From Elusimicrobiota bacterium (GTDB lineage: Bacteria > Elusimicrobiota > Elusimicrobia > UBA1565 > UBA9628): a stretch of DNA of 64,000 bases. This document shows positions 1 to 64,000 of this stretch, piece after piece; the first letter of the stretch is position 1, and each line of letters starts with the position of its first letter. The translations under genes were made by a program, and so were the position numbers. A model generated the notes under the pieces. It searched no databases, was not told where the DNA came from, and saw nothing but the letters and a program-made list of their open reading frames with translations. The stretch spans positions 1-64,000 of the forward strand of contig JAPLKL010000074.1 in NCBI GenBank assembly GCA_026388095.1, given 5' to 3'.

Positions 1-70
1 GAACGTCTCGAATCACCCGCAATCTGTCTATTTCACGCATGCTCAGCTCTATTGTTTCGGTGTCGTCCAT
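1..70 (-). CDS. ISNCY-family transposase, N-terminal fragment (runs off the window)
   Basis: Reading leftward from an ATG at 70, the frame encodes a peptide containing SMREIDRLRVIRDV before leaving the window. This matches from memory the characteristic start of ISNCY-family transposases (SMRELDRLKVIQ...), a short helix before the HTH domain. Only 23 residues are visible, so neither intactness nor activity can be judged. The direct repeats just upstream support an IS context. Confidence 0.6.
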   Translation of the reverse strand, partial: MDDTETIELSMREIDRLRVIRDV

Positions 71-140
71 CCCATGATGGTAGCCCAAAACCGGACATTT
101 CTATTTTTCTCAAAGCGGACATTTTAATTTTTTTCTTACA
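1..140 (-). mobile_element. Edge of an ISNCY-type insertion sequence
   Basis: The left edge of the window holds the 5' end of a transposase gene and its terminal region. Just upstream of the transposase start are two direct copies of CGGACATTT (92-100 and 116-124), 24 bp apart and each followed by a T-rich stretch. Repeated CCGGACATTT-like motifs of this kind are typical of the ends of ISNCY/IS1202-like elements. The outer limit near 140 is estimated from where the T-rich repeats stop; no target duplication can be checked because the other end lies outside the window. Confidence 0.6.
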
Positions 141-155
141 GACCGCCCGCGGCGA

Positions 156-184
156 TTGACAGCGCCGACTTCCAGGACTATACT
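156..184 (+). promoter_or_regulatory. Consensus sigma70 promoter
   Basis: TTGACA at 156-161, a 17-bp spacer and TATACT at 179-184. This is one of the best-matching promoters in the window. It lies about 15 bp outside the IS edge and reads into the small peptide gene at 217, predicting a leader of about 25 nt that carries GGAGGG. Confidence 0.8.
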
Positions 185-216
185 GGCAATAAGTCCTGAT
201 TCGCGGAGGGCCCCAA

Positions 217-384
217 ATGAAAGCGAGGATATACCGATCGTTGGCCATCACCTTGTCCGTGGCTGCGTTGTGGGTCATGGGCGTCACGTCGATGAAGGCC
301 GCGCAGAGTGACCAGCAGTTCCCCGGCAACGACAACACCAACCAGAACCAGGAGCAGAAGAAGGGCGGCTGCTGCAGCATGTGA
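217..384 (+). CDS. Small secreted Q/N-rich peptide with C-terminal GGCCSM
   Basis: A 55-residue protein of unknown function. Residues 1-29 form a signal peptide (basic KARIYR, then a hydrophobic stretch, cleavage plausible after MKAA). The mature part is about 26 residues, rich in Gln and Asn, and ends KKGGCCSM. A GCGGAGGG ribosome-binding site sits 6 nt before the ATG, and a consensus promoter lies upstream at 156-184, so strong expression is likely. The vicinal Cys pair could bind metal, form disulfides or be modified, but nothing here decides which. The next gene converges on it 22 bp downstream. I do not recognise the family. Confidence 0.65.
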   Translation: MKARIYRSLAITLSVAALWVMGVTSMKAAQSDQQFPGNDNTNQNQEQKKGGCCSM

Positions 385-406
385 GCCGTCCGCCGGACCG
401 ACGGGC

Positions 407-865
407 CTACTTCGGCTCGCGGGTGACGTAGAAGAGCGACTGCCGGCCCTGGTCCGTGAACTTGAGGGTCACGGTGGTCTTCTTGCCGGGCTCGACGCGG
501 AAGAAGCGCTCGGCCGGCTGCAGGCCGTCCGGACGCCGCAGGCCCGAGACCCCGTCGCTGGAGTCCCAGACCTCGAAGCGCATGGGATGGTTGCCCTCCG
601 CGATGCGGCCGAGCCATAGCTTGGGCCTGGACTTGGCCGCGGTCTCGGTGCGGCCCTGCAGCGCGCCGCCCACGTAAATTTGCACGTACTCCAAAGTGTC
701 CTCTTCCGGCGTGCCCACCACCTCGTAGGCCTTCAATTCGAAATTGGCGGACGCGGCGGCCGGCGGGGTCTGGACTGCGGCCGGCTCAGGACCCTTGGCC
801 GCGGGCTTGGGCGCGGCGCAGCCCGCCCACAGCGCGGCCAGGGCCAGGGAAACCAGCCGCTTCAT
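407..865 (-). CDS. Predicted lipoprotein, unknown function
   Basis: A 152-residue protein starting with a lipoprotein signal (MKRLVSLALAALWAGC; lipobox AGC, Cys16), followed by a Pro/Ala-rich linker to about residue 40. The rest looks like one beta-rich domain with many charged residues, but I do not recognise it. It overlaps the preceding PPC-domain lipoprotein by 4 bp (ATGA), so the two are translationally coupled and may act together in the envelope. It is the last gene of a minus-strand operon that begins with glgP at 7262. Confidence 0.75.
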   Translation of the reverse strand: MKRLVSLALAALWAGCAAPKPAAKGPEPAAVQTPPAAASANFELKAYEVVGTPEEDTLEYVQIYVGGALQGRTETAAKSRPKLWLGRIAEGNHPMRFEVWDSSDGVSGLRRPDGLQPAERFFRVEPGKKTTVTLKFTDQGRQSLFYVTREPK

Positions 866-2418
866 CGGGCCTTGAGCCGCAAAGTGTACTTATCGCGGAC
901 GTTGTTCTGGTTGGGGTCCGTGCCTTTGAGCTTGAGCCAATAGGTGCCGGGCTCGAGCTCGCGGTCGAAGGAGAGCGGCTCGCCCGTCTTGGCGGCGATC
1001 TGCGCGAGGATCTGCTTGTTGTCCTGGTCGTAGAGCTCCGCGCTCCAGCGAACGTTGATGACCCCGGTCAGGTCGCAGACGATGTCCCCTTTCTGATACA
1101 CGTTGAACATGTAGAAGTCCACGTCGCCCTTGGGCGCGAGGTAGCCGTCCACCGACTCGCCGATTTTGAGGGCCTGCGCCGTGCCCGTGCTGTCGTTGGG
1201 CTCCCACTCCAAGCCCGGCTGCCAGGGCGCCAAGGTCTTGGTCAAAGTGTAGGCGTTGCGCGGGTCCGCCGCCTTGCCGCTCTTCTCGGTCACGACCAGG
1301 TAGTAGGTGGCGTTGCTCATGCCCAGGCCGGTGAGCACCTCCGGGGTCTCCCTGATGCCGTTGTCGATGACCAAGAGCGGCTGGCCGATGTCGTCGGTCA
1401 CGGTGAGGATGAGGTCCAGCCCCGGGACGGCGGAGAGGTCGGCGCGCAGGATGGTCCGCGTGCTGACATCCGCGCTGACACGGTACCAATCCACGTCCCC
1501 GGCCGGGGCGATGTGCCCCGCGATGGAATCCCTCTCGAAGGGCGTGGCGTCGTTGCGCTGGTCGTTGGGCTCGAGCTCGGTGCGTCCGTCGTAAGGCCGC
1601 AGCTCGCTTAAGAGCTCATAGAGGGAATCCGGATTGCCCATGCGGGGGCCGCGCGTGCGCAGGCGCAGCAGGTACTGCGCCGGGGCGCGCACGCCGAAAT
1701 CCTTGAGGGTCAGGCCCAGCCCCGCGCCGCCGGCCGAGACCTCCTTGAGCTTGTAGCTGTTGACGTCGTAGACCTCCAGCACGGGATCCACGTTGGGCAC
1801 TCCGCTGAGGTCGAGGTTGAGCGCGTAGACGCCGGCCCGGTCCACCTTCACGCGGAACCAGTCCTGCTCGGCTTTGTCCGGGTCGTCAGAGAGGAGGTTC
1901 GTGTTGGGGTAGTAGTGGCCGCGCGTGACGCCGTTGAGCTCGAGGGTGTTGGCGGTAAGCGGAGTGTCGTTGGGCTCCTGCTCCCGGCCCGTGGCGGACT
2001 CGAGCTTGGCGGTCAGGACGTATTTTTGGGACGGGTTGTCGGCCTTGGGGTTCTTGTTGGAGAGGACCACGTACCAGTCGCCGCGGCTGACGCCCAGGTC
2101 GGTGGCGACCTCGTCGCCGCCCACCCCGGTCTCGTCGATGCGCTTGAGCTCCGCGCCGGTCTTGTCCCGGAAGCTGAGCACGAAGTCCACGTCGCGGATG
2201 CCGCCCACGTGCAGGCTCAGCACTCCGCTGTCGCGGTCCACGGCGACCTTGTACCAATCCACGTCGTCCGGCCGAGAGATCGTGCCCTGCGCGCGGCCGT
2301 TGGCGGGCAGGCGGCTGGCATGGGCGCTGTCGTCGTCGGGCTCGGCCTCCTGGACGACCGGGCCGCAGGCCGCCAGAGCGGCCGCGAATAAGACCAGGGG
2401 AAGGAAGCGCCGGCTCAT
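862..2418 (-). CDS. Lipoprotein with four PPC-type beta domains
   Basis: A 518-residue lipoprotein (lipobox LAAC near residue 18). The remainder is four repeats of about 120 residues, each opening with an E-x-EPND/EPDD motif and followed about 25 residues later by D-x-DWY/F. That spacing is the signature of bacterial pre-peptidase C-terminal (PPC) beta-sandwich domains, usually found on secreted proteases as binding or folding modules. No protease domain is present, so it is likely a surface-anchored adhesion, scaffold or calcium-binding protein. Start chosen at the Met before the signal peptide; it overlaps the downstream lipoprotein gene by 4 bp. Confidence 0.8.
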   Translation of the reverse strand: MSRRFLPLVLFAAALAACGPVVQEAEPDDDSAHASRLPANGRAQGTISRPDDVDWYKVAVDRDSGVLSLHVGGIRDVDFVLSFRDKTGAELKRIDETGVGGDEVATDLGVSRGDWYVVLSNKNPKADNPSQKYVLTAKLESATGREQEPNDTPLTANTLELNGVTRGHYYPNTNLLSDDPDKAEQDWFRVKVDRAGVYALNLDLSGVPNVDPVLEVYDVNSYKLKEVSAGGAGLGLTLKDFGVRAPAQYLLRLRTRGPRMGNPDSLYELLSELRPYDGRTELEPNDQRNDATPFERDSIAGHIAPAGDVDWYRVSADVSTRTILRADLSAVPGLDLILTVTDDIGQPLLVIDNGIRETPEVLTGLGMSNATYYLVVTEKSGKAADPRNAYTLTKTLAPWQPGLEWEPNDSTGTAQALKIGESVDGYLAPKGDVDFYMFNVYQKGDIVCDLTGVINVRWSAELYDQDNKQILAQIAAKTGEPLSFDRELEPGTYWLKLKGTDPNQNNVRDKYTLRLKAR

Positions 2419-2422
2419 GGAT

Positions 2423-3058
2423 TCAGGCCGGCCCGCCGCATTCGGGGCAGAACTTCGCCCCGACCGGGATATCCAACTGGCATTTGGCGCAGGCTCTGGT
2501 CTTGGCCAAGGGCGCGCCGCATTCCTGGCAGAACTTGCCGCTGCCCGGAGCCTTGCCGCATTTCGGGCAGGCCGCGGAGACGGGCTGATCGAGCTTCATG
2601 CCCTTGGTGAGGTCGGCCTCCTGCAGCTTGGCCGATATCTGTTCCTTCAGGATAGTGGCCTGAGCCGCGGCGATCTCTTCCTCGGCCACGGGCGCGCAGC
2701 CTTTGCAGAGTCCTTTCTCCGCGTTCCAGCACTTCTCCGGGCAGACCCATTTGCCGCAGCGGGAGCACTGCTTGAAATGCCCCTGGCCCTGCGCGACGGC
2801 GCGGCGGAAAGCCTTGTCATGAGCCGGGCCGGCCACGGCCCGCCGCAGCTGCTCTGCGGTCTCCGCGGTATTGCCCATCACGCTGCCGAAGATGCCGCCC
2901 GCCGCCTTGAAAAGCCCCTCGGCCACGCCCAAGGTGGAGGACTCGAAGGGGGTCTGGTAGCCGTTGGAGCAATGGTCGCAGAAGAACTTGAACTGGTAGC
3001 CCCTGTCCGTGGAGAGGTCCTCATGGTTCTGCGTGAACGCGATCATGTCATCGGCCAT
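2423..3058 (-). CDS. Multi-zinc-ribbon protein
   Basis: A 211-residue protein with several CxxC pairs. Near the N-terminus there is FFCDHC, in the middle CSRCGKWVC and CKGC, and at the C-terminus a double zinc ribbon (CPKCGKAPGSGKFCQECG, then CAKCQLDIPVGAKFCPECG). The segment between residues about 45 and 75 is Gly/Ala-rich and weakly hydrophobic. Such proteins commonly act as adaptors; the substrate is unknown. A GGAGG ribosome-binding site precedes the ATG. The gene lies 16 bp downstream of the PBP gene and 4 bp upstream of the PPC lipoprotein, so it is in the same operon. Confidence 0.75.
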   Translation of the reverse strand: MADDMIAFTQNHEDLSTDRGYQFKFFCDHCSNGYQTPFESSTLGVAEGLFKAAGGIFGSVMGNTAETAEQLRRAVAGPAHDKAFRRAVAQGQGHFKQCSRCGKWVCPEKCWNAEKGLCKGCAPVAEEEIAAAQATILKEQISAKLQEADLTKGMKLDQPVSAACPKCGKAPGSGKFCQECGAPLAKTRACAKCQLDIPVGAKFCPECGGPA

Positions 3059-3074
3059 GGCTCCTCCAATGACC

Positions 3075-5084
3075 TCAATTAAACGATTTTGTGGGGCGGT
3101 TGCGATAGACGGCCTTGACGAAGTTCATCCAGATGGGGGCGGCGAAGACCCCGCCGGTCTCGCCGTGGCCCAAAGGGATGCGCATGTCGTCGTGGCCGAC
3201 CCATACCGCGGCGGAGAGGTCCGGGGTGACGCCCGCGAACCACGCGTCGCGGTAGTCGTTGGTGGTGCCGGTCTTGCCCGCGGCGGGCAGGTTGAAGCCG
3301 GTCTTCTTGGCCGCGCCGCGCGCCGTGCCCTCCGGGCCGAAGACTCCCTGCATGACCGAGACCATGGTGGCGCAGGTCTGCGTGCTCAGGATGACCGGGG
3401 AATCCGCGGCCGGGCCGCCGGCCTGGACCGGGGCGCCCTCGCGGTCCTCGATCGCCGTGATGAAGTAGGGATGCACGGCCTTGCCGCCGTTGGCGAACAC
3501 GGCGTAGGCGCCGGCCAGCTGCAGCGGCGAGAGGTCGGCCGTGCCCAGGGCCAAGGTGAGGTTGCGCGGCCAGTCCTGGCGCGGCACCCCGGTGGCCAAG
3601 GACAGCAGGGCGATGACCGCGTCGATGTCCACCTTCTCCAGGAGCTTGATGGCGACGGAGTTGAGCGAGCGGTGCAGGGCCTCGGCCAAGGACACCTCGC
3701 CGAAGTACTTGCGGTTGTAGTTCTGCGGCGCCCAGACGCGGCCGCCCCGGCGGTATTTGACCGCGGCATCGAGCATCTTGTCCTCGGGCTTGAACCGGCC
3801 GGACTCGAAGGCCGCGGCGTAGACGAAGGGCTTGATCGAGGAGCCCACGGGCCGGTGGATGTCCAGCGCGCGGTTGAGCTGGTCCGAGAAGTTGAAGCCG
3901 GAGCCGCCGACCAAGGCCAGGACGGCGCCGTCTTCGGGACGCACCGCGGCCAGGCCGCCGACCACCTTGGCGGTCCCGGTGGAAAGCTCGCGGTTGACCG
4001 CTCCCAGGCCTTCGCGCAGCGCGCTCTGCGCGGCCTTCTGGACGTCGAGGTCGAAGGTGGTGCGCACGCGCAGGCCGCCCTTCAAGATGCGCTCCCTGTC
4101 GAAGTCCTTCTCCAGGGCCCGGCGCACGGTCTCCACGAGGTAAGGGGCCTCGTTGACGTTCATGCGCCAGAAGGAGGACTCGGGGGCCTTGAGGCGGGCG
4201 TCCATGGTCTTCCAGAAATCGTCCTCGTAGCGTCCGACGGCCGAGGCGGGAAGGTCATGGAGCTTGGCCATGCGGCTGAGCACGATGTGATGGCGGGCCT
4301 TGGCCAGGTCGGGGTGCTCGTAAGGCGAGAAGCGGATGGGACTGTTGACGAGGCCGGCCAGCAGCGCGCATTCGCCGAGCTCGAGGTCGCTGGTGGTCTT
4401 GCCGAAGTAGAAGCGGGCGGCGGACTCGACGCCGAAGCAGCCGTGGCCGAAGTAGGCGAAGTTGAAGTACATGAGCAGGATCTGGTCCTTGGTGAACTTC
4501 GCCTCGAGCTTGCGCGCGCAGAAGGCCTCGAAGATCTTGCGGCCGAGGGTCTTCTTGCGGGTGGTGAACATGAGCTTGGCCAACTGCTGGGTGATGGTGC
4601 TGCCGCCCTGGGCCATGCGCAGATGGCGCAGGTTGGCGAGCAGTGCGCGAGCCGTGGCGCGGTAGTTGATGCCGTGGTGCTGGTAGAAGGTCCCGTCCTC
4701 GGTGGCGACGATGGCCTTCTTGAGGAAGGCGGGGAGGTCGTCGGCGCTGCGCACGTAGAGGGCCCTCTCGCTGGAGAACTCGCCGATGAGGCGGCCGGCG
4801 GCGTCGTAGATGCGGGAGGGGACGGCCTCGACGCTGAGCTTGGAGGCCATGTAGGGGACCTCGAAGACTTCGTCGCCGGAAAGGAGGTACTGCTCGCGGT
4901 TGGGGGTGCTGATGTTGAGATAGTATTGGTCCATCTTCTCGACGATGGAGCGCTCCAGGCGGTGGTAGGTCCACCAGCCGTAGAGGAACATCCCCGCGGC
5001 CATGATGGGGGCGAGGAGGATCCCGGCGAGGACGAGTCCCAGGGTGCGCATGATACGATGACCTTGCTGTCCGGCGGCGGACAT
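3075..5084 (-). CDS. Class A penicillin-binding protein (PBP1A type)
   Basis: A 669-residue bifunctional peptidoglycan synthase. There is one N-terminal membrane anchor (about residues 13-36), then a GT51 glycosyltransferase domain with EDGTFYQHHG (catalytic Glu near 129) and GGSTITQQLAK. A transpeptidase domain follows with the active-site SSIK near 414, SLN near 473 and KTGTT near 601. All catalytic motifs are present. It polymerises lipid II and crosslinks stem peptides at the inner membrane. An internal ATG at 5051, just before the hydrophobic anchor, may be the true start. Lies 15 bp downstream of glgP in the same operon. Confidence 0.92.
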   Translation of the reverse strand: MSAAGQQGHRIMRTLGLVLAGILLAPIMAAGMFLYGWWTYHRLERSIVEKMDQYYLNISTPNREQYLLSGDEVFEVPYMASKLSVEAVPSRIYDAAGRLIGEFSSERALYVRSADDLPAFLKKAIVATEDGTFYQHHGINYRATARALLANLRHLRMAQGGSTITQQLAKLMFTTRKKTLGRKIFEAFCARKLEAKFTKDQILLMYFNFAYFGHGCFGVESAARFYFGKTTSDLELGECALLAGLVNSPIRFSPYEHPDLAKARHHIVLSRMAKLHDLPASAVGRYEDDFWKTMDARLKAPESSFWRMNVNEAPYLVETVRRALEKDFDRERILKGGLRVRTTFDLDVQKAAQSALREGLGAVNRELSTGTAKVVGGLAAVRPEDGAVLALVGGSGFNFSDQLNRALDIHRPVGSSIKPFVYAAAFESGRFKPEDKMLDAAVKYRRGGRVWAPQNYNRKYFGEVSLAEALHRSLNSVAIKLLEKVDIDAVIALLSLATGVPRQDWPRNLTLALGTADLSPLQLAGAYAVFANGGKAVHPYFITAIEDREGAPVQAGGPAADSPVILSTQTCATMVSVMQGVFGPEGTARGAAKKTGFNLPAAGKTGTTNDYRDAWFAGVTPDLSAAVWVGHDDMRIPLGHGETGGVFAAPIWMNFVKAVYRNRPTKSFN

Positions 5085-5099
5085 GCGCCCGCTTGCGGC

Positions 5100-7262
5100 T
5101 TAGGGCCCGACCTTCGCGGTCGTCCGGGGGCTCACCGGCCGCGCCGCGGCCTCCGGCCCGTAGAACAGCTTCACGTAGTCCTTGACCATCCGGTTGCCGC
5201 AGAAGCGCGGCGCCACCGTCTTGATGGACTCCTTCATCACCTTGATCCAGCCGTGCGGGATGCCGTCCGAGCCCCGCTCGTAGAACAGCGGCACGATCTT
5301 CTTCTCCAGGGTCTGGTAGATGTCCTCCGCGTCGGCCGCGTCGGCCGCGTCGCCCGAGCCGCGGCCGCCGGGAGCGCCGATGGCCCAGCCGTTGGCCCCG
5401 TTGAAGCCCTCCTCCCACCAGCCGTCGAGCACCGACAGGCTCGGCACGCCGTTGACCGCAGCCTTGATGCCGCTGGTGCCGCAGGCCTCCAGAGGCGCCA
5501 GCGGGTTGTTGAGCCAGAGGTCGCAGCCCTGCACGAAGTAGCGGGCCACGTGCATGTCGTAGTCCTCCACGAACACGATGCGGCCGCCGAAGGACGGGTC
5601 CTTGGCCAGGTGGTAGATCTGCTGGATGAGCGCCTTGCCCGAGTCGTCGGCCGGGTGGGACTTGCCCGCGAAGACCAGTTGGATCGGCCGCCAGTGGTCC
5701 AGGAGCAGGCCTTTCAGGCGCGCCAGGTCGCGCAGGACCAAGGTCGCCCGCTTGTAGCCCGCGAAGCGCCGGGCGAAGCCGATGGTCAACGCCTGCGGAT
5801 CCAAAAGCGCCCCCTGGGTCAGCAACTGGGAAGCCTCGGCGTTGCGCGAGATCCAGCGGTCCCGGGCCCGGTCGCGCAGGAGCTTGAAGAGCTCCTCCTT
5901 GTTGCGCATGTGCGCCCGCCAGATCTCCTCGTCCGGGATGCCCGCGACCTGGGCCCAGACCGCGGGGTCGTCCTGCTTCTCCGGCCAATCGCGGCCCAGG
6001 TACTTGAAGAAAGCCCAGCCCAGGTCCTGCTGCAGCCAGGTGGAAAGATGGACGCCGTTGGTGACGTGACCGATCGGGACGTCCTCCTCATTCTTCTCCG
6101 GCCAGAGCTTGGTCCACATATGGCGCGAGACGATGCCGTGGCGCTTGCTCACGCCGTTGCGCTGGCCCGACATCCTGAGCGCCAGGGCGGTCATGTTCCA
6201 GCCCGCCTGCCCCGGCACCCGGCCCAACTCCAGGAACTGCTCCTGCTCGAGCCCCAGCTCGGTCCAGTACTTGTTGAAATACTCCGTGATGAGGCCCTCG
6301 GAGAACACGTCGTGTCCGGCCTCGACCGGGGTGTGCGTGGTGAACACCGAACGGGAGGCCACGTCCTCGGCCGCCGCCTCGAAGGATTTCCCCGCGGCCA
6401 CCTGCTCGCGGACTTTCTCCAGGAACATGAAGGCGGAGTGCCCCTCGTTGATGTGGTAGTGCTCGGCCGGGATGCCGAGCGCCTTCAGCAGGCGGGCCCC
6501 GCCGATGCCCAGGAGGATCTCTTGGCGCAGGCGCATGGTGCGGTCGCCGCCGTAGAGCCGCCCGGAGATCTCCCGGTCCTGGGCGGAGTTCCCTTCCACG
6601 TGGGTGTCCAGCAGGAAGAGCTTCACGCGCCCCGCCACGATCTCCCAGACCGCCACCTGGAGGTTGAGCGGGCCCAGGTTGAAGTTCATGAGGAAGTTGT
6701 CCCCGCTGGGCGTCATGACCGGACGGATGGGCGAGACGCTCCAGTCGATCTGCTCGTAGACGTTCTGCTGCCAGCCGTCCACGCTGATGCGCTGCTGCAC
6801 GTAGCCCTGGGGGTACATGAAGCCCAGCCCGACCAAGGGGACGCCCAGGTCGGAGGCCGTCTTGCAGTGGTCCCCGGCCAGGATGCCCAGGCCGCCGGAG
6901 TAGATGCGCAGGGAGTTGTGCAGCCCGAACTCGGCCGAGAAATAGGCGATGTTCTGGCCCTTGGCCTGCGGGTACTTGCGGGCGAACCAGGTGTACTGGT
7001 CCTCGAGGTACTCGTCGAAGATGCGGATGACGGAATCGTAGCGGGATAGGAAGCCCTCGTCCTTGGCCAAGGCGTTGAGGCGGGGCAGGCTGCGCTGCAG
7101 CAGGAGCACGGGGTTGTGGTAGGTGGTGCGCCAGAGGTTGCGGTCGATCTCCTTGAACAGGGCCCGAGCCTCCGGGTGCCAGCTCCACCAGAGGTTGTAA
7201 ACGAGGTCCTTCAAGCGGGCCACGCGTTCCGGAACCTGCCACTGCTGGTAGGGATCGGTCAT
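5100..7262 (-). CDS. glgP: Alpha-glucan (glycogen/maltodextrin) phosphorylase
   Basis: A 720-residue GT35 phosphorylase of the shorter bacterial/archaeal type (alpha-glucan family phosphorylase). It releases glucose 1-phosphate from alpha-1,4-glucans in the cytoplasm. The N-terminal YNLWWSWHPEA segment is typical of this subfamily, and the pyridoxal-phosphate lysine lies in GTSGIK near residue 599, followed by NGVPSLSVLDGWW. First gene of the minus-strand operon. A -10 element TAGAAT (7272-7277) lies only 9 nt upstream of the ATG, with no Shine-Dalgarno sequence. Confidence 0.92.
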   Translation of the reverse strand: MTDPYQQWQVPERVARLKDLVYNLWWSWHPEARALFKEIDRNLWRTTYHNPVLLLQRSLPRLNALAKDEGFLSRYDSVIRIFDEYLEDQYTWFARKYPQAKGQNIAYFSAEFGLHNSLRIYSGGLGILAGDHCKTASDLGVPLVGLGFMYPQGYVQQRISVDGWQQNVYEQIDWSVSPIRPVMTPSGDNFLMNFNLGPLNLQVAVWEIVAGRVKLFLLDTHVEGNSAQDREISGRLYGGDRTMRLRQEILLGIGGARLLKALGIPAEHYHINEGHSAFMFLEKVREQVAAGKSFEAAAEDVASRSVFTTHTPVEAGHDVFSEGLITEYFNKYWTELGLEQEQFLELGRVPGQAGWNMTALALRMSGQRNGVSKRHGIVSRHMWTKLWPEKNEEDVPIGHVTNGVHLSTWLQQDLGWAFFKYLGRDWPEKQDDPAVWAQVAGIPDEEIWRAHMRNKEELFKLLRDRARDRWISRNAEASQLLTQGALLDPQALTIGFARRFAGYKRATLVLRDLARLKGLLLDHWRPIQLVFAGKSHPADDSGKALIQQIYHLAKDPSFGGRIVFVEDYDMHVARYFVQGCDLWLNNPLAPLEACGTSGIKAAVNGVPSLSVLDGWWEEGFNGANGWAIGAPGGRGSGDAADAADAEDIYQTLEKKIVPLFYERGSDGIPHGWIKVMKESIKTVAPRFCGNRMVKDYVKLFYGPEAAARPVSPRTTAKVGP

Positions 7263-7271
7263 AGGACAGGG

Positions 7272-7277
7272 ATTCTA
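7272..7277 (-). promoter_or_regulatory. -10 element of glgP (leaderless type)
   Basis: TAGAAT on the minus strand ends 9 nt before the glgP start codon. With normal promoter geometry, transcription would begin at or within a few bases of the ATG. Confidence 0.55.
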
Positions 7278-7364
7278 CCAAATTCGTCCCGCCCGAGGGC
7301 GCCGCGGCGTCCGCCGCGTCTGATTATTGAGCCTCCGGCGAGAAATTGATAACATCCGTGCGGT

Positions 7365-8150
7365 ATGAGGTTCAGCCTCGCAGCGGCGCTGTTTTTCATC
7401 GCGCCTGCCTTACGCGCCGAAGAGGCCGGGCTCGCGGGGCTCCTCCGGGAGCCGCCCGCGGTCGCCGCCCAAGCCGCCGTGAAGGCCCTGCCGACCGAGG
7501 CCCAGCTTGAGCTCTTCACCCTCTACGCGCGCTACAACGAAGTGGTGTCCAAGCGTATGGACGAGGGGTGGCGGGTCGGTCTGCTCAGCGACGAAGGCAC
7601 CAAGGTCTCCCAGGACGACACGCTGCCGGCGCGCCAGCTCGAGGAGGCCGTCCGCAGCCGCGAGACCGAGGTCAAGTCGCTGGCCAAGCAGGTGGAGCAG
7701 CCTGAGGTCGAAAACGGAGCGCGACTGCGCCGGGAGCTCGCGGCCGCGCAGCTGCGCCTAGCCGCCCTGCGCGGCGCCCTGGCGCGCTCCAAAGGCACCT
7801 GCCTGGACTGGTCGGATCTGGTGTGGGCCGAGCTGGGGCGCCTCAAGCCCGAGCATTGGTCGATCCAGGACCGGGAGCGCGCAGGGCGTCCCTTCCATAC
7901 CGGAGCCGTGCTCTGCTCTCCTCCCGCCTCGGAGGAAGAGCCCGTCTGCTCGGACTCCGCGCCCGGCCGCTGCCTGGAGGCGGGGCGCCAGGTCTGCCTG
8001 GTCTTCGACCCCTGGCAGCGGGGCCAAGCCGACGTCTACGAACTGGGAGCCTGGGACGGGGGGCGCTCCGCCGGCCGCGTGCCTGCTGACTTCTTCCTGC
8101 ACGATCTCCCTGAGCCGAGGCCGGCGCGGGCCCGCAAGGCCAGGAGATGA
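7365..8150 (+). CDS. Secreted protein of unknown function
   Basis: A 261-residue protein with a Sec signal peptide (MRFSLAAALFFIAPALRAE, cleavage after LRA). The mature region is largely helical, with Glu/Arg-rich stretches around residues 80-140 that could form coiled coil. Four Cys fall between residues about 145 and 210. Near the end it has a CLVFDPWQRGQADVYELGAW segment, which resembles the tail of a small papain-like or transglutaminase-like fold, but I see no convincing catalytic set. Overlaps the next gene by 4 bp (ATGA), so the pair is coupled. Confidence 0.65.
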   Translation: MRFSLAAALFFIAPALRAEEAGLAGLLREPPAVAAQAAVKALPTEAQLELFTLYARYNEVVSKRMDEGWRVGLLSDEGTKVSQDDTLPARQLEEAVRSRETEVKSLAKQVEQPEVENGARLRRELAAAQLRLAALRGALARSKGTCLDWSDLVWAELGRLKPEHWSIQDRERAGRPFHTGAVLCSPPASEEEPVCSDSAPGRCLEAGRQVCLVFDPWQRGQADVYELGAWDGGRSAGRVPADFFLHDLPEPRPARARKARR

Positions 8151-8812
8151 CGGCCGCCCGCGAGTCCGATGCCGCGCACCAGCTGATCATCATCGCCCGG
8201 CTCGCGGAATTCTGCCGGTTCCGCGGCATCAGCAAGTACGAGGACGACCCCTGGGAGTTCATGCTGCGCAAGCTCCAGGAGATCGAAGATCCCCTGGCCG
8301 CGCTCAAGAACGACATTTTCCTCAGGACCCGGGAGAGCCTCTTGGCCGAGCTCGCAGCCGGCGGCCTGAGCGCCCAGCGCTGCACCGAATACCGGCAGCT
8401 CTTCGAGGGCCTCCTCGGCGCCGGGGATTTCGCGGACGCGGCCATACACCTGTTCCCCGGCGCGCCCGACCAAGCCGAGTCCCTCCGCCGGGTCCTGGCG
8501 CAGGTCCAGGCCGCCGACCTGTTCAGCGAGGAGCGCAAGCCCGCGGGACAGAGGAGCCCGTCCTGGGACAGGCTCGTCAGCGAGCTCTACCGGCGCCTCG
8601 ACCTCGACCGCCTGGGCACGGTCATGGTGCGCAAGCCGCCCACCCCTCAGCGCAAGGCCATGGTCTTGCGCCGGGTGCGGCGCAACGTCGCCGAATACTG
8701 CTGCGTGGTGCGCATCCCCACCGACGCCGACGACACCTTCACGCCCTTCATGCTGCCCCGCATCGAGGCGCTCATCGCCGCGAACCTGCGCTTCCTGCGC
8801 AAGTACCGCTGA
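8147..8812 (+). CDS. Cytoplasmic protein of unknown function
   Basis: A 221-residue protein without signal peptide or membrane segment, predicted mostly alpha-helical and rich in Arg and Leu. I do not recognise a family. Two neighbouring Cys lie in EYCCVVRIP near residue 185. It overlaps the upstream secreted protein by 4 bp and ends about 10 bp from the convergent dusB gene. Coding quality is good (GC-rich third positions, no competing frame). Confidence 0.65.
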   Translation: MTAARESDAAHQLIIIARLAEFCRFRGISKYEDDPWEFMLRKLQEIEDPLAALKNDIFLRTRESLLAELAAGGLSAQRCTEYRQLFEGLLGAGDFADAAIHLFPGAPDQAESLRRVLAQVQAADLFSEERKPAGQRSPSWDRLVSELYRRLDLDRLGTVMVRKPPTPQRKAMVLRRVRRNVAEYCCVVRIPTDADDTFTPFMLPRIEALIAANLRFLRKYR

Positions 8813-8821
8813 CCGCGCGCA

Positions 8822-9793
8822 TCAGGAGAAGAAGTCCTCGATCATCCGCCGGATGAGCCCCACGTCCATCGTGGCGTAGACCCCGGTGCGGAAGGTCTTG
8901 GCGCCGGGCAGGCCCGCGGTGTACCAGGCCCCGATGCGCCGGAAGTTCAAGGCCGCTTGGCGCTCGCCCCGGTGCTCCACCTCCAGGTCGAAATGCTCCA
9001 GGAGCGCGCTGCGGCGAGACCCGAGGTCCGGAGCCTGGAAGTCCCCGCCGGCCTCCCCCTCCCACGCTTGGTGCACCTGCCGGTAGAGCCAGGGGTTGCC
9101 CAGGCCGCCCCGGCCCACCATGACTCCGGCGCAGGAGCTCTCGACCCGAAGCCTCAAGGCGTCTGCGGGAGCGCGCACGTCGCCGTTGCCGATGACCGGG
9201 ATGGAGACGGCGCGGCGCACCAGGTCCACAGCCCCAGCGTCGGATCTCCCGCCGTAGCCCTGCTTCTGGGTGCGGCCGTGCACGGTGATGGCGTCCAGGC
9301 CCTGAGCCTGCGCCCGCCGCGCCAATTCCACGGCCTCGACCCCGCTCTCGTCGCCGAAGCCCTTGCGGGTCTTCACCGTGAGCGGGATACTCACCGCCCG
9401 GCGGACCGCGGCGAAGATGCGCTCCGCCAAGTCCGGGTCTTTCAGGAGCGCCGCGCCCTCGCCGTTGGAGACCACTTTCTTGACGGGGCAGCCGAAGTTG
9501 AGGTCGATGAGGTCGAAGCCCATCTCCCCCAGCAGCGCCGCGGCCGCGGCGAGGCGCTCCGGGTCCTTGCCCAGGAGCTGAGCTCCCAGAGGCCGGTCCT
9601 CGGGGACGGTCTTGAGCACGTCCAGGGTCTTGCGGTTGCGGCGCAGCAAGGACTGCGCCGAGACCATCTCCGTGAAGGCGAAGGCCAGCCCCCGCCGGCG
9701 GGAGACCAGGCGGAAGGGCAGGTCCGAGCAGTCCGCCATGGGAGACTGCAGCACCGCCGACGGCAGTCTCAGAGCGCCCAGCCGCAGGGCCAT
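8822..9793 (-). CDS. dusB: tRNA-dihydrouridine synthase, DusB-like
   Basis: A 323-residue FMN enzyme that reduces uridines in the D-loop of tRNAs using NAD(P)H. It has the N-terminal LQSPMADCSDLPFR, the catalytic Cys102 in LNFGCPVKKV, VKTRKGF for phosphate/RNA contact, the ITVHGRT motif and NGDV for flavin binding. Length fits DusB/TIGR00737. The start codon directly follows the stop of the upstream glycosyltransferase with no gap, so the two are translationally coupled. Confidence 0.92.
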   Translation of the reverse strand: MALRLGALRLPSAVLQSPMADCSDLPFRLVSRRRGLAFAFTEMVSAQSLLRRNRKTLDVLKTVPEDRPLGAQLLGKDPERLAAAAALLGEMGFDLIDLNFGCPVKKVVSNGEGAALLKDPDLAERIFAAVRRAVSIPLTVKTRKGFGDESGVEAVELARRAQAQGLDAITVHGRTQKQGYGGRSDAGAVDLVRRAVSIPVIGNGDVRAPADALRLRVESSCAGVMVGRGGLGNPWLYRQVHQAWEGEAGGDFQAPDLGSRRSALLEHFDLEVEHRGERQAALNFRRIGAWYTAGLPGAKTFRTGVYATMDVGLIRRMIEDFFS

Positions 9794-10486
9794 CTAGGAA
9801 GCGCAGCCGTCCGGCCCGAGCCGCTCGGGCGCGGATCCCAGGAGCAAGCGCAGTTCCAGCCACAGCCGCCGCCGGAGGCAGCCCAGAAGCCCGAAACGGT
9901 GCAGCCGGCTGGCCGAGGGCCAGATGCGCTCCGGCAGCACCGCGATGCGGCCGAAAGGCCGTAGGCGCTCGCAGAAGGCGCGGCCCTCCAGGCACGCCAA
10001 CGGGGGGAAACCTCCGCTGTAGCGGTAGATGTCCGCCGTGGTGCACAGGCCTTGGTTGAGGTCCGCGTGCCCGCGCCAACGCGTTTCCGCATTCACCATC
10101 CAGGAGGCCAGCCGGAAGGGGATATCCTTGCCGAACTGCACGGTAAAGACAGTGGCCGCCACCTTGTCCAATCCCGGGGAGAGCCAGAAATGCTCGAGCG
10201 CCTGCCGCCAGTTCCCGGGGAGCTGGGCGTCCCCGCGCAGGAAGAGCAGCATGCTGCCCGCGGCCTTCTGGGCGCCAAGGTGGAGCTGTTCCCCGCGGTT
10301 GGCGCGCTGGTGCACCAGGACTTGGTCGGCCCAGGCCCGGGCCTGCTCGGCGGTGCCGTCCTCGGAACCGCCGTCCACCACGATGAGCTCGAGCGGGTCC
10401 TGGCGGGAGATCTGCCGGAGGCGTTTGAGTGACGAGCCGATATGGAAGGCCTCGTTGTAAGTGGCGATGATGACGGAAAATCTCAT
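9794..10486 (-). CDS. Family 2 glycosyltransferase (TIGR04283-like)
   Basis: A 230-residue GT-A glycosyltransferase. It has the N-terminal SVIIATYNEAFHIGSSL, a first metal/nucleotide motif VVDGGSEDGT, and LFLRGDAQLP where the DxD motif normally sits. FPPLACLEGRAFCERLRPFG matches the acceptor-side region of the 'transferase 2, rSAM/selenodomain-associated' group. It probably transfers a sugar to a small or lipid-bound acceptor; the substrate is unknown. Followed immediately by dusB. Confidence 0.8.
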   Translation of the reverse strand: MRFSVIIATYNEAFHIGSSLKRLRQISRQDPLELIVVDGGSEDGTAEQARAWADQVLVHQRANRGEQLHLGAQKAAGSMLLFLRGDAQLPGNWRQALEHFWLSPGLDKVAATVFTVQFGKDIPFRLASWMVNAETRWRGHADLNQGLCTTADIYRYSGGFPPLACLEGRAFCERLRPFGRIAVLPERIWPSASRLHRFGLLGCLRRRLWLELRLLLGSAPERLGPDGCAS

Positions 10487-10557
10487 CCGTATCCATGTTG
10501 TCCCATTTCCGGCGGGACTGTCAAGGACGGCGGGCCGGACGGCTCCCCCCTTTTTGG

Positions 10558-10563
10558 TAGAAT
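10558..10563 (+). promoter_or_regulatory. -10 element of nadD-yqeK (leaderless type)
   Basis: TAGAAT ends 6 nt before the GTG start at 10570; no Shine-Dalgarno sequence is present between them. Confidence 0.55.
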
Positions 10564-10569
10564 CCTTCC

Positions 10570-11712
10570 GTGCGAGTCCTGCTTTTCGGCGGCAGCTTCG
10601 ACCCGCCGCATGTCGGCCATGCCGCCCTGCTCAAAGCCGCGGCGGACCGCATCAAGCCGGACCGCATCCTCGTCATACCGGCATTCCGAGCCCCTCTCAA
10701 GAGGGCGCAGGCCGCGCCGGCGGCCGGCCGGCTGCGCCTGCTCAGGCTGGGACTGCTCCCCTTGCTCCCCTCCCGGTGGCGCCGCGTCGCCCGCATCGAC
10801 ACGCGAGAATTGCTCAGCCGGCGCCGCGTCTACACGGTGGAGACTTTGGCCCGGCTCAAGGCCGAGCGCCCGGACTGGGAACTCCATTTCGTGGTAGGCT
10901 CGGACTGGGCCGCGGCCTGGTCCGAATGGCGCGCCCGCAAGCGCTTGACCAAGCTCTGCCGATGGTGGACGGCGCTGCGCCCGGGAGCGCCCAGCGGACG
11001 CATCCCCCCCCATTTCACTGTCATCCGCCGGCCCATGCCGGACGTCTCCTCGACAGGCCTGCGCGCGGACCTGGCCGCGGGCCTGGACTGCTCCCGTTGG
11101 CTGCAGCCCCGAGCGGCGGACTTCATCGCCCGCCGCGGGCTCTACGGGACCGGCCTGCCCGCGGCGCTGAAGTCGGGACTGAAGCCCGGGCGGTTCGTCC
11201 ACACTTTGGCCGTGCGGCGCCTGGCGGAGGCTCTGGCCCGCCGCTGGGGCGATGACCCCCGGCGCGCGTCTCTGGCCGCGCTCCTGCACGACTGCGGCCG
11301 GCTGATCAAGAAGAGACGCTGGGCGCGCTACGCCCTGGACCACGGGCTGCGCGTGCCTCTGCTGGCGCAGGTCGCCCGCCGACAGCCAGGGCTCCTGCAC
11401 GCCTACGTTGGCGCGCACTTGGCCAGGCGGCGCTTCGGCTGCCGGGAACGCGCGGTCCTGCGCGCCGTGCGCAACCACACCCTCGGCTCGCTATCCATGT
11501 CGCGGCTGGAACGCATCCTCTACGTGGCCGACGCGGTCTCCGAGGACCGGACCCACCCCGAAGCCGCGCCTTTGCGCCGCCTCGCGTTCCGGGACCTGGA
11601 GGCCGCCTTCGCGGCCGGCCTCGCGGCCAAGCTGAGCCACGCCGTGGGGCGGGGAGCTTGGCTGCATCCCCTATCCGTCTCCTTATGGAACCGCCAGTGC
11701 GCCAGACCCTGA
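10570..11712 (+). CDS. nadD: NadD-YqeK fusion: NaMN adenylyltransferase plus HD hydrolase
   Basis: A 380-residue fusion starting at GTG. Residues 1-190 are nicotinate-mononucleotide adenylyltransferase: FGGSFDPPHVGH for nucleotide binding, VGSDWAAAW, and the C-terminal SSTGLR. It makes NaAD in NAD synthesis. Residues about 210-380 match YqeK, an HD-domain diadenosine tetraphosphate hydrolase (symmetrical type): HTLAVRRLAEAL, LLHDCG, NHTLGS and YVADAVSEDR carry the metal-binding His/Asp. The two are separate neighbouring genes in many bacteria. First gene of a plus-strand run through LytR_C and rsfS. Confidence 0.9.
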   Translation: MRVLLFGGSFDPPHVGHAALLKAAADRIKPDRILVIPAFRAPLKRAQAAPAAGRLRLLRLGLLPLLPSRWRRVARIDTRELLSRRRVYTVETLARLKAERPDWELHFVVGSDWAAAWSEWRARKRLTKLCRWWTALRPGAPSGRIPPHFTVIRRPMPDVSSTGLRADLAAGLDCSRWLQPRAADFIARRGLYGTGLPAALKSGLKPGRFVHTLAVRRLAEALARRWGDDPRRASLAALLHDCGRLIKKRRWARYALDHGLRVPLLAQVARRQPGLLHAYVGAHLARRRFGCRERAVLRAVRNHTLGSLSMSRLERILYVADAVSEDRTHPEAAPLRRLAFRDLEAAFAAGLAAKLSHAVGRGAWLHPLSVSLWNRQCARP

Positions 11713-12566
11713 TGGGACGCGCGCTGGCCGCCGCGCTCCTGGCCGGGGCGCTCGCTTTGGCCTGGCTGCAGAGCCATTCGCCCTTGGGCCGGACCATTTC
11801 CGCGGGCCAGCCGGTCCTGGGCTGGCTCAGCCTCGACGGCCCGGCCCCCGCGCTGGTCCTGACCGTCTACCAGCCCGTCCGCCGCACCTTGGACCTCGTC
11901 TACCTGCCCGGCGGACCGCGCGGCCAGGGCAGCCCGTCTCTGGAAGCCGCCGGCGCCCGCCTCGATGCCCTGGCCCCGGGCCTGGGCATCGGCGCGGGCC
12001 TGCCCGTCTGGCGCGGGACGCAGCCGGACTCGTCGGCGGAGCCGCCTCTGGACGCGGCGGACTGGATCGCCCGGCGCATCCGCGAACCGCGCACGTGGCT
12101 GAAGACGTTCTCGCCTTCGGGCTCCGCGGCCTGGCCCTGGTTCGACCGCCTCCTCCTGGCCCTCGAGCTCCAGCGCCTCGGTCCGGAGCGCCTGCGCCCG
12201 GCCTGGCTGCCGCCGGAGGACCAGGCGGGGGCCCTGCTCAGCCGTCTCGTCCGGGGAGCGGACGGCCAGCCGGCCCCGGAGCGCATCACCGTGGAGGTCC
12301 TCAATGCCTCTCCCAAGCCCGGTATCGCCAGCCGCGCTAAAAATATATTACGATTGAATGGCGCGGACGTCATGTCCGTGGGCAATGTCTCAGGGCAGGG
12401 ACGGACCATCGTCTACGACCGCGCAGGGCGCTTCGAGAACGCCGCCGCAGTCGCCCGGATGCTGGGCTGCCCGTCGGCGCGGGCCTTGACCAAGGTCGAT
12501 CTCAAGCGGCTGGTCGATGTCAGCGTGGTCCTGGCCGAGGATTGCCCGTTGCCGCAAGGAGGTTGA
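11685..12566 (+). CDS. Membrane-anchored LytR C-terminal domain protein
   Basis: A 293-residue protein with one N-terminal membrane segment (ALAAALLAGALALAWL). The C-terminal 90 residues match the LytR_C domain: ITVEVLNASPKPGIASRAKN, a glycine-containing turn, then a DV(S)VVLAEDC end. The catalytic LCP domain is missing, so it is not a wall-polymer transferase; these standalone proteins sit between nadD and rsfS in several phyla. Start set at 11685 because the Met there directly precedes the membrane segment; a Met at 11658 is also in frame. Overlaps the end of nadD-yqeK by 28 bp. Confidence 0.75.
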   Translation: MEPPVRQTLMGRALAAALLAGALALAWLQSHSPLGRTISAGQPVLGWLSLDGPAPALVLTVYQPVRRTLDLVYLPGGPRGQGSPSLEAAGARLDALAPGLGIGAGLPVWRGTQPDSSAEPPLDAADWIARRIREPRTWLKTFSPSGSAAWPWFDRLLLALELQRLGPERLRPAWLPPEDQAGALLSRLVRGADGQPAPERITVEVLNASPKPGIASRAKNILRLNGADVMSVGNVSGQGRTIVYDRAGRFENAAAVARMLGCPSARALTKVDLKRLVDVSVVLAEDCPLPQGG

Positions 12567-12568
12567 GA

Positions 12569-13657
12569 ATGGAATTGGTGCAGATCCTCAAAGCCGCCGT
12601 CGAGACCGGGGCCAGCGACATCCACCTGGTCATCGGCAAGCCCCCCATGATGCGCCTCAACGGCGAGATCGCCGAGATCCCCGGCGGCACGCCGATCACC
12701 GCCGACGAATCCAAGCGCCTCATCTACTCCATCCTCTACGAGGAGCAGCGCGCCAAGTTCGAGGAGAACTGGGAGCTCGACTGCTCCTTCGCCATCACGA
12801 ACTTCGCGCGCTTCCGCGTCAACGTGCTGGTCCAGAAGAACGGCGTCGAGGCCGTCATGCGCGTCATTTCCACCAAGATCCCGACCCCCGAACAGCTGCG
12901 CCTCTCCCCCACGGTCGTCGGCTTCTCCGACCTGCCCCGCGGCCTGGTCCTGGTCACCGGCCCCACCGGCTCGGGCAAGTCCACCACCTTGGCCGCCATC
13001 ATGGAGCTGGTCAACCAGAAGCTCACCGGCCACATCCTGACCGTCGAGGACCCCATCGAGTTCGTCTACGAGTCCAAGAAGTGCATCGTCCGGCAGCGCG
13101 AGGTGGGCCAGAACACCAAGTCCTTCGCCAACGCGCTCAAGGCCGCCCTGCGCGAGGACCCCGACGTCATCCTGGTCGGAGAGATGCGCGACCTGGAGAC
13201 CATCCAGCTGGCCGTCACCGCGGCCGAGACCGGGCACCTTTGCTTCGGCACCCTGCACACCCAGGACTGCCCCTCCACCGTCGACCGCATCATCGACGTG
13301 TTCCCGCCCCACCAGCAGGCCCAGATCCGGGTCCAGCTGGCCATGGTGCTCCAGGGCGTGGTCTCCCAGATCCTGCTGCCCCGCGCCGACGGCGAAGGCC
13401 GGATCGCGGCGCGCGAGGTGCTGGTCATGACCCCGGCCATCTCGAACCTCATCCGCGAGGGCAAGACCCACATGATCTACGGCGCCATCGACACGGGCGC
13501 CAAGTTCGGCATGGTCCCCATGGACAAGGCCCTGGCCAACCTGACCCGCGAGGGGCTGGTCAAGCCCGAAGAGGCGCTCCTCCGGGCCCACAACCCCGAC
13601 TCCTTCCGGATGCTGGCGGGCCTGGGCGCGGCCAAGGCGCCCGCGCCGGCCATGTAG
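12569..13657 (+). CDS. pilT: Twitching motility ATPase PilT (copy 1)
   Basis: A 362-residue hexameric retraction ATPase of the type IV pilus, acting at the inner-membrane base. Visible motifs: N-terminal GASDIHL, Walker A GPTGSGKST, Walker B region DVILVGEMRDLET, His box GTLHTQD and the PilT-specific C-terminal AISNLIREGK. The start at 12569 is fixed by AAGGAGG just upstream, within the end of the LytR_C gene; the stop of that gene is 2 bp before this ATG. A second pilT follows at 14938. Confidence 0.93.
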   Translation: MELVQILKAAVETGASDIHLVIGKPPMMRLNGEIAEIPGGTPITADESKRLIYSILYEEQRAKFEENWELDCSFAITNFARFRVNVLVQKNGVEAVMRVISTKIPTPEQLRLSPTVVGFSDLPRGLVLVTGPTGSGKSTTLAAIMELVNQKLTGHILTVEDPIEFVYESKKCIVRQREVGQNTKSFANALKAALREDPDVILVGEMRDLETIQLAVTAAETGHLCFGTLHTQDCPSTVDRIIDVFPPHQQAQIRVQLAMVLQGVVSQILLPRADGEGRIAAREVLVMTPAISNLIREGKTHMIYGAIDTGAKFGMVPMDKALANLTREGLVKPEEALLRAHNPDSFRMLAGLGAAKAPAPAM

Positions 13658-13669
13658 GCGGAAGCCACC

Positions 13670-14575
13670 ATGGATCCTAAAGAGAAACTTCAACTCCTCA
13701 AATCAGTCAGGCTCCTGGACCAGATCCCGGAGAAGCAGCTCGCGGCCTTGGGAGAATTCCTCACGCCCGTCGAGATCGCCGACGGCGCGGTCATCTTCGA
13801 GGAGGGGGCCAAAGGCGACAGCCTCTATTTCGTGACCGGAGGCCGGGTGCGCATCTCCAAGCGCGTCTCCGCCGGAGACATGAAGGACCTGGCGATCCTG
13901 GGCCCCGGCGACTGTTTCGGCGAGATGGCCCTGGTCGAGGACGTTACGCGCTCGGCCCAAGCCGCGGCCGCCGGCGCCACCACGCTCTTCCGCCTGGGCC
14001 GCGAGGACATGAACCGGTGGCTCAAATCGCATCCGGAGCTGGCCGTGGATTTCTTCGCGGAGCTGGTCCAGGTCCTGTCCCGGCGCCTGCGCCGGACCTC
14101 CAGCGAACTGACCCTCATCTACGACCTTTCCCACATGCTTCTGGAGCCCTGGGAGAGCGGCAAGGCCCTGCTGGCCAAGGTCCTCGGGCACGTGGTGCCG
14201 CACCTGGAGGGGGATTGGTCCGCGGCGGCCCATCTCTACAACGCCTTCAACGACGAGATGGACTTCGTGGCCGGCTGCGGCCCCTTCGACTTCGCCCGCG
14301 TCCAAGGCCAGCTCCCGCCCGTCAAGGAGACCCGCAACATCTGGATCGAGGACCACGTCTACTACGTGTCTTTGCCCGGCGCGGTCCGGCCCCACGGCTA
14401 TCTCATCTTCCGCTCCGAGGCCGACCTGAAAGACGACCAGCGCGCCGATATCGGCCGCACCTTGACCACGGTGGCGCAGCTCCTGGCCACGGCCCTGGAG
14501 AACATCGGCCATCGCGTCGAAGAGGGCCTGCGCGAGCGGCTCAAGCAGAATTCCCCCCATGGCGCTTACCTTTAG
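13670..14575 (+). CDS. Cyclic-nucleotide-binding domain plus GAF-like protein
   Basis: A 301-residue protein. Residues about 15-130 form a cNMP-binding beta barrel (IFEEGAKGDSLYFVTGGRVRI, then GPGDCFGEMALVEDVTRSAQAAA, the phosphate-binding cassette). The rest, about 150-290, looks like a GAF-type sensor domain and ends in a helix. No Crp-type HTH is present, so it is a signalling protein and not a DNA-binding regulator. Its position between two pilT genes suggests it ties a second messenger to pilus retraction; that is inference. The 3' end overlaps rsfS by 17 bp. Confidence 0.8.
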   Translation: MDPKEKLQLLKSVRLLDQIPEKQLAALGEFLTPVEIADGAVIFEEGAKGDSLYFVTGGRVRISKRVSAGDMKDLAILGPGDCFGEMALVEDVTRSAQAAAAGATTLFRLGREDMNRWLKSHPELAVDFFAELVQVLSRRLRRTSSELTLIYDLSHMLLEPWESGKALLAKVLGHVVPHLEGDWSAAAHLYNAFNDEMDFVAGCGPFDFARVQGQLPPVKETRNIWIEDHVYYVSLPGAVRPHGYLIFRSEADLKDDQRADIGRTLTTVAQLLATALENIGHRVEEGLRERLKQNSPHGAYL

Positions 14576-14945
14576 AGCCTTGGGCCGGGCCCTGGCCCGG
14601 GCCGCCGCGGACAAGAAAGCCGAGGCGGTCGTCCTCCTCGACGTGCGGCGGCAGAGCCCCGTGACCGAGTACCTGCTCATCGCGACCGTCAACTCGCCGC
14701 CGCATCTGGAAGCGGTGGAAGACGCCCTGCGCAAGGCCGGACGGGAGCTGCGCTGCCCGGCCCTGCGCCGGGCGCGGCCGGAGAGCGACCGGTGGCGGGT
14801 GCTCGATTTCGGAGGCCTCCTGGCGCACTTCATGACCGAGGAGGCCCGCCGCTTCTACAACCTGGAGAAGCTCTTCCATCAGGCCCGGCCCGTGGCCTGG
14901 GAAGAGGCTCCTCCGGCCGGCCCGCACAGGAAGGCCCATGCCTGA
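14559..14945 (+). CDS. rsfS: Ribosome silencing factor RsfS (Iojap/YbeB family)
   Basis: A 128-residue protein matching RsfS, which binds L14 on the 50S subunit and blocks subunit joining when nutrients are short. Family signatures: KKAEAVVLLDVR, TEYLLIATVNSPPHLEA, the WRVLDFGGLLAHFM core (usually W-x-LxDxGdvvvHvf) and EEARRFYNLEKLF. In many bacteria rsfS directly follows nadD/yqeK and LytR_C genes; here pilT and the cNMP gene have been inserted into that order. Overlaps its neighbours on both sides. Confidence 0.9.
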   Translation: MALTFRALGRALARAAADKKAEAVVLLDVRRQSPVTEYLLIATVNSPPHLEAVEDALRKAGRELRCPALRRARPESDRWRVLDFGGLLAHFMTEEARRFYNLEKLFHQARPVAWEEAPPAGPHRKAHA

Positions 14946-16017
14946 CATCATCGATATCCTCAAGGCCACCGTGGAGATGGGAGCCTCCGACCTGCACGTG
15001 GTCGTGGGCAAGCCGCCCATGGTGCGCCGGCACGGACTCATCATCCCCATCCCGGGGACCGCGCCGCTGACGGCCGACGAGAGCAAGCGGATGATCTACG
15101 CCATCCTGCTGGAAGAGCAGCGCGCGCGATTCGAGGAGGACTGGGAGCTGGACTGCTCCATCGAGATCTCCGGCATCTCCCGCTTCCGCGTCAACGTGTT
15201 CATCCAGAAGAACGGCGTGGCCGCGGTCCTGCGCACCATCTCATCGAGCATCCCCACTCCCGCCGAGATCGGCCTCATGCCGGCCATGACCAACCTCATC
15301 GACCTGCCCCGCGGCCTGGTCCTGGTGACCGGGCCCACGGGCTCCGGCAAGACCACGACCTTGGCCTGCCTCATAGAGCTCATCAACCAGAAGCACCAGA
15401 AGCACATCCTGACCATCGAGGACCCCATCGAGTTCTCGTATCAGGACAAGAATTCCATCATCCTGCAGCGCGAGGTGGGCCGGCAGACCAAGAGCTTCGC
15501 CGAGGCCCTCAAGCATTCCCTGCGCCAGGACCCCGACGTGATCCTCATCGGCGAGATGCGCGACCTGGAGACCATCCAGCTCGCCATCACCGCGGCCGAG
15601 ACCGGCCACCTGTGCTTCGCGACCCTGCACACCCAGGACGCGCCCACCACCGTGGACCGCATCATCGACGTCTTCCCGCCGCACCAGCAGCAGCAGGTGC
15701 GCGTCCAGGTCTCGACCGTGCTGCAGGCGGTCATCTCCCAGTCCTTGCTCCCGCGCAAGGACGGCAAGGGCCGGGCCTGCGCCCGGGAGTTCATGCGCAT
15801 GACCCCGGCCATCGGCAGCCTCATCCGGGAGGGCAAGACCCACCAGATCTACCAGGCCATCGAGGCGGGCGCCAAGTTCGGGATGATCGCCATGGACCAG
15901 TACCTGGCCTTCCTCATCAAGCAGGACCTGGTCAACGTCGACGAGGCCTGCGCCCTGGCCCACGATTCCGGGATGGTCAAGCAGCTCGCGGGCCTGGCCG
16001 TGCCGGCTGGGCTATGA
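14938..16017 (+). CDS. pilT: Twitching motility ATPase PilT (copy 2)
   Basis: A 359-residue paralogue of the pilT gene at 12569. Motifs: GASDLHV, Walker A GPTGSGKTT, DVILIGEMRDLET, ATLHTQD and AIGSLIREGK. By eye the two copies are closely similar through the ATPase core and differ most at the ends. Having two retraction ATPases is known in organisms with PilT/PilU pairs, but here both copies look like PilT. Overlaps rsfS by 8 bp at its start and argS by 4 bp at its end. Confidence 0.92.
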   Translation: MPDIIDILKATVEMGASDLHVVVGKPPMVRRHGLIIPIPGTAPLTADESKRMIYAILLEEQRARFEEDWELDCSIEISGISRFRVNVFIQKNGVAAVLRTISSSIPTPAEIGLMPAMTNLIDLPRGLVLVTGPTGSGKTTTLACLIELINQKHQKHILTIEDPIEFSYQDKNSIILQREVGRQTKSFAEALKHSLRQDPDVILIGEMRDLETIQLAITAAETGHLCFATLHTQDAPTTVDRIIDVFPPHQQQQVRVQVSTVLQAVISQSLLPRKDGKGRACAREFMRMTPAIGSLIREGKTHQIYQAIEAGAKFGMIAMDQYLAFLIKQDLVNVDEACALAHDSGMVKQLAGLAVPAGL

Positions 16018-17651
16018 TCCTCGCCGCGCTCAGGAAGTCGCTGACGAACCGGGCCCAGGACTGGGCCAAAGCCGCGGGTGTCCAGCTGCCGGCGGAACTG
16101 CCGCTGACCATCCCCCCTCCCAAGATGCAGGCCGACCTGTGCCTGCCCTGGCCTTTGGCCATGGCCAAGGCCGCGCGCAAGCCTCCGCTGGAGCTCGCCA
16201 GATCCTTGGCCGAGAGCCTGGGCGGCCTGGTCGAAGTGGAGTCCGCCGCGCCCTCGCCGCCCGGCTTCGTGAACCTCAAGCTGCGCAACTCGGCCCTCTG
16301 CGCCAACCTCAAGGCCGTCACCTTGACCCCCGGCACCTACGGCCGCGACCAGGGCGGGCCGGCCCGCAAGGTCCTCATCGAGTTCGTCTCCGCCAACCCC
16401 ACCGGGCCCCTGCACCTGGCCTCGGGGCGGGGCGCGACCCTAGGCGACTGCCTGGTGCGCATCCTGCGCCGCCTGGGCCGCCAAGCCTCTTCGGAGTATT
16501 ATGTCAACGACGCGGGCAACCAGGTCGAGCGGCTCGGCCTCTCGCTGCATGCCAGGCGCCATGACCAGGAGCCTCCGGAGAAGGGCTACCAAGGGCAGTA
16601 CGTGACCGACCTGGCCAAGTCCTTCCCGGCCGAAGCCGACGCCTGGACGCCGCAGCGCTGGCAGCAGGAGGGCATCAAGGCTTTGCTGACGACCCACCGC
16701 GAGGACATGGACGCCTTCGGGGTGAGCTTCGACCGCTGGTTCCGCGAGTCCGAGCTCCACGTCAAAGACGAGCTCAAGGCCACCCTGGGCAAGCTCAAGG
16801 ACCGGGGCATGGTCTACGAGAAGGAGGGCGCGGTCTGGCTGGGCACCGCGGACGCGGACCAGTCCGAGGACGACAAGGACCGTGTGCTCATCAAGGCCGG
16901 AGGCACGGCCACCTACTTCCTGGCCGACATCGCCTATCACGAGGACAAGTTCTCCCGGGGCTTCGACCAGTGCATCGACATCTGGGGGGCGGACCACCAC
17001 GGCTACGTGCCGCGCATGAAGGCGGCCGTCGCGGCCTTGGGCCATCCGCCGGAAGCCTTCCACGTCATCATCCACCAGCTCATCCACCTCTACCGCGGGG
17101 CGGAGGCGGTGAAGATGTCCAAGCGCACGGGCGAGTTCGTGCGCCTGCGCGAGGTGGTCGAGGAGGTGGGCCAGGACGCCTGCCGGTTCTTCTTCGCCCT
17201 GCGCACGCCGGATTCGCACCTGAACTTCGACCTGGAGCTGGCCAAGAAGCAGTCGTCCGAGAACCCGGTCTATTACTGCCAGTACGTGCACGCGCGGATC
17301 TGCTCGATCTTCCGGGAGGCGGCCAAGCAGGGGCTCTTCGGGCCGAAGCTGCCTTTGCCGGGGCCCAACGCGCTGTTCCTCACCTCGCCGGAGGAGCGGG
17401 CGCTGCTGCTCAAGATCGCCTGGTTCCCCGAGGTCTTGAAGGACTGCGAGAAGCTGCTCTCCCCGCATCCGCTGGCCAACTTCGTGCTGGAGCTGGCCGG
17501 GCTCTACCACCCGTTCTACGAGAAGCGCCGGGTGGTGGACCCGGCTGAGCCCGAGGTCTCCCGGGCGAGGCTGCTTCTGTGCGCCGGGGTCCGGGACGTG
17601 ATCGCCCAGGGGCTGGGGCTTCTGGGGGTCAGCGCGCCGGAGCAGATGTAG
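16014..17651 (+). CDS. argS: Arginine-tRNA ligase
   Basis: A 545-residue class I aminoacyl-tRNA synthetase. It carries the ArgS N-terminal additional domain (to about residue 105), the HIGH-like GPLHLASGRG in EFVSANPTGPLHLASGRG near residue 125, the DQCIDIWGADHHGY segment, KMSKRTG and the C-terminal DALR anticodon-binding domain. The start overlaps the stop of pilT by 4 bp (ATGA), which rules out longer upstream starts. Complete and apparently functional. Confidence 0.93.
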   Translation: MILAALRKSLTNRAQDWAKAAGVQLPAELPLTIPPPKMQADLCLPWPLAMAKAARKPPLELARSLAESLGGLVEVESAAPSPPGFVNLKLRNSALCANLKAVTLTPGTYGRDQGGPARKVLIEFVSANPTGPLHLASGRGATLGDCLVRILRRLGRQASSEYYVNDAGNQVERLGLSLHARRHDQEPPEKGYQGQYVTDLAKSFPAEADAWTPQRWQQEGIKALLTTHREDMDAFGVSFDRWFRESELHVKDELKATLGKLKDRGMVYEKEGAVWLGTADADQSEDDKDRVLIKAGGTATYFLADIAYHEDKFSRGFDQCIDIWGADHHGYVPRMKAAVAALGHPPEAFHVIIHQLIHLYRGAEAVKMSKRTGEFVRLREVVEEVGQDACRFFFALRTPDSHLNFDLELAKKQSSENPVYYCQYVHARICSIFREAAKQGLFGPKLPLPGPNALFLTSPEERALLLKIAWFPEVLKDCEKLLSPHPLANFVLELAGLYHPFYEKRRVVDPAEPEVSRARLLLCAGVRDVIAQGLGLLGVSAPEQM

Positions 17652-17652
17652 G

Positions 17653-18003
17653 ATGCGCATGGGCTCCGGCCTGGCCGCCCTCGGACTGGCGGTCTGGCTG
17701 ATCGTCTGCGCCGTCAGCCATCGGCGCGAGGCCTGGGACGCCGGACTCTACTGGACTTTGGGCATGCCGCTCATGGCGCTGGCTAGCGCCGTCGCGGGCT
17801 TCCTGGCGCCGCAGCGTCCCTGGCGCTGGGGCCTGCTGGTCATGGCCCCGCAGCCGCTGGCCCTGTTCATCCAGAACCCGTCCGGAAGCATGCTTCCCCT
17901 GGGGCTCATCGTCTTCCTCGTCCTCTCCTTGCCCTGCATCCTGGCGGCTCTTCTCGGCTCCTGGCTCCGCAGGCTCGTCTCCAGAGACAAAAGCACCGGA
18001 TGA
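17653..18003 (+). CDS. Small multi-pass membrane protein
   Basis: A 116-residue protein with three to four predicted membrane helices and a short basic C-terminus (LRRLVSRDKSTG). It begins directly after the argS stop codon and overlaps the next membrane protein by 4 bp (ATGA). I do not recognise a family. The coupling suggests it acts with the large membrane protein downstream. Confidence 0.65.
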   Translation: MRMGSGLAALGLAVWLIVCAVSHRREAWDAGLYWTLGMPLMALASAVAGFLAPQRPWRWGLLVMAPQPLALFIQNPSGSMLPLGLIVFLVLSLPCILAALLGSWLRRLVSRDKSTG

Positions 18004-19694
18004 CCTGGAGCCGGAAACTCGCCGCCGCTGGCCTCCTTGCCGCCGCGGTCCTGCCCGCCCTGCGGCGCCTTTCCGACCCCGACCTCCCCTGGCACATGGC
18101 CGTGGGCCGAGCCGCCGTAGCGGCGCGCGGCCTCATCAAGGCGGACACCTTCTCCTACACCCAGAACGGCCGCTTCGTCCCCTACGAATACGCATCAGAC
18201 ATCGCCCTCTACGCGGCCCATCGCCTCGCCGGGTTCTGGGGCCTCCATCTCTTGGCCGCCGCGGCCGTGGTCCTGCTGGCCTGGCTGATGACCAGCCGCG
18301 TAGAAAAGGGAGCCCGCGCCCTGGCTCTGGCTTTCACCAGCCTGGCTTTGGCCGCCCTCGCCCCATTGCTCATCCTGCGGCCCGCCCTGCTGGGCCTGCC
18401 CTGCTTCGCCGCAGCCCTGTATTGCATCGAGCGCTGCCGAAGGGAGGAAGACAATCGCTGGCTCTGGCTCATGGTCCCCTTGCAGATCCTCTGGGCCAAT
18501 GTGCATGCCTTCGCGATCATCGGCGCGGCTTTGGCCGCAGCCGCGGTAGCCTTGGTCCCGCATCGCCGCGGCCGCGCCGAGCCGGCTTGCGCCGCGGCCT
18601 GCGCCGCCGCGGCCACCTGCCTGAGTTCGTTCGGTCCCGGCATCTTCCTCGGCCCCTGGCGCGTCGCCTCCCACAACACCTTGATCCGAGAATGGACTCC
18701 GTCATCCTGGGACCTCTTCTGGAACTTCGACCCCCTCCTCGGCCTGCTCGTCGCTCTCACCGCGACGGCCCTCATCTGGGGACGCTCGCAAGATGGCCGC
18801 AAGATGCCCGCGCTCTTCGACCTGGTCCTGGTCCTCGGCAGCTTCCTGCTCATGCTCCTGCGCTTCCGCATGGCCCCTCTCTTCATCGTCGCGGCCGCGC
18901 CCTTCGCCGCAGCGAGGCTCTGGCCCAGGCTCAAAGACCGCCGCTGGCTTCCCGCCGCCGTCCTGGCCGCCGGGCTTCTGGCCCCCGCCGCGGTCGCCCT
19001 GCGCCGGGAGGTCCCCTGGGGCATCGGCTTCGACCCGGGCCGCCTGCCCGACGGCGCCGTGCGCTTCATCGCGGAGAACAAGCCCCAGGGGCCGGTCTGG
19101 AACGAGCTCTCCCTGGGCGGCTACCTCATCTGGCGGCTGCAGCCTCAGGTCAAGGTTTTCATCGACGGCCGCACCGCCTATCTCTATCCGCCGGAGTTCC
19201 TCAAGGCATCCTGGGAATCGCTCTACCGCCCGGAAGCTTTCGCCGGGCTCGCCGCGCGCTACGCTTTCCAGTGGGCGGTGGTCAGCGCCCAAGCCGGCTC
19301 CTATACCGGCGGGCCCCTGGCTGCCAGCCCGGACTGGGCCATGGTCTATGTAGAAGACGCGGCCGCGGTCTACGTGAACATCAAGGGCCCCAACCGCAGG
19401 CTCATGGCGGCCGGCTACCGGGGCCTGCGCCACCTCACACCTTGGCCCTTGCTGCTCGCCGACGACCTGCCCCTCCCGGTCCTGGAGCACGACGCCGGCT
19501 TGGCCCTGGCCCAAGCTCCAGACTCGGCCCGAGCGCATCTTTGGGCCGCGGCCGTGGCGCTGCGGAAAGGCGACCTGGCCTCAGCCCGCGCGCAGCGCGA
19601 CCGCGCCGCGGCCCTCTCGCCGCGAGAGCCCAGCTTGCCCTTGCTGGACCGGTTCCTGACCTACCCTGTTAGAAGGACATTGCCGAAGAGTTAA
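18000..19694 (+). CDS. Large membrane protein, GT-C glycosyltransferase-like
   Basis: A 564-residue protein with about ten hydrophobic helices to residue 350, then a soluble domain and a C-terminal helical-repeat-like stretch. Near the N-terminus is SDPDLPWHMAVGR followed by YEYASDIALY. A D-x-D-x-x-WH element in the first extracytoplasmic loop, followed by acidic residues, is typical of GT-C fold glycosyltransferases that use lipid-phosphate sugars. Donor and acceptor are unknown, and the assignment rests on this loop and the topology. Coupled to the small membrane protein upstream. Confidence 0.65.
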   Translation: MTWSRKLAAAGLLAAAVLPALRRLSDPDLPWHMAVGRAAVAARGLIKADTFSYTQNGRFVPYEYASDIALYAAHRLAGFWGLHLLAAAAVVLLAWLMTSRVEKGARALALAFTSLALAALAPLLILRPALLGLPCFAAALYCIERCRREEDNRWLWLMVPLQILWANVHAFAIIGAALAAAAVALVPHRRGRAEPACAAACAAAATCLSSFGPGIFLGPWRVASHNTLIREWTPSSWDLFWNFDPLLGLLVALTATALIWGRSQDGRKMPALFDLVLVLGSFLLMLLRFRMAPLFIVAAAPFAAARLWPRLKDRRWLPAAVLAAGLLAPAAVALRREVPWGIGFDPGRLPDGAVRFIAENKPQGPVWNELSLGGYLIWRLQPQVKVFIDGRTAYLYPPEFLKASWESLYRPEAFAGLAARYAFQWAVVSAQAGSYTGGPLAASPDWAMVYVEDAAAVYVNIKGPNRRLMAAGYRGLRHLTPWPLLLADDLPLPVLEHDAGLALAQAPDSARAHLWAAAVALRKGDLASARAQRDRAAALSPREPSLPLLDRFLTYPVRRTLPKS

Positions 19695-19739
19695 AGCTCG
19701 GTTGAAAGATTATAATATTGGTAAAAGCGCTTTCCCCTA

Positions 19740-19768
19740 TTGCATAAGTCCGCTCCAGGGACTATCCT
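19740..19768 (+). promoter_or_regulatory. Probable promoter of the 19795 gene
   Basis: TTGCAT (19740-19745), a 17-bp spacer and TATCCT (19763-19768), followed by an AAGGGGAGGGG ribosome-binding site. Moderate match to the sigma70 consensus. Confidence 0.45.
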
Positions 19769-19794
19769 CTTAGTGATACGAAGGGGAGGGGCCT

Positions 19795-20394
19795 ATGGAT
19801 ACGAATGCGTCCTGGGAAGTCTGGGCCACGCGGGGCATCAGCGCAGCATCGATCGTGATGCTCGGCTATTTCCTCCTGTTCGTCGATTTTTCCGGCCACG
19901 GCCGGGTCTGGGACAAGGTGGCCGCGCGCGTCCCGATGCTGGCGAAGATCATCCCGCCGGCAGCCGCAAGCTCAGCGACCGTCGTCGTCAAAGGCGGAGC
20001 CGGCATCGAGCAGGTCCCCATCGTCGACCGCACCCTTATCGCGTCCGCGCCGGCCGCGCCGCAGCCGGCCGCCGCCCCATCCCCGGCGACGGCCGCTGCG
20101 GCGCCTGCGGTCGCAAAGAAGGCGCCCGCGCCCGCGCCTCACCTGACGAGCTCGCTGACCGGCTTCGACGCGCATTCGGCGCCCAGCCAGACTTCCGCCG
20201 GGCTGGCAGGGTCTGCCGCCGCTGCGCAGGACGCTTCGGCTGCGGCCCCGGCGGCCTCGGCCGCGGCGCCGCAGAGCGCACCGGCCCCCGCCATCGCGGC
20301 CAAGGCCAGCTACGGAGCGACCAGCCGCAGCGAGATGATGGGCCAAGCCGCGGGCCCGGTCTACAACTTCAAGGGCGGGTCGAAGAAAAGATAG
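19795..20394 (+). CDS. Single-pass membrane protein with Ala/Pro-rich tail
   Basis: A 199-residue protein with one membrane helix near residues 12-30 (GISAASIVMLGYFLLFV) and a long Ala/Pro-rich low-complexity region that would be exported. The end is GPVYNFKGGSKKR. The strong AAGGGGAGGGG ribosome-binding site fixes the start. The composition resembles TonB-like or pilus-assembly linkers, but no domain can be named. A related design (helix plus Ala/Pro linker) is seen in the protein at 49416. Converges on hemL, 15 bp away. Confidence 0.65.
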   Translation: MDTNASWEVWATRGISAASIVMLGYFLLFVDFSGHGRVWDKVAARVPMLAKIIPPAAASSATVVVKGGAGIEQVPIVDRTLIASAPAAPQPAAAPSPATAAAAPAVAKKAPAPAPHLTSSLTGFDAHSAPSQTSAGLAGSAAAAQDASAAAPAASAAAPQSAPAPAIAAKASYGATSRSEMMGQAAGPVYNFKGGSKKR

Positions 20395-20409
20395 GGCCGC
20401 TTGCGGGTG

Positions 20410-21699
20410 TCAATCGGCCAGGCTGCGTAGAGCCTGGCCGACGGCTTTTCCGGCGCGGGCCAGGTCTCCGCGGCTGTGGGCCGTGGAGAGGAAGGCCGCC
20501 TCCCATTGGGCGGGCGGGAAATACACGCCGCAGTCGAGCAAGGCCCGGAAGAACCGGCCGTATCTGCCGGCGTCAGCGAGCTTGGCCGAGGCATAGTCCG
20601 TCACCGGATGCCCGGTGAAGAAGACCGTGAACATGGAGCCCGCGGAGTTCACGGTGACCGGGACGCCGAGGCAGAGGGCCTCCCGCCTGATATCCTCGAC
20701 CAGGGCTTTGGTCCTTCGCTCCAGCGCGGAATAGGGCTTGAGCGCCTTGAGCAGGCGCAAGGCCTCCAGGCCCGCGGCCACGGCCACGGGATTGCCGGAC
20801 AAAGTGCCGGCCTGGTACACCGGCCCCAGGGGCGCGACCAAGCGCATGATGTCCTTCCTGCCACCGTAGGCCGCCAGGGGCAGGCCGCCGCCCACGATCT
20901 TGCCCAAGACGGTCAGGTCCGGCCGGACTCCGCAGAGTTTCTGATAGCCGCCGTAGCAGAGGCGGAAACCGGTGATGACCTCGTCGAAGATGAGCAAAGA
21001 GCCGCTGCGGGCGGTCAGCTCACGCAAGGCCTTAAGAAAGCCCGGCGCCGGCAGCACCACGCCCATGTTCGCGGCGACCGGCTCGACGATCACGGCCGCC
21101 ACCTGGCCCTTCCATTTCTTGAACGCCGCGGCCGCGGCCGGCGCGTCGTTGTACGGCAAGGTGATGGTGGTCTTGGCCCAGGCCGCGGGGACTCCGGCCG
21201 AGTCGGGGATGCCCAAGGTGGTGGCGCCCGAGCCGGCGGCCACGAGCAGGCTGTCCACGTGGCCGTGGTAGCAGCCGGCGAACTTGATGACGAGTTCGCG
21301 GCCCGTGAAGGCGCGGGCCACGCGCACCGCGCTCATGTCGGCCTCGGTGCCGGAGCTGGTCAGGCGCACGAGCTCCATGGAAGGCACGGCTTGCTTGATG
21401 GCCTCGGCGAGCTCGATCTCGCCTTGCGTGGCCGCGCCGAAGGTCGAGCCCAGCTCCAGGGCCCGCCGCGCCGCCGCGATCACCTCGCGCCGGGCGTGGC
21501 CCAGGATGAGCGGCCCCCAGGAAGCGCAGAAATCCAGATAACGCTTTTCGTCGGCGTCCTCGATCCATGCGCCGCGGCCGCGGCGCATGAAGACCGGGGT
21601 GCCGCCCACGGACTTGAAGGCCCGCACCGGCGAGTTGACTCCGCCGACCAGGACCTTCTGGGCGCGCTTGAAGAGACGCCGCGAGACTACGCCAGCCAT
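20410..21699 (-). CDS. hemL: Glutamate-1-semialdehyde 2,1-aminomutase
   Basis: A 429-residue PLP enzyme of the C5 tetrapyrrole pathway, converting glutamate 1-semialdehyde to 5-aminolevulinate. Motifs: [11 protein letters not shown] at the N-terminus, LTSSGTEA for cofactor phosphate binding, FDEVITGFR and the Schiff-base Lys267 in [10 protein letters not shown]. Start at 21699 chosen because homologues start just before SxxLFxRAQ. Overlaps the 3' end of hemB by 13 bp, so the two are coupled in one operon. Confidence 0.93.
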
Positions 21700-22661
21700 C
21701 GCGCGGCCTCCAGGGCATGGTAGGTCAGGATGAAGTCGGCGCCGGCGCGCTTGATGGAGGTCAGGGCTTCGAGGGCGACCTTCCTCTCGTCTATCCAGCC
21801 TTGGGCCGCCGCCGCCTTGATCATGGAATACTCGCCGGAGACGCAGTAAGCCGCGACGGGCAGGCTGCAGCGCGCGCGCACCGCGGCCAGGACGTCGAGA
21901 TAGGGCAAGGCGGGCTTCACCATGACCATGTCCGCGCCCTCGGCGATGTCGAGGTCCGCCTCGCGCAGGGCCTCCCGCAGGTTGGCCGGGTCCATCTGGT
22001 GGGTGGAGCGGTCCCCGAACTTGGGCGGAGACTCCGCCGCGTCTCGGAAGGGGCCGTAGAAGGCGCTGGCGTACTTGACCGCGTAGGCCAGGATAGGCGT
22101 CTGCGCGAAACCCGCGGCGTCCAAGGCTTTGCGGATGGCGGCGACCTGCCCGTCCATCATGCCGCTGGGCGCGACCACGTCGCAGCCGGCAGCCGCCTGT
22201 GAGACCGCGGCCTTGGCCGCGAGCTCCAAGGTGGTATCGTTGTCTATGGTCCCGTCCTTGCGCACCACGCCGCAGTGGCCGTGGTCCGTGTATTCGCAGA
22301 AGCACAGGTCCGCGATGACCACGAGCCCGGGGTAGCGGAGCTTGAGCGCCCGGGCCGCTTTCTGCACGATGCCGTCCTTGGCATAAGCGCCCGAGGCCTT
22401 GGCGTCCTTCTGGTCCGGGATGCCGAAGAGGATGACTCCGGGCACTCCCGCGGCCGCCAGCGGCCCGGCGGCTTTGACCAGCTCGTCCGGGGAGAACTGG
22501 AACTGGCCGGGCATGGACTTGATGGGCCGCTTGAGGCCCTTGCCGGGCCGCACGAAGAGGGGCATGACGAAATCGTCGGGACGCAGGACGGTTTCGCGCA
22601 CGAGGGCGCGCAGTCCCGCGGATGCGCGCAAGCGGCGGGGTCTCTCTTGGGGGAATGCCAT
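21687..22661 (-). CDS. hemB: Porphobilinogen synthase (zinc type)
   Basis: A 324-residue enzyme condensing two 5-aminolevulinates. The [14 protein letters not shown] segment provides the three zinc Cys (120, 122, 130) of the zinc-dependent class. The two active-site lysines lie in [13 protein letters not shown] and [10 protein letters not shown], and SGEYSM is conserved. Complete. Located next to hemL, so the window encodes two consecutive steps of tetrapyrrole synthesis; other hem genes are not visible. It is divergent from guaB, with 48 bp between them. Confidence 0.95.
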
Positions 22662-22674
22662 AGGGTCATTTTAC

Positions 22675-22680
22675 TATAAT
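22675..22680 (+). promoter_or_regulatory. -10 element of guaB
   Basis: TATAAT lies 29 nt upstream of the guaB ATG, and AAGGAG lies between them, so this mRNA has a conventional leader, unlike the leaderless-type promoters elsewhere in the window. It falls within the short divergent region shared with hemB. Confidence 0.6.
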
Positions 22681-22709
22681 CCCCCCTGGCCGCAAGGAGA
22701 ACCCACCTT

Positions 22710-24140
22710 ATGAAGGAAGCCATCACTTTCCGGGACGTCCTGCTCGCGCCCAAGCGCTCTTCGATCCGCTCCCGCAAGGACGTGGACACCACGGGCCGTT
22801 TTTCCCGCAAGCTGCCCTTGAAGTGCCCGATCGTCTCGGCCAACATGGACACGGTGACCGAGGCCGGGATGGCCATCGCCATGGCCCGCTGCGGGGGCCT
22901 GGGCATCATCCATCGCTTCCTCTCCATCGAGGACGAGGTGGCCGAGGTGGCCAAGGTCAAGCGGGCGGAGAACATCATCATCGAAGACCCTTACACCTTG
23001 GGGCCGGACGCGACCGTGGCCCATGCGCGGGCGGCCATGAGCCGGCACGAGGTGGGCGGGATGCTGATCGTGGACTCCCAGCGCAGGCTGTTGGGCGTGG
23101 TGGCCCAGAGGGATCTGCAGTTCCGCGAGGATTCCGACCTGCCTCTGCGCAAGGTGATGTCCAAGGACCTGATCACGGCCAAGCCGGGCATCAACGAGGA
23201 AGTGGCCAAACAGCTTCTGAGCAAGCACAAGATCGAGAAGCTGCCCTTGGTCGACGCGCACGGGGTCCTGGTGGGGCTGATCACGGCCCGGGACCTGAAG
23301 ATGCGGGAGCTGCATCCCGAGGCTTCCAAGGACTCCAGGGGCCGTCTGCTGGTGGGCGCGGCCGTGGGGGTGATGGCGGACTATCTGGACCGCTGCGCCG
23401 AGCTGTTGAAGGCGGGGGCGGATGTCCTGGTGGTCGACGTCGCGCATGGGCACGCCGAGCATGTGCTGGGCGCGGTCAAGGCGATCAAGAAGCGCTTTCC
23501 CAAGATGGAGCTGGTGGCGGGCAATGTGGCGACCTACGAGGGCGCGCGGGACCTGGCACGGGCCGGGGCTGATGGGATCAAGGTGGGAGTGGGGCCGGGC
23601 TCTATCTGCATCACGCGCATCGTGTCGGGCTCGGGCGTGCCTCAGTTGACGGCTATCATGGACTGCGCGCGGGTGACCAAGGAGTTCGGGGTTCCGGTGA
23701 TCGCGGACGGGGGCATCCGGGACTCGGGCGATATCACAAAGGCTTTGGCGGGCGGGGCTTCGACCGTGATGCTGGGGAGCCTTTTGGCCGGCACCGATGA
23801 GAGCCCGGGCTGGACCGTGGTGCGCGACGGGGCGCGCTACAAGATGTACCGGGGCATGGCTTCTCTGACCGCGACCATGTCCCGCAAGAAGCGGGAGCAT
23901 CACTGCGAGGCGGACTTGGACCCGATCGAGGTGGCCGAGGTGGTCCCGGAGGGTGTGGAATCGGCGGCTCCCTACCGGGGTCCGGTCAGCGAGGTGGTGC
24001 ACCAGTTGGCCGGCGGCCTGCGCTCGGGGATGAGCTATTCCGGGGCGCACGACCTCAAGGAATTCTGGAAGAAGGCGGAATTCATCCGGATCTCCCAGGC
24101 TTCTTGGGCTGAGTCGCGGCCGCACGCTTTGGACCGCTAG
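22710..24140 (+). CDS. guaB: Inosine-5'-monophosphate dehydrogenase
   Basis: A 476-residue enzyme converting IMP to XMP, the committed step of guanine nucleotide synthesis. The TIM barrel is interrupted by two CBS domains (about residues 93-205). Catalytic Cys300 lies in [21 protein letters not shown], the YRGMASL flap segment and a C-terminal Tyr/Gly-containing active-site region are present. AAGGAG ribosome-binding site. Complete. Confidence 0.95.
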
Positions 24141-24170
24141 CAAAGGTCAAGAGACTTACAGCAATCCCAA

Positions 24171-24824
24171 ATGAGGAACATGGCGATCCTATTGCCCACA
24201 TTGATCTTGATCTCTTTATTCATTGTCGGCTGCAACATGACTTTTTCGAATCACAAGGACTATGAGCTCAAGCTAAAAGACTTAGACTGGAATACAAAGA
24301 TCGAAGGCCAAGTCGGCGAAGTCTATCTAAAAGGGTCGAACCTCATTTACGGCAGGAATCACGACTCGACATTCATTGAAATATCCTCTGCCAACGGCGC
24401 TCTTTTAAGCACTCTACACCCCTATACGATCGAAAAAGAAAGAGAGTGCCTGATCCTCGATAGCGCAAGAGAATATAGGGACGGGTACTCATTATTCAAT
24501 GTTCCTGTCGACAAACAGAAGTATTCGAAAATCACTCTAAAAGTCTTCGACAGGCAATATCGTGGCGACACGGAAACCTCTTACCTGATCGTCAACCCCC
24601 TGACGAATCAGGAATTCACGATCCTGTTCAATCGCAAACAATTTACTTTTATCTCGGATATCACCCATTTCAAGGATGGGAAATTCATAGTGACATATAA
24701 CGGAGAAGCGGCAACCGACCAGCATAGATATCTCAATCATGTCGGCCTTTTTGACTTGGATAAGATAATGAGCACCGGGCCAAACGGCCCCTCCCCGGTC
24801 CCAGCCAACAGCCCGCATCCCTAG
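24171..24824 (+). CDS. AT-rich lipoprotein, probably acquired
   Basis: A 217-residue lipoprotein (signal ILLPTLILISLFIVGC, lipobox VGC) of unknown function, with mixed beta-strand character. Base composition is strikingly unlike the neighbours: A/T-rich third positions, Lys as AAA, Asn and Ile codons common. That suggests recent transfer, or a gene kept under different selection. It lies directly after guaB with no clear promoter, so it may be read through from guaB. No domain recognised. Confidence 0.7.
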   Translation: MRNMAILLPTLILISLFIVGCNMTFSNHKDYELKLKDLDWNTKIEGQVGEVYLKGSNLIYGRNHDSTFIEISSANGALLSTLHPYTIEKERECLILDSAREYRDGYSLFNVPVDKQKYSKITLKVFDRQYRGDTETSYLIVNPLTNQEFTILFNRKQFTFISDITHFKDGKFIVTYNGEAATDQHRYLNHVGLFDLDKIMSTGPNGPSPVPANSPHP

Positions 24825-24882
24825 GACGATTGCCAGGCCTTTTTTAGGCCCAAAGCCTCTCAGAAGAACGCCCCCCGCGCGA

Positions 24883-24888
24883 TACAAT
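24883..24888 (+). promoter_or_regulatory. -10 element of the 24895 gene (leaderless type)
   Basis: TACAAT ends 6 nt before the ATG at 24895. Confidence 0.5.
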
Positions 24889-24894
24889 AGTCCC

Positions 24895-25650
24895 ATGCGA
24901 CTCCTTCTTTCCGCCCTCGTCCTCGCCTTCGCCGTCTCCCCCCTCCGCGCCCAGGTCCCCGAGCTCTCCCAGATCAGCGCCGTCCAGGGCTTCATGGAGT
25001 TCGCCCCCGCCGCTATCCCCTCCTCGCCGGAAGCCGCATACGCCGGCCAAGCCTACACCCTCGCGGCCGCCACCCCGGCCCAAGCCCCGCAACTGCCCAG
25101 CGCGTTCTCGATCAAGGAGCGCATCATCTCCTTCACCGACACCTTCGACGTCGTCTCAGACGGCAAGAAGCTCGGCGTCATCACCCAGAAGATACTCAGC
25201 CTCAGCCGCTCCTTCAAGTACAAGGACGCCGACGGCAACCTCGTGGCGGAAGCCCGCTCGCGCATCTTCTCCTGGGGCGCCCACGTCGACGTCACCGACA
25301 ACCTCGGCAACCCCATCGGCGGCTTCAAAGAGCAAGTCTTCAAGTCCTTCTTCAAGGTCTACACCGCCTACTCCATCCTGGACGCCCAGGGCAAAGAGGT
25401 CGCCCTCTCCGAGAAGGTGGACTGGCTCGGCACCAAGGTCGAGATCACCGACCCCCAAGGCCGCCGCGTCGCCACCTTGGAGCGCCCCTGGATCAACTTC
25501 TTCTCCGACCACTGGGACGTCAAGGTCTACCAGCCCAACGCCGTGGACAGCCGCGTCATGATCATGATCGCGGCCTACAAGACCTCGGTGGACAACGCCC
25601 GCCGCCGCGAAGCCCGCGACAAAGAGAGCGACAGCAAGAAGAAGGACTAA
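24895..25650 (+). CDS. Exported LURP-one/YxjI-like protein
   Basis: A 251-residue protein with a signal peptide (MRLLLSALVLAFAVSPLRAQ). Residues about 75-225 show the repeated pattern of the LURP-one-related/YxjI tubby-like fold: FDVVSDGKKLGVITQKILSLSRSF, then YKDADGNLVAEARSRIFSWG, then VTDNLGNPIGGFKEQVF, i.e. paired strands with 'D-x-x-G-N' turns. These proteins bind lipids or act as scramblase-like modules; export of one is less usual. The C-terminus is a charged KESDSKKKD tail. Next gene starts 22 bp downstream. Confidence 0.6.
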   Translation: MRLLLSALVLAFAVSPLRAQVPELSQISAVQGFMEFAPAAIPSSPEAAYAGQAYTLAAATPAQAPQLPSAFSIKERIISFTDTFDVVSDGKKLGVITQKILSLSRSFKYKDADGNLVAEARSRIFSWGAHVDVTDNLGNPIGGFKEQVFKSFFKVYTAYSILDAQGKEVALSEKVDWLGTKVEITDPQGRRVATLERPWINFFSDHWDVKVYQPNAVDSRVMIMIAAYKTSVDNARRREARDKESDSKKKD

Positions 25651-25671
25651 GGGCCCTCGGCGCGCCCGTCC

Positions 25672-26322
25672 ATGAGTACCGGCCAGCTCAGGCTTGCGAC
25701 CAGCCTGCTCTTATTGGCCCTGCCCCTGGCGGCGCAGGTCGCAGAGGCCCCAGACCCCTCGCTCACCGCGGATCTCGCCCAGCGCGACCGCCTGCCCCAA
25801 TCCGACGTCCCCAGGTTCAGATGGAGCAGGATGCGCGGCTGGGGACCCGCCGCGGCCCAGTATCCCCCCGTGCCCGTGCCCCTCGGCAAAGACCCGGCGC
25901 AGTGGCGGCGCCAGCGCGTCATCGCCGTGGCTAAGCGCTACATCGGGCTCAGCTACCGCCATCACCACATACCCGGCTGGCACCCATCGCCCAAGTTCAA
26001 CGCCAAGACCGGCCCAGGGCTGGATTGCTCCAACTTCACCTCATGGGTCTACAACTACGGACTCGGCATCAAGTTCGATAGCGAGATCTCCAAGCAGTCC
26101 GAAGGGCCCCTCTCCCCCGGCCGCGTCCTCGGCCCAGACGAGCCCCTGGCCCCCGGCGACCTGCTTTACATCCTGAAGATGAACCGCCAGCGCGTCTCGC
26201 ACGTCGTAATCTACATAGACCCCGAGCATATCATAGACAGCCACGCAGAGAGCGTCGGCGTGCGCCGCTTCGCCGGCTGGTACAAGACCCACCTCTCGCA
26301 CGCTCGGCGCGTCATCGAGTAG
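25672..26322 (+). CDS. Secreted NlpC/P60-type cysteine hydrolase
   Basis: A 216-residue exported protein (signal peptide ending LPLAAQ). The C-terminal half fits the NlpC/P60 fold: LDCSNFTSWVYN with the catalytic Cys, PGDLLYI, SHVVIYID with the catalytic His, then a third polar residue near IIDSH. Such enzymes cleave peptidoglycan stem peptides. Together with the MepA-like protein at 26754 it forms a cell-wall hydrolase pair, now separated by a hairpin-bearing element. Confidence 0.8.
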   Translation: MSTGQLRLATSLLLLALPLAAQVAEAPDPSLTADLAQRDRLPQSDVPRFRWSRMRGWGPAAAQYPPVPVPLGKDPAQWRRQRVIAVAKRYIGLSYRHHHIPGWHPSPKFNAKTGPGLDCSNFTSWVYNYGLGIKFDSEISKQSEGPLSPGRVLGPDEPLAPGDLLYILKMNRQRVSHVVIYIDPEHIIDSHAESVGVRRFAGWYKTHLSHARRVIE

Positions 26323-26330
26323 CCCAAGAC

Positions 26331-26337
26331 CTCCCAT
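26331..26337. repeat. Left target-site duplication (7 bp) of the 26338 element
   Basis: CTCCCAT abuts the left inverted repeat; the same heptamer is at 26709-26715, directly after the right inverted repeat. Confidence 0.6.
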
Positions 26338-26708
26338 CACGACCTCACCCACTTTTCCAACGGGCCAATAGAGCCCCGGGACGGTGAGTGCTCCGACGCA
26401 GAGAAGCAAGGTGAAGCCTCCGGCGACGCGATAATAGGGGGGCCAGGAATTCTTTTTTGAGGTTTGGCGGCGCAGCCGCCAAACCCGCGCTGACCGAAGG
26501 TCAGCGCCCGACGACTGTGTCCGGACGCAGTCGTCCGAAAACAATCTCTTCCGCGCCGCGTGCCGTGCGTAAGGAGAACGCCGTCGCACGGTACCTGCCC
26601 ACTTTCTATACGGGCAGGTGCGCGGGATTCCGACGGGCTTTGCCCGTCGGAATGGCAGGACGGCAGGGGGCTGCTATCCGCAGCTTAGGAAAAGTGGGTG
26701 AAGTCGAG
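26338..26708. mobile_element. 371-bp MITE-like element carrying a hairpin array
   Basis: Terminal inverted repeats of 21 bp (26338-26358 and 26688-26708) match at 19 of 21 positions; the core CACCCACTTTTCC is identical. A 7-bp direct repeat CTCCCAT flanks it exactly on both sides. No transposase gene fits inside. The right part (26461-26684) is a run of stem-loops: 461-485 (11-bp stem, GCA loop), 487-507 (9 bp, GAA), 510-535 (11 bp with one G-T, CCGG), 563-591 (7 bp), 591-621 (10 bp), 627-653 (12 bp, TTT), 670-684 (5 bp). The whole fills the gap between the NlpC/P60 and MepA-like genes. Confidence 0.65.
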
Positions 26709-26741
26709 CTCCCATCCCTTGCCGTCCGGACTTCTTCCTGT

Positions 26742-26747
26742 TATCAT
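26742..26747 (+). promoter_or_regulatory. -10 element of the MepA-like gene (leaderless type)
   Basis: TATCAT ends 6 nt before the ATG at 26754. Confidence 0.45.
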
Positions 26748-26753
26748 TAGGCT

Positions 26754-28169
26754 ATGCGAACACCCCTCATCCCGACCCTCTGCGTCCTGATCTGCGCCGG
26801 CCTCCTGGCCGCGGCGACCAGCAAGGATCCGAAGGATCCGGCGGCCAAGCCCAAGCCCTCCAAAGAGTTGATGGCCAAGGTCTGCACGGACGGGGTCTAT
26901 GTCCGCCCCGCGGCCAAGAAAGAGGCCAAAACCGAGAAGCCCGGCGGCGCCGAAAAGGGCAAGCCAGCCGCAGCCGCGGCGGCGCCGCAGCTGCCGCGCG
27001 GCGAAGGCGGAGAGTTCCAGCCCACCGGGGAGGGGGATGTCTCGAAGTTCGTCCCCAACCCCAACGGCGACTGCTCGACCTTCGACAAGCTCTTCGAGCC
27101 GGGCTCCCACGGCGCCCCGGCCGATTCCCTGGAGATCGCCCCGGCCACTGAGGACGGCAAGGTGCCCCCCCCGGAGCGCTTCATGAGCCTGTCCGGCCTG
27201 AGCCTCCTGGCCAAGGGCGACGCGCAGCTCCTGTCGCGCTTCTTCGACGGCAACATCAGCGCCGCGGACCAGAGCCAGGCCGGGAGCCTCCAGCTCGACG
27301 GGGAAGCCCCGGAGACGGACGACGGGGCCGTGGCTGGCGATGCCCAGCCCAAGCCCCTGCCCGAGGGCATGGTCTCACCCAAAGCCCTCAAGCTCGACAG
27401 CTCCCACGTTCCGGCGCCGAACGCGGCGAAGGCGGCCGTCCCCGCCTACGAGCCGCTCCCGTCCCGCTACGACCCGGCCGCGCCCGCGCTCCCCGCCCCC
27501 GAGGAGCCGGGCTTCTTCCGGAGCTTCGGCAACAACGTCAAAGCCGTGGCCAGGGACGCCTGGAACGGCGGCGGCCTGATCTCCAGCGAGGGCATCCTGC
27601 CGCGCAGCGACCGGACCGACCCGCTGACCTCCCCTCCCGTCAACCCGAATCCGGACCGCTCGATCAGCGTGCCCTTGCCCGGCTCCCGGGAGACGCCGGC
27701 CCCGGCCCCGGGCATCAAGGCCGTGTGCGAGCCGGGCTGCTACGGCACGCAGACCATGATCGACCTCTTGAAGAGCATGGGCGCGCAGTACTCGGACTAC
27801 TACGGCCAGGAGCAGCGCCTATCGATCGGCGGCATATCGCGCAAGGGCGGAGGACCCTTCCCGCCCCACGTCTCGCACCAGAAGGGCATCGACGCGGACA
27901 TCATCTTCGTCAAGCACAACGGCTTCGACCCGCTGGCCAACGCGATGATCGTGGCCTCCGTCCTGCGCGTGATGCCGGGCTTCCGCCACATCAACGGGCG
28001 GGAGTACTTCCTGGTCGATCAGAGCAAGCACGCCGCGGTCGGGCAGGGTCTCGACGCGCTGCAGAGGCAGGGAGTGCTGACCGCCGAGCAGGCCGCCCGC
28101 GGTAAATCCGTCCTGGTGCATTGGCCCAACCATAACGACCACTTCCACATCCGCATCCTGCCGCCCTGA
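26754..28169 (+). CDS. MepA-like murein endopeptidase (peptidase M74)
   Basis: A 471-residue secreted protein: signal peptide, then about 300 residues of Pro/Ala-rich sequence without a known domain. A C-terminal domain of about 150 residues matches penicillin-insensitive murein endopeptidase: SHQKGIDADI carries metal-binding His and Asp, and HWPNHNDHFHIRI carries the final HxH. It would cleave D-Ala-mDAP crosslinks in the periplasm. The long N-terminal extension is unusual for MepA, about 270-300 residues in E. coli, and may localise the enzyme. Confidence 0.85.
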   Translation: MRTPLIPTLCVLICAGLLAAATSKDPKDPAAKPKPSKELMAKVCTDGVYVRPAAKKEAKTEKPGGAEKGKPAAAAAAPQLPRGEGGEFQPTGEGDVSKFVPNPNGDCSTFDKLFEPGSHGAPADSLEIAPATEDGKVPPPERFMSLSGLSLLAKGDAQLLSRFFDGNISAADQSQAGSLQLDGEAPETDDGAVAGDAQPKPLPEGMVSPKALKLDSSHVPAPNAAKAAVPAYEPLPSRYDPAAPALPAPEEPGFFRSFGNNVKAVARDAWNGGGLISSEGILPRSDRTDPLTSPPVNPNPDRSISVPLPGSRETPAPAPGIKAVCEPGCYGTQTMIDLLKSMGAQYSDYYGQEQRLSIGGISRKGGGPFPPHVSHQKGIDADIIFVKHNGFDPLANAMIVASVLRVMPGFRHINGREYFLVDQSKHAAVGQGLDALQRQGVLTAEQAARGKSVLVHWPNHNDHFHIRILPP

Positions 28170-28209
28170 CCGCCGCTAAGACAGCGGCCCGGATTCTACC
28201 GGGTCAGGG
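28164..28209. terminator. Branched inverted repeats between convergent genes
   Basis: CCCTGACC (28164-28171) pairs with GGTCAGGG (28202-28209); inside are GCCGCT/AGCGGC (172-177/183-188) and CCGG/CCGG. The structure overlaps both stop codons of the converging genes. It may act as a bidirectional transcription stop, although there is no T-run, so the role is uncertain. Confidence 0.35.
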
Positions 28210-29076
28210 CTGCAACAGATTGTGGACTTCCCTCGGACAGACGCAGCGGCTTGCCGGGCAGGACGTAGGCGCCGCGTTGAGGCGGAATCCCGGATCTCGT
28301 ATGTCTCCCAGCGGGATCGAGCCGGGCATGTCCTTGATGGATATGCAGGGATAGACCCGTCCATCCGGGTAGGCCCGGAAATAGCGCATCCCGGAAACGC
28401 AGGCCTTGCCCAAGGGAGAACGGACTTCCGTCAGATAATCAAAGAAGGGAATATCGGTCGCGCGCGTCGATTGCTGCAGCAGCGCTTTCTGCGCGGGTTC
28501 ATAGTCTTTTGGGTAGCGGCGGCCGCCACAGACTCCTTGGAAGGGAATCAGGCTCCAAGTGATGGCGTGCTTTTGGAACGTGTCGCGGAATATCGGCAGG
28601 CGGTCGAGGAGGGGCGGGTAGGCGACCACGACCGCGTGAAAACGGAAACCGCGGGACTTCATGGCCGCGGCCTTGGCGACGAATTCGTCGAGCCGTGCGG
28701 CGTAAGGATGGAGACTCCCAAAGAAGCATACCCTCTGGACCGGGAGCCCTTGCGGCAGATCGTCCGGATTCCAGGAGCAGTTGGTCACGATCCGGACTGT
28801 GTGCCAACGGCAGATCTCCGTGATCAGCTTTGGGAAATCGGGGTAGAGGAAGGGCTCGCCTCCGGACACTTCGATGAAGAAAGACCCGTGATTCTCGAAT
28901 ATCCGCCGCCAGAAAGAGATCCAGTCGTCCGGGGTGCGGGCTGGGCGGCTGCCGCTGGAGCGTGCCGGCTCAGCCAGCCAGGACGGAAGGAAAGGACAAT
29001 AAGGGCAGCGATAGTTGCATTCATGGAGGATCTCCCAGGAGCACGCCGGGGTCTGCCCATAGGATCGCCGCTCCAT
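28204..29076 (-). CDS. Radical SAM protein
   Basis: A 290-residue radical SAM enzyme. CNYRCPYC supplies the CxxxCxxC cluster ligands, SGGEPFLYPDF is the GGE motif for SAM binding, and the C-terminus has further Cys (ACVSGMRYF, YPCIS, CPASRCVC) as in SPASM/Twitch-type auxiliary cluster domains. Substrate unknown. Start placed at 29076, just before the cluster region; the frame stays open further upstream, but that part overlaps a duplicated 32-bp segment and reads like non-coding sequence. Could modify a peptide or cofactor; no precursor peptide is evident beside it. Confidence 0.8.
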   Translation of the reverse strand: MERRSYGQTPACSWEILHECNYRCPYCPFLPSWLAEPARSSGSRPARTPDDWISFWRRIFENHGSFFIEVSGGEPFLYPDFPKLITEICRWHTVRIVTNCSWNPDDLPQGLPVQRVCFFGSLHPYAARLDEFVAKAAAMKSRGFRFHAVVVAYPPLLDRLPIFRDTFQKHAITWSLIPFQGVCGGRRYPKDYEPAQKALLQQSTRATDIPFFDYLTEVRSPLGKACVSGMRYFRAYPDGRVYPCISIKDMPGSIPLGDIRDPGFRLNAAPTSCPASRCVCPREVHNLLQP

Positions 29077-29123
29077 GAGTCGTATTCTAGGACATGGCCA
29101 CGGACTCTGTAAAACGCCGATCA

Positions 29124-29155
29124 GCGCCGCTAAGGGACGACAGAAAATCCGACGC
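29124..29155. repeat. 32-bp direct repeat, copy 1
   Basis: Matches 31749-31780 with one mismatch. Copy 2 is the 3' end of the PBP1C gene. The two copies bracket the HEAT-repeat gene. Each copy also ends in short inverted GCGTCG/CGACGC-type sequence. Confidence 0.7.
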
Positions 29156-29208
29156 CAGCCCGGCTTGGGCCGCAGGGTCCGCAAGGGGCCGCCGCTGCGA
29201 CCTCACGC

Positions 29209-31650
29209 TCAGCGGCCTTTGAGCGCCTCGGCCGCATAGCGGCCCACCAACGGATCCTCGTCAGCCAGCGTCTTTTCGATGAGCGCCAAGGAGCCTGGAT
29301 CCCGGCGGCCCACGAGCGCCCAAGCCGCATTGTGGCGCACCAGCTCATCCGCCTGGCCAGCCAGCGCCTTTGCGATAAGCTCTAGAGAGCCCGCGTCCCG
29401 GCGGCCTTCGAGCGCAACGGCCGCATTGCGGCGGACATCCACATCCTGATGAGCCAGCGCCTTTTCGATGAGCGCTAGAGAGCCCGCGTCCTGGCGGTCC
29501 TTGAGCGCCGAGGCCGCATAGCGGCGCACATCTTCATTCTGGTGATCCAGCGCCTTTTCGATCAGCGCCAGGGAGCCTGTGTCCTGGCGGCCTATGAGCG
29601 CATCGGCCGCATAGCGACGCACTTGCGCATCCTGGTCAGCCAGCGCCTTTTCGATAAGCGCTGGAGAGCCTGTGTCCTGGCGGCCCTCGAGCGCAATGGC
29701 CGCATAGCGGCGCACATCCACGTCCTGGTCTGCCAGCGCATCCTGGATGAGCGCTAAGGAGCCTGCATCCTGGCGGCCCTGGAGCGCGGCAGATCTTTTT
29801 CGGCGCACTTGCGCATCCTGGTCGGCGCCATGCTGCCAGATCCAGGGTCTTCGGAACCGGCCCAGGCTGCCCAGATAAGGGGCGGTCTCAAAGCCGAACA
29901 GCAGGGCCAGCACTGGTTTGGCCGCAAGCAAGACGATTTTTTTGAAGCGAGAGCCTTTTTCTTCTGAAAAAACCAGCCTGTCGCGGTACGGCGCCCCTGA
30001 TGGCTTCTCCGTTGCATTCCAGTAGACCGAGTCGGCGACGCCGCTCCTGAGGGCTTCGACATAGGGCTTGATCACATCCATGATCAAGGGATGCACGATT
30101 TCCCCTATCATGACCAGGGCCGCGCCTGCCGGCATGGCCCGGTTGGATACGCGGCTGACCGCATCGTTGAAACGACGGACCAAAAAGCGGGGCATGGCGT
30201 CGGCGATCGCGCTAAAGGCGTAAAACCGCCGGACGACGCCAGTCACCAGCGGGAGCAGGACCGACCTCCTGATTTCGATGGGCCGCTCGCCTGAGATGCC
30301 GGCGGCGTGGCGCTGCAAGACCTCGGCCAGGATCTCGGAGATCGGTCCGGCGCCCAGCTTGTTGCGATACCCGGCCCGCATGACCAGCATGCTCAATTCG
30401 AAGATATTCTGGCCGACGATCTTTTGCACCTGCTTGTTGTCCGATGACCGCGTATCAAAAGTCTTCAAATGCTCAAAATCCGCCAGGCCCGAGAGCCGGA
30501 TATTGGCATAGCTCAAGCCTCCGACCCAGTTATGGATGCTGGTGGGCCCGAATCTTGAGAGCTCGAATACCGAGTGGTCGACGGCCGGTCTCCAGTAATC
30601 CCACTGCCAGTCCACCTCGGAGTGCGAAAGCGGCGCCAAGGTCTCATGATACCACCCGTTCTCATGGAGCCGCAGCATCCCGTCAACGGCCTTCAGGGCC
30701 GAGGACCTGACGGCTTGCGTCTTTTGCTTCCGGCCCCAGTCCTTGGGGAGCAGGTCGCCCAGGTAGGAGAAGAACTCTCCAGCCAGCTTCCCCGGCAAAA
30801 GGTACGCCATGAACGCCGTGCCATATTCAGCTTGCGGCGACTGGTCGCTGATCGGGCGGACATAGCCGTCGCGGCTCGGCAAGGCCGCCGGGGCGTCAAC
30901 GCCGAAACGGCCAGCCCGTTCCAGGCCGGCGCCTTCGCCCTCCACGCTCTTGTTCAGCTTTGCGAACTTCAAGGCCACCGCGCTGCCGTCAGGACCCACG
31001 GGCACGACCGCCGTGCGGCCGTGCCAGGCCGCGTCGGCCGCGCGGGGCAGGGCGGAAAGGATCTTCTGGGCGAGGGCGTCGCTGCGAGCGATCAGGGCTG
31101 AGTCAACCTCGGCGGCATCCCGGTCCAGCGCGCGTTCGATGTCGCCCTGGTTCTCGAGCTCCATGAGCTTCACCGCGGCCAGCATGTCCTCGAACCGGTA
31201 TTTGAGGGAGTTCAACTCCATGATGGACTGGGCCGGGTCCTCCGCGGGCCGCATCTTCACCGCCGCTTCCTCGGCCAGCCTCTCCGCATAGCCCTTGACC
31301 GCGGATTCGATGCGTTCAACCCGGGCCGCGGCAGGCATGGCGCCGAGTTCGCGCGGCTCAAGCCGCGTTTGCGCCAGGACGCGCCTGAGAGCGCCCAGGT
31401 CTTCTGCCGGCTTGAGCGAGCCCTGCAGTTTCGGAAAGATAGCGGCGAAATCTGCGCGGGCTTGGAACTCGGCCCCGGCGGCAGGGGTGACAGCCTGCCA
31501 GCCCGCGGCCGGGCCTCCGGCCTGGGCTGGCCGGCTGACCTGGACTGCGGCATGAAGCCTCGGGCCGAGGCCGATGCTGGCTGCCAAAGGCAAAAGCCAG
31601 GCTAGGAGGAACAGCTGCCGGGCCTTGGTGACGCGATCCCTGGTCGACAT
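29209..31650 (-). CDS. Secreted protein with C-terminal HEAT repeats and a kinase-like middle
   Basis: An 813-residue protein with a Sec signal peptide (cleavage near LHA, residue 34). Residues about 40-200 are helical. Residues about 205-430 are reminiscent of a protein-kinase fold: VALKFAK (Lys228), LHENGWYHETLAP where HxD would be, and LADFEH at the DFG position. The catalytic Asp is replaced, so if kinase-related it may be inactive. Residues about 610-813 are six to seven near-identical 31-residue HEAT/PBS-lyase-like repeats (SLALIEKALADQDV..RRYAA..AL). The high repeat identity implies recent tandem amplification. Function unknown. Confidence 0.7.
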   Translation of the reverse strand: MSTRDRVTKARQLFLLAWLLPLAASIGLGPRLHAAVQVSRPAQAGGPAAGWQAVTPAAGAEFQARADFAAIFPKLQGSLKPAEDLGALRRVLAQTRLEPRELGAMPAAARVERIESAVKGYAERLAEEAAVKMRPAEDPAQSIMELNSLKYRFEDMLAAVKLMELENQGDIERALDRDAAEVDSALIARSDALAQKILSALPRAADAAWHGRTAVVPVGPDGSAVALKFAKLNKSVEGEGAGLERAGRFGVDAPAALPSRDGYVRPISDQSPQAEYGTAFMAYLLPGKLAGEFFSYLGDLLPKDWGRKQKTQAVRSSALKAVDGMLRLHENGWYHETLAPLSHSEVDWQWDYWRPAVDHSVFELSRFGPTSIHNWVGGLSYANIRLSGLADFEHLKTFDTRSSDNKQVQKIVGQNIFELSMLVMRAGYRNKLGAGPISEILAEVLQRHAAGISGERPIEIRRSVLLPLVTGVVRRFYAFSAIADAMPRFLVRRFNDAVSRVSNRAMPAGAALVMIGEIVHPLIMDVIKPYVEALRSGVADSVYWNATEKPSGAPYRDRLVFSEEKGSRFKKIVLLAAKPVLALLFGFETAPYLGSLGRFRRPWIWQHGADQDAQVRRKRSAALQGRQDAGSLALIQDALADQDVDVRRYAAIALEGRQDTGSPALIEKALADQDAQVRRYAADALIGRQDTGSLALIEKALDHQNEDVRRYAASALKDRQDAGSLALIEKALAHQDVDVRRNAAVALEGRRDAGSLELIAKALAGQADELVRHNAAWALVGRRDPGSLALIEKTLADEDPLVGRYAAEALKGR
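29212..29810 (-). repeat. Tandem 93-bp repeats encoding HEAT units
   Basis: About six and a half direct repeats of roughly 93 bp inside the HEAT-repeat gene; one unit is 3 bp longer. Each encodes a two-helix unit with conserved GSLALIEKAL and VRRYAA. The similarity also holds at DNA level. Confidence 0.8.
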
Positions 31651-31748
31651 AGACAGCCATAGGATGCGTCATGTTCCGCCGGATGTCAGGGGCCTTTTGG
31701 GGTTGCGGAGATGTCCGGAAGTCCCAGGTCTGATTAGGCCCGGACTGA

Positions 31749-31780
31749 GCGTCGCTAAGGGACGACAGAAAATCCGACGC
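31749..31780. repeat. 32-bp direct repeat, copy 2 (3' end of pbpC)
   Basis: Encodes the last residues of PBP1C (SVGFSVVP and the stop) and recurs at 29124-29155 beyond the HEAT-repeat gene. Confidence 0.7.
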
Positions 31781-33866
31781 TTGCGGAGCGCGAGAGACGG
31801 CCGTTTCGCCGCAGCGCCACGCTGAGCCGGTGCTTCCCCTCCCGCAGACGCCACCAGACTGAAGCGCCGCGCTCCGGCAGCTCCCGGCCGTCCACGGTCC
31901 AGACCGATGAGTCATCGGCCCCTGAAGCGCGCAGGCGGATGGCCTGGGAAGCGGGCGCGGCCGTCGGGTCGAGCCTGAAGACGTCTCCCGGCTTGGGGAA
32001 ATCCACCGCCAGCCGGGCTTGGGCCGCGGCTGCCCCAGGCTGGGGCGGCCGATGCCGCTTGCAGACCTTATGCGGCAGGTTGCGCACGGAGAAGACCTCG
32101 CGCATCCGCGACGGACACCAAAGGCCGGGCAGGTCGCCCGAGTCCGGGCAGACCTCGGCTTCGCGTATGCCGGCCGGCTTGGGGAAAGGTCGTGCGCCGA
32201 AGCGCCGCTCCATCTCCTCGGCCGCGTCGTGCAGGATGGGTCCGGCGCCGGAGATGCCGGAGACGCGCCGCATGGGCTTGCCGTCGAAGTTCCCCACCCA
32301 GACCCCCACGGTCCAGCCGGGGGTGTAGCCCAAAGCCCAGTTGTCGCGATAATCCTTGGTGGTCCCGGTCTTGGCCGCGAAGGGGAAGGGCACGTGGAAG
32401 GGCGAATTGAGGCCGAAGGCCGAAGCCCGGGCCGAGTTGTCCGAGAGGATGTCCGTGACGATGTAGCAGGATTCCCGATCGAGCGCCCGATGAGCAGGCA
32501 TCGCTTTGGGCTCTCCCCGCAGCACGGTCCAGGGCAGCCAGACCCCGCCGCGGGCCAGCGCGGCGTAGGCGTCGGTCAGCTCCAGCAAGGTGACCTCTCC
32601 GTTGCCCAGCACCAGTCCCAGGCCGTAATGGTCGGCGCTCTCCCGCAAGGACTCCAGGCCGAAGCGCCGCAAACCCTCCAAGAGCCGCACCACCCCCAGC
32701 GCCGCGGCCACTCGCGCGGCCGGGATGTTGTAGGAGCAGGCCAAGGCTTCGCGCGCCCGCACCGGGCCGTGGAATGTCTCGTCATAGTTCTTGGGCGTGA
32801 AGCCTCCCGCGAAGTAGGCGGGCGTATCCTGCAGGATGTCAGAGGCCTTCAAGCCCCGGGCCAAGGCCAGGCCGTAGGCGAAAGGCTTCAAGGCCGAGCC
32901 GGGTTGGCGCAGCGCCGTGACGCCGTCCACCGCGCCCTGGTGCTCGGCGTCGAAGTAATCGGCCGAGCCGACCCAAGCCAGGACCTCGCCCGAGGCGTTG
33001 TCCAGGGCCACCAGCGCGCCGTTGGAGACCCGGTACCGGGCCAGGCGCTCCAAATGCTCGGCCAGGATCTTCTCCAGACGCTCCTGCAGTTCGGCGTCCA
33101 GAGTTGTGCGCAGCACTCTGGAGTCGCTGCGTCCGCGCACGAACTCGGTGAAGTGCGCGGCCCGCAGCCGCCGGTCCTCGGCTTGGACTTGGATCCTCTC
33201 GGCCGAGGCCAAAGCGAGCGCGCCGGAGTCGAGCCAGCCCCAATCCCTCATGCGGCCCAGGACCCGCTTCTGCCGGGTCAAGGCTTGGTCCAGGTGCCTG
33301 CGCGGATCGTAGCGCCTGGGAGACTTCGGGATGCCGGCCAGCAGCGCGGCCTGTCCCAAGGAGAGGTCCTTGGCCGGCACGCCGAAATAGGACCAAGCCG
33401 CGGCTTCGACCCCCCTCAATCGGCCGCCGTATGAGACGTTGTTGAGATAGCCTTCCAAGATGGTCTTCTTGTCCAGCCGCCGTTCCATGGCGAAGGCCTG
33501 GAAGGCCTCGGCCAGCTTGCCGCCGAAGTTCCGGGGCCGGGGATTCAAGGCGCGCACGAGCTGCTCGCTGATGGTGGAGCCTCCGGAAACCGTGCGCCCG
33601 GCCTTTGCGTTCTGCCACAAGGCGCGCGCCAGGGCTTCGAAGTCCACGCCGAGATGGGTGAAGAACCTGCGGTCCTCCGCGGCCAAGGTGGCCAGGACCA
33701 GCCAGGGCGACACGGCTTCCAGGGGCACGGGCTTGTTGACGGTGTCTCCGAGCGAGAGGACGGTGCGCAAGCTGCGGCCGTAGCGGTCCGTGATCTCCAC
33801 CGACGGCCCGGCGGCGGCCGCCGCGGACACCGCGAAGAACAGGACGGCGCCGGCGATCCTCTTCAA
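31755..33866 (-). CDS. pbpC: Penicillin-binding protein 1C
   Basis: A 703-residue class A PBP. It has an N-terminal signal/anchor, a GT51 domain with AAEDRRFFTHLGVDF and GGSTISEQLVR, and a transpeptidase domain with the active-site Ser in RQPGSALKPF. SYNIP and AAKTGTTKDYRDNW follow, and a C-terminal BiPBP_C domain (about 600-703). SALK and KTGT are intact. The overlap of 4 bp with the upstream gene (ATGA) shows operon coupling. The alpha-2-macroglobulin gene nearby at 36870 is the typical functional partner of PBP1C. Confidence 0.92.
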   Translation of the reverse strand: MKRIAGAVLFFAVSAAAAAGPSVEITDRYGRSLRTVLSLGDTVNKPVPLEAVSPWLVLATLAAEDRRFFTHLGVDFEALARALWQNAKAGRTVSGGSTISEQLVRALNPRPRNFGGKLAEAFQAFAMERRLDKKTILEGYLNNVSYGGRLRGVEAAAWSYFGVPAKDLSLGQAALLAGIPKSPRRYDPRRHLDQALTRQKRVLGRMRDWGWLDSGALALASAERIQVQAEDRRLRAAHFTEFVRGRSDSRVLRTTLDAELQERLEKILAEHLERLARYRVSNGALVALDNASGEVLAWVGSADYFDAEHQGAVDGVTALRQPGSALKPFAYGLALARGLKASDILQDTPAYFAGGFTPKNYDETFHGPVRAREALACSYNIPAARVAAALGVVRLLEGLRRFGLESLRESADHYGLGLVLGNGEVTLLELTDAYAALARGGVWLPWTVLRGEPKAMPAHRALDRESCYIVTDILSDNSARASAFGLNSPFHVPFPFAAKTGTTKDYRDNWALGYTPGWTVGVWVGNFDGKPMRRVSGISGAGPILHDAAEEMERRFGARPFPKPAGIREAEVCPDSGDLPGLWCPSRMREVFSVRNLPHKVCKRHRPPQPGAAAAQARLAVDFPKPGDVFRLDPTAAPASQAIRLRASGADDSSVWTVDGRELPERGASVWWRLREGKHRLSVALRRNGRLSRSASVGFSVVP

Positions 33867-34546
33867 TCGGTTTTGGGCTCCGGTCCGTAGAAGGATCCGT
33901 AGAGGCCCTGCGCCCGGCCGAAGGCCTTGCCGCCCTTCATGGGTGAGAGGATCATGGGCTCCCGGCCCGCCACACGTATGGCATAGGGCTGCTTCAGGGC
34001 GCGGGTGAGGTGATAGAAAGTGAAGAGCTCGGCCGCGTCCTCGGCCCAGGAGCGGCTGCCGTACAACGAAGGGAACGGCGAGTTCATGAGGCCCTTATAG
34101 ACCTTGGCCGCGTCAGCCGCGGGGATGGCCGGGCCGCCGCCGAGGCCGTAGAAGCGGAGCTTGTCGCGGCCAGGATAGTCGGAGCCCGGCCGCGGCTCAT
34201 TCTTGCTCTGCCAGACGTCCCAGGAGACGCCGAGCCCCTGGCCGCCGCGCGTCGCGTAGACGACCATGTCCTCGACGTATGGAGTGACGCCGCGCACGTA
34301 GTCGTAGACGTGCAGGCCTTCATGGAGGATGGTGTAGAGCACGCCCTGGTACCGGGTGCCGCAGTCCACCGTGACGCCGGCATCGCCCTTGAAGACCGAG
34401 GCCTCGCGGGCGGCCAAAGTCTCGGAGATGGTCTTGCGGAAGGCGGCGGGGTTGAGCACGAGCCAGGCATAGACTTGGCCGGACTCGTCCAGGAGCCAGT
34501 CGCTCATGCCGTTGCCGGTGAAGTTCTTGACGAAGTAGACGCCCAC
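33863..34546 (-). CDS. HExxH protein, body of a frameshifted lipoprotein gene
   Basis: A 227-residue frame of unknown family. LHEGLH near residues 74-78 fits a zinc metallopeptidase HExxH motif, with a possible third ligand in SWAEDAAELF downstream. There is no signal peptide in this frame: the lipoprotein signal lies just upstream in another frame (34551-34814), so an indel near 34555-34570 seems to have split one gene. If the frame is truly broken, this body would be made only by internal initiation. Overlaps pbpC by 4 bp. Confidence 0.6.
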   Translation of the reverse strand: MGVYFVKNFTGNGMSDWLLDESGQVYAWLVLNPAAFRKTISETLAAREASVFKGDAGVTVDCGTRYQGVLYTILHEGLHVYDYVRGVTPYVEDMVVYATRGGQGLGVSWDVWQSKNEPRPGSDYPGRDKLRFYGLGGGPAIPAADAAKVYKGLMNSPFPSLYGSRSWAEDAAELFTFYHLTRALKQPYAIRVAGREPMILSPMKGGKAFGRAQGLYGSFYGPEPKTD

Positions 34547-34550
34547 GAGG

Positions 34551-34814
34551 CGCTCTCTCCTGGGGCGTGGGGGTGTAGGCCTGATAGTCGGCCCTTTTGT
34601 CCATGCTCCTCATGAACACCACCAAAAAGTCCGGGCAGGGGCCGATGCGGCTCTCCAGGGGGCTCTTGGGATCGAAGGGGTAGGACTTGAGCTTCATGTG
34701 CGGCTGGGAGAGGAACTGCTTGATGTCCTCCGGGGATGGGCCGCTGGGGGCGCAGGCCGCCAAAGTCAGCAGCGCGAAGAGCATGAGCGGGATGCGGGCG
34801 GTTCCGGCGTTCAT
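34551..34814 (-). pseudogene. 5' part of the frameshifted lipoprotein gene
   Basis: Begins at ATG 34814 with a lipoprotein signal (IPLMLFALLTLAAC, lipobox AAC) and runs about 85 residues to a YQAYTPTPQE stretch. There the reading frame that continues the protein (GVYFVKNFTGN) is offset by one base. The junction contains a GAGAGAG dinucleotide run, a likely slippage site. Start overlaps the methyltransferase stop by 4 bp, as expected for an intact operon gene. Could be a true mutation, programmed slippage or an assembly error. Confidence 0.55.
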
Positions 34815-35389
34815 GGCCGCGGCCTCCGGAGCGTCAGGGCGATGCCGTAGTGATAGGGCTTGAGGTCGTGCTGGACGGGCTCGCTGAACCCAGCGGCTTT
34901 GGCCCAGCGGATGCAGTCTTGGGGCTTGGGCCGGATGTCCAAAGACGGTCCTCTTGGGGTCGTAGGGTCGTGGTTCCAATGGATGATGCCAAGCCTGCCG
35001 CCGTCATTGAGTATCCGCGCCGCTTCGCGCAGCAGGAGGTCGGGGTGCTCCAGGTGGAGGATGTTGAAGAGCATGACGTAGTCCACGCTGGCATCCGGCA
35101 AGCCTGAGCCTTGATCCATGAAGTCGCGCGGCGCGGCTTTGACGTTGCGCAGGCCGTGCTGGACGGCTTGTTCGTCCGTGAGCCTGACCATCTTGGGCTC
35201 GATGTCGAAGGCGTGGATGTCGCCCCGGATGATGCGGGCCGCGGGTATGGTGAAGGTCCCGTAGCCGCAGCCGAATTCCGCGACGTCCATGAGGCTTTCA
35301 TCGAGCCCGAGGGTGGCGAGGATATCCTCGGGAGCGAAGAAAGTCTCCCACAGCTCCCGCTCCGGCATGCCGCTCTCCCTGATCTTCAT
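34811..35389 (-). CDS. Class I SAM-dependent methyltransferase
   Basis: A 192-residue methyltransferase with motif I VAEFGCGYGTFTIPAA, the acidic DIEPKM after strand 2, DASVDYVMLFNILH around motif IV and GGRLGIIHW. It resembles the Methyltransf_11/25 group; the substrate cannot be told. First gene of the minus-strand operon running through the frameshifted lipoprotein, pbpC and probably the HEAT-repeat gene. Confidence 0.82.
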   Translation of the reverse strand: MKIRESGMPERELWETFFAPEDILATLGLDESLMDVAEFGCGYGTFTIPAARIIRGDIHAFDIEPKMVRLTDEQAVQHGLRNVKAAPRDFMDQGSGLPDASVDYVMLFNILHLEHPDLLLREAARILNDGGRLGIIHWNHDPTTPRGPSLDIRPKPQDCIRWAKAAGFSEPVQHDLKPYHYGIALTLRRPRP

Positions 35390-35532
35390 TGTCTATGCGG
35401 TCGGGATGGCGACCAAATATGTTAATTCTATTGATGGTATATAGTCTTTTTTTTCATTACCGCCAGCGCTGGAGGTAACTGGCGAGAAAGTGCTGATAGA
35501 AAAACCGTTTTTATTCCGCGAAGTCGCCATCA

Positions 35533-36411
35533 TCATTTTTTCTCCGCAGGGCCGAAGGTCAATTGGTAGGCCAGGTAGCTTTGCGTGAGCACCGGGCCGT
35601 GGAGGTCGCGGCCGAGAGCGGCCATGACATGGTGATTATCCGTGATGTTGACGACCAAGCCGAGGTTGCAAGAGACCCGGGCGGAGCCGTCATCGGTCTG
35701 GGGGCTCTTGTAGAAGAGCTCGGCGCCGGGAGACCAGCGCTCGTCGATATTATACTGCGCCTGCCAGCCGGCCTGCAGGAAGCCGCGGTTGCCGGCGCCC
35801 GGGTTGAACCAATAGCCGCCGCCGCCGTAGCTCTGCCACTTGCCCATGGTCTTCTGGAGCCATATGGGCAGGAAGACCGGAGTGTTGACGGTGCCGAGGC
35901 CTTTGGCGCGGTCGCCGGTCGGGGCTTCGACCAAGGGGAAGATGCCCACCTGCGGCCGTGAAGCGGTCTCCTGTATGAGGCGGTATTTGGCCCCCAGCTC
36001 CGTGGTGCCGTTGCCGTATTGCAAGGGGCCGCCGGCCGGCCTTATGAAGGAAAGAGGCGCGATGATATGGAGCTGCAGGTCGGGAGCGGCGCCGTAGTTG
36101 ACCTCGACATGGGGAAGGGTCCCGGACCATTGCGTGTCGTCATGGGAGAGTTGGGAGGCCAGGTAGACCTCCCAGTGCCTGTAGGCCACAGGCTCGGGGT
36201 CATCCGTGATGTAGGGCGGACCGGCCTGGAGAGCCTCGGGGGCCAGCAGACAGAGGGTCAGGGCCAAGACTTTGCTGAGGTTCCGGCGCTGCGCGCCGGA
36301 ACCCGCCCCGACACCCTGCGGGTGTCGGGGCCATACTGTGGCCGGACACACTCCCACAGGCTTAGTGTCAAATGTCAAGACCTGACCCCCACCTTGAAGG
36401 CCTCCTCCCAA
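35533..36411 (-). CDS. Outer-membrane barrel protein (phenol-degradation MetA-like family), uncertain start
   Basis: The mature protein starts GPPYITDDPEPVAYRHWEVYLA, the hallmark of a family of outer-membrane 'transporter' barrels related to Phenol_MetA_deg. It continues with alternating strand pattern to the C-terminus. The signal peptide SKVLALTLCLLAPEALQA is clear, but there is no in-frame ATG before it. Candidate starts are TTG at 36411, GTG at 36357 and 36351, or TTG at 36267, the last lacking the basic residues. A hairpin pair (36279-36331) sits exactly where the start should be. Length about 230 mature residues. Confidence 0.65.
   Translation of the reverse strand: MGGGLQGGGQVLTFDTKPVGVCPATVWPRHPQGVGAGSGAQRRNLSKVLALTLCLLAPEALQAGPPYITDDPEPVAYRHWEVYLASQLSHDDTQWSGTLPHVEVNYGAAPDLQLHIIAPLSFIRPAGGPLQYGNGTTELGAKYRLIQETASRPQVGIFPLVEAPTGDRAKGLGTVNTPVFLPIWLQKTMGKWQSYGGGGYWFNPGAGNRGFLQAGWQAQYNIDERWSPGAELFYKSPQTDDGSARVSCNLGLVVNITDNHHVMAALGRDLHGPVLTQSYLAYQLTFGPAEKK
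36279..36343 (+). repeat. Hairpin array C (two perfect stems)
   Basis: Stem 1: 36279-36289 with 293-303, 11 bp, loop TGC. Stem 2: 305-316 with 320-331, 12 bp, loop TGC. A short GGCCA/TGGCC stem follows (329-343). The first stem is preceded by GA, giving the head GAGGTTC shared with arrays A and D. It overlaps the start region of the barrel gene. Confidence 0.7.
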
Positions 36412-36428
36412 AATGGTCTCATGATGAT

Positions 36429-36866
36429 ATGGCCCCCGAAGAAGGCGCCCTGACCTCGGCCGCGGACAAGAGCATCCTTATCGTCGACGACGAACCCGAC
36501 ATCATCGCCGTCCTTGAGACCTTGCTCAAGAAGGAAGGCTTCCAGCTCGAGACCGCCTCGGATGGACAAGATGCCCTGCAGAAAGTCCTGAAGCACCATC
36601 CCGACCTCATCCTCCTCGACCTCAAGCTCCCCAAGATCCAAGGCATCGAGCTCCTGCGCGTCCTCCAGGCCAACGACGCCGGCGATGTCCCTATCTTCAT
36701 CATCACCGGCAAGATGTCCAACCGAGAGACCGAGCAGATCGTCAAGCAGGAGCCCAACGTGAAGGGCTTCTACTCCAAGCCCGTCAACACCGCGCTCCTG
36801 GCCATGAACATCCACTCCCTCCTCCGCACCAAGCCGGCCACGCGCGGCAAGTCCTTGGGCTGGTAG
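36429..36866 (+). CDS. Single-domain response regulator (CheY-like)
   Basis: A 145-residue receiver-only protein: ILIVDDEPDI with the acidic pocket, LILLDLKLPKIQG with the phospho-accepting Asp, ITGKM with the Thr switch and FYSKPVN with the conserved Lys. There is no output domain. It would relay a phosphate or act by protein contact. No histidine kinase lies nearby. Start at 36429; a short N-terminal tail precedes the first strand. Its stop is 3 bp from the convergent alpha-2-macroglobulin stop. Confidence 0.88.
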   Translation: MAPEEGALTSAADKSILIVDDEPDIIAVLETLLKKEGFQLETASDGQDALQKVLKHHPDLILLDLKLPKIQGIELLRVLQANDAGDVPIFIITGKMSNRETEQIVKQEPNVKGFYSKPVNTALLAMNIHSLLRTKPATRGKSLGW

Positions 36867-36869
36867 CCC

Positions 36870-39800
36870 CTACTTCTCGATACTCACCGACCGCGAAGCC
36901 GTCCGCCCGAACACCTCCGGCTCGTACATCTGCTCCACATAAGCCGCCGGCCAGTGGAAGACCCCGGGCGTCGTGGCCTGCACCAGATACGAATACTTAT
37001 GCTCCCCCGCGGTCAGGAGATCCGCGAAGATCTGGATGCGGTCGTCATAGTTCTCCGCCCGCTCGAAGCCGCCCCAATACTCGCCCCGGGCTCCCTGCTC
37101 GGCCAGAGCCCGCGCGTCCTCATGGCTCTCCACCCCGAAGCTCGGGTCAACGATCTCGAAGCCCGCGGGCAGAGGGTCCTCCACCGCCGCGAAGGTCCGG
37201 TCCTGCTTGGTCCTGACCGTGAGCGTCACCACGGCCCGGCCCCCGGCCTTGAGCGTCTTGCCGTAGAGCGGCGTCACCGACCTCTCGATCTCGAAGCCCT
37301 CGGAAGCCGCCGCGTCGAAGCTCGCCGGCGCGTAGGTCTCGGCCACCGTATAGTAGAGCCGCCCCGTCCCCGTCTTGGAGAAGCTCAGCCGCGCCTTGTC
37401 CGCGGAGCCGAACACCGCGTCCGGCTTGAAGTCCCGGCTGCGCGCCAGCAGCGTGCGGCCTTGAAACTTCTCGTTCCACAAAGACTGCCCGCCCCCCAGA
37501 GACAGCTCGGCGGTGAAGTCAGGCTCGACCTTCTCGTGGGCGCGGTAGAAATCCTGTAGCGCCCGTAGGCTGGCCGCGTTCTCCTGCGTGGTGCGCCAGC
37601 GGCCCTGCGCCTTGCGCTCGCCGACCAGCCAGTACACCGCCTTCTCGTCGCCCGGGAACCCGCCCTGGGCTTCCAGAAGGGCCTGCAGGCTCACGGCCGT
37701 GGCCTTGACCGTGGAGCCGTGCACCCAAGGCATGCGCGTCTCCTCAGGCTCCTCGAAATGCAAGGACCGCGGCGCCAGGCGGGCCTGGTTGAGCAGGTCC
37801 GCGGCCAAGACTTGGCCGGCCTTCTGGTCCATGGAGACCAGAGGCGCGGCCTTGATTAGGTAGGCCTTGGCCAAGAACGGGATCTGGTCCCTTTTTTGGA
37901 ACAGCTGCTGGAAATACCCCGGCATGATCTCATGGTGCAAGGCCAGAGCGTAGATCCCGTAGGCCCGGGACGCGTATTCTTCGCTCTCGTTGTACGGATA
38001 GGCCCAGTCGCTCTTGCCGGTCAAGGTCGTCTTGAGCCAAGTCACGGCCTTGGCCAGGACCTCGGCGGGCAGACGGTAGCCTTCCTTCCCCGCCAAAGCC
38101 GCGACCTCCAAGGCGTAGGCCGTGATATAAGGATCGGCGCGCTGCGGGCTCGGCCAATAGGCGAACCCGCCCGAAGGCGCCTGGAAGTCTGAGAAATGGT
38201 CCAGTTCGCCCTGCACCTTGGCCTTGAGGCTGCCCACCGAGCCCAGCCCGAAGGCCGCGGTCAGGTCCGCGCCCGCGATGACCGGCAGCATGCGCGAAAG
38301 CCTCTGCTCCAGACAGCCGTACGGGTACTCCAGAAGGAAGCGCGCCCCGGCCTGCAGCCCCGCCAGGGCCGTGGGCGAGAGCGTGGCCCTCACTCCTCCC
38401 ACGCCGGGCTGGCTGCCCGCGGGCTTGACGAGCTCCTCGGCCGCAGACCCCTCATCCACCACTCCGGACGTCGCCACGGTCTCCAGCCGCTCCGGCGCGC
38501 GCACCGGCACGGTCCACTCCAATCCGTCGCTCTCCGCCCCGGCCGCGGCCTTGAAGCGGAACTTGGCCTCCCCGGGCTTGAGGGCCCGGCACTTCCATAG
38601 CGTCTCCACGGCCTGGCCGGCGGCCACGATGAGCTCGCGTCTGGGCGCGCCCTCCGCGGCCACGGAATCTCCCGTCAAAGTCATCTCCACCGTCACCGTG
38701 GCCGCGGCCGTGGTGTAGTTGTGCACCACCGCGCCCGCGTCAAAGGCGTCGCCGGCCCGGGCCCCTCGCGGCAGGCTCGGCCGGATGAGCAGGGGCTTCT
38801 TGACCGTGAAGCGCGAGTCTGCCGAACCGAAGCGCCGGCCCGCCTGGGCCACGGCCATGACGCGGAAACGCGAGAGATTGTCGGGGAGGGTGAAGCTCAC
38901 CTGGGCCCGGCCGTCCGGGCCCGCGACCACCGACGGGTTCCAGTACGCCGTCGGCACGAAGCGCGAGCGCAGGTCGATGCCCTCCAGGCCCGCGCCCTTG
39001 CCCCCGCCGCCGCCCCGGCTCTCGCCCTTCTCGCCGAAGCTCCTTTGCCCGATGACGTAGAGCCGCGAGTCCGCCGTGCCCACCAGGAGCGGCCGGTTCC
39101 CATAAAAATCCGAGAACACGTCCGGGGTCTGATAGCCGGTCAAGGCCAGCACGCCCTCGTCCACGGCGAAGACCGTGAGCTCCGCTCCGGCCGCGGCCCG
39201 GCCCGTCTCGTCCGACGCGCGCAAGGAAACGGTCACCGTGCCGCGCGGCCGATACTCTTGGCGGTCGCTCGCGGCCGACACCTTGAGCCGCCGCCCGCCC
39301 GGGTCCACGGAGAGGTCCACGTAGCCGAACTTCACCTGCGGCTTGGCCAGGTCGGAGCCGTCCTCCGCGTATTCGGCCGCGCTGGAGCGGCCCTGCACCA
39401 GCATCACGCCCACGAACACGTTGGGCACGTGCCGGTCGCCCAAGGGCACCTCCACGAAGCCGGCCCCGCCGTCGAGCTGCGTGAGCCAGTGCGCCAGCAC
39501 GCCCTCGCGCTCCAGGGTCACCAGGGCCCGGGAATGCGGATAAGGTGATTTGACCAGTATCCGGGCCGTGTCGCCCGGATGGTAGAGCTTCTTGTCCGCC
39601 ACCAGTTCGATGACGTCGTTGTCCGAGCGCGACCACCACGCCTCGCCCGCGCCGGTCGCGTAGAAGCAGACCGCGGCCTCGGCCGGACGGCCCTGCTCGT
39701 CTTTGCCGGAAACGGTCAGGAAGTATTCCCCCGGCTGCGCCACCGCATGGGTCCAGGCATGAGTGGAGCCGTCCGTGGTCCAGGTCCCGGTGGCGACCTG

Positions 39801-42563
39801 CGTGTCGCGCTGCTCCGTGACCCACTCCAGCCGGCCGGCCACGCCCGCGCGCTGGACGCTGAGCCAATCGCGGCGCACGAGCTTGTATTCGGCGACGAGG
39901 CCCCGCGCGGGGGACCCGTCCGGAAGCACGGCCACGACCTGCGCGGACCAGTCCTTGCCCTTCTCCGCGAAATAGCTCTTGGGCTTGATGCCGAAGTACA
40001 GCTCGGCCGGGTGCACCACGGCCGTGGCCCGGCCAAAAAGACGCTGGCGCTCCGGGCTCGAGACTCCGGCCTCCAGGACCGCGGCCAGCGGGCCGTTGGT
40101 CCCGGCCGGATCGAGGAAGGCTTGGACCCGCAGCTTGCCCTGGCCGTCGAGCTTGCCCGCGCCCGAAGCCGCGACCCGTCCGGTGCGGACCTCCTGGCGC
40201 CACCAGCCCGGCGAGAAATCGAACTCCTCGTAGCCCGGAGGCTCGTAGCCCGAGGGCTCCAGGCGCAAAGACCAGTCCGCGGGCGCCTCGGGCATGGGCG
40301 CGCCGAAGAGATACCAGCCGTCGAGCACGGCCGTGTAGGTGTCCCGGACCAGATAGGACGATCGTCCCGGGGCGACCTTCACCTCGAAGGTGGCGGGCTT
40401 GAAAGCCTCGACGCGGAAGCTCTGCGAGAGCTGTATGAACTTCTCCCGGCGCTCCGAGCCGCCGCCCTCGCCCTCGGCGTCGGGCTCCGCGGGCTTGACC
40501 ACCGAGAGGTCCTCCTCGGAAGGCTCGCTCACCTCCACGTTCCAGCTTCCGGTGGGGGCGCCCTCGCGCAAGGCCAGAGCGTAGTCGAAGGCCGAGTAGC
40601 CCGAGACCGGCACGGTGGCCTTGGCCACCACGGCGTCGCGGGAGTCGGTCACGGTGAGCCGCAGGACGCGCGGATCGTCGGCGCGGGCTCCCAAGGGGAC
40701 CCAATCCCCCCCGGCGAGGCGGCGCAGGATGCCCTTGAAGCGCACCGTCTCTCCCGGCCGGTACACGCCGCGCTCCGTGAACAGCGAGCCCCCGAAGCGC
40801 CGCGGCCGGGGGTGGGCATCCGTGGGGATGTCGAAGCGCCACGGGCTGACCCCGCCGTGCCAGTCCGTGGCCATGACGGCCGGGCCGGCCGCGTCGCGCG
40901 CGAAGACCCACAGGCGGGGGCGGTGCCAGCGCTGCCAATCCTTGATGCCCAGGCGCTGCCAACCCGGGGCCGTCGCGAAGCCCTGCGCGTCGGTGACGCC
41001 CTGCCAGAGGACCTTGTTGTCGTCCCCCCGGATCTCCACGGCCACGCGGCCGTAGGGCGCGCCGGTGCGCAGGAAAGTGGTCCAGATGAGGACGGAGTCC
41101 GGAGAATCCTTGACCGTGAGCCCGATGCGGGTGACGTCGTCGACGGCCTTGAGCCAGCAGCCGCCCGGCTCCTGGACCTGGGTGAAGACCAGCCCGCCGC
41201 GCGAGCCGGGAGGGAACATCCCGCCGAGATCGATGAAGGTGCGCAGGCGGGCGTTGCGCCGCACGGTCAGGTCCCAGAGCTTGGCCTGGCCCCCCCGATG
41301 CGCGGGGGACTTCTCGCAGTTCCACTTCTCGCCCTGGTAGAACGGCACGAACTCCGCATCCGGGATATAGGCCTTCTCCAAAGGCTCCTGCTGGACGTTG
41401 ACGGCGTCGACCGGATGGCGCGGCGGCAGATAGCCCTCGAGCATGCCGAAGCCCGAAGGCATGCGCAGCTTCGGGCAGTAGCCGCCCGTCTCCAGGGTGA
41501 AACGCGCGTCGGAACCGAGCTCGTTGCCGAAGACGTCTTTGAGCTTGCCGTCGATCTTGAAGGCGTAGAGGGTGTCGGGACGGTAGGCGATGTCGGGGAG
41601 GTAGTGATAGACCAGGCGCTTCTCATCGTCCCGCGCGCCGGTGTTCTCGCCCTGCTCCTCGGAGAGCTCGGGCATGCCGGTGGAGGGCTCCACGCTCATG
41701 TGCGCCAGGAGGTCCTTGGTGCGCACGGGGTTGCTGAAGGCCATGCGGAATCCCGCCGGCAGGCAGGCCTGGGACGGGAACTCGGCGGCCCGGAAGGCGT
41801 ACCAGGTCTCGAAGACGATGTCGCGCTCCGCGGCCAAGCCCAGCTTGCCATCCGCGGCGGGCAGGCCTTCGCGCAAGCGCAGCCTATAGGAACGGTCGGG
41901 CCGCAGGAGCGCGGGCTTGATCGCCAGGACGTTGGCTGTGCTGGCCGCCGCTCCGTAGTCATCCCCAGGCATGACTTTCTTGAGCTCCTCCGGCTTGGTC
42001 CTGCGCACCCCGACGGCGACCTCGCCGAGCAGCGTGCCCGCCAGATCCCGTTCCTCGAGCAGGAGGGAGCCGCGCGCCCGCCGCGGGTCCATCTCCATGT
42101 TGAAATGGACGAAGAGCTCGGCCTTGGGGTCGATCCACTTGTCGTCGTGGCGCGGCCGGCTGTCGACCAGCGCGGGCCGCGGTGTCTCGAAGGTCCAGCT
42201 CACCTCGGCGCCCAGGGCCTCCCCGCCGGCCTGCGGCTTGGTCCCGGCCGGTATGGTGGCGCGGAACTCGGTGGCCAAAGGCAAGGGCTGGTCCGGCTCG
42301 AAGGACAGCACCTGCGTGCCCTGCCAACGGCAGCGGCCCTTGACCGCGGGCTCGAGCTTGATGGGGCAGAACTTCCCGGCTTCCTCCGGGGCGTTCAAGG
42401 CCGCCATGGGCCGGTTGAAGGTCGCGGTCACGGCATCGGAGGAGCGGCGCGACTGGGTGGGGCCGGACGGGGTCTTGGCCACGACCTGGAGGCTTTCGGA
42501 CGCGGCCGAAGACAGGCTCAGAGAGAGGAGGAGCGTGAAAAGAAGGGTCACTCGGCGTTTCAT
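36870..42563 (-). CDS. Bacterial alpha-2-macroglobulin with thioester
   Basis: An 1897-residue secreted protein with a Sec signal peptide (LLFTLLLSLSLSSAAS) and no lipobox. Multiple MG-type beta domains are followed by a thioester domain containing CLEQ (Cys near 1417), in which Cys and Gln form the covalent trap, and C-terminal alpha-helical toroid and receptor-like domains. It traps attacking proteases in the periplasm, as E. coli YfhM does, and commonly partners PBP1C, whose gene lies nearby at 31755. Start taken at the Met right before the basic MKRR signal; a longer start at 42599 is possible. Confidence 0.9.
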   Translation of the reverse strand: MKRRVTLLFTLLLSLSLSSAASESLQVVAKTPSGPTQSRRSSDAVTATFNRPMAALNAPEEAGKFCPIKLEPAVKGRCRWQGTQVLSFEPDQPLPLATEFRATIPAGTKPQAGGEALGAEVSWTFETPRPALVDSRPRHDDKWIDPKAELFVHFNMEMDPRRARGSLLLEERDLAGTLLGEVAVGVRRTKPEELKKVMPGDDYGAAASTANVLAIKPALLRPDRSYRLRLREGLPAADGKLGLAAERDIVFETWYAFRAAEFPSQACLPAGFRMAFSNPVRTKDLLAHMSVEPSTGMPELSEEQGENTGARDDEKRLVYHYLPDIAYRPDTLYAFKIDGKLKDVFGNELGSDARFTLETGGYCPKLRMPSGFGMLEGYLPPRHPVDAVNVQQEPLEKAYIPDAEFVPFYQGEKWNCEKSPAHRGGQAKLWDLTVRRNARLRTFIDLGGMFPPGSRGGLVFTQVQEPGGCWLKAVDDVTRIGLTVKDSPDSVLIWTTFLRTGAPYGRVAVEIRGDDNKVLWQGVTDAQGFATAPGWQRLGIKDWQRWHRPRLWVFARDAAGPAVMATDWHGGVSPWRFDIPTDAHPRPRRFGGSLFTERGVYRPGETVRFKGILRRLAGGDWVPLGARADDPRVLRLTVTDSRDAVVAKATVPVSGYSAFDYALALREGAPTGSWNVEVSEPSEEDLSVVKPAEPDAEGEGGGSERREKFIQLSQSFRVEAFKPATFEVKVAPGRSSYLVRDTYTAVLDGWYLFGAPMPEAPADWSLRLEPSGYEPPGYEEFDFSPGWWRQEVRTGRVAASGAGKLDGQGKLRVQAFLDPAGTNGPLAAVLEAGVSSPERQRLFGRATAVVHPAELYFGIKPKSYFAEKGKDWSAQVVAVLPDGSPARGLVAEYKLVRRDWLSVQRAGVAGRLEWVTEQRDTQVATGTWTTDGSTHAWTHAVAQPGEYFLTVSGKDEQGRPAEAAVCFYATGAGEAWWSRSDNDVIELVADKKLYHPGDTARILVKSPYPHSRALVTLEREGVLAHWLTQLDGGAGFVEVPLGDRHVPNVFVGVMLVQGRSSAAEYAEDGSDLAKPQVKFGYVDLSVDPGGRRLKVSAASDRQEYRPRGTVTVSLRASDETGRAAAGAELTVFAVDEGVLALTGYQTPDVFSDFYGNRPLLVGTADSRLYVIGQRSFGEKGESRGGGGGKGAGLEGIDLRSRFVPTAYWNPSVVAGPDGRAQVSFTLPDNLSRFRVMAVAQAGRRFGSADSRFTVKKPLLIRPSLPRGARAGDAFDAGAVVHNYTTAAATVTVEMTLTGDSVAAEGAPRRELIVAAGQAVETLWKCRALKPGEAKFRFKAAAGAESDGLEWTVPVRAPERLETVATSGVVDEGSAAEELVKPAGSQPGVGGVRATLSPTALAGLQAGARFLLEYPYGCLEQRLSRMLPVIAGADLTAAFGLGSVGSLKAKVQGELDHFSDFQAPSGGFAYWPSPQRADPYITAYALEVAALAGKEGYRLPAEVLAKAVTWLKTTLTGKSDWAYPYNESEEYASRAYGIYALALHHEIMPGYFQQLFQKRDQIPFLAKAYLIKAAPLVSMDQKAGQVLAADLLNQARLAPRSLHFEEPEETRMPWVHGSTVKATAVSLQALLEAQGGFPGDEKAVYWLVGERKAQGRWRTTQENAASLRALQDFYRAHEKVEPDFTAELSLGGGQSLWNEKFQGRTLLARSRDFKPDAVFGSADKARLSFSKTGTGRLYYTVAETYAPASFDAAASEGFEIERSVTPLYGKTLKAGGRAVVTLTVRTKQDRTFAAVEDPLPAGFEIVDPSFGVESHEDARALAEQGARGEYWGGFERAENYDDRIQIFADLLTAGEHKYSYLVQATTPGVFHWPAAYVEQMYEPEVFGRTASRSVSIEK

Positions 42564-42629
42564 GGCCCAATTAGGCCTTTTTTCTGCCGGACTGGTCAAT
42601 GGCGCGTTCCCAGGCCGGCGGCGAGATGC

Positions 42630-42635
42630 TATGAT
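42630..42635 (+). promoter_or_regulatory. -10 element of the 42644 gene (leaderless type)
   Basis: TATGAT ends 8 nt before the ATG at 42644. Confidence 0.45.
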
Positions 42636-42643
42636 AGTCCCGC

Positions 42644-43564
42644 ATGGCAGAGCCGAATCTGCGCTCTTTGCTGGACACCGAAGACCCCGACGCCGTCGCC
42701 AGGGAGACCGAGCACCTGCTGCGCCTGATCTCCCCGACGCTGTCCCTCGCTCCGGTCAAGGCCGCCTTCCAGGACATCAAGCGCCTCTTCGCGGGGCGCT
42801 ATCCGGGCTGGCGCGCCTGCAACACCGAGTACCACGACCTGCACCACACCACGGACACCCTTCTGGCCATGACCCGCCTCATGCACGGCGCCCAGGTCGA
42901 GGGCACGCGCTTCACCGACGCGGACCTGACCATGGCCGCGCTCTCGGCGCTGTTCCATGATTCCGGCTACATCCAGGCCGAGGACGACACCGAGGGCACG
43001 GGCGCCAAGTACACGGCCTGCCACGTGGAGCGGTCCATCGACTTTCTGGCCGAATATCTCCGCTCGCGCGGCTTCCCCGATGACTACCCGGACCTGTCGC
43101 GGTCCCTGCTGCTGTGCACGGGCCTGCACGTCGATATCGCTTCCGTCCGCTTCGCGCCGGGGAATTCCAAGCTTCTGGGCCAGATGCTGGGAGCCGGAGA
43201 CCTCCTCGGCCAGATGTCGTCTCGGACCTATCTGGAGAAACTCCTTTTCCTCTACTACGAGTTCCAGGAAGGAAAGATCCCCGGCTTCGTCGACGAGTTC
43301 GACATGCTCCAGAAGACCTTCGATTTCGATGCGGAGACCCACCGGCGCCTGGCCCAGGAGCTCGGCGGCGTGGACCGCTACATGCGCCCCCACTTCCGCG
43401 CCCGCTGGGGCGTCGACCGGGACCTCTGCGCGGCCGCCGTCGCGCAGAACCTCGCTTGCCTGCGCCGCGTCATCGCGGCGGGGCCTGAGCAGTACCGGGA
43501 CCTGCTGCGGCGCGACGGCCTCATAGAGAAGCTCGAGCGGCTCCACGGCCGCCGGCCTCACTGA
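42644..43564 (+). CDS. HD/PDEase-type metal phosphohydrolase
   Basis: A 306-residue cytoplasmic protein. NTEYHDLHHT and ALFHDSGYIQ fit the metal-binding His and HD motifs of HD-superfamily phosphodiesterases, close to the arrangement in cyclic-nucleotide PDEase domains (H..HH...HD). A later CTGLHVDI may supply further ligands. Substrate unknown: a cyclic nucleotide is possible, and a cNMP-binding protein is encoded at 13670, though not adjacent. No signal peptide. Confidence 0.7.
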   Translation: MAEPNLRSLLDTEDPDAVARETEHLLRLISPTLSLAPVKAAFQDIKRLFAGRYPGWRACNTEYHDLHHTTDTLLAMTRLMHGAQVEGTRFTDADLTMAALSALFHDSGYIQAEDDTEGTGAKYTACHVERSIDFLAEYLRSRGFPDDYPDLSRSLLLCTGLHVDIASVRFAPGNSKLLGQMLGAGDLLGQMSSRTYLEKLLFLYYEFQEGKIPGFVDEFDMLQKTFDFDAETHRRLAQELGGVDRYMRPHFRARWGVDRDLCAAAVAQNLACLRRVIAAGPEQYRDLLRRDGLIEKLERLHGRRPH

Positions 43565-43570
43565 TAGGCG

Positions 43571-43600
43571 CCGGCCCAGCCCAGCGGAGCTGGGCCGGGC
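43571..43600 (-). terminator. GC-rich hairpin after rnpB
   Basis: GCCCAGC/GCTGGGC (43579-43585 with 589-595, 3-nt loop) within a wider GC-rich inverted repeat, a few bases past the 3' end of RNase P RNA. It lacks a T-run, so it may protect the 3' end or be a weak terminator. Confidence 0.4.
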
Positions 43601-43604
43601 CGGT

Positions 43605-43969
43605 TCAGGACAGCCTGTACCCCGGATTCTGTCCATCCCCCCTCGCGGGGGGACTGGAGGGCCATTTCTCTGATGCGGCTACCGGGAAGCCCCTCCTTGC
43701 GGAGGACGCGCGAGCCGCGCTGGCCGCCCATCTGCCTTGCTCCCGACGGGGTTTGCCTGGACCCCGGACCTCGCGGCCCGGGCGGTGAGCTCTTACCTCG
43801 CCTTTTCACCCTTACCCGCATCTCGCGATGAAGGCGGTATGTCTCTGTGGCACTTTCCGTCCACGGGTCCTTGCGTTCCCGTGGCCCCGCCTTTCGACGG
43901 GCGTCGCGCTCTATGGAGTCCGGAGGTTCCTCCCCGCCCGAAGACGGAGCGGCCCTCCGGCTGTCCTGA
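43605..43969 (-). ncRNA. rnpB: RNase P RNA, bacterial type A
   Basis: The catalytic RNA of RNase P, which matures tRNA 5' ends. On the minus strand the P1 ends pair perfectly (TCAGGACAGCC at 43959-43969 with GGCTGTCCTGA at 43605-43615). Conserved cores are visible: GAGGAACCTCCGGAC (around 43918-43935), AAAGTGCCACAGAGAC (841-856), AAGGGTGAAAAGGCGAGG with GTAAGAG (around 790-813) and ACAGAATCCGG near the 3' end (624-632). Length about 365 nt. Its 5' end is 6 nt downstream of the stop of the zinc-ribbon gene, so it is probably processed from, or initiated inside, that transcript. Confidence 0.95.
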
Positions 43970-43975
43970 AATCGT

Positions 43976-44710
43976 CTATGGGGCCGCTTTCGCGGCGGGT
44001 TCCGGCTTGTAAAGGATGCGCTGGCAACTCTCGCAGATCACCAGGGCCTTGGCCTTGGTCACCTCGACGATCATCTGGGGCGCCAGGTTGATGCGGCAGG
44101 CGCTGCAGTTGCCGCCGTCGACCGGCACGATGGCGTCGGTCTTGCCGCGCATGCGCGCGTGGCTGTAGACGCGCATCATGTCGGCCGGGACCAGGGCCGC
44201 GGCCTCGTCCCGGACGGATTTGCGGGCCTCGTGCTTGGCCTTGAGCTCGCCCAGCTCACCCTCCAGCACCGCGATCTCGCTGTTGGCCTTGCCCTCGGCG
44301 GCCTTGAGCTCCGCGGCCGCCGACTTCTCATCTCCGCGGCCGGCGTCGATGCTTTCCATGACCTCAAGGATCTCGGTCTCGATCTGGGAGCCCGCTTCCT
44401 TGGCCTGGTCGATCTCATGCTGCAGGGCCTTGAAAGCGTCGTTGGTCTTGACCTGGTTGAGTTCCATGGTGTGCTTGCGGATGGCCTCTTCCTTGGCCGC
44501 CATCTCGAGCTCCTTCTCCTTCTTCTGCTTCTCGAAACCGATGATCTTGGCTTTGGCCTCGGCGTGCTTGGCCTTGGCGGCCTCCAGACCGGCCCGGAGG
44601 GCGGCGATAGCGCGCGGGATGCGGTCCATCTCCTTCTGCAGTCCGTCGAGGACCGCGTCCTGCTCCTGGACGGCGACGAGGCGCTGGATCGTCTCCTTAT
44701 TGATGGCCAT
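43976..44710 (-). CDS. Coiled-coil zinc-ribbon protein (CT398/DUF164 family)
   Basis: A 244-residue protein: a long charged coiled coil (about residues 15-180), then a C4 zinc ribbon with CSACRINLAPQMI and ICESCQRILY. This matches the family containing Chlamydia CT398, reported to interact with sigma54 and export components; the general function is unsettled. A TATAAT box (44719-44724) lies 8 nt before the ATG, implying a leaderless mRNA. RNase P RNA follows directly. Confidence 0.88.
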   Translation of the reverse strand: MAINKETIQRLVAVQEQDAVLDGLQKEMDRIPRAIAALRAGLEAAKAKHAEAKAKIIGFEKQKKEKELEMAAKEEAIRKHTMELNQVKTNDAFKALQHEIDQAKEAGSQIETEILEVMESIDAGRGDEKSAAAELKAAEGKANSEIAVLEGELGELKAKHEARKSVRDEAAALVPADMMRVYSHARMRGKTDAIVPVDGGNCSACRINLAPQMIVEVTKAKALVICESCQRILYKPEPAAKAAP

Positions 44711-44718
44711 TAGTCATC

Positions 44719-44724
44719 ATTATA
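44719..44724 (-). promoter_or_regulatory. -10 element of the zinc-ribbon/rnpB unit (leaderless type)
   Basis: TATAAT on the minus strand ends 8 nt before the start codon at 44710. Confidence 0.55.
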
Positions 44725-44790
44725 CACAATAGCGCGGGCCGCCGGGCGGACGGGGCGCGGGGAAGAATTGTAGGTAGCCTGCAGGTATTC

Positions 44791-44948
44791 CGTATAAACG
44801 AGCGCCCGGCGGTCGTTGTGCCGGGCGCCACCGTCCCGACGCGCAGCGTCGGGACGGAAGAACCCTGGGAGTTAGCCCTCTACCGCCCCTGCCCTACGGG
44901 CAGGGGCGGTTCCGCGCGACTCTGCGAGTCGCGCGTTATTTTTATACG
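44791..44948. repeat. Hairpin array B (four stems inside an 8-bp inverted repeat)
   Basis: CGTATAAA (44791-44798) and TTTATACG (44941-44948) enclose four stem-loops: 802-810/820-828 (9 bp, 9-nt loop), 831-842/846-857 (12 bp, GCA), 882-894/898-910 (13 bp, TAC) and 913-922/926-935 (10 bp, TGC). The last is followed by TTATTTTT and could also stop transcription rightward. All stems are perfect but unrelated in sequence. Confidence 0.65.
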
Positions 44949-44954
44949 CTGGAC

Positions 44955-44989
44955 GATATAATCACTTGCACGTTGAAGGTGATTATATC
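44955..44989. promoter_or_regulatory. AT-rich dyad, possible operator
   Basis: GATATAATCAC (44955-44965) and GTGATTATATC (979-989) form a perfect 11-bp inverted repeat with a 13-nt centre. AT-rich arms in GC-rich DNA and a regulator-like spacing suggest a protein-binding site; the partner is unknown. Confidence 0.35.
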
Positions 44990-45144
44990 CGGGGAGATAT
45001 AAACATCGGGCCCCTGCATGCGATTCTGGCTGGGGGACTCGGTAGTCCCTTTCGAGCGGGGCAGCGAATTTCCGCAGTGCTGGAGCGCGGTGCGACTGCA
45101 CAGACAAGGAGGACACCGCCCTTCAGCTAAAAGCGGCCGTGCTC
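44990..45144. other. Intergenic stretch without a recognisable gene
   Basis: Between array B with its dyad and the end of the EF-hand gene there is no frame with convincing codon use. GGGACT/AGTCCC-type short inverted repeats occur near 45036-45049. An RNA gene is possible but I cannot identify one. Confidence 0.3.
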
Positions 45145-45175
45145 AAAAAGCGGCGGACGCCTGGACGAGGCCGTC
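45145..45175 (-). terminator. Possible terminator of the EF-hand gene
   Basis: On the minus strand a GACGGCC/GGCGTC hairpin with one bulge (45156-45175) is followed by TTTTT at 45145-45149. The T-run is 6 nt from the stem, so this is a weak call. Confidence 0.3.
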
Positions 45176-45180
45176 GGGTC

Positions 45181-47364
45181 CTAGAAACCCAGCAGCCTGA
45201 GCGCTGCCGCGGGTCCGCCCAGAGCCCACACCGCCAGTCCCAGAGCGGCTCCGACGCCGAGCACCAGCCAGCCATAGAGGGCGGCGTGCCCCTTCTCAGG
45301 GGCATAGGGGTCCTCCAGGCAGCGCACCGAGTCCGCCGGGAGCTTGGCCACGGAGGTCAGGGCCGCGCCGAAGGGGATGTTGATCCGCATCAGGCCGTTG
45401 ATGGCCCAGCCGTTGGCGTCGAGCAAGGGGCCCAGGTTGCGCTGGCGCAGCTTGAGCCAGGCCAGGAAGGCGGACGGCCCGGAGACCGCCGCGAACGCCG
45501 CGACGAAGGCCAGGGGCTTCTGCCACCACACCAGGGCCGCGAACGCCTCCACCAGCTTGCCCACGCCCGCGGCTATGCCGCCCACGGCCAGGCCGATGGC
45601 CGCGAAGATGCCGGCGAACTTGGCCACGTCGAAGGGCGGCTCCTTGGCCGGAGCCTTGCCCTCGTCCACGGCCTTGACCCGGCTCTCCAGCTCGGCCCCC
45701 ATTTTCTCGGTCACGGCCTTGTCCCTTGCCGAGGCGATCTTCTCGATCTGCTCGCCCAGGAAGCGCGCCAGCCGCTTGTACGGCGACCAAATGGACTGCC
45801 GGACGCTGATCGGGTGCTCGATGACCTTGACCACGGTGGCGTCCCAGTCGCGCCCCTGCCGGTCGTAGAAGACGCCGTTGCGGCCCACGAAGATGTGGTC
45901 CGAGTCGCCCCCGGTCAAAGCCGCGGCCACGGTCATCCTCTCGGCGGAGTCCTTGCGGCTGCAATCGCAATAGAGCAGGAAGGTCCGGCTCGCCGAGGCC
46001 AAAGCCCCGTGCTTGGCGGCGTCCGCCACTTTGATGCAGAGGTCGCAGGAGCGGCCGTCGATGTAGAGCCTGCCGGCCTGGAACACGGCCTCGCCGCGCT
46101 TGCGGTAGAACTCGGCGAAGGAGACGAAATTCTTGAGCAGGCGGCCCAGGTCGCGGTGGTAGCGGACCAAGCGGTCCACCGCCGCGATGGCCTCGAATTC
46201 GGGCTTGAGGGCCAGGTCCCGGGCGATGAGCTCAACCACCGCCTTCTCGCCTCCCCCGGCAAGGACCTCCCGCACCCGCTCCAACCCCAGAGCCTCGACT
46301 GCGGCCGCGGGCTTGGCGGCCAGCCAACTTTCGTACGGGACGAAGGCCTTATGGATGCGGCCCCAGCCGTCTTCCGGCAGAGCGCTCAGGTCCTCTCCCA
46401 TGAGGGGCGCCACGACCCGCGCGCGGAGATCCTCCAAAGCGCGGCGCCAGGCCGGGTTGACCCCGCCGCGCAGAGGGAGCTTGCGCTCGGCCTCCACGCG
46501 GGCCAGCGGGAGCGCGCGGATATCCTCGGTCCCCTCCGTCAGGGCCTTCGCGGCCATGGCCGCGAAGGCCTCTTCCGTGCGGTTGAGAGGTCCGGCGGCG
46601 CGCGGGTCGAAAGCCGCCAGGCGGCAGCGCACGAAGTAGTCGTCCACCTTGCCCCGCACGGCCTGCCAGGCCGAGAAAGCGGCGGGCGTATCGGCCCCCA
46701 TGGGCAGGATGGGCGGCTCCCCCGCCCGGCGTTCCTCGGCCCGCCGCCACCAGTCCGAGAAAGCGCGGCATTGCGCGAAGAAGGCCTCGGCCTTGGCCTG
46801 GGACACGCCCGGCTTGCCGCTGCGGTCGGTCTCGACGCCCATGGTCTTGAGGATATCTTCCAGAAGCCGGCGAGTGCCCTCGTCGGCGGCCGACTCCGTG
46901 GGGACGATGCCGTCTCCGTTGAGCTTGGTCTGGCTGAAGATGAGCGTCGTATCGGCCGTGTCCGCGGGAGAGATCTCCGGCGCGCCGGCCTTCCCGAGGT
47001 TGGAGAGTATCTGCCGGGCCGACGCCAGTATCCGGGACCCGAACTCGTCGCGTTCGTCGATGGCGGCGAGGGGCAAGGAGTCCCTCCCATCCAGCAGTCC
47101 CGCCGGGTCTTTCAGGAGTTTGAGGGTCCAGCGCACGGCCTCCAGGACCTCGGGCGCGCGGATGCGGCCGTCGCCGTCCGTGTCCATGAGCTGGAGGGTC
47201 CGCGCGTCGAACTCCAGGCCCTTGGTCGGGCAGCTCAGAGCCACCCAGAGCTTGGGGTCGAGCTCGGCCAGCGCGGCCAGGTCCTCGCCCGAGCGCAGGT
47301 CGACCTGGTCGATGCCCCCGGCGCGGAAGAAGCGCCAGGTATGACCCTTGACCGGGGCAGCCAT
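45181..47364 (-). CDS. Large membrane-associated protein with EF-hand-like motif
   Basis: A 727-residue protein without a signal peptide. Residues about 60-72 (DTDGDGRIRAPEV) form a canonical EF-hand calcium loop, and a second DxDG-like site (LNGDGIVPTES) follows near 150. The middle is helical; CDLC and CDC Cys pairs lie near residue 455. Three to four hydrophobic helices occur in the last 200 residues. Similar EF-hand proteins of unknown role are found in Deltaproteobacteria and relatives. It lies 9 bp downstream of the OmpA gene, so it is likely co-transcribed. Confidence 0.7.
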   Translation of the reverse strand: MAAPVKGHTWRFFRAGGIDQVDLRSGEDLAALAELDPKLWVALSCPTKGLEFDARTLQLMDTDGDGRIRAPEVLEAVRWTLKLLKDPAGLLDGRDSLPLAAIDERDEFGSRILASARQILSNLGKAGAPEISPADTADTTLIFSQTKLNGDGIVPTESAADEGTRRLLEDILKTMGVETDRSGKPGVSQAKAEAFFAQCRAFSDWWRRAEERRAGEPPILPMGADTPAAFSAWQAVRGKVDDYFVRCRLAAFDPRAAGPLNRTEEAFAAMAAKALTEGTEDIRALPLARVEAERKLPLRGGVNPAWRRALEDLRARVVAPLMGEDLSALPEDGWGRIHKAFVPYESWLAAKPAAAVEALGLERVREVLAGGGEKAVVELIARDLALKPEFEAIAAVDRLVRYHRDLGRLLKNFVSFAEFYRKRGEAVFQAGRLYIDGRSCDLCIKVADAAKHGALASASRTFLLYCDCSRKDSAERMTVAAALTGGDSDHIFVGRNGVFYDRQGRDWDATVVKVIEHPISVRQSIWSPYKRLARFLGEQIEKIASARDKAVTEKMGAELESRVKAVDEGKAPAKEPPFDVAKFAGIFAAIGLAVGGIAAGVGKLVEAFAALVWWQKPLAFVAAFAAVSGPSAFLAWLKLRQRNLGPLLDANGWAINGLMRINIPFGAALTSVAKLPADSVRCLEDPYAPEKGHAALYGWLVLGVGAALGLAVWALGGPAAALRLLGF

Positions 47365-47373
47365 CTGCGCAGC

Positions 47374-48633
47374 CTACTTGACGCCGGTGAAGCTGGCGAT
47401 GACGCGCCGGTTCTTGGTGCGGCCTTCCGGGGTCTTGTTGTCCGCGATGGGCTTGGTCGGGCCGTAGCCTTTGGCCGCGAGCCGGTCCGCGGGAGCTCCG
47501 AAGCGGTCGATGAGCGTTCGGCGCACCGCGTCGGCGCGCTGCTGCGAGAGCTTCATATTGTAGCCCCGGTCGCCCATGCTGTCCGTGTGTCCCTCGATCT
47601 CGGCGCTGACCTGCGGGTAGGCCTTGAGGAACTCCGCCACCTTGCGCAGCTTCTCGTCGTACTCGGACTTGACCACGGACTTGGCCGTGTCGAACTCGAT
47701 GAGCAGGTCGATGGAGACCTTCTCACCCTTGGCCGGCGCGGCCATGACGATGGGGGCGGAAGCCGGAGTCGGAGCCGGGACCGGGGCCAGCAGCTTGACC
47801 TGGGACGAGGCCGACTTGGACGGGTCGGCCACGCTGGTCGCCTTGACGATGACCGTCTCATCCTTGGTGATGACCGCAGGCGCCGTGTACACGCCGGAGT
47901 CCGTGATCGTCCCCAGCTTGGGCTCGAGCGACCATTTCACGGCCTGGTTCGGCGTGCCGCTGACCGGAGCGGAGAACGACTGGCTGGCGCTGGCGGCGAG
48001 CGTAGCCGTCTCCGGCGCCAGGGTGAGGCCAACGATGGCGGGAGCCGGAGCGGGCTTGGGCGCGGGCGCGGCCGCGGCTGCGGGCGCCGCCTCGTGGCGG
48101 CTGCAGGGGTCGAACCAGTAAGCCAAGGTCAGTCCGAACAGCAGCCCGTGTATCTCATGGCGTTCCGCCGACTTTCTCCAGACCGGCAGGTAGTCCAGGA
48201 AGCCGCCGACGGCGACGTTCTTGTGGACGAAGTAATCGGCGCCCACGCCGAGCTTGCCGGTGAAGGTGGTATGCCGGCCGACCTCGTCGCGCTTCACGTC
48301 CGAGGCGCCCAGCCCGAGGTGCACGTTGGGGTTCCAGCGGGAGTCCGGCTTGAGGTTGTAATAGCCGTTGAGCAGGACGGGCTGGACCCTGATGCCGTCC
48401 TTGCCGAAGCCCACATTGTCGTAGGAGAGGCCGAGACTCAGGTTCTTGTTGAGGCCGTAGCGCAGGAAGCCGCCCAGAAGCGGCCCGACGGTCGCATGCT
48501 GGCTCACCCAGGCCGATCCCACGGGCACGCCCGCGCCCACGGCGCCGCCCACGGCGAAACGGCCGGTCAGATCCTCGGCGCGCAGGGGCGCGCTGAAAAG
48601 CAGGGCCAGGGCCAAAGTCGATGCCAGTCTCAT
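47374..48633 (-). CDS. OmpA-family outer-membrane protein
   Basis: A 419-residue protein: signal peptide ending APLRAE, an eight-strand-like barrel (to about residue 185), an Ala/Pro linker, a bacterial Ig-like (BIG) domain (about 200-275) and a C-terminal OmpA peptidoglycan-binding domain. The last carries IEGHTDSMGDRGYNMKLSQQRA and KGYGPTKPI, with the conserved Asp and Arg for mDAP binding. It links the outer membrane to peptidoglycan. AGGAG ribosome-binding site. The Ig insert between barrel and OmpA domain is an uncommon layout. Confidence 0.88.
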   Translation of the reverse strand: MRLASTLALALLFSAPLRAEDLTGRFAVGGAVGAGVPVGSAWVSQHATVGPLLGGFLRYGLNKNLSLGLSYDNVGFGKDGIRVQPVLLNGYYNLKPDSRWNPNVHLGLGASDVKRDEVGRHTTFTGKLGVGADYFVHKNVAVGGFLDYLPVWRKSAERHEIHGLLFGLTLAYWFDPCSRHEAAPAAAAAPAPKPAPAPAIVGLTLAPETATLAASASQSFSAPVSGTPNQAVKWSLEPKLGTITDSGVYTAPAVITKDETVIVKATSVADPSKSASSQVKLLAPVPAPTPASAPIVMAAPAKGEKVSIDLLIEFDTAKSVVKSEYDEKLRKVAEFLKAYPQVSAEIEGHTDSMGDRGYNMKLSQQRADAVRRTLIDRFGAPADRLAAKGYGPTKPIADNKTPEGRTKNRRVIASFTGVK

Positions 48634-48722
48634 GATGGTCTTTCTCCTATATGTCCGACAAGTGCATTATCCAAATTTGGAGCCTTAAAGTCCATTATTC
48701 TCCCCGGGGCGAGCAGGACTGC

Positions 48723-48728
48723 TATAAT
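48723..48728 (+). promoter_or_regulatory. -10 element of the 48738 gene (leaderless type)
   Basis: TATAAT ends 9 nt before the ATG at 48738. Confidence 0.55.
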
Positions 48729-48737
48729 CTGCGCGTC

Positions 48738-49391
48738 ATGAAAAAAATCCTCCTTTACGGCGCCGGGACCTGCGCCGCGGTCGCGGTCATCGCGGCCGTG
48801 GTCATGTACCTGAAGCTGGGCGCCATCGTGAAGGCCGCGGTGGAGACTTGGGGCCCCAAGGCGACGCGCACCGAGGTGCGCCTCGCTTCCGTGAGCCTCT
48901 CCCCCTTCTCCGGCAGCGGCCGCATCAAGGGCCTCTTCATCGGCAACCCCGCCGGCTTCAAGACTCCCGGCGCCTTCCGCATGGACTCGGTGCGCCTGAC
49001 CGTGGACCTCAAGTCCCTGCGCGGCGACCACGTGAAGGTCAAGGAGATCGTGGTGGAGAGCCCGGAGGTCACATTCGAGGGCAGCCTCTCGGGCAGCAAC
49101 CTCTCCCGCATCCAGAAGAACGTGGAGTCCTTCGCCCCGGGGCTGAAGGTGGAGATCGGGCTCTTCAAGGTCACTGACGGCAAGGTCAACCTCAGCCTGA
49201 CCGCTCTCGGGAGCAAGAGCCTGACCGTTCCCCTGTCGGACATCGAGTTGCGCGACATCGGCCGCAAGTCCGGCGGCGCCACGGTCGGGGAGGCCGCCAA
49301 GGTGATGTTCGGCGCGTTCACGGCAGCGGCGCTCAGAGCCGCAGGCGGGGCCACAGGCCTGGTCAAGGGGCTCTTCGGCAAGAAGAAATAG
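48738..49391 (+). CDS. AsmA-like/DUF748-like membrane-anchored protein
   Basis: A 217-residue protein with an N-terminal membrane helix (YGAGTCAAVAVIAAVVMYL). A beta-rich domain carries LASVSLSPFSGSGRIKGLFIGNPAGF, VDLKSLRGDHVKVKEIVVESPEV and LSRIQKNV. This reads like the repeating strand module of AsmA-like inter-membrane lipid-transport proteins. It is far shorter than AsmA itself, so it may be a stand-alone fragment-sized homologue. Divergent from ompA. Confidence 0.7.
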   Translation: MKKILLYGAGTCAAVAVIAAVVMYLKLGAIVKAAVETWGPKATRTEVRLASVSLSPFSGSGRIKGLFIGNPAGFKTPGAFRMDSVRLTVDLKSLRGDHVKVKEIVVESPEVTFEGSLSGSNLSRIQKNVESFAPGLKVEIGLFKVTDGKVNLSLTALGSKSLTVPLSDIELRDIGRKSGGATVGEAAKVMFGAFTAAALRAAGGATGLVKGLFGKKK

Positions 49392-49415
49392 CGGGACGGT
49401 GCCTGCCCTGCGCTC

Positions 49416-50687
49416 TCAGTAGTCGCAGGGGCTCGCCTGGCAGGGCTTCGTGGCGGTCAGCGGGCAGGCATGCAGCTGCTCGCAAGTCAGGCTGTTGACT
49501 TCTTCGCACTTGGCCTTGAGCTGGCAGTGGACCCGGGCGCAGGCGCACATGGCCGCGTAGTACCTCTTCCACCACAACCATGACTCATCCTCCGCGCTTT
49601 CCGCGCAGACGGAGTTGGCGGCGAAACTGCATTTGATGGTCGGTCCGCAGGAGATGGCCTGCGAGTTGAGGGCCAGCATCTCATGGCTGGCTTGCTGAAC
49701 CAGGGGCGTGTAGTACGCGGTGGCCTTGGAGCACTTCTCGGCGTCCGCCCTGGCGGCCTTTATGGCGCTCTCGTCGAACCCCGCCCCCCCTCCGCCCCCT
49801 CCGCCCGCCGCGGCCAGGGCGGCCGCGCCGCCGGGCAATCCAGCGAGGTCCGGGAGGTCCTGACTTCCTGCCGAGGCGCCGGAACCGGATGCCCCAGCGG
49901 CCGCAACGCCGCCGCCCTGGACGGTCTGGCCGGTCTGGACAGTCTGGACGCCTGATTGGGCCGGCGCATTGAGGACGGGCTGGCCGCTCGCGACACCGGC
50001 GGCCGAGGCCGGCGGCTGGCCCGCAGCGGGAGCGGATTCGGAATGCGCCCCGCGGCCGGCCAGCACCCGGCCCGGCATCTTGACCTGCGGATCATCTTTC
50101 AGACCCCGCGGTTCCGAAAGCTGCTCCAGGGAGGCTTTGTTCTGCCGGGAGAAGGGCGCCAGCGGGACGCTGACCGGGCGTCCTGTGAAGGCTCTTGCGT
50201 CCGTCGCAAAGGGCGGAAGGGATTCGGAGCGCGCCAGGGGCGGGGATGGAGTCACCTGAAGGCCTTCCCGCGCCGCGCCGGAAGCGGCGCGCGCCGACGC
50301 CGAGCTTGCGCCGGGAGCGCCGCGCGCCGGCGCTGAGCCTGAGCCGGCAGCGCGGGCCGCCTCGGCCTTGGCGGGTGGGAGGGCGCGAGCCCGGTCCGCC
50401 TCAGCGGCTGTCCGGACCGGCTGGCTCGCCGTCTCTGCCGCCGGCGAACTGGCGGGCCGGCTCGGGCCGGCGATCGCCGCCGGGGGCGGCAAGGCCGCGA
50501 TCGCCGCGAGGCGCTGCGACGCATCGCGCGAGCTCTGCGACGACAATTCGCGGAAGACGAAGAACCAAGCCACGACGCTGACGAGGCCGACTCCGCCGAC
50601 GACCAAAAGCGCCGGCTTCCAATTCGATGCGGCGCGTCTGATTAAGGCGGCCAGGAGCAGCCCGACCCCCGAGTCCTTGTTGAGCAT
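49416..50687 (-). CDS. Membrane-anchored protein with Cys-rich exported domain
   Basis: A 423-residue protein: one membrane helix (PALLVVGGVGLVSVVAWFFVF), a long Ala/Pro/Ser-rich region with a poly-Gly run near residue 315, and a C-terminal domain of about 100 residues containing 12 Cys in CxxxC-like spacings, probably six disulfides. Two adjacent Trp in ESWLWWKRYY stand out. Start at 50687 follows GTAGGACGG and gives the usual short cytoplasmic tail. No known family; exported Cys-rich heads on long linkers suggest surface display. Confidence 0.65.
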   Translation of the reverse strand: MLNKDSGVGLLLAALIRRAASNWKPALLVVGGVGLVSVVAWFFVFRELSSQSSRDASQRLAAIAALPPPAAIAGPSRPASSPAAETASQPVRTAAEADRARALPPAKAEAARAAGSGSAPARGAPGASSASARAASGAAREGLQVTPSPPLARSESLPPFATDARAFTGRPVSVPLAPFSRQNKASLEQLSEPRGLKDDPQVKMPGRVLAGRGAHSESAPAAGQPPASAAGVASGQPVLNAPAQSGVQTVQTGQTVQGGGVAAAGASGSGASAGSQDLPDLAGLPGGAAALAAAGGGGGGGAGFDESAIKAARADAEKCSKATAYYTPLVQQASHEMLALNSQAISCGPTIKCSFAANSVCAESAEDESWLWWKRYYAAMCACARVHCQLKAKCEEVNSLTCEQLHACPLTATKPCQASPCDY

Positions 50688-50789
50688 CTCAGCGACCGTC
50701 CTACTTGGGAGTATACCCCCGTTTCTAGACGGCCGCAAGGGAGCGGAGATGCCGCGCCCGGGCGAGCACAGCCGCCGGACAGGACTTCC

Positions 50790-51077
50790 TCACGGATATT
50801 TTTCTTCGATGTTCCGCAGCCTCGACTGGTAGCCTCTTTCCAGGTCGGATATCCTGCGGACGATCGTCCGTTGATACGCGGCTTTGAACTCGCCTTCCAC
50901 CATCTTCTTGCCATTGGCCAGCAGACGGTCCAACTCGGCCCAGAAGTCTTGCAAGACCCGGTCTCGCGCCTCGCGCGTCTCTTTCTCGGCCTCCAGCAGC
51001 TCCCCTTTGTAGGCTGATTCCTTCTGCAGATGATCGATAAGCTCTTTGTCGTCCTTGAAGCTTTGCGGCTTCTCCAT
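50790..51077 (-). CDS. Small coiled-coil protein
   Basis: A 95-residue highly charged helical protein (many Glu, Lys, Arg; heptad-like pattern through residues 15-90). A GGGGGG-containing ribosome-binding site lies just upstream of the ATG. No signal peptide or known domain. It lies immediately after the terminator of the candidate sRNA, so it needs its own promoter. Confidence 0.6.
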   Translation of the reverse strand: MEKPQSFKDDKELIDHLQKESAYKGELLEAEKETREARDRVLQDFWAELDRLLANGKKMVEGEFKAAYQRTIVRRISDLERGYQSRLRNIEEKYP

Positions 51078-51142
51078 CTCGCCCCCCTGTCAGGCTCGTT
51101 CCAGACAATCTAGCAAATCGATATGCGCCGCTCGAGCCGTCC

Positions 51143-51369
51143 ATAAAAAGTGAGGCGCCAAGGCAAGCGTCGTTCTATCGACTGCCTTGGCGCCCCAGAG
51201 TCTGCCGGGCAACCCGTCCTGAGTCCGGAACGCACCGCGACTGCAACGGCCACTTACGCACGGCCCGATGCGGCACCAGCCACGACCTCGGCGTACGGTC
51301 CGTTGGAACCACTTCTCGTTACCGACCACTTCGACGACACCGGACTCAGGACAGGCGAGAACGCCCGAC
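51143..51369 (-). ncRNA. Candidate structured sRNA, 6S-like rod
   Basis: The 400-bp gap holds no convincing gene, but on the minus strand TTGACT (51398-51403) and TATACT (51376-51381) with a 16-bp spacer form a good promoter. Downstream, a rod about 160 nt long folds by two perfect stems, 5 bp (51363-51367 with 206-210) and 13 bp (340-352 with 216-228). Next come a large internal loop and a further apical stem, the general plan of 6S RNA. A terminator follows directly. Sequence homology to 6S cannot be shown by eye. Confidence 0.5.
51145..51194 (-). terminator. Rho-independent terminator of the candidate sRNA
   Basis: Perfect 12-bp stem (51183-51194 with 51154-51165) plus an inner GTCG/CGAC stem, followed 4 nt later by TTTTT on the minus strand (51145-51149). 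Confidence 0.7.
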
Positions 51370-51375
51370 TCAATG

Positions 51376-51403
51376 AGTATAACCGGATGCGCGGAATAGT
51401 CAA
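51376..51403 (-). promoter_or_regulatory. Promoter of the candidate sRNA
   Basis: TTGACT, 16-bp spacer, TATACT on the minus strand. No open frame with a ribosome-binding site follows, which favours a non-coding transcript. Confidence 0.6.
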
Positions 51404-51475
51404 GACCTGCGTCCCTGCCGCACGGATGGCCTTGCCTCCCTTCATTCATTATTAGTAGTTTCCATTTCAAGGACC

Positions 51476-51922
51476 ATGGGAGCACCGAGCGTCCAGATAC
51501 TGACCGAGCGGCTGCATTTCTCCACCAAAGGCGCCGGAGACTTGGTGGATATCACGGCCGAATTAGGACGACGGCTTGGCCGGACCAAGCTCCAAGCCGG
51601 GAACATGACTGTTTTCGGCGTCGGTTCGACCTTGGGCATCACCACTTTCGAGTTCGAGCCCGGCCTCATCAAGGACATGAAAGCACTCTACGAGCGCCTG
51701 GCCCCCTCGGACCGCAGCTACGCCCACGACGAGACCTGGGGCGATGCCAACGGCTTCAGCCATCTGCGGGCCGCCTTGCAGGGCCAATCCTTGACCGTCC
51801 CCTTTGAAGACGGCCGGCTGCTGCTGGGAACCTGGCAACAGGTCGTTGTGGCCGAGTTTGACAACAAGCCCAGGCAGCGGGAAGTGGTGGTCCAATTCGT
51901 CGGCAAGCCCTCAGCGCGATGA
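51476..51922 (+). CDS. YjbQ/UPF0047 family protein
   Basis: A 148-residue protein matching YjbQ: DITAELGRRL, GITTFEFEPGL, the signature SYAHDETWGDANGFSHLRAAL (usually HNDTWGDGNGHSHLRA), then SLTVPFEDGRLLLGTWQQVVVAEFDN. Conserved His/Asp/Glu line a metal-like pocket; E. coli YjbQ can act as a weak thiamine-phosphate synthase, but the real role is unclear. AAGGA ribosome-binding site. Divergent from the candidate sRNA. Confidence 0.92.
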   Translation: MGAPSVQILTERLHFSTKGAGDLVDITAELGRRLGRTKLQAGNMTVFGVGSTLGITTFEFEPGLIKDMKALYERLAPSDRSYAHDETWGDANGFSHLRAALQGQSLTVPFEDGRLLLGTWQQVVVAEFDNKPRQREVVVQFVGKPSAR

Positions 51923-51933
51923 GTCGGATAGTC

Positions 51934-51939
51934 TATAAT
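51934..51939 (+). promoter_or_regulatory. -10 element of the prepilin gene (leaderless type)
   Basis: TATAAT ends 6 nt before the ATG at 51946; there is no Shine-Dalgarno sequence between. Confidence 0.55.
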
Positions 51940-51945
51940 GACCCC

Positions 51946-52380
51946 ATGAGATCCTCCGCCCGAACAGGATTCACTCTCATCGAACTGATGATCGTGGTCG
52001 CCATCATCGGCATCCTGGCCGCCATAGCGATCCCTAAGTTCGCCTCGCTCATCCGCAAATCCAACGAGGGGGCATGCAAGGGGAACCTCGGGGCCCTGCG
52101 CAGCGCCCTGAGCATCTACTACGCAGACATGGAAGGGCAGTTTCCCGACTTCCTCGGGGCCATGACCGTCGGCGGCAAGTACCTCTCGGCCATCCCATCC
52201 GCCCACGCCGCCGACTACCATGCCGCCCACAACAACGAGCAGGTGACCCGCGTCAGCGCGGTGGCCAGCGATTTCGGCGGCTGGCTCTACGACGACATCC
52301 CCGCCAGCGGCAACTACGGGAAGGTCGTCGTCAACTGCACCCACACGGACACGAAGGGCACTGTCTGGACCGAATACTGA
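51946..52380 (+). CDS. Type IV prepilin-like protein
   Basis: A 144-residue protein with a short leader and class III signal: RTG|FTLIELMIVVAIIGILAAIAIP, cleaved by PilD after Gly8, with Glu5 of the mature protein present. The globular part has Cys residues (GACKGN, VNCTH) that could form the C-terminal disulfide loop, and GWLYDD typical of pseudopilins (GspG-like). It may be the major or a minor pilin used by the PilT motors encoded at 12569 and 14938. Start at 51946 fits the leader and the -10 box. Confidence 0.9.
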   Translation: MRSSARTGFTLIELMIVVAIIGILAAIAIPKFASLIRKSNEGACKGNLGALRSALSIYYADMEGQFPDFLGAMTVGGKYLSAIPSAHAADYHAAHNNEQVTRVSAVASDFGGWLYDDIPASGNYGKVVVNCTHTDTKGTVWTEY

Positions 52381-52449
52381 TCCGATCCAAAAAGCCCGCG
52401 CCGAAGTTCTAGGGGATTGCCGGGAAAGTGTTGTAGAATATATTTTGCC

Positions 52450-52524
52450 GGGCAGTTAGCTCAGCGGTAGAGCACTGTCCTCACACGACAGGGGTCATAG
52501 GTTCAAATCCTATACTGCCCACCA
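52450..52524 (+). tRNA. tRNA-Val (CAC)
   Basis: A 75-nt tRNA: acceptor GGGCAGT/ACTGCCC, D-arm GCTC/GAGC, anticodon stem CTGTC/GACAG with loop CTCACAC (anticodon CAC, codon GTG), T-arm ATAGG TTCAAAT CCTAT, discriminator A and encoded CCA. All stems are intact. The only tRNA gene I can see in the window. Confidence 0.96.
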
Positions 52525-52553
52525 CTCTGACTTGCTTCGTCAGCATCTGATGA

Positions 52554-52580
52554 GCCGCCCCCAAGGGCGGCTTGCTTTTT
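52554..52580 (+). terminator. Rho-independent terminator after tRNA-Val
   Basis: GCCGCCC (52554-52560), loop CCAA, GGGCGGC (565-571), then TTGCTTTTT. Classic GC stem plus T-run. Confidence 0.8.
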
Positions 52581-52900
52581 CTGATGCGATGCCTGAATCG
52601 TCCCGGCTGGATGATTCCGCGCTATTCGATCAAGCGCACCCGCTAATTCGATTCCGTTTCCTTACTTGACCGGACATAAGCACCCGCCCTACGCCGGCTC
52701 ATCGTAACAGGGAGGATTGGTAGCTTCTCCAACTTCCTCTCCATCGCCATCCGGATCGGGGGTATCGGCCCATGGCGCCCAACCGGAGGCCTAAGGCGTT
52801 TGGGCCCATTGCTAGAGGCGGGATAGGGCTCTGGCCTCAGGCGGCCGGAAGCCGCGCCTAGTACACTTTGTACAGGACATTAAACCAGGAGGTTCCCATA
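52581..52900. other. Intergenic region with dispersed repeat
   Basis: No frame with convincing codon use. Holds one copy of a degenerate 35-bp repeat (52688-52724, also 53647-53683), a GCCCAA/TTGGGC pair, and GTACA/TGTAC (52861-52873) just before the ribosome-binding site of the next gene. Confidence 0.4.
52688..52724. repeat. Dispersed repeat R1, copy 1
   Basis: About 28 of 35 positions match 53647-53683, including the uninterrupted GGCTCATCGT and GGGAGG. The two copies bracket the secreted protein gene at 52901. Confidence 0.5.
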
Positions 52901-53464
52901 ATGAAATCTGTCGCAATGGCCCTCGTCGTCTTGGGACTGCCGCTGTCGTTCGTGTTTGCCACTCCAGCCCAAGACGCTCCGGGAACGGATCTCTCCGGGA
53001 ATTTCGCCGTAGCCCTGGAGACGACTCGCCAAGGATCGGCGCAGCTCAAGAAGAGCATCGCCGCTGGCCAGGCCCAGGTCGCGCAGTCGATCTATGAACC
53101 GATCAGCATGGAGCAGGTGGTCCTTAAGAAGAGCCGGATGATGGCGATCGCCACCTCGAAGCCATATCAGGTCAGAGGGCGCAACGAGAGCGCCTATGGC
53201 GTGATCACCAATTGGGCTTGGCAGAACTATGCTGAGAAGCAGACCGAGTTCCTCCTGCGGCGGCTGGACTTCGTCCGCGACCTCATCGCATACGCCAGAA
53301 CCCACCAACCCGACCCGCAGATCATGGAGATCATCCATTGGGCACGGAGCACGAAGTTCGCCATGATGAACCATCCCGAGGGCCAGGACTACGAGAACAA
53401 TTCGATTTATCCTTTCTTGAAAGACGAGGAGTTCGCGGTCTTGCCGCCAGCCTACCAGAAGTAG
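52901..53464 (+). CDS. Secreted helical protein, unknown function
   Basis: A 187-residue protein with signal peptide (MALVVLGLPLSFVFATPAQ) and a mostly helical mature part; no Cys. AGGAGG 8 nt before the ATG at 52901 decides the start. Codon use is less GC-biased than the core genes. Flanked by two copies of a 35-bp repeat, which may mark it as mobile or duplicated sequence. Family not recognised. Confidence 0.65.
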   Translation: MKSVAMALVVLGLPLSFVFATPAQDAPGTDLSGNFAVALETTRQGSAQLKKSIAAGQAQVAQSIYEPISMEQVVLKKSRMMAIATSKPYQVRGRNESAYGVITNWAWQNYAEKQTEFLLRRLDFVRDLIAYARTHQPDPQIMEIIHWARSTKFAMMNHPEGQDYENNSIYPFLKDEEFAVLPPAYQK

Positions 53465-53549
53465 GCGCTCTCGACGAGTCGTGGGAGAAATAACCCCTCT
53501 TCCGCCCGCCCTGTCTGCCACTCCCTTCTGTCTAGCCTCGCCCCTTCCT

Positions 53550-53577
53550 ATTGCCGGCCCCCTCGGGGGCCGGCAAT
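53550..53577. repeat. 28-bp hairpin, 12-bp perfect stem
   Basis: ATTGCCGGCCCC pairs with GGGGCCGGCAAT around a CTCG loop. No T-run follows, so it is unlikely to be a standard terminator; similar in style to the hairpin arrays. Confidence 0.6.
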
Positions 53578-53646
53578 CGCTATAGTACACGGAGCCGGGA
53601 AAAACGCCGATGCCGCAGGCCCCAAACACCTCCAGGCAGCAACTGC

Positions 53647-53683
53647 CCTAAGCGGGCTCATCGTGGCCGGGAGGGTCGGTAAG
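53647..53683. repeat. Dispersed repeat R1, copy 2
   Basis: Degenerate second copy of the 52688-52724 repeat, in the same orientation. Confidence 0.5.
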
Positions 53684-53765
53684 CCTGTTCATGGAAGAGA
53701 ATGGGGCTTTAGACCCTCTTGAGGCCTTAGCCAGAACGATTAGATTCCCAGAGGGCGCCGGGCCA

Positions 53766-53788
53766 TCAGCCAAGTTCCAACATTATCC
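53766..53788. repeat. 23-bp repeat R2, copy 1
   Basis: Matches 55382-55404 at 21 of 23 positions (shared core GTTCCAACAT). The pair brackets the metallopeptidase-like gene at 53884. Confidence 0.55.
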
Positions 53789-53824
53789 TGGATGGCCCAC
53801 CATCTCATCCGGCCATTTCAGACA

Positions 53825-53846
53825 GAGCCCTCCGATCGGAGGGCTC
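53825..53846. repeat. Perfect 22-bp palindrome
   Basis: GAGCCCTCCGATCGGAGGGCTC is self-complementary throughout (no loop), followed by CGTCTCTTT. It may form a cruciform, bind a dimeric protein or serve as a weak terminator. Confidence 0.6.
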
Positions 53847-53883
53847 GTCTCTTTGCGGTCAAGAGGAGAAGGACTCCAAAGCC

Positions 53884-55332
53884 TCAAGGCGCGGTTTCCT
53901 GCTTGGCGGATCCCCTCATCGCGCCGCCCGGAGCGGCTTTCCAGATGAAATCCGGGAAGCTCAGGCGCATGCGCGTGCCGTCATCGTCGAGCACGCCCGG
54001 TCCGGCGGCCAGCGAGATGCGCCGCTCGTCGATCGTGAAAGAGCGGAATGCCGTGCGCCCGCGTCTCCCGGCATAGGGTCGGCCGTCGAGCGTGATGCGC
54101 GCCTCGGTCGGCACGACGAACTCGTGGTCGTGAGTCGCCTGGCGGAACCAGATCCCCTTGCCGTCCACGAGCCGGAAGCGCAGGACCGGGTTGTCCAGGC
54201 TCCACAAAGCCGCGATGAGAAGCTGATCTCCGTTCGGGAAATCGAACCAGTCTCCGCTGAAGCCCGGGCCCGGGCCCTGGTCCAAGTCGAAGACCAGGCG
54301 GCGCCCCGGAAGCCGCGCGTAGCGGGCTTGGGCCTGGGCCCGCCGAGCAGCCAAGACGTCGAGCTCCCTCCGGGCGGCCTTGCGGCCCGCGGCGAAGAGC
54401 CCCGAACCGATGATGGCCTCGACGCGCCGGAAGGCTTGCGCGCGCGGCAGGTCCAGCCGCGCCAAGACGAGCTCCGAAGGGGCGCGGCCCCCCTCCACCT
54501 CCTGGCGCCAGCCCCGGACGTTCTCGGCTTCGAGCCAGCGGCACAGCGCCGCTCCGACCGCGTAGAGACGGAACTTGCGGACCTCGAAGATCTTCCCCCG
54601 GTCCCGCAGGGCCTGGATGAGCACCGCCCGGACAATGGCTGAGGAGCTCGTGGCCTCGGCCCCGGCGCGCTCGACGTAGCTCGCCACGCCTTCGAGCCAC
54701 TCCTCGGACAACTCGGCCGCGGTCCCCGGGAAGAGCTCTCGGCGCCGCGTGCGCAGAGCGGCGAAGTCCCGCATGGCCTCGGCATCGCCGCTCTCGACCC
54801 AGTCGGCCAGGCGCAGGCTCTCGAGAGCGGCCAGCGTCATGTCCAGAGGGTCTTCGACCGGATAGGGCCCGGCTTCCCGCTGCTTGAACCGGGCTCCCTG
54901 GTGCTTATGGAAGTGCTCGTGGAGGTAGTAGCGGGCCGCCTCGGCCGGCGTCTGACCGTCCTTGACGCGCACCACGGTCACGGTCATCCCGTCCAAGTCG
55001 AAGTCCTCCAAGAAGGAGAAGCTGGGCTCGAAGCGGCGCAGGCTGCGCGCCACCGGGACCGCGTCCCCGAAGCCGCGGAAGAACCAGGGGTGGCGCGGGC
55101 CGGCGCCGATCAGCGACGAGCCGCGGCTGAAGGCCAGCAGCAGCGGCGGCTTGAACGGCTCATAGCCCGGCCAGGCGCGGGCGCAGGCGGCCCCTTGGGC
55201 CAGGACCACAGCTTCGAAACCGCCCATCGCGGCGGGCCGGCGCTTGAGCCAGCTGCGGGCGCCCCGAGCGGCGAACGCGCCCAGAACGAGCAGCCCGCAG
55301 GCTCCGACGACGATGAGGGCGCGCCGCATCAT
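53884..55332 (-). CDS. Membrane-anchored HExxH metallopeptidase-like protein
   Basis: A 482-residue protein with one N-terminal membrane helix (ALIVVGACGLLVLGAFAARG). HEHFH at residues 138-142 gives a zinc HExxH motif, and EEWLEGVASYVERAG about 75 residues later fits the Glu-containing third-ligand helix of gluzincins. A C-terminal beta-rich region follows (about 330-470). Protease activity is inferred from these motifs only. Start at 55332: a TAGAAT box lies 5 nt upstream, so the mRNA is probably leaderless. Confidence 0.65.
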   Translation of the reverse strand: MMRRALIVVGACGLLVLGAFAARGARSWLKRRPAAMGGFEAVVLAQGAACARAWPGYEPFKPPLLLAFSRGSSLIGAGPRHPWFFRGFGDAVPVARSLRRFEPSFSFLEDFDLDGMTVTVVRVKDGQTPAEAARYYLHEHFHKHQGARFKQREAGPYPVEDPLDMTLAALESLRLADWVESGDAEAMRDFAALRTRRRELFPGTAAELSEEWLEGVASYVERAGAEATSSSAIVRAVLIQALRDRGKIFEVRKFRLYAVGAALCRWLEAENVRGWRQEVEGGRAPSELVLARLDLPRAQAFRRVEAIIGSGLFAAGRKAARRELDVLAARRAQAQARYARLPGRRLVFDLDQGPGPGFSGDWFDFPNGDQLLIAALWSLDNPVLRFRLVDGKGIWFRQATHDHEFVVPTEARITLDGRPYAGRRGRTAFRSFTIDERRISLAAGPGVLDDDGTRMRLSFPDFIWKAAPGGAMRGSAKQETAP

Positions 55333-55337
55333 CGGGC

Positions 55338-55343
55338 ATTCTA
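55338..55343 (-). promoter_or_regulatory. -10 element of the 53884-55332 gene (leaderless type)
   Basis: TAGAAT on the minus strand ends 5 nt before the start codon at 55332. Confidence 0.55.
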
Positions 55344-55381
55344 CAACAATGGGCCCCAAGTGGACCGTCCCCCTCTCGCCC

Positions 55382-55404
55382 TCAGCCGAGTTCCAACATC
55401 ATCC
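55382..55404. repeat. 23-bp repeat R2, copy 2
   Basis: Second copy of the 53766-53788 repeat, same orientation, two mismatches, just upstream of the metallopeptidase-like gene. Confidence 0.55.
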
Positions 55405-55535
55405 GATTTGACCGCTCCCGGGAGAGCGCAAGCGAGTGCGGTGAAAGTGAGGCGCGTTGCGACTCGGAGTTGAACCCGAATAGGCAACAGTGGTATCTTC
55501 CAATCTGATATGCGATTCTTGCTGGAGGAAGCACC

Positions 55536-56129
55536 ATGCTGAACAAGACGCTTATCCTGGCGTTGATGATGGGAGTCAATCCGGCGCAGGCTGAGCCGCA
55601 AAGCGCCGCAAAGATCGTGGACGCCAAAACATTCCTTAAACTCATCGTGCCAGCGGCCAAGAAGAACTTTGCTTCTTATCGAGGACAACTCATCAGACTG
55701 TTTCCCGATGGAAAGACCGGGGAGGGGCAATACCAGGGCACACTCCATTTGCGCGGCGCTCAGGAGTGTACGGTGAAAGTCTTCGACGAAAGGAGTGAAT
55801 ACTCTTGCGCCTGGGAATGGACCTGCCCCTTGTCAATGAACAATGAACCGTGTGCGGCAGAACCCAAGCCGCATTGCACGGTCGCCAACACGGATTGCGA
55901 GATAGTCCCGGTGTGTGAGAGCGCATTCAAGACCTTGGAACGCGACATCAGGCAGTCGCTAGGTGCCGGGTGGTCGATCAATAAAGAGTCGACTGAAGAC
56001 AGGCAGTTGAAATTGGTCGCCGAGAGCAGATCCGAGATTCCCACGATGATCCTGCTATCCATGCAGTACCAGAGGGACCGCAGGTATGTCTGCAATGTCG
56101 ACCTGAACGTCGGGCTCCTCCAGGAGTAG
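55536..56129 (+). CDS. Secreted Cys-containing protein, unknown function
   Basis: A 197-residue protein with a signal peptide (LILALMMGVNPAQAE). Eight Cys lie between residues about 75 and 190, several in the cluster around CAWEWTC, PHC and DCEIVPVC, so disulfides are likely after export. Third-position GC is lower than in the core genes nearby, which may mean later acquisition. GGAGG ribosome-binding site. No domain recognised. Confidence 0.6.
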   Translation: MLNKTLILALMMGVNPAQAEPQSAAKIVDAKTFLKLIVPAAKKNFASYRGQLIRLFPDGKTGEGQYQGTLHLRGAQECTVKVFDERSEYSCAWEWTCPLSMNNEPCAAEPKPHCTVANTDCEIVPVCESAFKTLERDIRQSLGAGWSINKESTEDRQLKLVAESRSEIPTMILLSMQYQRDRRYVCNVDLNVGLLQE

Positions 56130-56195
56130 TCTAGCGGACCCCCTCCAGGGCAGGCGTCCTTGAGGAACGGGTCCCGCATATCCTAGCATGGCCTC

Positions 56196-57185
56196 ATGCC
56201 CGAGCTCAGAGAGAACCTGGCCACCAAGGAATGGGTCGTCATCGCGACCGAACGGGCCCGCCGCCCCGAGGACTTCCACCGGGAGGGCCCGGCGCGTCCG
56301 CCCCTGCCGGAACGCCTGGCCTCCTGCCCCTTCTGCCCCGGCAACGAGGCCCGGACCGGCGCAGGCGTGTATTCTTTGGGAGAGCCCTGGCGGGTGCGGG
56401 CGGTCAAGAACAAGTTCCCGGCCCTGACCCCGGACGCCCGGCTCGACGACCCGCAAGCCGGCCGCTACCACCGCCTGGCCGGCCTGGGCAGGCACGAGGT
56501 CATCATCGAATCGCCATCCCACGCCAAGCACTTGGCGCTCCTGGCGCCGGAGCAAGTCCGCGAGGTTTTTTTCGTCTATCGTGAGCGCTTCCGCGAGTCG
56601 CTGAAGGACCCCTCCGTGGCCATGAGCCTGGTCTTCAAGAACCACGGCGAGTCCGCGGGCACCTCCTTGGAGCATCCGCATGCCCAGCTCATCGGCTCAT
56701 CGGTGGTCCCAGCCCATATCCGCCACCGCATGGAAGAGGCGGAGGAATACCACCGAAAGAACGGCGTCTGCGTGTTCTGCGACATGCGCAAGGAGGAGGA
56801 GCGCCAGGGCGCGCGCATCCTCGCCGACACCGAGCGCTTCACCGCCTTCGTGCTGTTCGCGGCCCTCTCGCCTTTCCACATCTGGGTCCTGCCCAAGCGC
56901 CATACGGCCAGCTTCGGCGACGCCACCGACGCGGAGCTCGGCGACCTGGCCGAGGTGATGCGGGTCCTCCTGAGGAAGATCCATGTCGGTCTGGACAACC
57001 CCGACTACAACCTCTTGATCCAGTCCGCCCCGCAGGACCGCGGCGAGACGGCGCCCTTCCACTGGTACCTGAGCCTGGTGGTGCGCATCTCCCGGGCCGC
57101 CGGCTTCGAGCTCGGCTCGGGCATGTACATCAACACCACCCTGCCCGAGGACAGCGCCCGATTCCTGAACTCGTTGCCGGCTTAG
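56196..57185 (+). CDS. galT: Galactose-1-phosphate uridylyltransferase
   Basis: A 329-residue HIT-superfamily enzyme of the Leloir pathway, exchanging UMP between UDP-glucose and galactose 1-phosphate. CPFCPGNE supplies a zinc CxxC near residue 45, HPHAQ holds the catalytic His (uridylylated), a second CVFC pair lies near 195, and FHWYLSL near the C-terminus. In some lineages this form acts on other sugar-1-phosphates. Other Leloir genes are not in the window. Confidence 0.9.
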   Translation: MPELRENLATKEWVVIATERARRPEDFHREGPARPPLPERLASCPFCPGNEARTGAGVYSLGEPWRVRAVKNKFPALTPDARLDDPQAGRYHRLAGLGRHEVIIESPSHAKHLALLAPEQVREVFFVYRERFRESLKDPSVAMSLVFKNHGESAGTSLEHPHAQLIGSSVVPAHIRHRMEEAEEYHRKNGVCVFCDMRKEEERQGARILADTERFTAFVLFAALSPFHIWVLPKRHTASFGDATDAELGDLAEVMRVLLRKIHVGLDNPDYNLLIQSAPQDRGETAPFHWYLSLVVRISRAAGFELGSGMYINTTLPEDSARFLNSLPA

Positions 57186-57204
57186 TCGCGGCTCGCTCCA
57201 GGCG

Positions 57205-57975
57205 CTAGAATCCGCCGGGAGCCAGGCTGAGGCGTATGGCCAGGAAATGGCAGGCGGCCGCCGCCAGGATGCACAGGTGCCAGATCTCGTGCTGGCCGAA
57301 GCCGGGAGGCTCCACCTCGCCGTCGTAGCGGTTGAAGAAGACCGTCCCCGCGGAATAGACCGCGCCGCCCAGGAGCAGGAGGACGGCGCAAGCCGGAGTG
57401 ATGAGCCGCAGAGCGGGCCAAGCCGCCGCCCCCGCGGCCCAGCCCCCGGCCAGGAAGAAGGCGACGAAGACCCGCTTGGGAAGCTCCGGTCTGGCCAGCC
57501 GCAGAGCCGCCCCCCCGGCGGCCAGGGCCCACACCAGGGCCAGCGCCCCATAGCACGGAGCTCCGCTCCGGGTCAGGACGCAGAACGGGGTGAACGTCCC
57601 CGCGATGGTCAGGCCGATCGCGCAATAGTCCAGGTTCTTGAACTGGCGCCGCGGGCGCCCGGCGCGGTGGTGGAAAGCGGCGCTGGCCAGGAACATGGCC
57701 ACCAGCCCCAGCCCATAGGCGCTGAAGCTGGCGATGTGCGGCCGGCTGCCCGCGGCCAGGGCGGGCGCCAGGAGCGAAGCCGAGGCCGCCAGCGACAGCG
57801 CGGCGCCCGCCAAAGAGAGCCGCATGCTCCAGACCTCCGGGACCGGCGGCGCGGCCGGCAGGCGCAGGGAATGCGCCAGGGCTTGGCGCGCCTCGCTCAG
57901 TGAGCGCTGGGTGTCGAGCGCAGGCGCCGGCGGGGGAGCGGCCGCGGGGATGACGGGAACGGTTCTATCCTGCAT
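57205..57975 (-). CDS. Hemolysin III/adiponectin-receptor family membrane protein
   Basis: A 256-residue protein with about seven membrane helices. The signature His and Asp are present: SAAFHH after the second helix, KNLDYCAIGLTIAGTFTPF and HEIWHLCILAAAACHF near the C-terminus, which in AdipoR-type proteins bind zinc and form a lipid hydrolase-like site. The N-terminus is an extra Ala/Pro-rich cytoplasmic tail of about 45 residues. Convergent with galT, 19 bp apart. Confidence 0.88.
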   Translation of the reverse strand: MQDRTVPVIPAAAPPPAPALDTQRSLSEARQALAHSLRLPAAPPVPEVWSMRLSLAGAALSLAASASLLAPALAAGSRPHIASFSAYGLGLVAMFLASAAFHHRAGRPRRQFKNLDYCAIGLTIAGTFTPFCVLTRSGAPCYGALALVWALAAGGAALRLARPELPKRVFVAFFLAGGWAAGAAAWPALRLITPACAVLLLLGGAVYSAGTVFFNRYDGEVEPPGFGQHEIWHLCILAAAACHFLAIRLSLAPGGF

Positions 57976-58019
57976 ATCCTAGGGCTGCGCAGCTATGATA
58001 CCAAAAGGAAGAGCAGGGC

Positions 58020-59333
58020 TCAGGCCCCGATCTTCGTCCCCTTGGTCTCAGGCAGGGTCCAAACCCAAAGCCCGGTGAATACCGCGAACAGGGCGCCTAT
58101 CGAGATGCCCGCGCCCAGGCCATGGCCGCCGCTGCCCCAATGCAGCGCGGTCACCCAGGTGATCATAAGCGGCGTGAAGAACTGCGCGCCGCGCGCCAGG
58201 TTGAAGGCCGCGCCCATGGCCGTGGACCGCAGCGCCGTCGGGAAAAGCTCGCTGAAGATGGGGCCGTAGCCGGAGAAGTTCCCGGTCCCGAAACCCACCA
58301 GGAACATGAACACCAAGGTCAGCCAGACCCTGGCATCTATGGCCCCCCAGAACCACGTCACAGCCAGCAGGCCGAAAGCCCAGACCAGCGAGAATGCCGT
58401 GTAGGCGACCCGCCGCCCCCTCCAGTCAGCCACCACGCCGAAGGAGAGATAGCCCAAGAACCCTCCGGCCTGCGTCACCAGCATCCAAAGCCCGGACTTC
58501 GCCATCGAGAAGCCCAACTGGTCGTAAAGATACTTCGGGAGCCAGGTGTAGGTGAACCAGTAGGCCGACATGTCGGTGAGGGCCAGGACCAGCCCCAAGA
58601 GGAAGAGGCGGCTGAGACCGGGGTCGGCCCTGAGCGCGGCCAGGAACCCCTGGCGCGCGCCGCCGGTCTCGCGCTGGGCTTGCCACACGTCCGATTCGGG
58701 CATATGCCGCCGGATGATGACCACGAGCAGCGCCGGCAGGAGCGATATGAAGAAGCATGCCCTCCAGCCCCAGTCCAGACCGAAGGCGCCCACGAGGGCG
58801 GGTTCCACGAACCCGCCCACCACGGAGGCCAGGGCGATCCCCAGCGGCGCCCCCGTCTGCATCACCGCCGCGAACCTCGCCCGCATCCTGGCCGGGAAGG
58901 TCTCCCCTATCAAGGTCTGCCCGGTCGCCCACTCGCCGCCCACGCCGAAACCGGTCACGACCCGGAACGCGAGCAGCCACCAGACCGAGGTCGAGAACCC
59001 GCAAAGGCAGGTCCCGACCGAGTAGACGCCGATCGTCCAGGAGAGGATCCGCTTGCGCCCGAGCCGGTCGGCGAGGAAGCCGAAGACGACCCCCCCTATG
59101 GCGGTCGCCGCCAGCGAGGAGCCCATGAGCAGCGAGAGCTCCCAGTCCTGCAGCCCGAGGTCTCTCTTTATGGGCACCAGCAGGAACGAGAACAGCATCA
59201 GGTCGTAGAAATCGAACAGCCACCCCGCCCAGGACATCCCCAGGATCACGTAGTGGCGGGAAGTGGGCCTCTCGCTCTCGTTGAGCAGGCCGGGCTTGCC
59301 TGTGGATTCCATGGTCACCCTCTCCGCTTTCAT
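58020..59333 (-). CDS. MFS transporter (metabolite:H+ symporter type)
   Basis: A 437-residue transporter with 12 membrane helices. LADRLGRKRIL is the MFS loop 2-3 motif, RVVTGFGVGGEWATGQTLIGE is characteristic of the metabolite:H+ symporter (sialate/shikimate/carboxylate) group, and PESDVW follows the central region. Likely imports an organic acid or sugar acid. A TAGAAT box only 4 nt before the ATG at 59333 supports this start and a leaderless mRNA. Confidence 0.88.
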   Translation of the reverse strand: MKAERVTMESTGKPGLLNESERPTSRHYVILGMSWAGWLFDFYDLMLFSFLLVPIKRDLGLQDWELSLLMGSSLAATAIGGVVFGFLADRLGRKRILSWTIGVYSVGTCLCGFSTSVWWLLAFRVVTGFGVGGEWATGQTLIGETFPARMRARFAAVMQTGAPLGIALASVVGGFVEPALVGAFGLDWGWRACFFISLLPALLVVIIRRHMPESDVWQAQRETGGARQGFLAALRADPGLSRLFLLGLVLALTDMSAYWFTYTWLPKYLYDQLGFSMAKSGLWMLVTQAGGFLGYLSFGVVADWRGRRVAYTAFSLVWAFGLLAVTWFWGAIDARVWLTLVFMFLVGFGTGNFSGYGPIFSELFPTALRSTAMGAAFNLARGAQFFTPLMITWVTALHWGSGGHGLGAGISIGALFAVFTGLWVWTLPETKGTKIGA

Positions 59334-59337
59334 CCGG

Positions 59338-59343
59338 ATTCTA
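59338..59343 (-). promoter_or_regulatory. -10 element of the MFS gene (leaderless type)
   Basis: TAGAAT on the minus strand, 4 nt before the start codon, the closest spacing seen in the window. Confidence 0.55.
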
Positions 59344-59414
59344 ACCTTTAGATCCGCCCGGCAGCAACCGAGCGGCCAAGGCCCGCCCCGCTTTTGTTAT
59401 AGTAATGTCAGAAC

Positions 59415-61781
59415 ATGTGCGGCGTCATCGGCCTGCGCTGTGAACGCGACCGCGGCGACCTCGGCGAGATCGCCAGCGCCCTGTTGCGCATGCTGGAATA
59501 CCGCGGCTACGACTCCACGGGCGCGGCCATCCAGACCGCGGCCGGCAAGGTCACTTTGCTCAAGGACGTGGGCTCACCCACGGCCGTGACCCGCCGATTG
59601 GGCATCCCCCGGCTCTCGGGCCGGGTCTTCTGCGGCCAGGTGCGCTGGGCCACCTTCGGCTCGGTCACGCGCGAGAACGCCCAGCCCCACGAGGTCTCCT
59701 GCAAGACCCATCTCTACGGCGCCCACAACGGCAACATCACGAACTGCGACCGCCTGAAGGACTGGCTGATCAAGAACGGCCACCGCGTGCTCAGCGACAA
59801 CGACGGCGAGATGCTCGTGCACACCGTCGAGCACTATTTCGCCGCGGAGCTGCGGCGCACCCCGGACCGCGCCGCGGCGCTCAAAGCCGCGGTCCTGGCC
59901 GCGGCGAAGAAGATGGTCGGCTCCTACGCCGCGGTGGTGGTGGACCCCGTGACCCAGCGGCTCGCGGCCATCAAGGCCGGCAGCAGCCTCTACATGGGCC
60001 TCGGACATGACGAGGCCAAGGGGGCCTTCGCCATCGCCTCCTCGGACCTGGCCTCGGTCCTCTCGCGCACCAAGATGCTCCTGCCCATGGCCGAGGGCGA
60101 ATTCGCCCTCTACGACCACGAGCGGGCCGATTTCTACGACCTCCAGACCGGCCGGCGCCTCCGCAAGAAGCCGGCGCGCAGCCGTCTCAAGGTCGAGGAG
60201 ACCGAGCTCAAGGAGCCTTTCCGCTACTTCATGCAGCAGGAGATCTTCAGCCAGCCCGCCGCGGTGCGCAAGGTCCTGGGCCTCTTCCTGCGCCGGTCCG
60301 ACCTGCTCTCGGCCGCGGACCGCTTCGCGCGGCGCCGGCCCGCCCTGGCGCGCCGCGCCGTGCGTTCGGTGCAGTCCCTCGCCGCCTTGACCCACGCCGA
60401 AGAGCTGCGCCGCGATTTCGCGCGCGCCGCGCGCGGCGCGGACTTCACCGCTCTGCGCCGCCTGGCGGCGGCGGCCGCCCTGCCCAACGGGCCCTGCGAG
60501 TCGTCTTTGGGGAGCTTCCTGGAAGAGCTGGGCCGGCTGGCCCCGGGCGGCTCCTGGGCCGCTTTGCGCCTGCTCGACGGGCTCTGCCTCCGGGACGAGG
60601 CCGACGAGGTGGCCCGACGCGTGCGGGGCTTCACGCGCCTGCTGCGCCGGACGCGCCGGCAGGGCGGCGCGGTCTACCTGGTCGCCTGCGGGACCTCCTT
60701 CCACGCGGCCAAGGTGGCCGCCGTGTTCTTCAACCGCATCGCGGGCCTCAAGCTCCACGCCCTGCTGCCCGGCGACTTCCGGGCCGAAGCCGGCGCCTCC
60801 CTGGGAGAAGCCGACCTGCTCATCGGCATCAGCCAGAGCGGCGAGACCAAGGATCTCATCGACGTCCTGGACCTGGCGCGCGCCGCGCGCCGCGGCGTCA
60901 AGGTCGTGACCTTGGTCAACAACCTCAACTCCACCCTGGCCCTGGAGAAGACCGACCTCTGCATCCCGCTCTGCTGCGGCCCCGAGATCGCCGTTCCCGC
61001 CACCAAGAGCTTCATGAATCAGTTGGCCGTGCTCTACGCCTTGGCCCTGGCCGCGGCCGGGCCCGAGGCGCGGGGCTTGCGCCAGCGCCGGGAGGACCTG
61101 CTGCGCGTGCCGCAGCTCCTGGAGGACACTCTGGCCGGGACCCGCGAGGCGGTGGAACGCGCCGCGGCCGAGCTCTTCCTGGCGCCCAGCATCCACATCC
61201 TGGCCACGGGGATGCAGGGCGTGGCCAAGGAGGGGGCGCTCAAGATCCGCGAGGTGGTGCTCAACCACACCGAGGGCTACGAGGCCTCGGAGTTCAAGCA
61301 CGGGCCCAACACCATCCTGGGGGTCAACACCGTCTTCGGCCTGGAGGCCGTGCTCGGGGCGCTGGCCCAGACGGCCCGGCCCAAGCCGGAGCTCTTCCGC
61401 GGCCTCTACGCGAACTACCCGCTCATCTTCGTGACCGGACCGGCGCAGAGGGACGTCAACCTCACGGTCTCGCAGATCAACACGCACAAGATCCGGGGCG
61501 CCGACCTCTACGTGGTGGCCGAGCCGAGCCGAGCCCTGAGCGAGGCCATATCCCGAAACCGCACGGCGCACCGGGGGCGCGCCGGACGCGCCGTCTTCAT
61601 CCCTTTGCCCAAGACCGGCGACGACCTGCTGCCCTTCTTCACCAGCTCCTTGGCCCTGCAGCTGCTGGCCCTGAGCATGAGCGTGCGCAAGCTCGCCCAC
61701 CTCGACGCCCTGGGCTTCGCGGACCACGGCGTGCACCCGGACTCTCCCAAGAACGTCAGCAAGTCCATCACGGTCGACTAG
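59415..61781 (+). CDS. glmS: Enlarged glutamine:fructose-6-phosphate aminotransferase
   Basis: A 788-residue GlmS-type enzyme making glucosamine 6-phosphate for peptidoglycan. The N-terminal glutaminase starts with Cys2 (MCGVIGL), has RGYDSTG, VRWATFG (usually WATHG) and HNGNI; two SIS domains follow, with VACGTSFHA, SQSGETKD, PATKSFMNQ and EASEFKHGP. The E. coli enzyme is about 609 residues; here an extra Arg/Ala-rich helical block of about 120 residues (about 292-415) sits between the glutaminase and the first SIS domain. Confidence 0.9.
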   Translation: MCGVIGLRCERDRGDLGEIASALLRMLEYRGYDSTGAAIQTAAGKVTLLKDVGSPTAVTRRLGIPRLSGRVFCGQVRWATFGSVTRENAQPHEVSCKTHLYGAHNGNITNCDRLKDWLIKNGHRVLSDNDGEMLVHTVEHYFAAELRRTPDRAAALKAAVLAAAKKMVGSYAAVVVDPVTQRLAAIKAGSSLYMGLGHDEAKGAFAIASSDLASVLSRTKMLLPMAEGEFALYDHERADFYDLQTGRRLRKKPARSRLKVEETELKEPFRYFMQQEIFSQPAAVRKVLGLFLRRSDLLSAADRFARRRPALARRAVRSVQSLAALTHAEELRRDFARAARGADFTALRRLAAAAALPNGPCESSLGSFLEELGRLAPGGSWAALRLLDGLCLRDEADEVARRVRGFTRLLRRTRRQGGAVYLVACGTSFHAAKVAAVFFNRIAGLKLHALLPGDFRAEAGASLGEADLLIGISQSGETKDLIDVLDLARAARRGVKVVTLVNNLNSTLALEKTDLCIPLCCGPEIAVPATKSFMNQLAVLYALALAAAGPEARGLRQRREDLLRVPQLLEDTLAGTREAVERAAAELFLAPSIHILATGMQGVAKEGALKIREVVLNHTEGYEASEFKHGPNTILGVNTVFGLEAVLGALAQTARPKPELFRGLYANYPLIFVTGPAQRDVNLTVSQINTHKIRGADLYVVAEPSRALSEAISRNRTAHRGRAGRAVFIPLPKTGDDLLPFFTSSLALQLLALSMSVRKLAHLDALGFADHGVHPDSPKNVSKSITVD

Positions 61782-61785
61782 ACGA

Positions 61786-61839
61786 GGTTCGGTCCCCGCA
61801 GGGGACCGAACCCCCGCGCCGACACTCCGGTCGGCGCGG
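61786..61839 (+). repeat. Hairpin array D (two perfect stems)
   Basis: Stem 1: 61786-61797 with 801-812, 12 bp, loop GCA. Stem 2: 814-823 with 830-839, 10 bp, 6-nt loop. Preceded by GA, so the head reads GAGGTTC as in arrays A and C. It begins 4 bp after the glmS stop codon and has no T-run. Confidence 0.7.
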
Positions 61840-62014
61840 TTCCGTTGTATGCCCGTCGCCGTCACCCGCTGGCCTGCCAGCATTTTGGGATTGCGGAAAG
61901 GTTGCGCGCGGGACATGGCCGGAGGCTTGTCAAGTCTTTTTTTGCTCGCCGAGCGGCAGGCAGGGGAGTCCATTTCAACCCATTCTCCGACGAGGAACGG
62001 CCATTTTGGGATAT

Positions 62015-62053
62015 GGGCCAAAAGACCTATTTCGGGCCTAGGTCTTTCGGCCC
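62015..62053. promoter_or_regulatory. Inverted repeat over the clostripain promoter
   Basis: GGGCC-A-AAAGACCTA (62015-62029) pairs with TAGGTCTTT-C-GGCCC (62039-62053), one mismatch, 9-nt loop. It covers the -35 region of the promoter whose TATAAT is at 62065-62070 and could be an operator. Confidence 0.4.
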
Positions 62054-62064
62054 CACCTTTATGG

Positions 62065-62070
62065 TATAAT
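62065..62070 (+). promoter_or_regulatory. -10 element of the clostripain gene
   Basis: TATAAT with no clear -35 match. It predicts a leader of about 88 nt before the ATG at 62165, with GGAGGT as the ribosome-binding site. Confidence 0.55.
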
Positions 62071-62090
62071 CGGCCCTAACATGAGCATAG

Positions 62091-62146
62091 GCCATCGCGC
62101 GCTCCAGCCGAGCCGCCCCGCCGCAGCAGCGCCGAGTGCGGATGGC
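62091..62146 (+). promoter_or_regulatory. Stable hairpin in the clostripain 5' leader
   Basis: GCCATC-CGCGCTC (62091-62104, one bulge) pairs with GAGTGCG-GATGGC (62134-62146). The stem ends 8 nt before the GGAGGT, so it could influence ribosome access or mRNA stability. It does not match a riboswitch I know. Confidence 0.4.
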
Positions 62147-62164
62147 GAAAAACCGGAGGTATGA

Positions 62165-63454
62165 ATGCTGAAGAAATGGTTCGTCTCACTCGTCGCCTGC
62201 GCGTCGCTCCTGGGCGCCAGGGCCGTCGCCGCTGAGAAGATCGACTTCGACCAAAGCATCGACGTCAAGGGCATCGTCCAGTCGCTGCAGGCCCAGGTCG
62301 CCAAAGAGACCGCGGCCGAGAAGGCCGGCATGGCCAACTGGACCATCATGGTCTACGTCAACGCCAAGAACAACCTGGAGAAGTTCGGGCTCGGCGACGT
62401 CAACGAGATGGAGAAGGTCGGCTCCACGGACAAGGTCAAGATCGCCGTCGAGTTGGGCCGCATCTCCGGTTACGACTCTTCGGACGGCGACTGGAAAGGC
62501 CAGCGCCGCTACATCATCCAAAAGGACAACAACACCAGCCATGTGTCGAGCCCCGTGCTGCAGGAGATCGCCAAGGCCGACATGGGCGACTGGAAGCACC
62601 TGGTGGACTTCGTGGCCTGGGCCAAGAAGACCGCTCCGGCCCAGCACTACATGCTCGTGGTCTGGAACCACGGCAGCGGCTGGGACAAGTTCCACAAGGC
62701 CAGCGACATCGTCATCAACGGCATCTCCTATGACGACGAGTCCGGCAACCACATGAGCACCCCGGACCTAGGCAGCGCCCTGGCGGCCATGGGCAAGACC
62801 GACATCTACGCCTCCGACGCCTGCCTGATGCAGATGGCCGAAGTCGGCTACCAGATCAAGGACTACACGGACTACATCGTCGGCTCCGAAGAGACCGAGC
62901 CGGGCGACGGCTACACCTACGACACGCTCCTGGGACCTCTCGTGGCCAAGCCCAGCATGAGCTCGCTGGAGCTCGCCAAGACCGCGGTCAAGTCCTACTC
63001 CGAGCACTATGCGGGCATCGGAGAGGCGGGCACCCAGTCCGCCATACAGTCCGCCACCTTGCCCAAGCTGCTCTCCCTGCTGGACGGGTGGACCAAGGCG
63101 GTCATGGCCGCCAACGAGACGGCCGTGGTCAAGAACGCGCACTCCCAGGCGCAGTCCTTCTATGTCAGCGACAACAAGGACCTGCTCCACTTCGCCCAGC
63201 TCGTGGACGGCGCGTCGCAGGACGCCGCGGTCAAGAGCAAGGGCGCGGAACTGGAGAAGTTCCTGGCCGACACCGTCATCGTGGCCAACGGAGCCACCGG
63301 CGACAGCATGTCCAACGCCAAGGGCCTGGCCGTCTACCTGCCCTCGTGGAGCTTCAACAGCGCCTACAACGAGCTCGCCTGGGCCAAGGCCGGCACCTGG
63401 CCGCAGTTCGCGCAGTGGGTGCAGGGCCTCAAGGACAGCGTAGCAGCCCGCTAG
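62165..63454 (+). CDS. Secreted clostripain-family cysteine peptidase (C11)
   Basis: A 429-residue exported protein (signal peptide ending RAVAAE). It shows the C11 fold: NWTIMVYVNAKNNLE at the first strand, WNHGSGW with the catalytic His169 and SDACLMQMAEVGY with the catalytic Cys220, followed by SEETEPGDGY. These peptidases cut after Arg or Lys and are often autoactivated; activity here is inferred from the intact dyad. Transcribed from its own promoter and followed by a strong terminator. Confidence 0.9.
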   Translation: MLKKWFVSLVACASLLGARAVAAEKIDFDQSIDVKGIVQSLQAQVAKETAAEKAGMANWTIMVYVNAKNNLEKFGLGDVNEMEKVGSTDKVKIAVELGRISGYDSSDGDWKGQRRYIIQKDNNTSHVSSPVLQEIAKADMGDWKHLVDFVAWAKKTAPAQHYMLVVWNHGSGWDKFHKASDIVINGISYDDESGNHMSTPDLGSALAAMGKTDIYASDACLMQMAEVGYQIKDYTDYIVGSEETEPGDGYTYDTLLGPLVAKPSMSSLELAKTAVKSYSEHYAGIGEAGTQSAIQSATLPKLLSLLDGWTKAVMAANETAVVKNAHSQAQSFYVSDNKDLLHFAQLVDGASQDAAVKSKGAELEKFLADTVIVANGATGDSMSNAKGLAVYLPSWSFNSAYNELAWAKAGTWPQFAQWVQGLKDSVAAR

Positions 63455-63477
63455 ATCGAAGACAGCCTGAAGAACGC

Positions 63478-63511
63478 CGCCCCCGTCCGCAAGGACGGGG
63501 GCGCGTCTTTT
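63478..63511 (+). terminator. Rho-independent terminator of the clostripain gene
   Basis: CGCCCCCGTCC pairs with GGACGGGGGCG around GCAA, followed by CGTCTTTT. Confidence 0.85.
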
Positions 63512-63524
63512 GGGTGCCGGTGGT

Positions 63525-63549
63525 CAACTTTTTCAACTTTCAACTTTCC
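63525..63549. repeat. CAACTTT short tandem repeats
   Basis: Three CAACTT(T) units at 63525, 63534 and 63541 at the 3' end of the transposase gene; they may belong to the element's terminus. Confidence 0.4.
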
Positions 63550-64000
63550 TGAGAGGCGCCAAGGCCTTGGATACCGCGGCCACGCTCAGCCGTAGATAGT
63601 CCGCGATATCCGTCATGGAGTGGCCGTCCCCCAACGCCGCACGCATGAACTCCCTACGCACTCGGCACACACTGCGCACCCTCGATAGGCCGCGCACCGC
63701 ATCAACCGAGGCCCCTCCCAACGAGGTGACGCCAGCGACAATCTCATCAAAATCTCTCCGCAGGGGCACCGCCTCGTGGTTTTCGCCGGTCGCTATCTGC
63801 TCATTTGAGCCGCCAGCAATCGCCAGCGGGCTCCGCGCGGCAATCCCCTCACCCGACACCGTCTGCATGCCCTCCAAGATGAACCGCTCATAGGCATCCC
63901 TCGCCGCGGCAGCATCTTGATCGAACATCGACAGGAGCAGGCCCTGATCCACCAGGGCCCGACGCCCTTTCCCGAGATATTCCCGATGCCCAGAGTACGG
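63533..64000 (-). CDS. Y1 (REP-associated/IS200-like) tyrosine transposase, C-terminal part
   Basis: The frame enters from the right edge and ends at 63533; about 155 residues are visible. YSGHREYLGKGR followed by LVDQGLLLSMFD is the typical segment after the catalytic domain of RayT-type Y1 transposases (usually WSSHRAYLG...WLDTDWLL..F). The C-terminal 60 residues (VRSVCRVRREFM, then SMTDIADYLRLSVAAVSKAL) form an HTH, as in the variants fused to a DnaA/TrpR-like domain. The catalytic HUH and Tyr residues lie outside the window. Confidence 0.75.
   Translation of the reverse strand, partial: PYSGHREYLGKGRRALVDQGLLLSMFDQDAAAARDAYERFILEGMQTVSGEGIAARSPLAIAGGSNEQIATGENHEAVPLRRDFDEIVAGVTSLGGASVDAVRGLSRVRSVCRVRREFMRAALGDGHSMTDIADYLRLSVAAVSKALAPLRKVES

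Follow-up and report, generated by a model that had tools for sequence, protein, structure and literature searches.

A probable IS4-derived MITE carrying an ordered hairpin array between two genes of an Elusimicrobiota bacterium

Interspersed hairpins in bacterial genomes are usually attributed to REP/RAYT systems, or else left unexplained. A hairpin-rich segment between two genes of an Elusimicrobiota bacterium (genome G000, 4.6 Mb) raises the question of how such an array came to its place and what its fold is for. The segment lies in a stretch of 64,000 nt of contig JAPLKL010000074.1 (the window, part of contig C74), which also contains an RNase P RNA of class A (43602-43968, minus strand) and a tRNA gene (52450-52521, plus strand). 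The analysis of MAG data reported here indicates that the segment is very probably a non-autonomous (MITE-type) derivative of the IS4 family, inserted between the two genes with a 7-bp target-site duplication (TSD) and carrying the hairpin array as cargo (Table 1).

Table 1. Features of the window element, its surroundings and related elements of the host genome (window positions unless a contig is named)
Feature	Location	Strand	Evidence or remark
Upstream gene, putative NlpC/P60-like protein	25672..26322	+	label from the original prediction
TSD, left copy, CTCCCAT, 7 bp	26331..26337	.	sequence
Left terminal inverted repeat (TIR) CACGACCTCACCCACTTTTCC	26338..26358	+	sequence, TIR searches
Decayed 3' end of IS4-type transposase gene, PYYRVAGGFTLLLCVGALTVPG..., frame shifted	26340..26440	-	92% (96/104) identical to C7 left end
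Deletion junction between two G-runs, ~292 bp of C7 form lost	26437..26443	.	alignment to C7
Hairpin 1, GAGG start, stem GGTTTGGCGGC-GCA-GCCGCCAAACC, 11-bp perfect stem	26459..26485	+	
Hairpin 2, GCGCTGACC-GAA-GGTCAGCGC, 9-bp perfect stem	26487..26507	+	
Hairpin 3, GACGACTGTGTCC/GGACGCAGTCGTC	26510..26535	+	
Hairpin 4, CCGCGC...GCGCGG, split by 58-nt insert	26551..26625	+	C7 and C33 without insert
Inserted hairpin GCCGTGCG-TAAGGAGAACGCCGT-CGCACGG	26562..26591	+	scattered repeats elsewhere in genome
Inserted hairpin TACCTGCCC...GGGCAGG	26592..26618	+	
Hairpin 5, ATTCCGACGGGC-TTT-GCCCGTCGGAAT, 12-bp perfect stem	26627..26653	+	compensatory changes among copies
Small hairpin CTGC-TATCC-GCAG	26671..26683	+	
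Right TIR CTCGACTTCACCCACTTTTCC	26688..26708	-	sequence, TIR searches
TSD, right copy, CTCCCAT, 7 bp	26709..26715	.	sequence
Downstream gene, putative MepA/M15-like protein	26754..28169	+	label from the original prediction
Perfect TSDs of TIR-bounded copies	C74; C7; C33; C40; C75b		CTCCCAT; TTTGGCCTCG; TGACCGGAC; TATGCGTGC; AAAGTCAA
Second MITE family, ends GGGTGCACC, ~650 bp, 8-9 bp TSDs	C46, C69		carries related hairpins
Second family, first copy (L132), 651 bp	C46:101518-102169		TSD CTCCGCGC
Second family, other copy (L135)	C69		TSD CATGACCGC, read from flanks
Third MITE family, ends GGCWCATGRCA, ~305 bp, 8-bp TSDs	C51, C43		carries related hairpins
Third family, first copy (L192)	C51:129538-129842		TSD AAATTTTA
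Third family, other copy (L193)	C43:36635-36943		TSD GAAACTTC, read from flanks

The dimensions given in the original prediction (371 bp, 21-bp TIRs matching at 19 of 21 positions, perfect 7-bp CTCCCAT flanks) were all confirmed from the sequence. The combination of TIRs with a TSD exceeds chance: when the window was searched for 21-nt inverted ends lying within 7-bp direct repeats spaced 150-1200 bp from each other, the 371-bp element was the best pair in the whole window (2 mismatches of 21, versus 7 of 21 for the runner-up); the best inverted pair in 30 first-order resamples of the window had at least 5 mismatches; and the TIR pattern was matched twice in the window against 0.03 matches expected. 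The element is predicted to fold far more stably than its shuffles (z -8.4 on the plus strand and -10.3 on the minus strand). As is usual for a MITE, it has TIRs, a TSD and several genomic copies, and is short and devoid of a functional transposase, its sole transposase trace being a frame-shifted 3' remnant. The TSD starts 9 bp past the stop of the NlpC-like gene, and a promoter scan placed a promoter-like site (26719-26747) just beyond the opposite edge of the element, before the MepA-like gene; an insertion in this position would leave both genes working. The empty site that had been suggested as a comparison was not found in relatives, because gene order differs around the sole clear NlpC ortholog (G014, 52%), which has other genes downstream.

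A search with the termini, as originally proposed, recovered further copies that share these TIRs, enclose hairpin arrays and differ in their TSDs. TIRs scoring 16-19 of 19 on both sides enclose 7 of 23 arrays in the host genome (the window element on C74, and copies on C7, C33, C40, C45 and, in two places, C75), whereas the top score among ~4000 random 150-bp stretches was 14 of 19. Three of the 23 arrays (C76, C32 and C43) have one recognizable TIR end only, and 13 have no such TIR on either side. Perfect TSDs of 7-10 bp, all mutually different, flank five of the seven TIR-bounded arrays, and the C45 copy and the C75 copy other than C75b have near-repeat flanks recognized by eye (TCCGGGAGAA/TCCGGCAGGA and GTCGACGC/GTCGGCGC, respectively). 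Because the TSDs differ among copies, the sites represent independent insertions. The C33 copy (218 bp) is a minimal form consisting of TIR, array and TIR, and C40 (224 bp) has recognizable TIRs and a perfect TSD; both are free of transposase remains and have identical hairpin order but different TSDs, and therefore the short form itself has moved.

The original statement that the element encodes no transposase requires correction, since the minus strand of its left part preserves a degraded remnant of the 3' end of an IS4-type transposase gene. The longer C7 copy (611 bp) keeps the last 106 amino acids of the transposase, the C-terminus, encoded antisense to the array. By piecewise pairwise alignment, identity between the window element and C7 amounts to 92% over the left 104 positions and 94% over the right 214 aligned positions; the window element lacks ~292 bp at the G-run junction and has an insert of 58 nt, comprising two hairpins, within hairpin 4. 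The compact hairpin MITE can be traced back, through internal deletion, to a form that bore transposase sequence. A longer ancestor resembling C7 (TIR, 3' part of transposase, hairpin array, TIR) would have given rise to the window form by deletion between G-runs, if the change ran in that direction, and an IS4-type DDE transposase recognizing the TIRs would most likely have moved the unit in trans by cut-and-paste transposition. These remains, frame-shifted or truncated in the window and C7 copies, and the loss of one TIR from several other copies, would also suit a plain decaying IS copy, with its hairpins as debris and the remaining copies as independent relics that never spread in the manner of a MITE; this is unlikely in view of the movement of the C33 and C40 short forms, with their perfect and different TSDs, and of the preservation of stems through paired changes.

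The parent of this probable MITE was, with the same high probability as the whole explanation and jointly with it, an IS4-family insertion sequence, as judged from a C-terminal fragment. A composite query made for family assignment only, from two genomes, by joining the C7 C-terminus to an overlapping fragment of the same-genus genome G001 (LVLAHGFGRHPLPLFTNHKVADGFAAVKLVRAYLKRWGVEEAGRIQK), matched NCBIfam transpos_IS4_3 (4.7e-5, under the curated cut-off) and, weakly, PF01609 (0.022), each at the expected C-terminal position. The signature Y(2)R(3)E(6)K, which defines the IS4 family (De Palmenaer et al. 2008, PMC2266710), is complete in the G001 fragment (YLKRWGVEEAGRIQK), and in the C7 relic R stands where the signature has Y. 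TSDs are 7-13 bp long in the IS4 family versus 4-6 bp in IS701, ISH3 and IS1634 (PMC2266710), and those observed here (7-10 bp in the host, 7-9 bp in genome G022) fit the IS4 range. The transposase C-terminus and a TIR start of CT or CA also agree with the IS4 family; unlike the described members, the elements studied here carry a hairpin array and were seen with no full-length transposase, and the TIR CWCGACYTCACCCASTTTT was assigned to none of the listed subgroups (PMC2266710). The modular elements of IS231 likewise carry non-transposase cargo between TIR and transposase, but they belong to a different subgroup, and the cargo here consists of non-coding hairpins; the conserved CAT ends of IS231 (PMC2266710) are absent from the window element, which ends in CAC / CTC.

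The termini had also been proposed as a lead to a parent transposon. They led to the IS4 transposase fragment in C7 and to a multicopy IS in G022, but the host yielded neither a complete parent nor any full transposase bounded by these TIRs. None of the PF01609 transposases of G000, G022, G050 and G001 has a matching TIR pair, a scan of genome contigs for a transposase parent returned only the G001 fragment, and viral contigs gave no TIR match. Also rejected as parent were candidates on contig C39 of G022, which has one such TIR that adjoins a different transposase, and on plasmids, where the matches are about 30-36% identical.

Exact TIR matches occur in 4 of 341 genomes of the phylum. A hairpin element enclosed by the TIRs, ~380 bp long, is present in G016. 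G022, which belongs to another genus of the same family, has the TIR pattern ~39 times, and most of these matches lie ~120-140 bases away from a contig end, the placement that a multicopy IS would produce by interrupting the assembly. Its type A/D ends continue into a transposase C-terminus that shares 55% identity with the corresponding part of C7. Among 435 pairs, seven A/D ends could be joined to B ends by 7-9 bp flanks that are consistent in reverse complement, against ~0.03 per 435 pairs expected by chance over 7 bp (an arithmetic estimate). The middle of the G022 element is not assembled, so that there is no complete copy, and it is the TIR and transposase C-terminus that it has in common with the window family; from the end pairs together with these shared parts, an IS with these termini has evidently been active there. 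The ~39 closely similar ends (loci L096-L125) give the appearance of a recent burst of an IS4-type element. This IS has hairpins of its own: at the A end, the stretch from the TIR to the transposase stop forms a branched structure (z -2.0), and a very strong fold is present at the type C end (z -9.2). The predicted link between hairpin arrays and transposition is upheld by the insertion scar of the window element, TIR-bounded siblings bearing their own TSDs, the IS4 relics in the window element and C7, and the occurrence of this TIR in a related multicopy IS of another genus.

Within the window element, the "about seven" stem-loops that had been counted are 7 to 8, and of the first two, both assigned to a GAGGTTY type, hairpin 1 conforms but hairpin 2 does not. 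The first inserted hairpin, with its loop TAAGGAGAACGCCGT, recurs in scattered positions across the genome, also outside this element (for example, at C43:64710). Among array copies, hairpin order is constant and stem sequences vary: hairpin 2 occurs as GCGCTGACC, GCGCCGACC, GCCCCGACAC and CCCAGACACCCT, each time with a perfect partner arm. Hairpin 2, whose arms could not be aligned, was omitted from an alignment of six copies, in which 96.7% of cells are paired and both sides have changed in 8 of 35 pairs; none of 500 shuffles scored as high for covariation, and the score of these six sequences is far above slid controls. Stems thus stay paired through sequence change by compensating substitutions.

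The hairpins may be retained because a stable fold matters. Their predicted role would most likely be at the RNA level, in blocking read-through or stabilizing the upstream transcript, and a stable fold could buffer neighboring genes so that insertion beside genes is tolerated; hairpin folding and transcript buffering have precedent in other MITEs (PMC10969869, PMC2229807). A live alternative, compatible with the MITE reading though on the unlikely side, is that perfect stems are upheld not by selection on the fold but by template-switch correction of palindromes during replication. Such upkeep would suit the pattern among copies, where most stems contain no mismatch even though loops are variable and entire arms can be different; acting alone, it would leave the conserved hairpin order unexplained. 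It is improbable that the array is a structured RNA or transcription insulator of the host that was captured by transposons and kept for its host role: hairpin order conserved across the genus, covariation and intergenic position accord with this, but an Rfam search found no known RNA family at the element, and a terminator scan of the element region found no intrinsic terminator or terminator-like T-run.

The array extends beyond this probable MITE. A covariance model of it gave 24 matches in the host genome and weaker ones in the same-genus genomes G004, G005 and G006 as well as in G012 and G054; no IS4-type TIR was seen around the matches inspected in relatives, and the best TIR candidates around sister-species arrays were within the null. 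Two further GAGGTT hairpin arrays without recognizable TIRs are found in the window (36277-36385 and 61784-61860). As 13 of the 23 host arrays are without these TIRs, the array is not confined to this element, and transposition, predicted to be one route by which arrays spread, is supported with the element as one vehicle of several. Related hairpins are housed in two more MITE families (Table 1), each with two copies that have the same boundaries and different TSDs; the TIR scores of the C46 and C51 copies (24.6 and 22.6) are barely above the best of 40 null trials (22.2). The second family contains a GAGGTT hairpin array together with loops bearing a GTAAGGA...CCGTC motif. A right end similar to that of the third family was noticed in G054, a member of another taxonomic family, and a TIR3-like match inside a transposase gene of C77 was judged a coding coincidence.

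With homologous hairpins in three MITE families of different TIRs, the array predates or is independent of the window element and uses several vehicles. The element interior is probably one version of a modular array that the lineage carries in several MITE families and that travels as non-coding cargo. A broader proposal, tentative and less probable than its opposite, is that the array can be passed on as a module and has switched between unrelated transposon families, maybe as a general accessory or parasite of Elusimicrobiota DDE transposons, kept by structure and not by sequence. Hairpin modules common to MITEs with different ends, together with paired changes, make the purpose of the fold testable: it may serve the transposon (through tolerated insertion, insulation or transposition), or the stems may come from palindrome repair.

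The occurrence of arrays without TIRs in the host and sister species, and the presence in the host of two Y1_Tnp (PF01797) genes (C74:64046-64372, 46 bases past the window end, and C46:58138-58479), could indicate that the array itself is mobile in the manner of REP/REPIN sequences, with a Y1 tyrosine transposase mobilizing it in single-stranded form, and that its presence in an IS4 relic is accidental. This is quite unlikely. Both RAYT-like genes are without flanking GAGGTT hairpins, on which ground RAYT was rejected as the mover; the arrays start with GAGG and have no REP end tag GTAG or CGTC (PMC3733652); four arrays without the IS4-type TIR fall inside MITEs whose TIRs are different and whose TSDs are 8-9 bp long; and in compact TIR-bounded copies the array is placed 26-44 bp from both outer ends. 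REP, REPIN and BIME sequences with RAYT (PMC3733652) are similar as interspersed intergenic palindromes in arrays, but the array copies here bear the scars of DDE-type transposition, having moved within TIR/TSD elements.

The IS4-derived MITE reading also invites comparison with ERIC, NEMIS/Correia and QMITE (PMC10969869, PMC2229807), which are likewise short, intergenic and without a transposase ORF, with TIRs, TSDs and strong RNA folds, but the elements here contain an ordered array of separate hairpins common to MITE families with different TIRs. BrickBuilt of Porphyromonas gingivalis (PMC4596501) similarly encloses a repeat array in a MITE; its array is a 23-nt tandem minisatellite, in contrast to the distinct, covarying hairpins found here. 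Elsewhere on C46, the contig of one second-family copy, a long ORF near position 67500 (L083), downstream of a DDE transposase, resembles by eye a group II intron reverse transcriptase.
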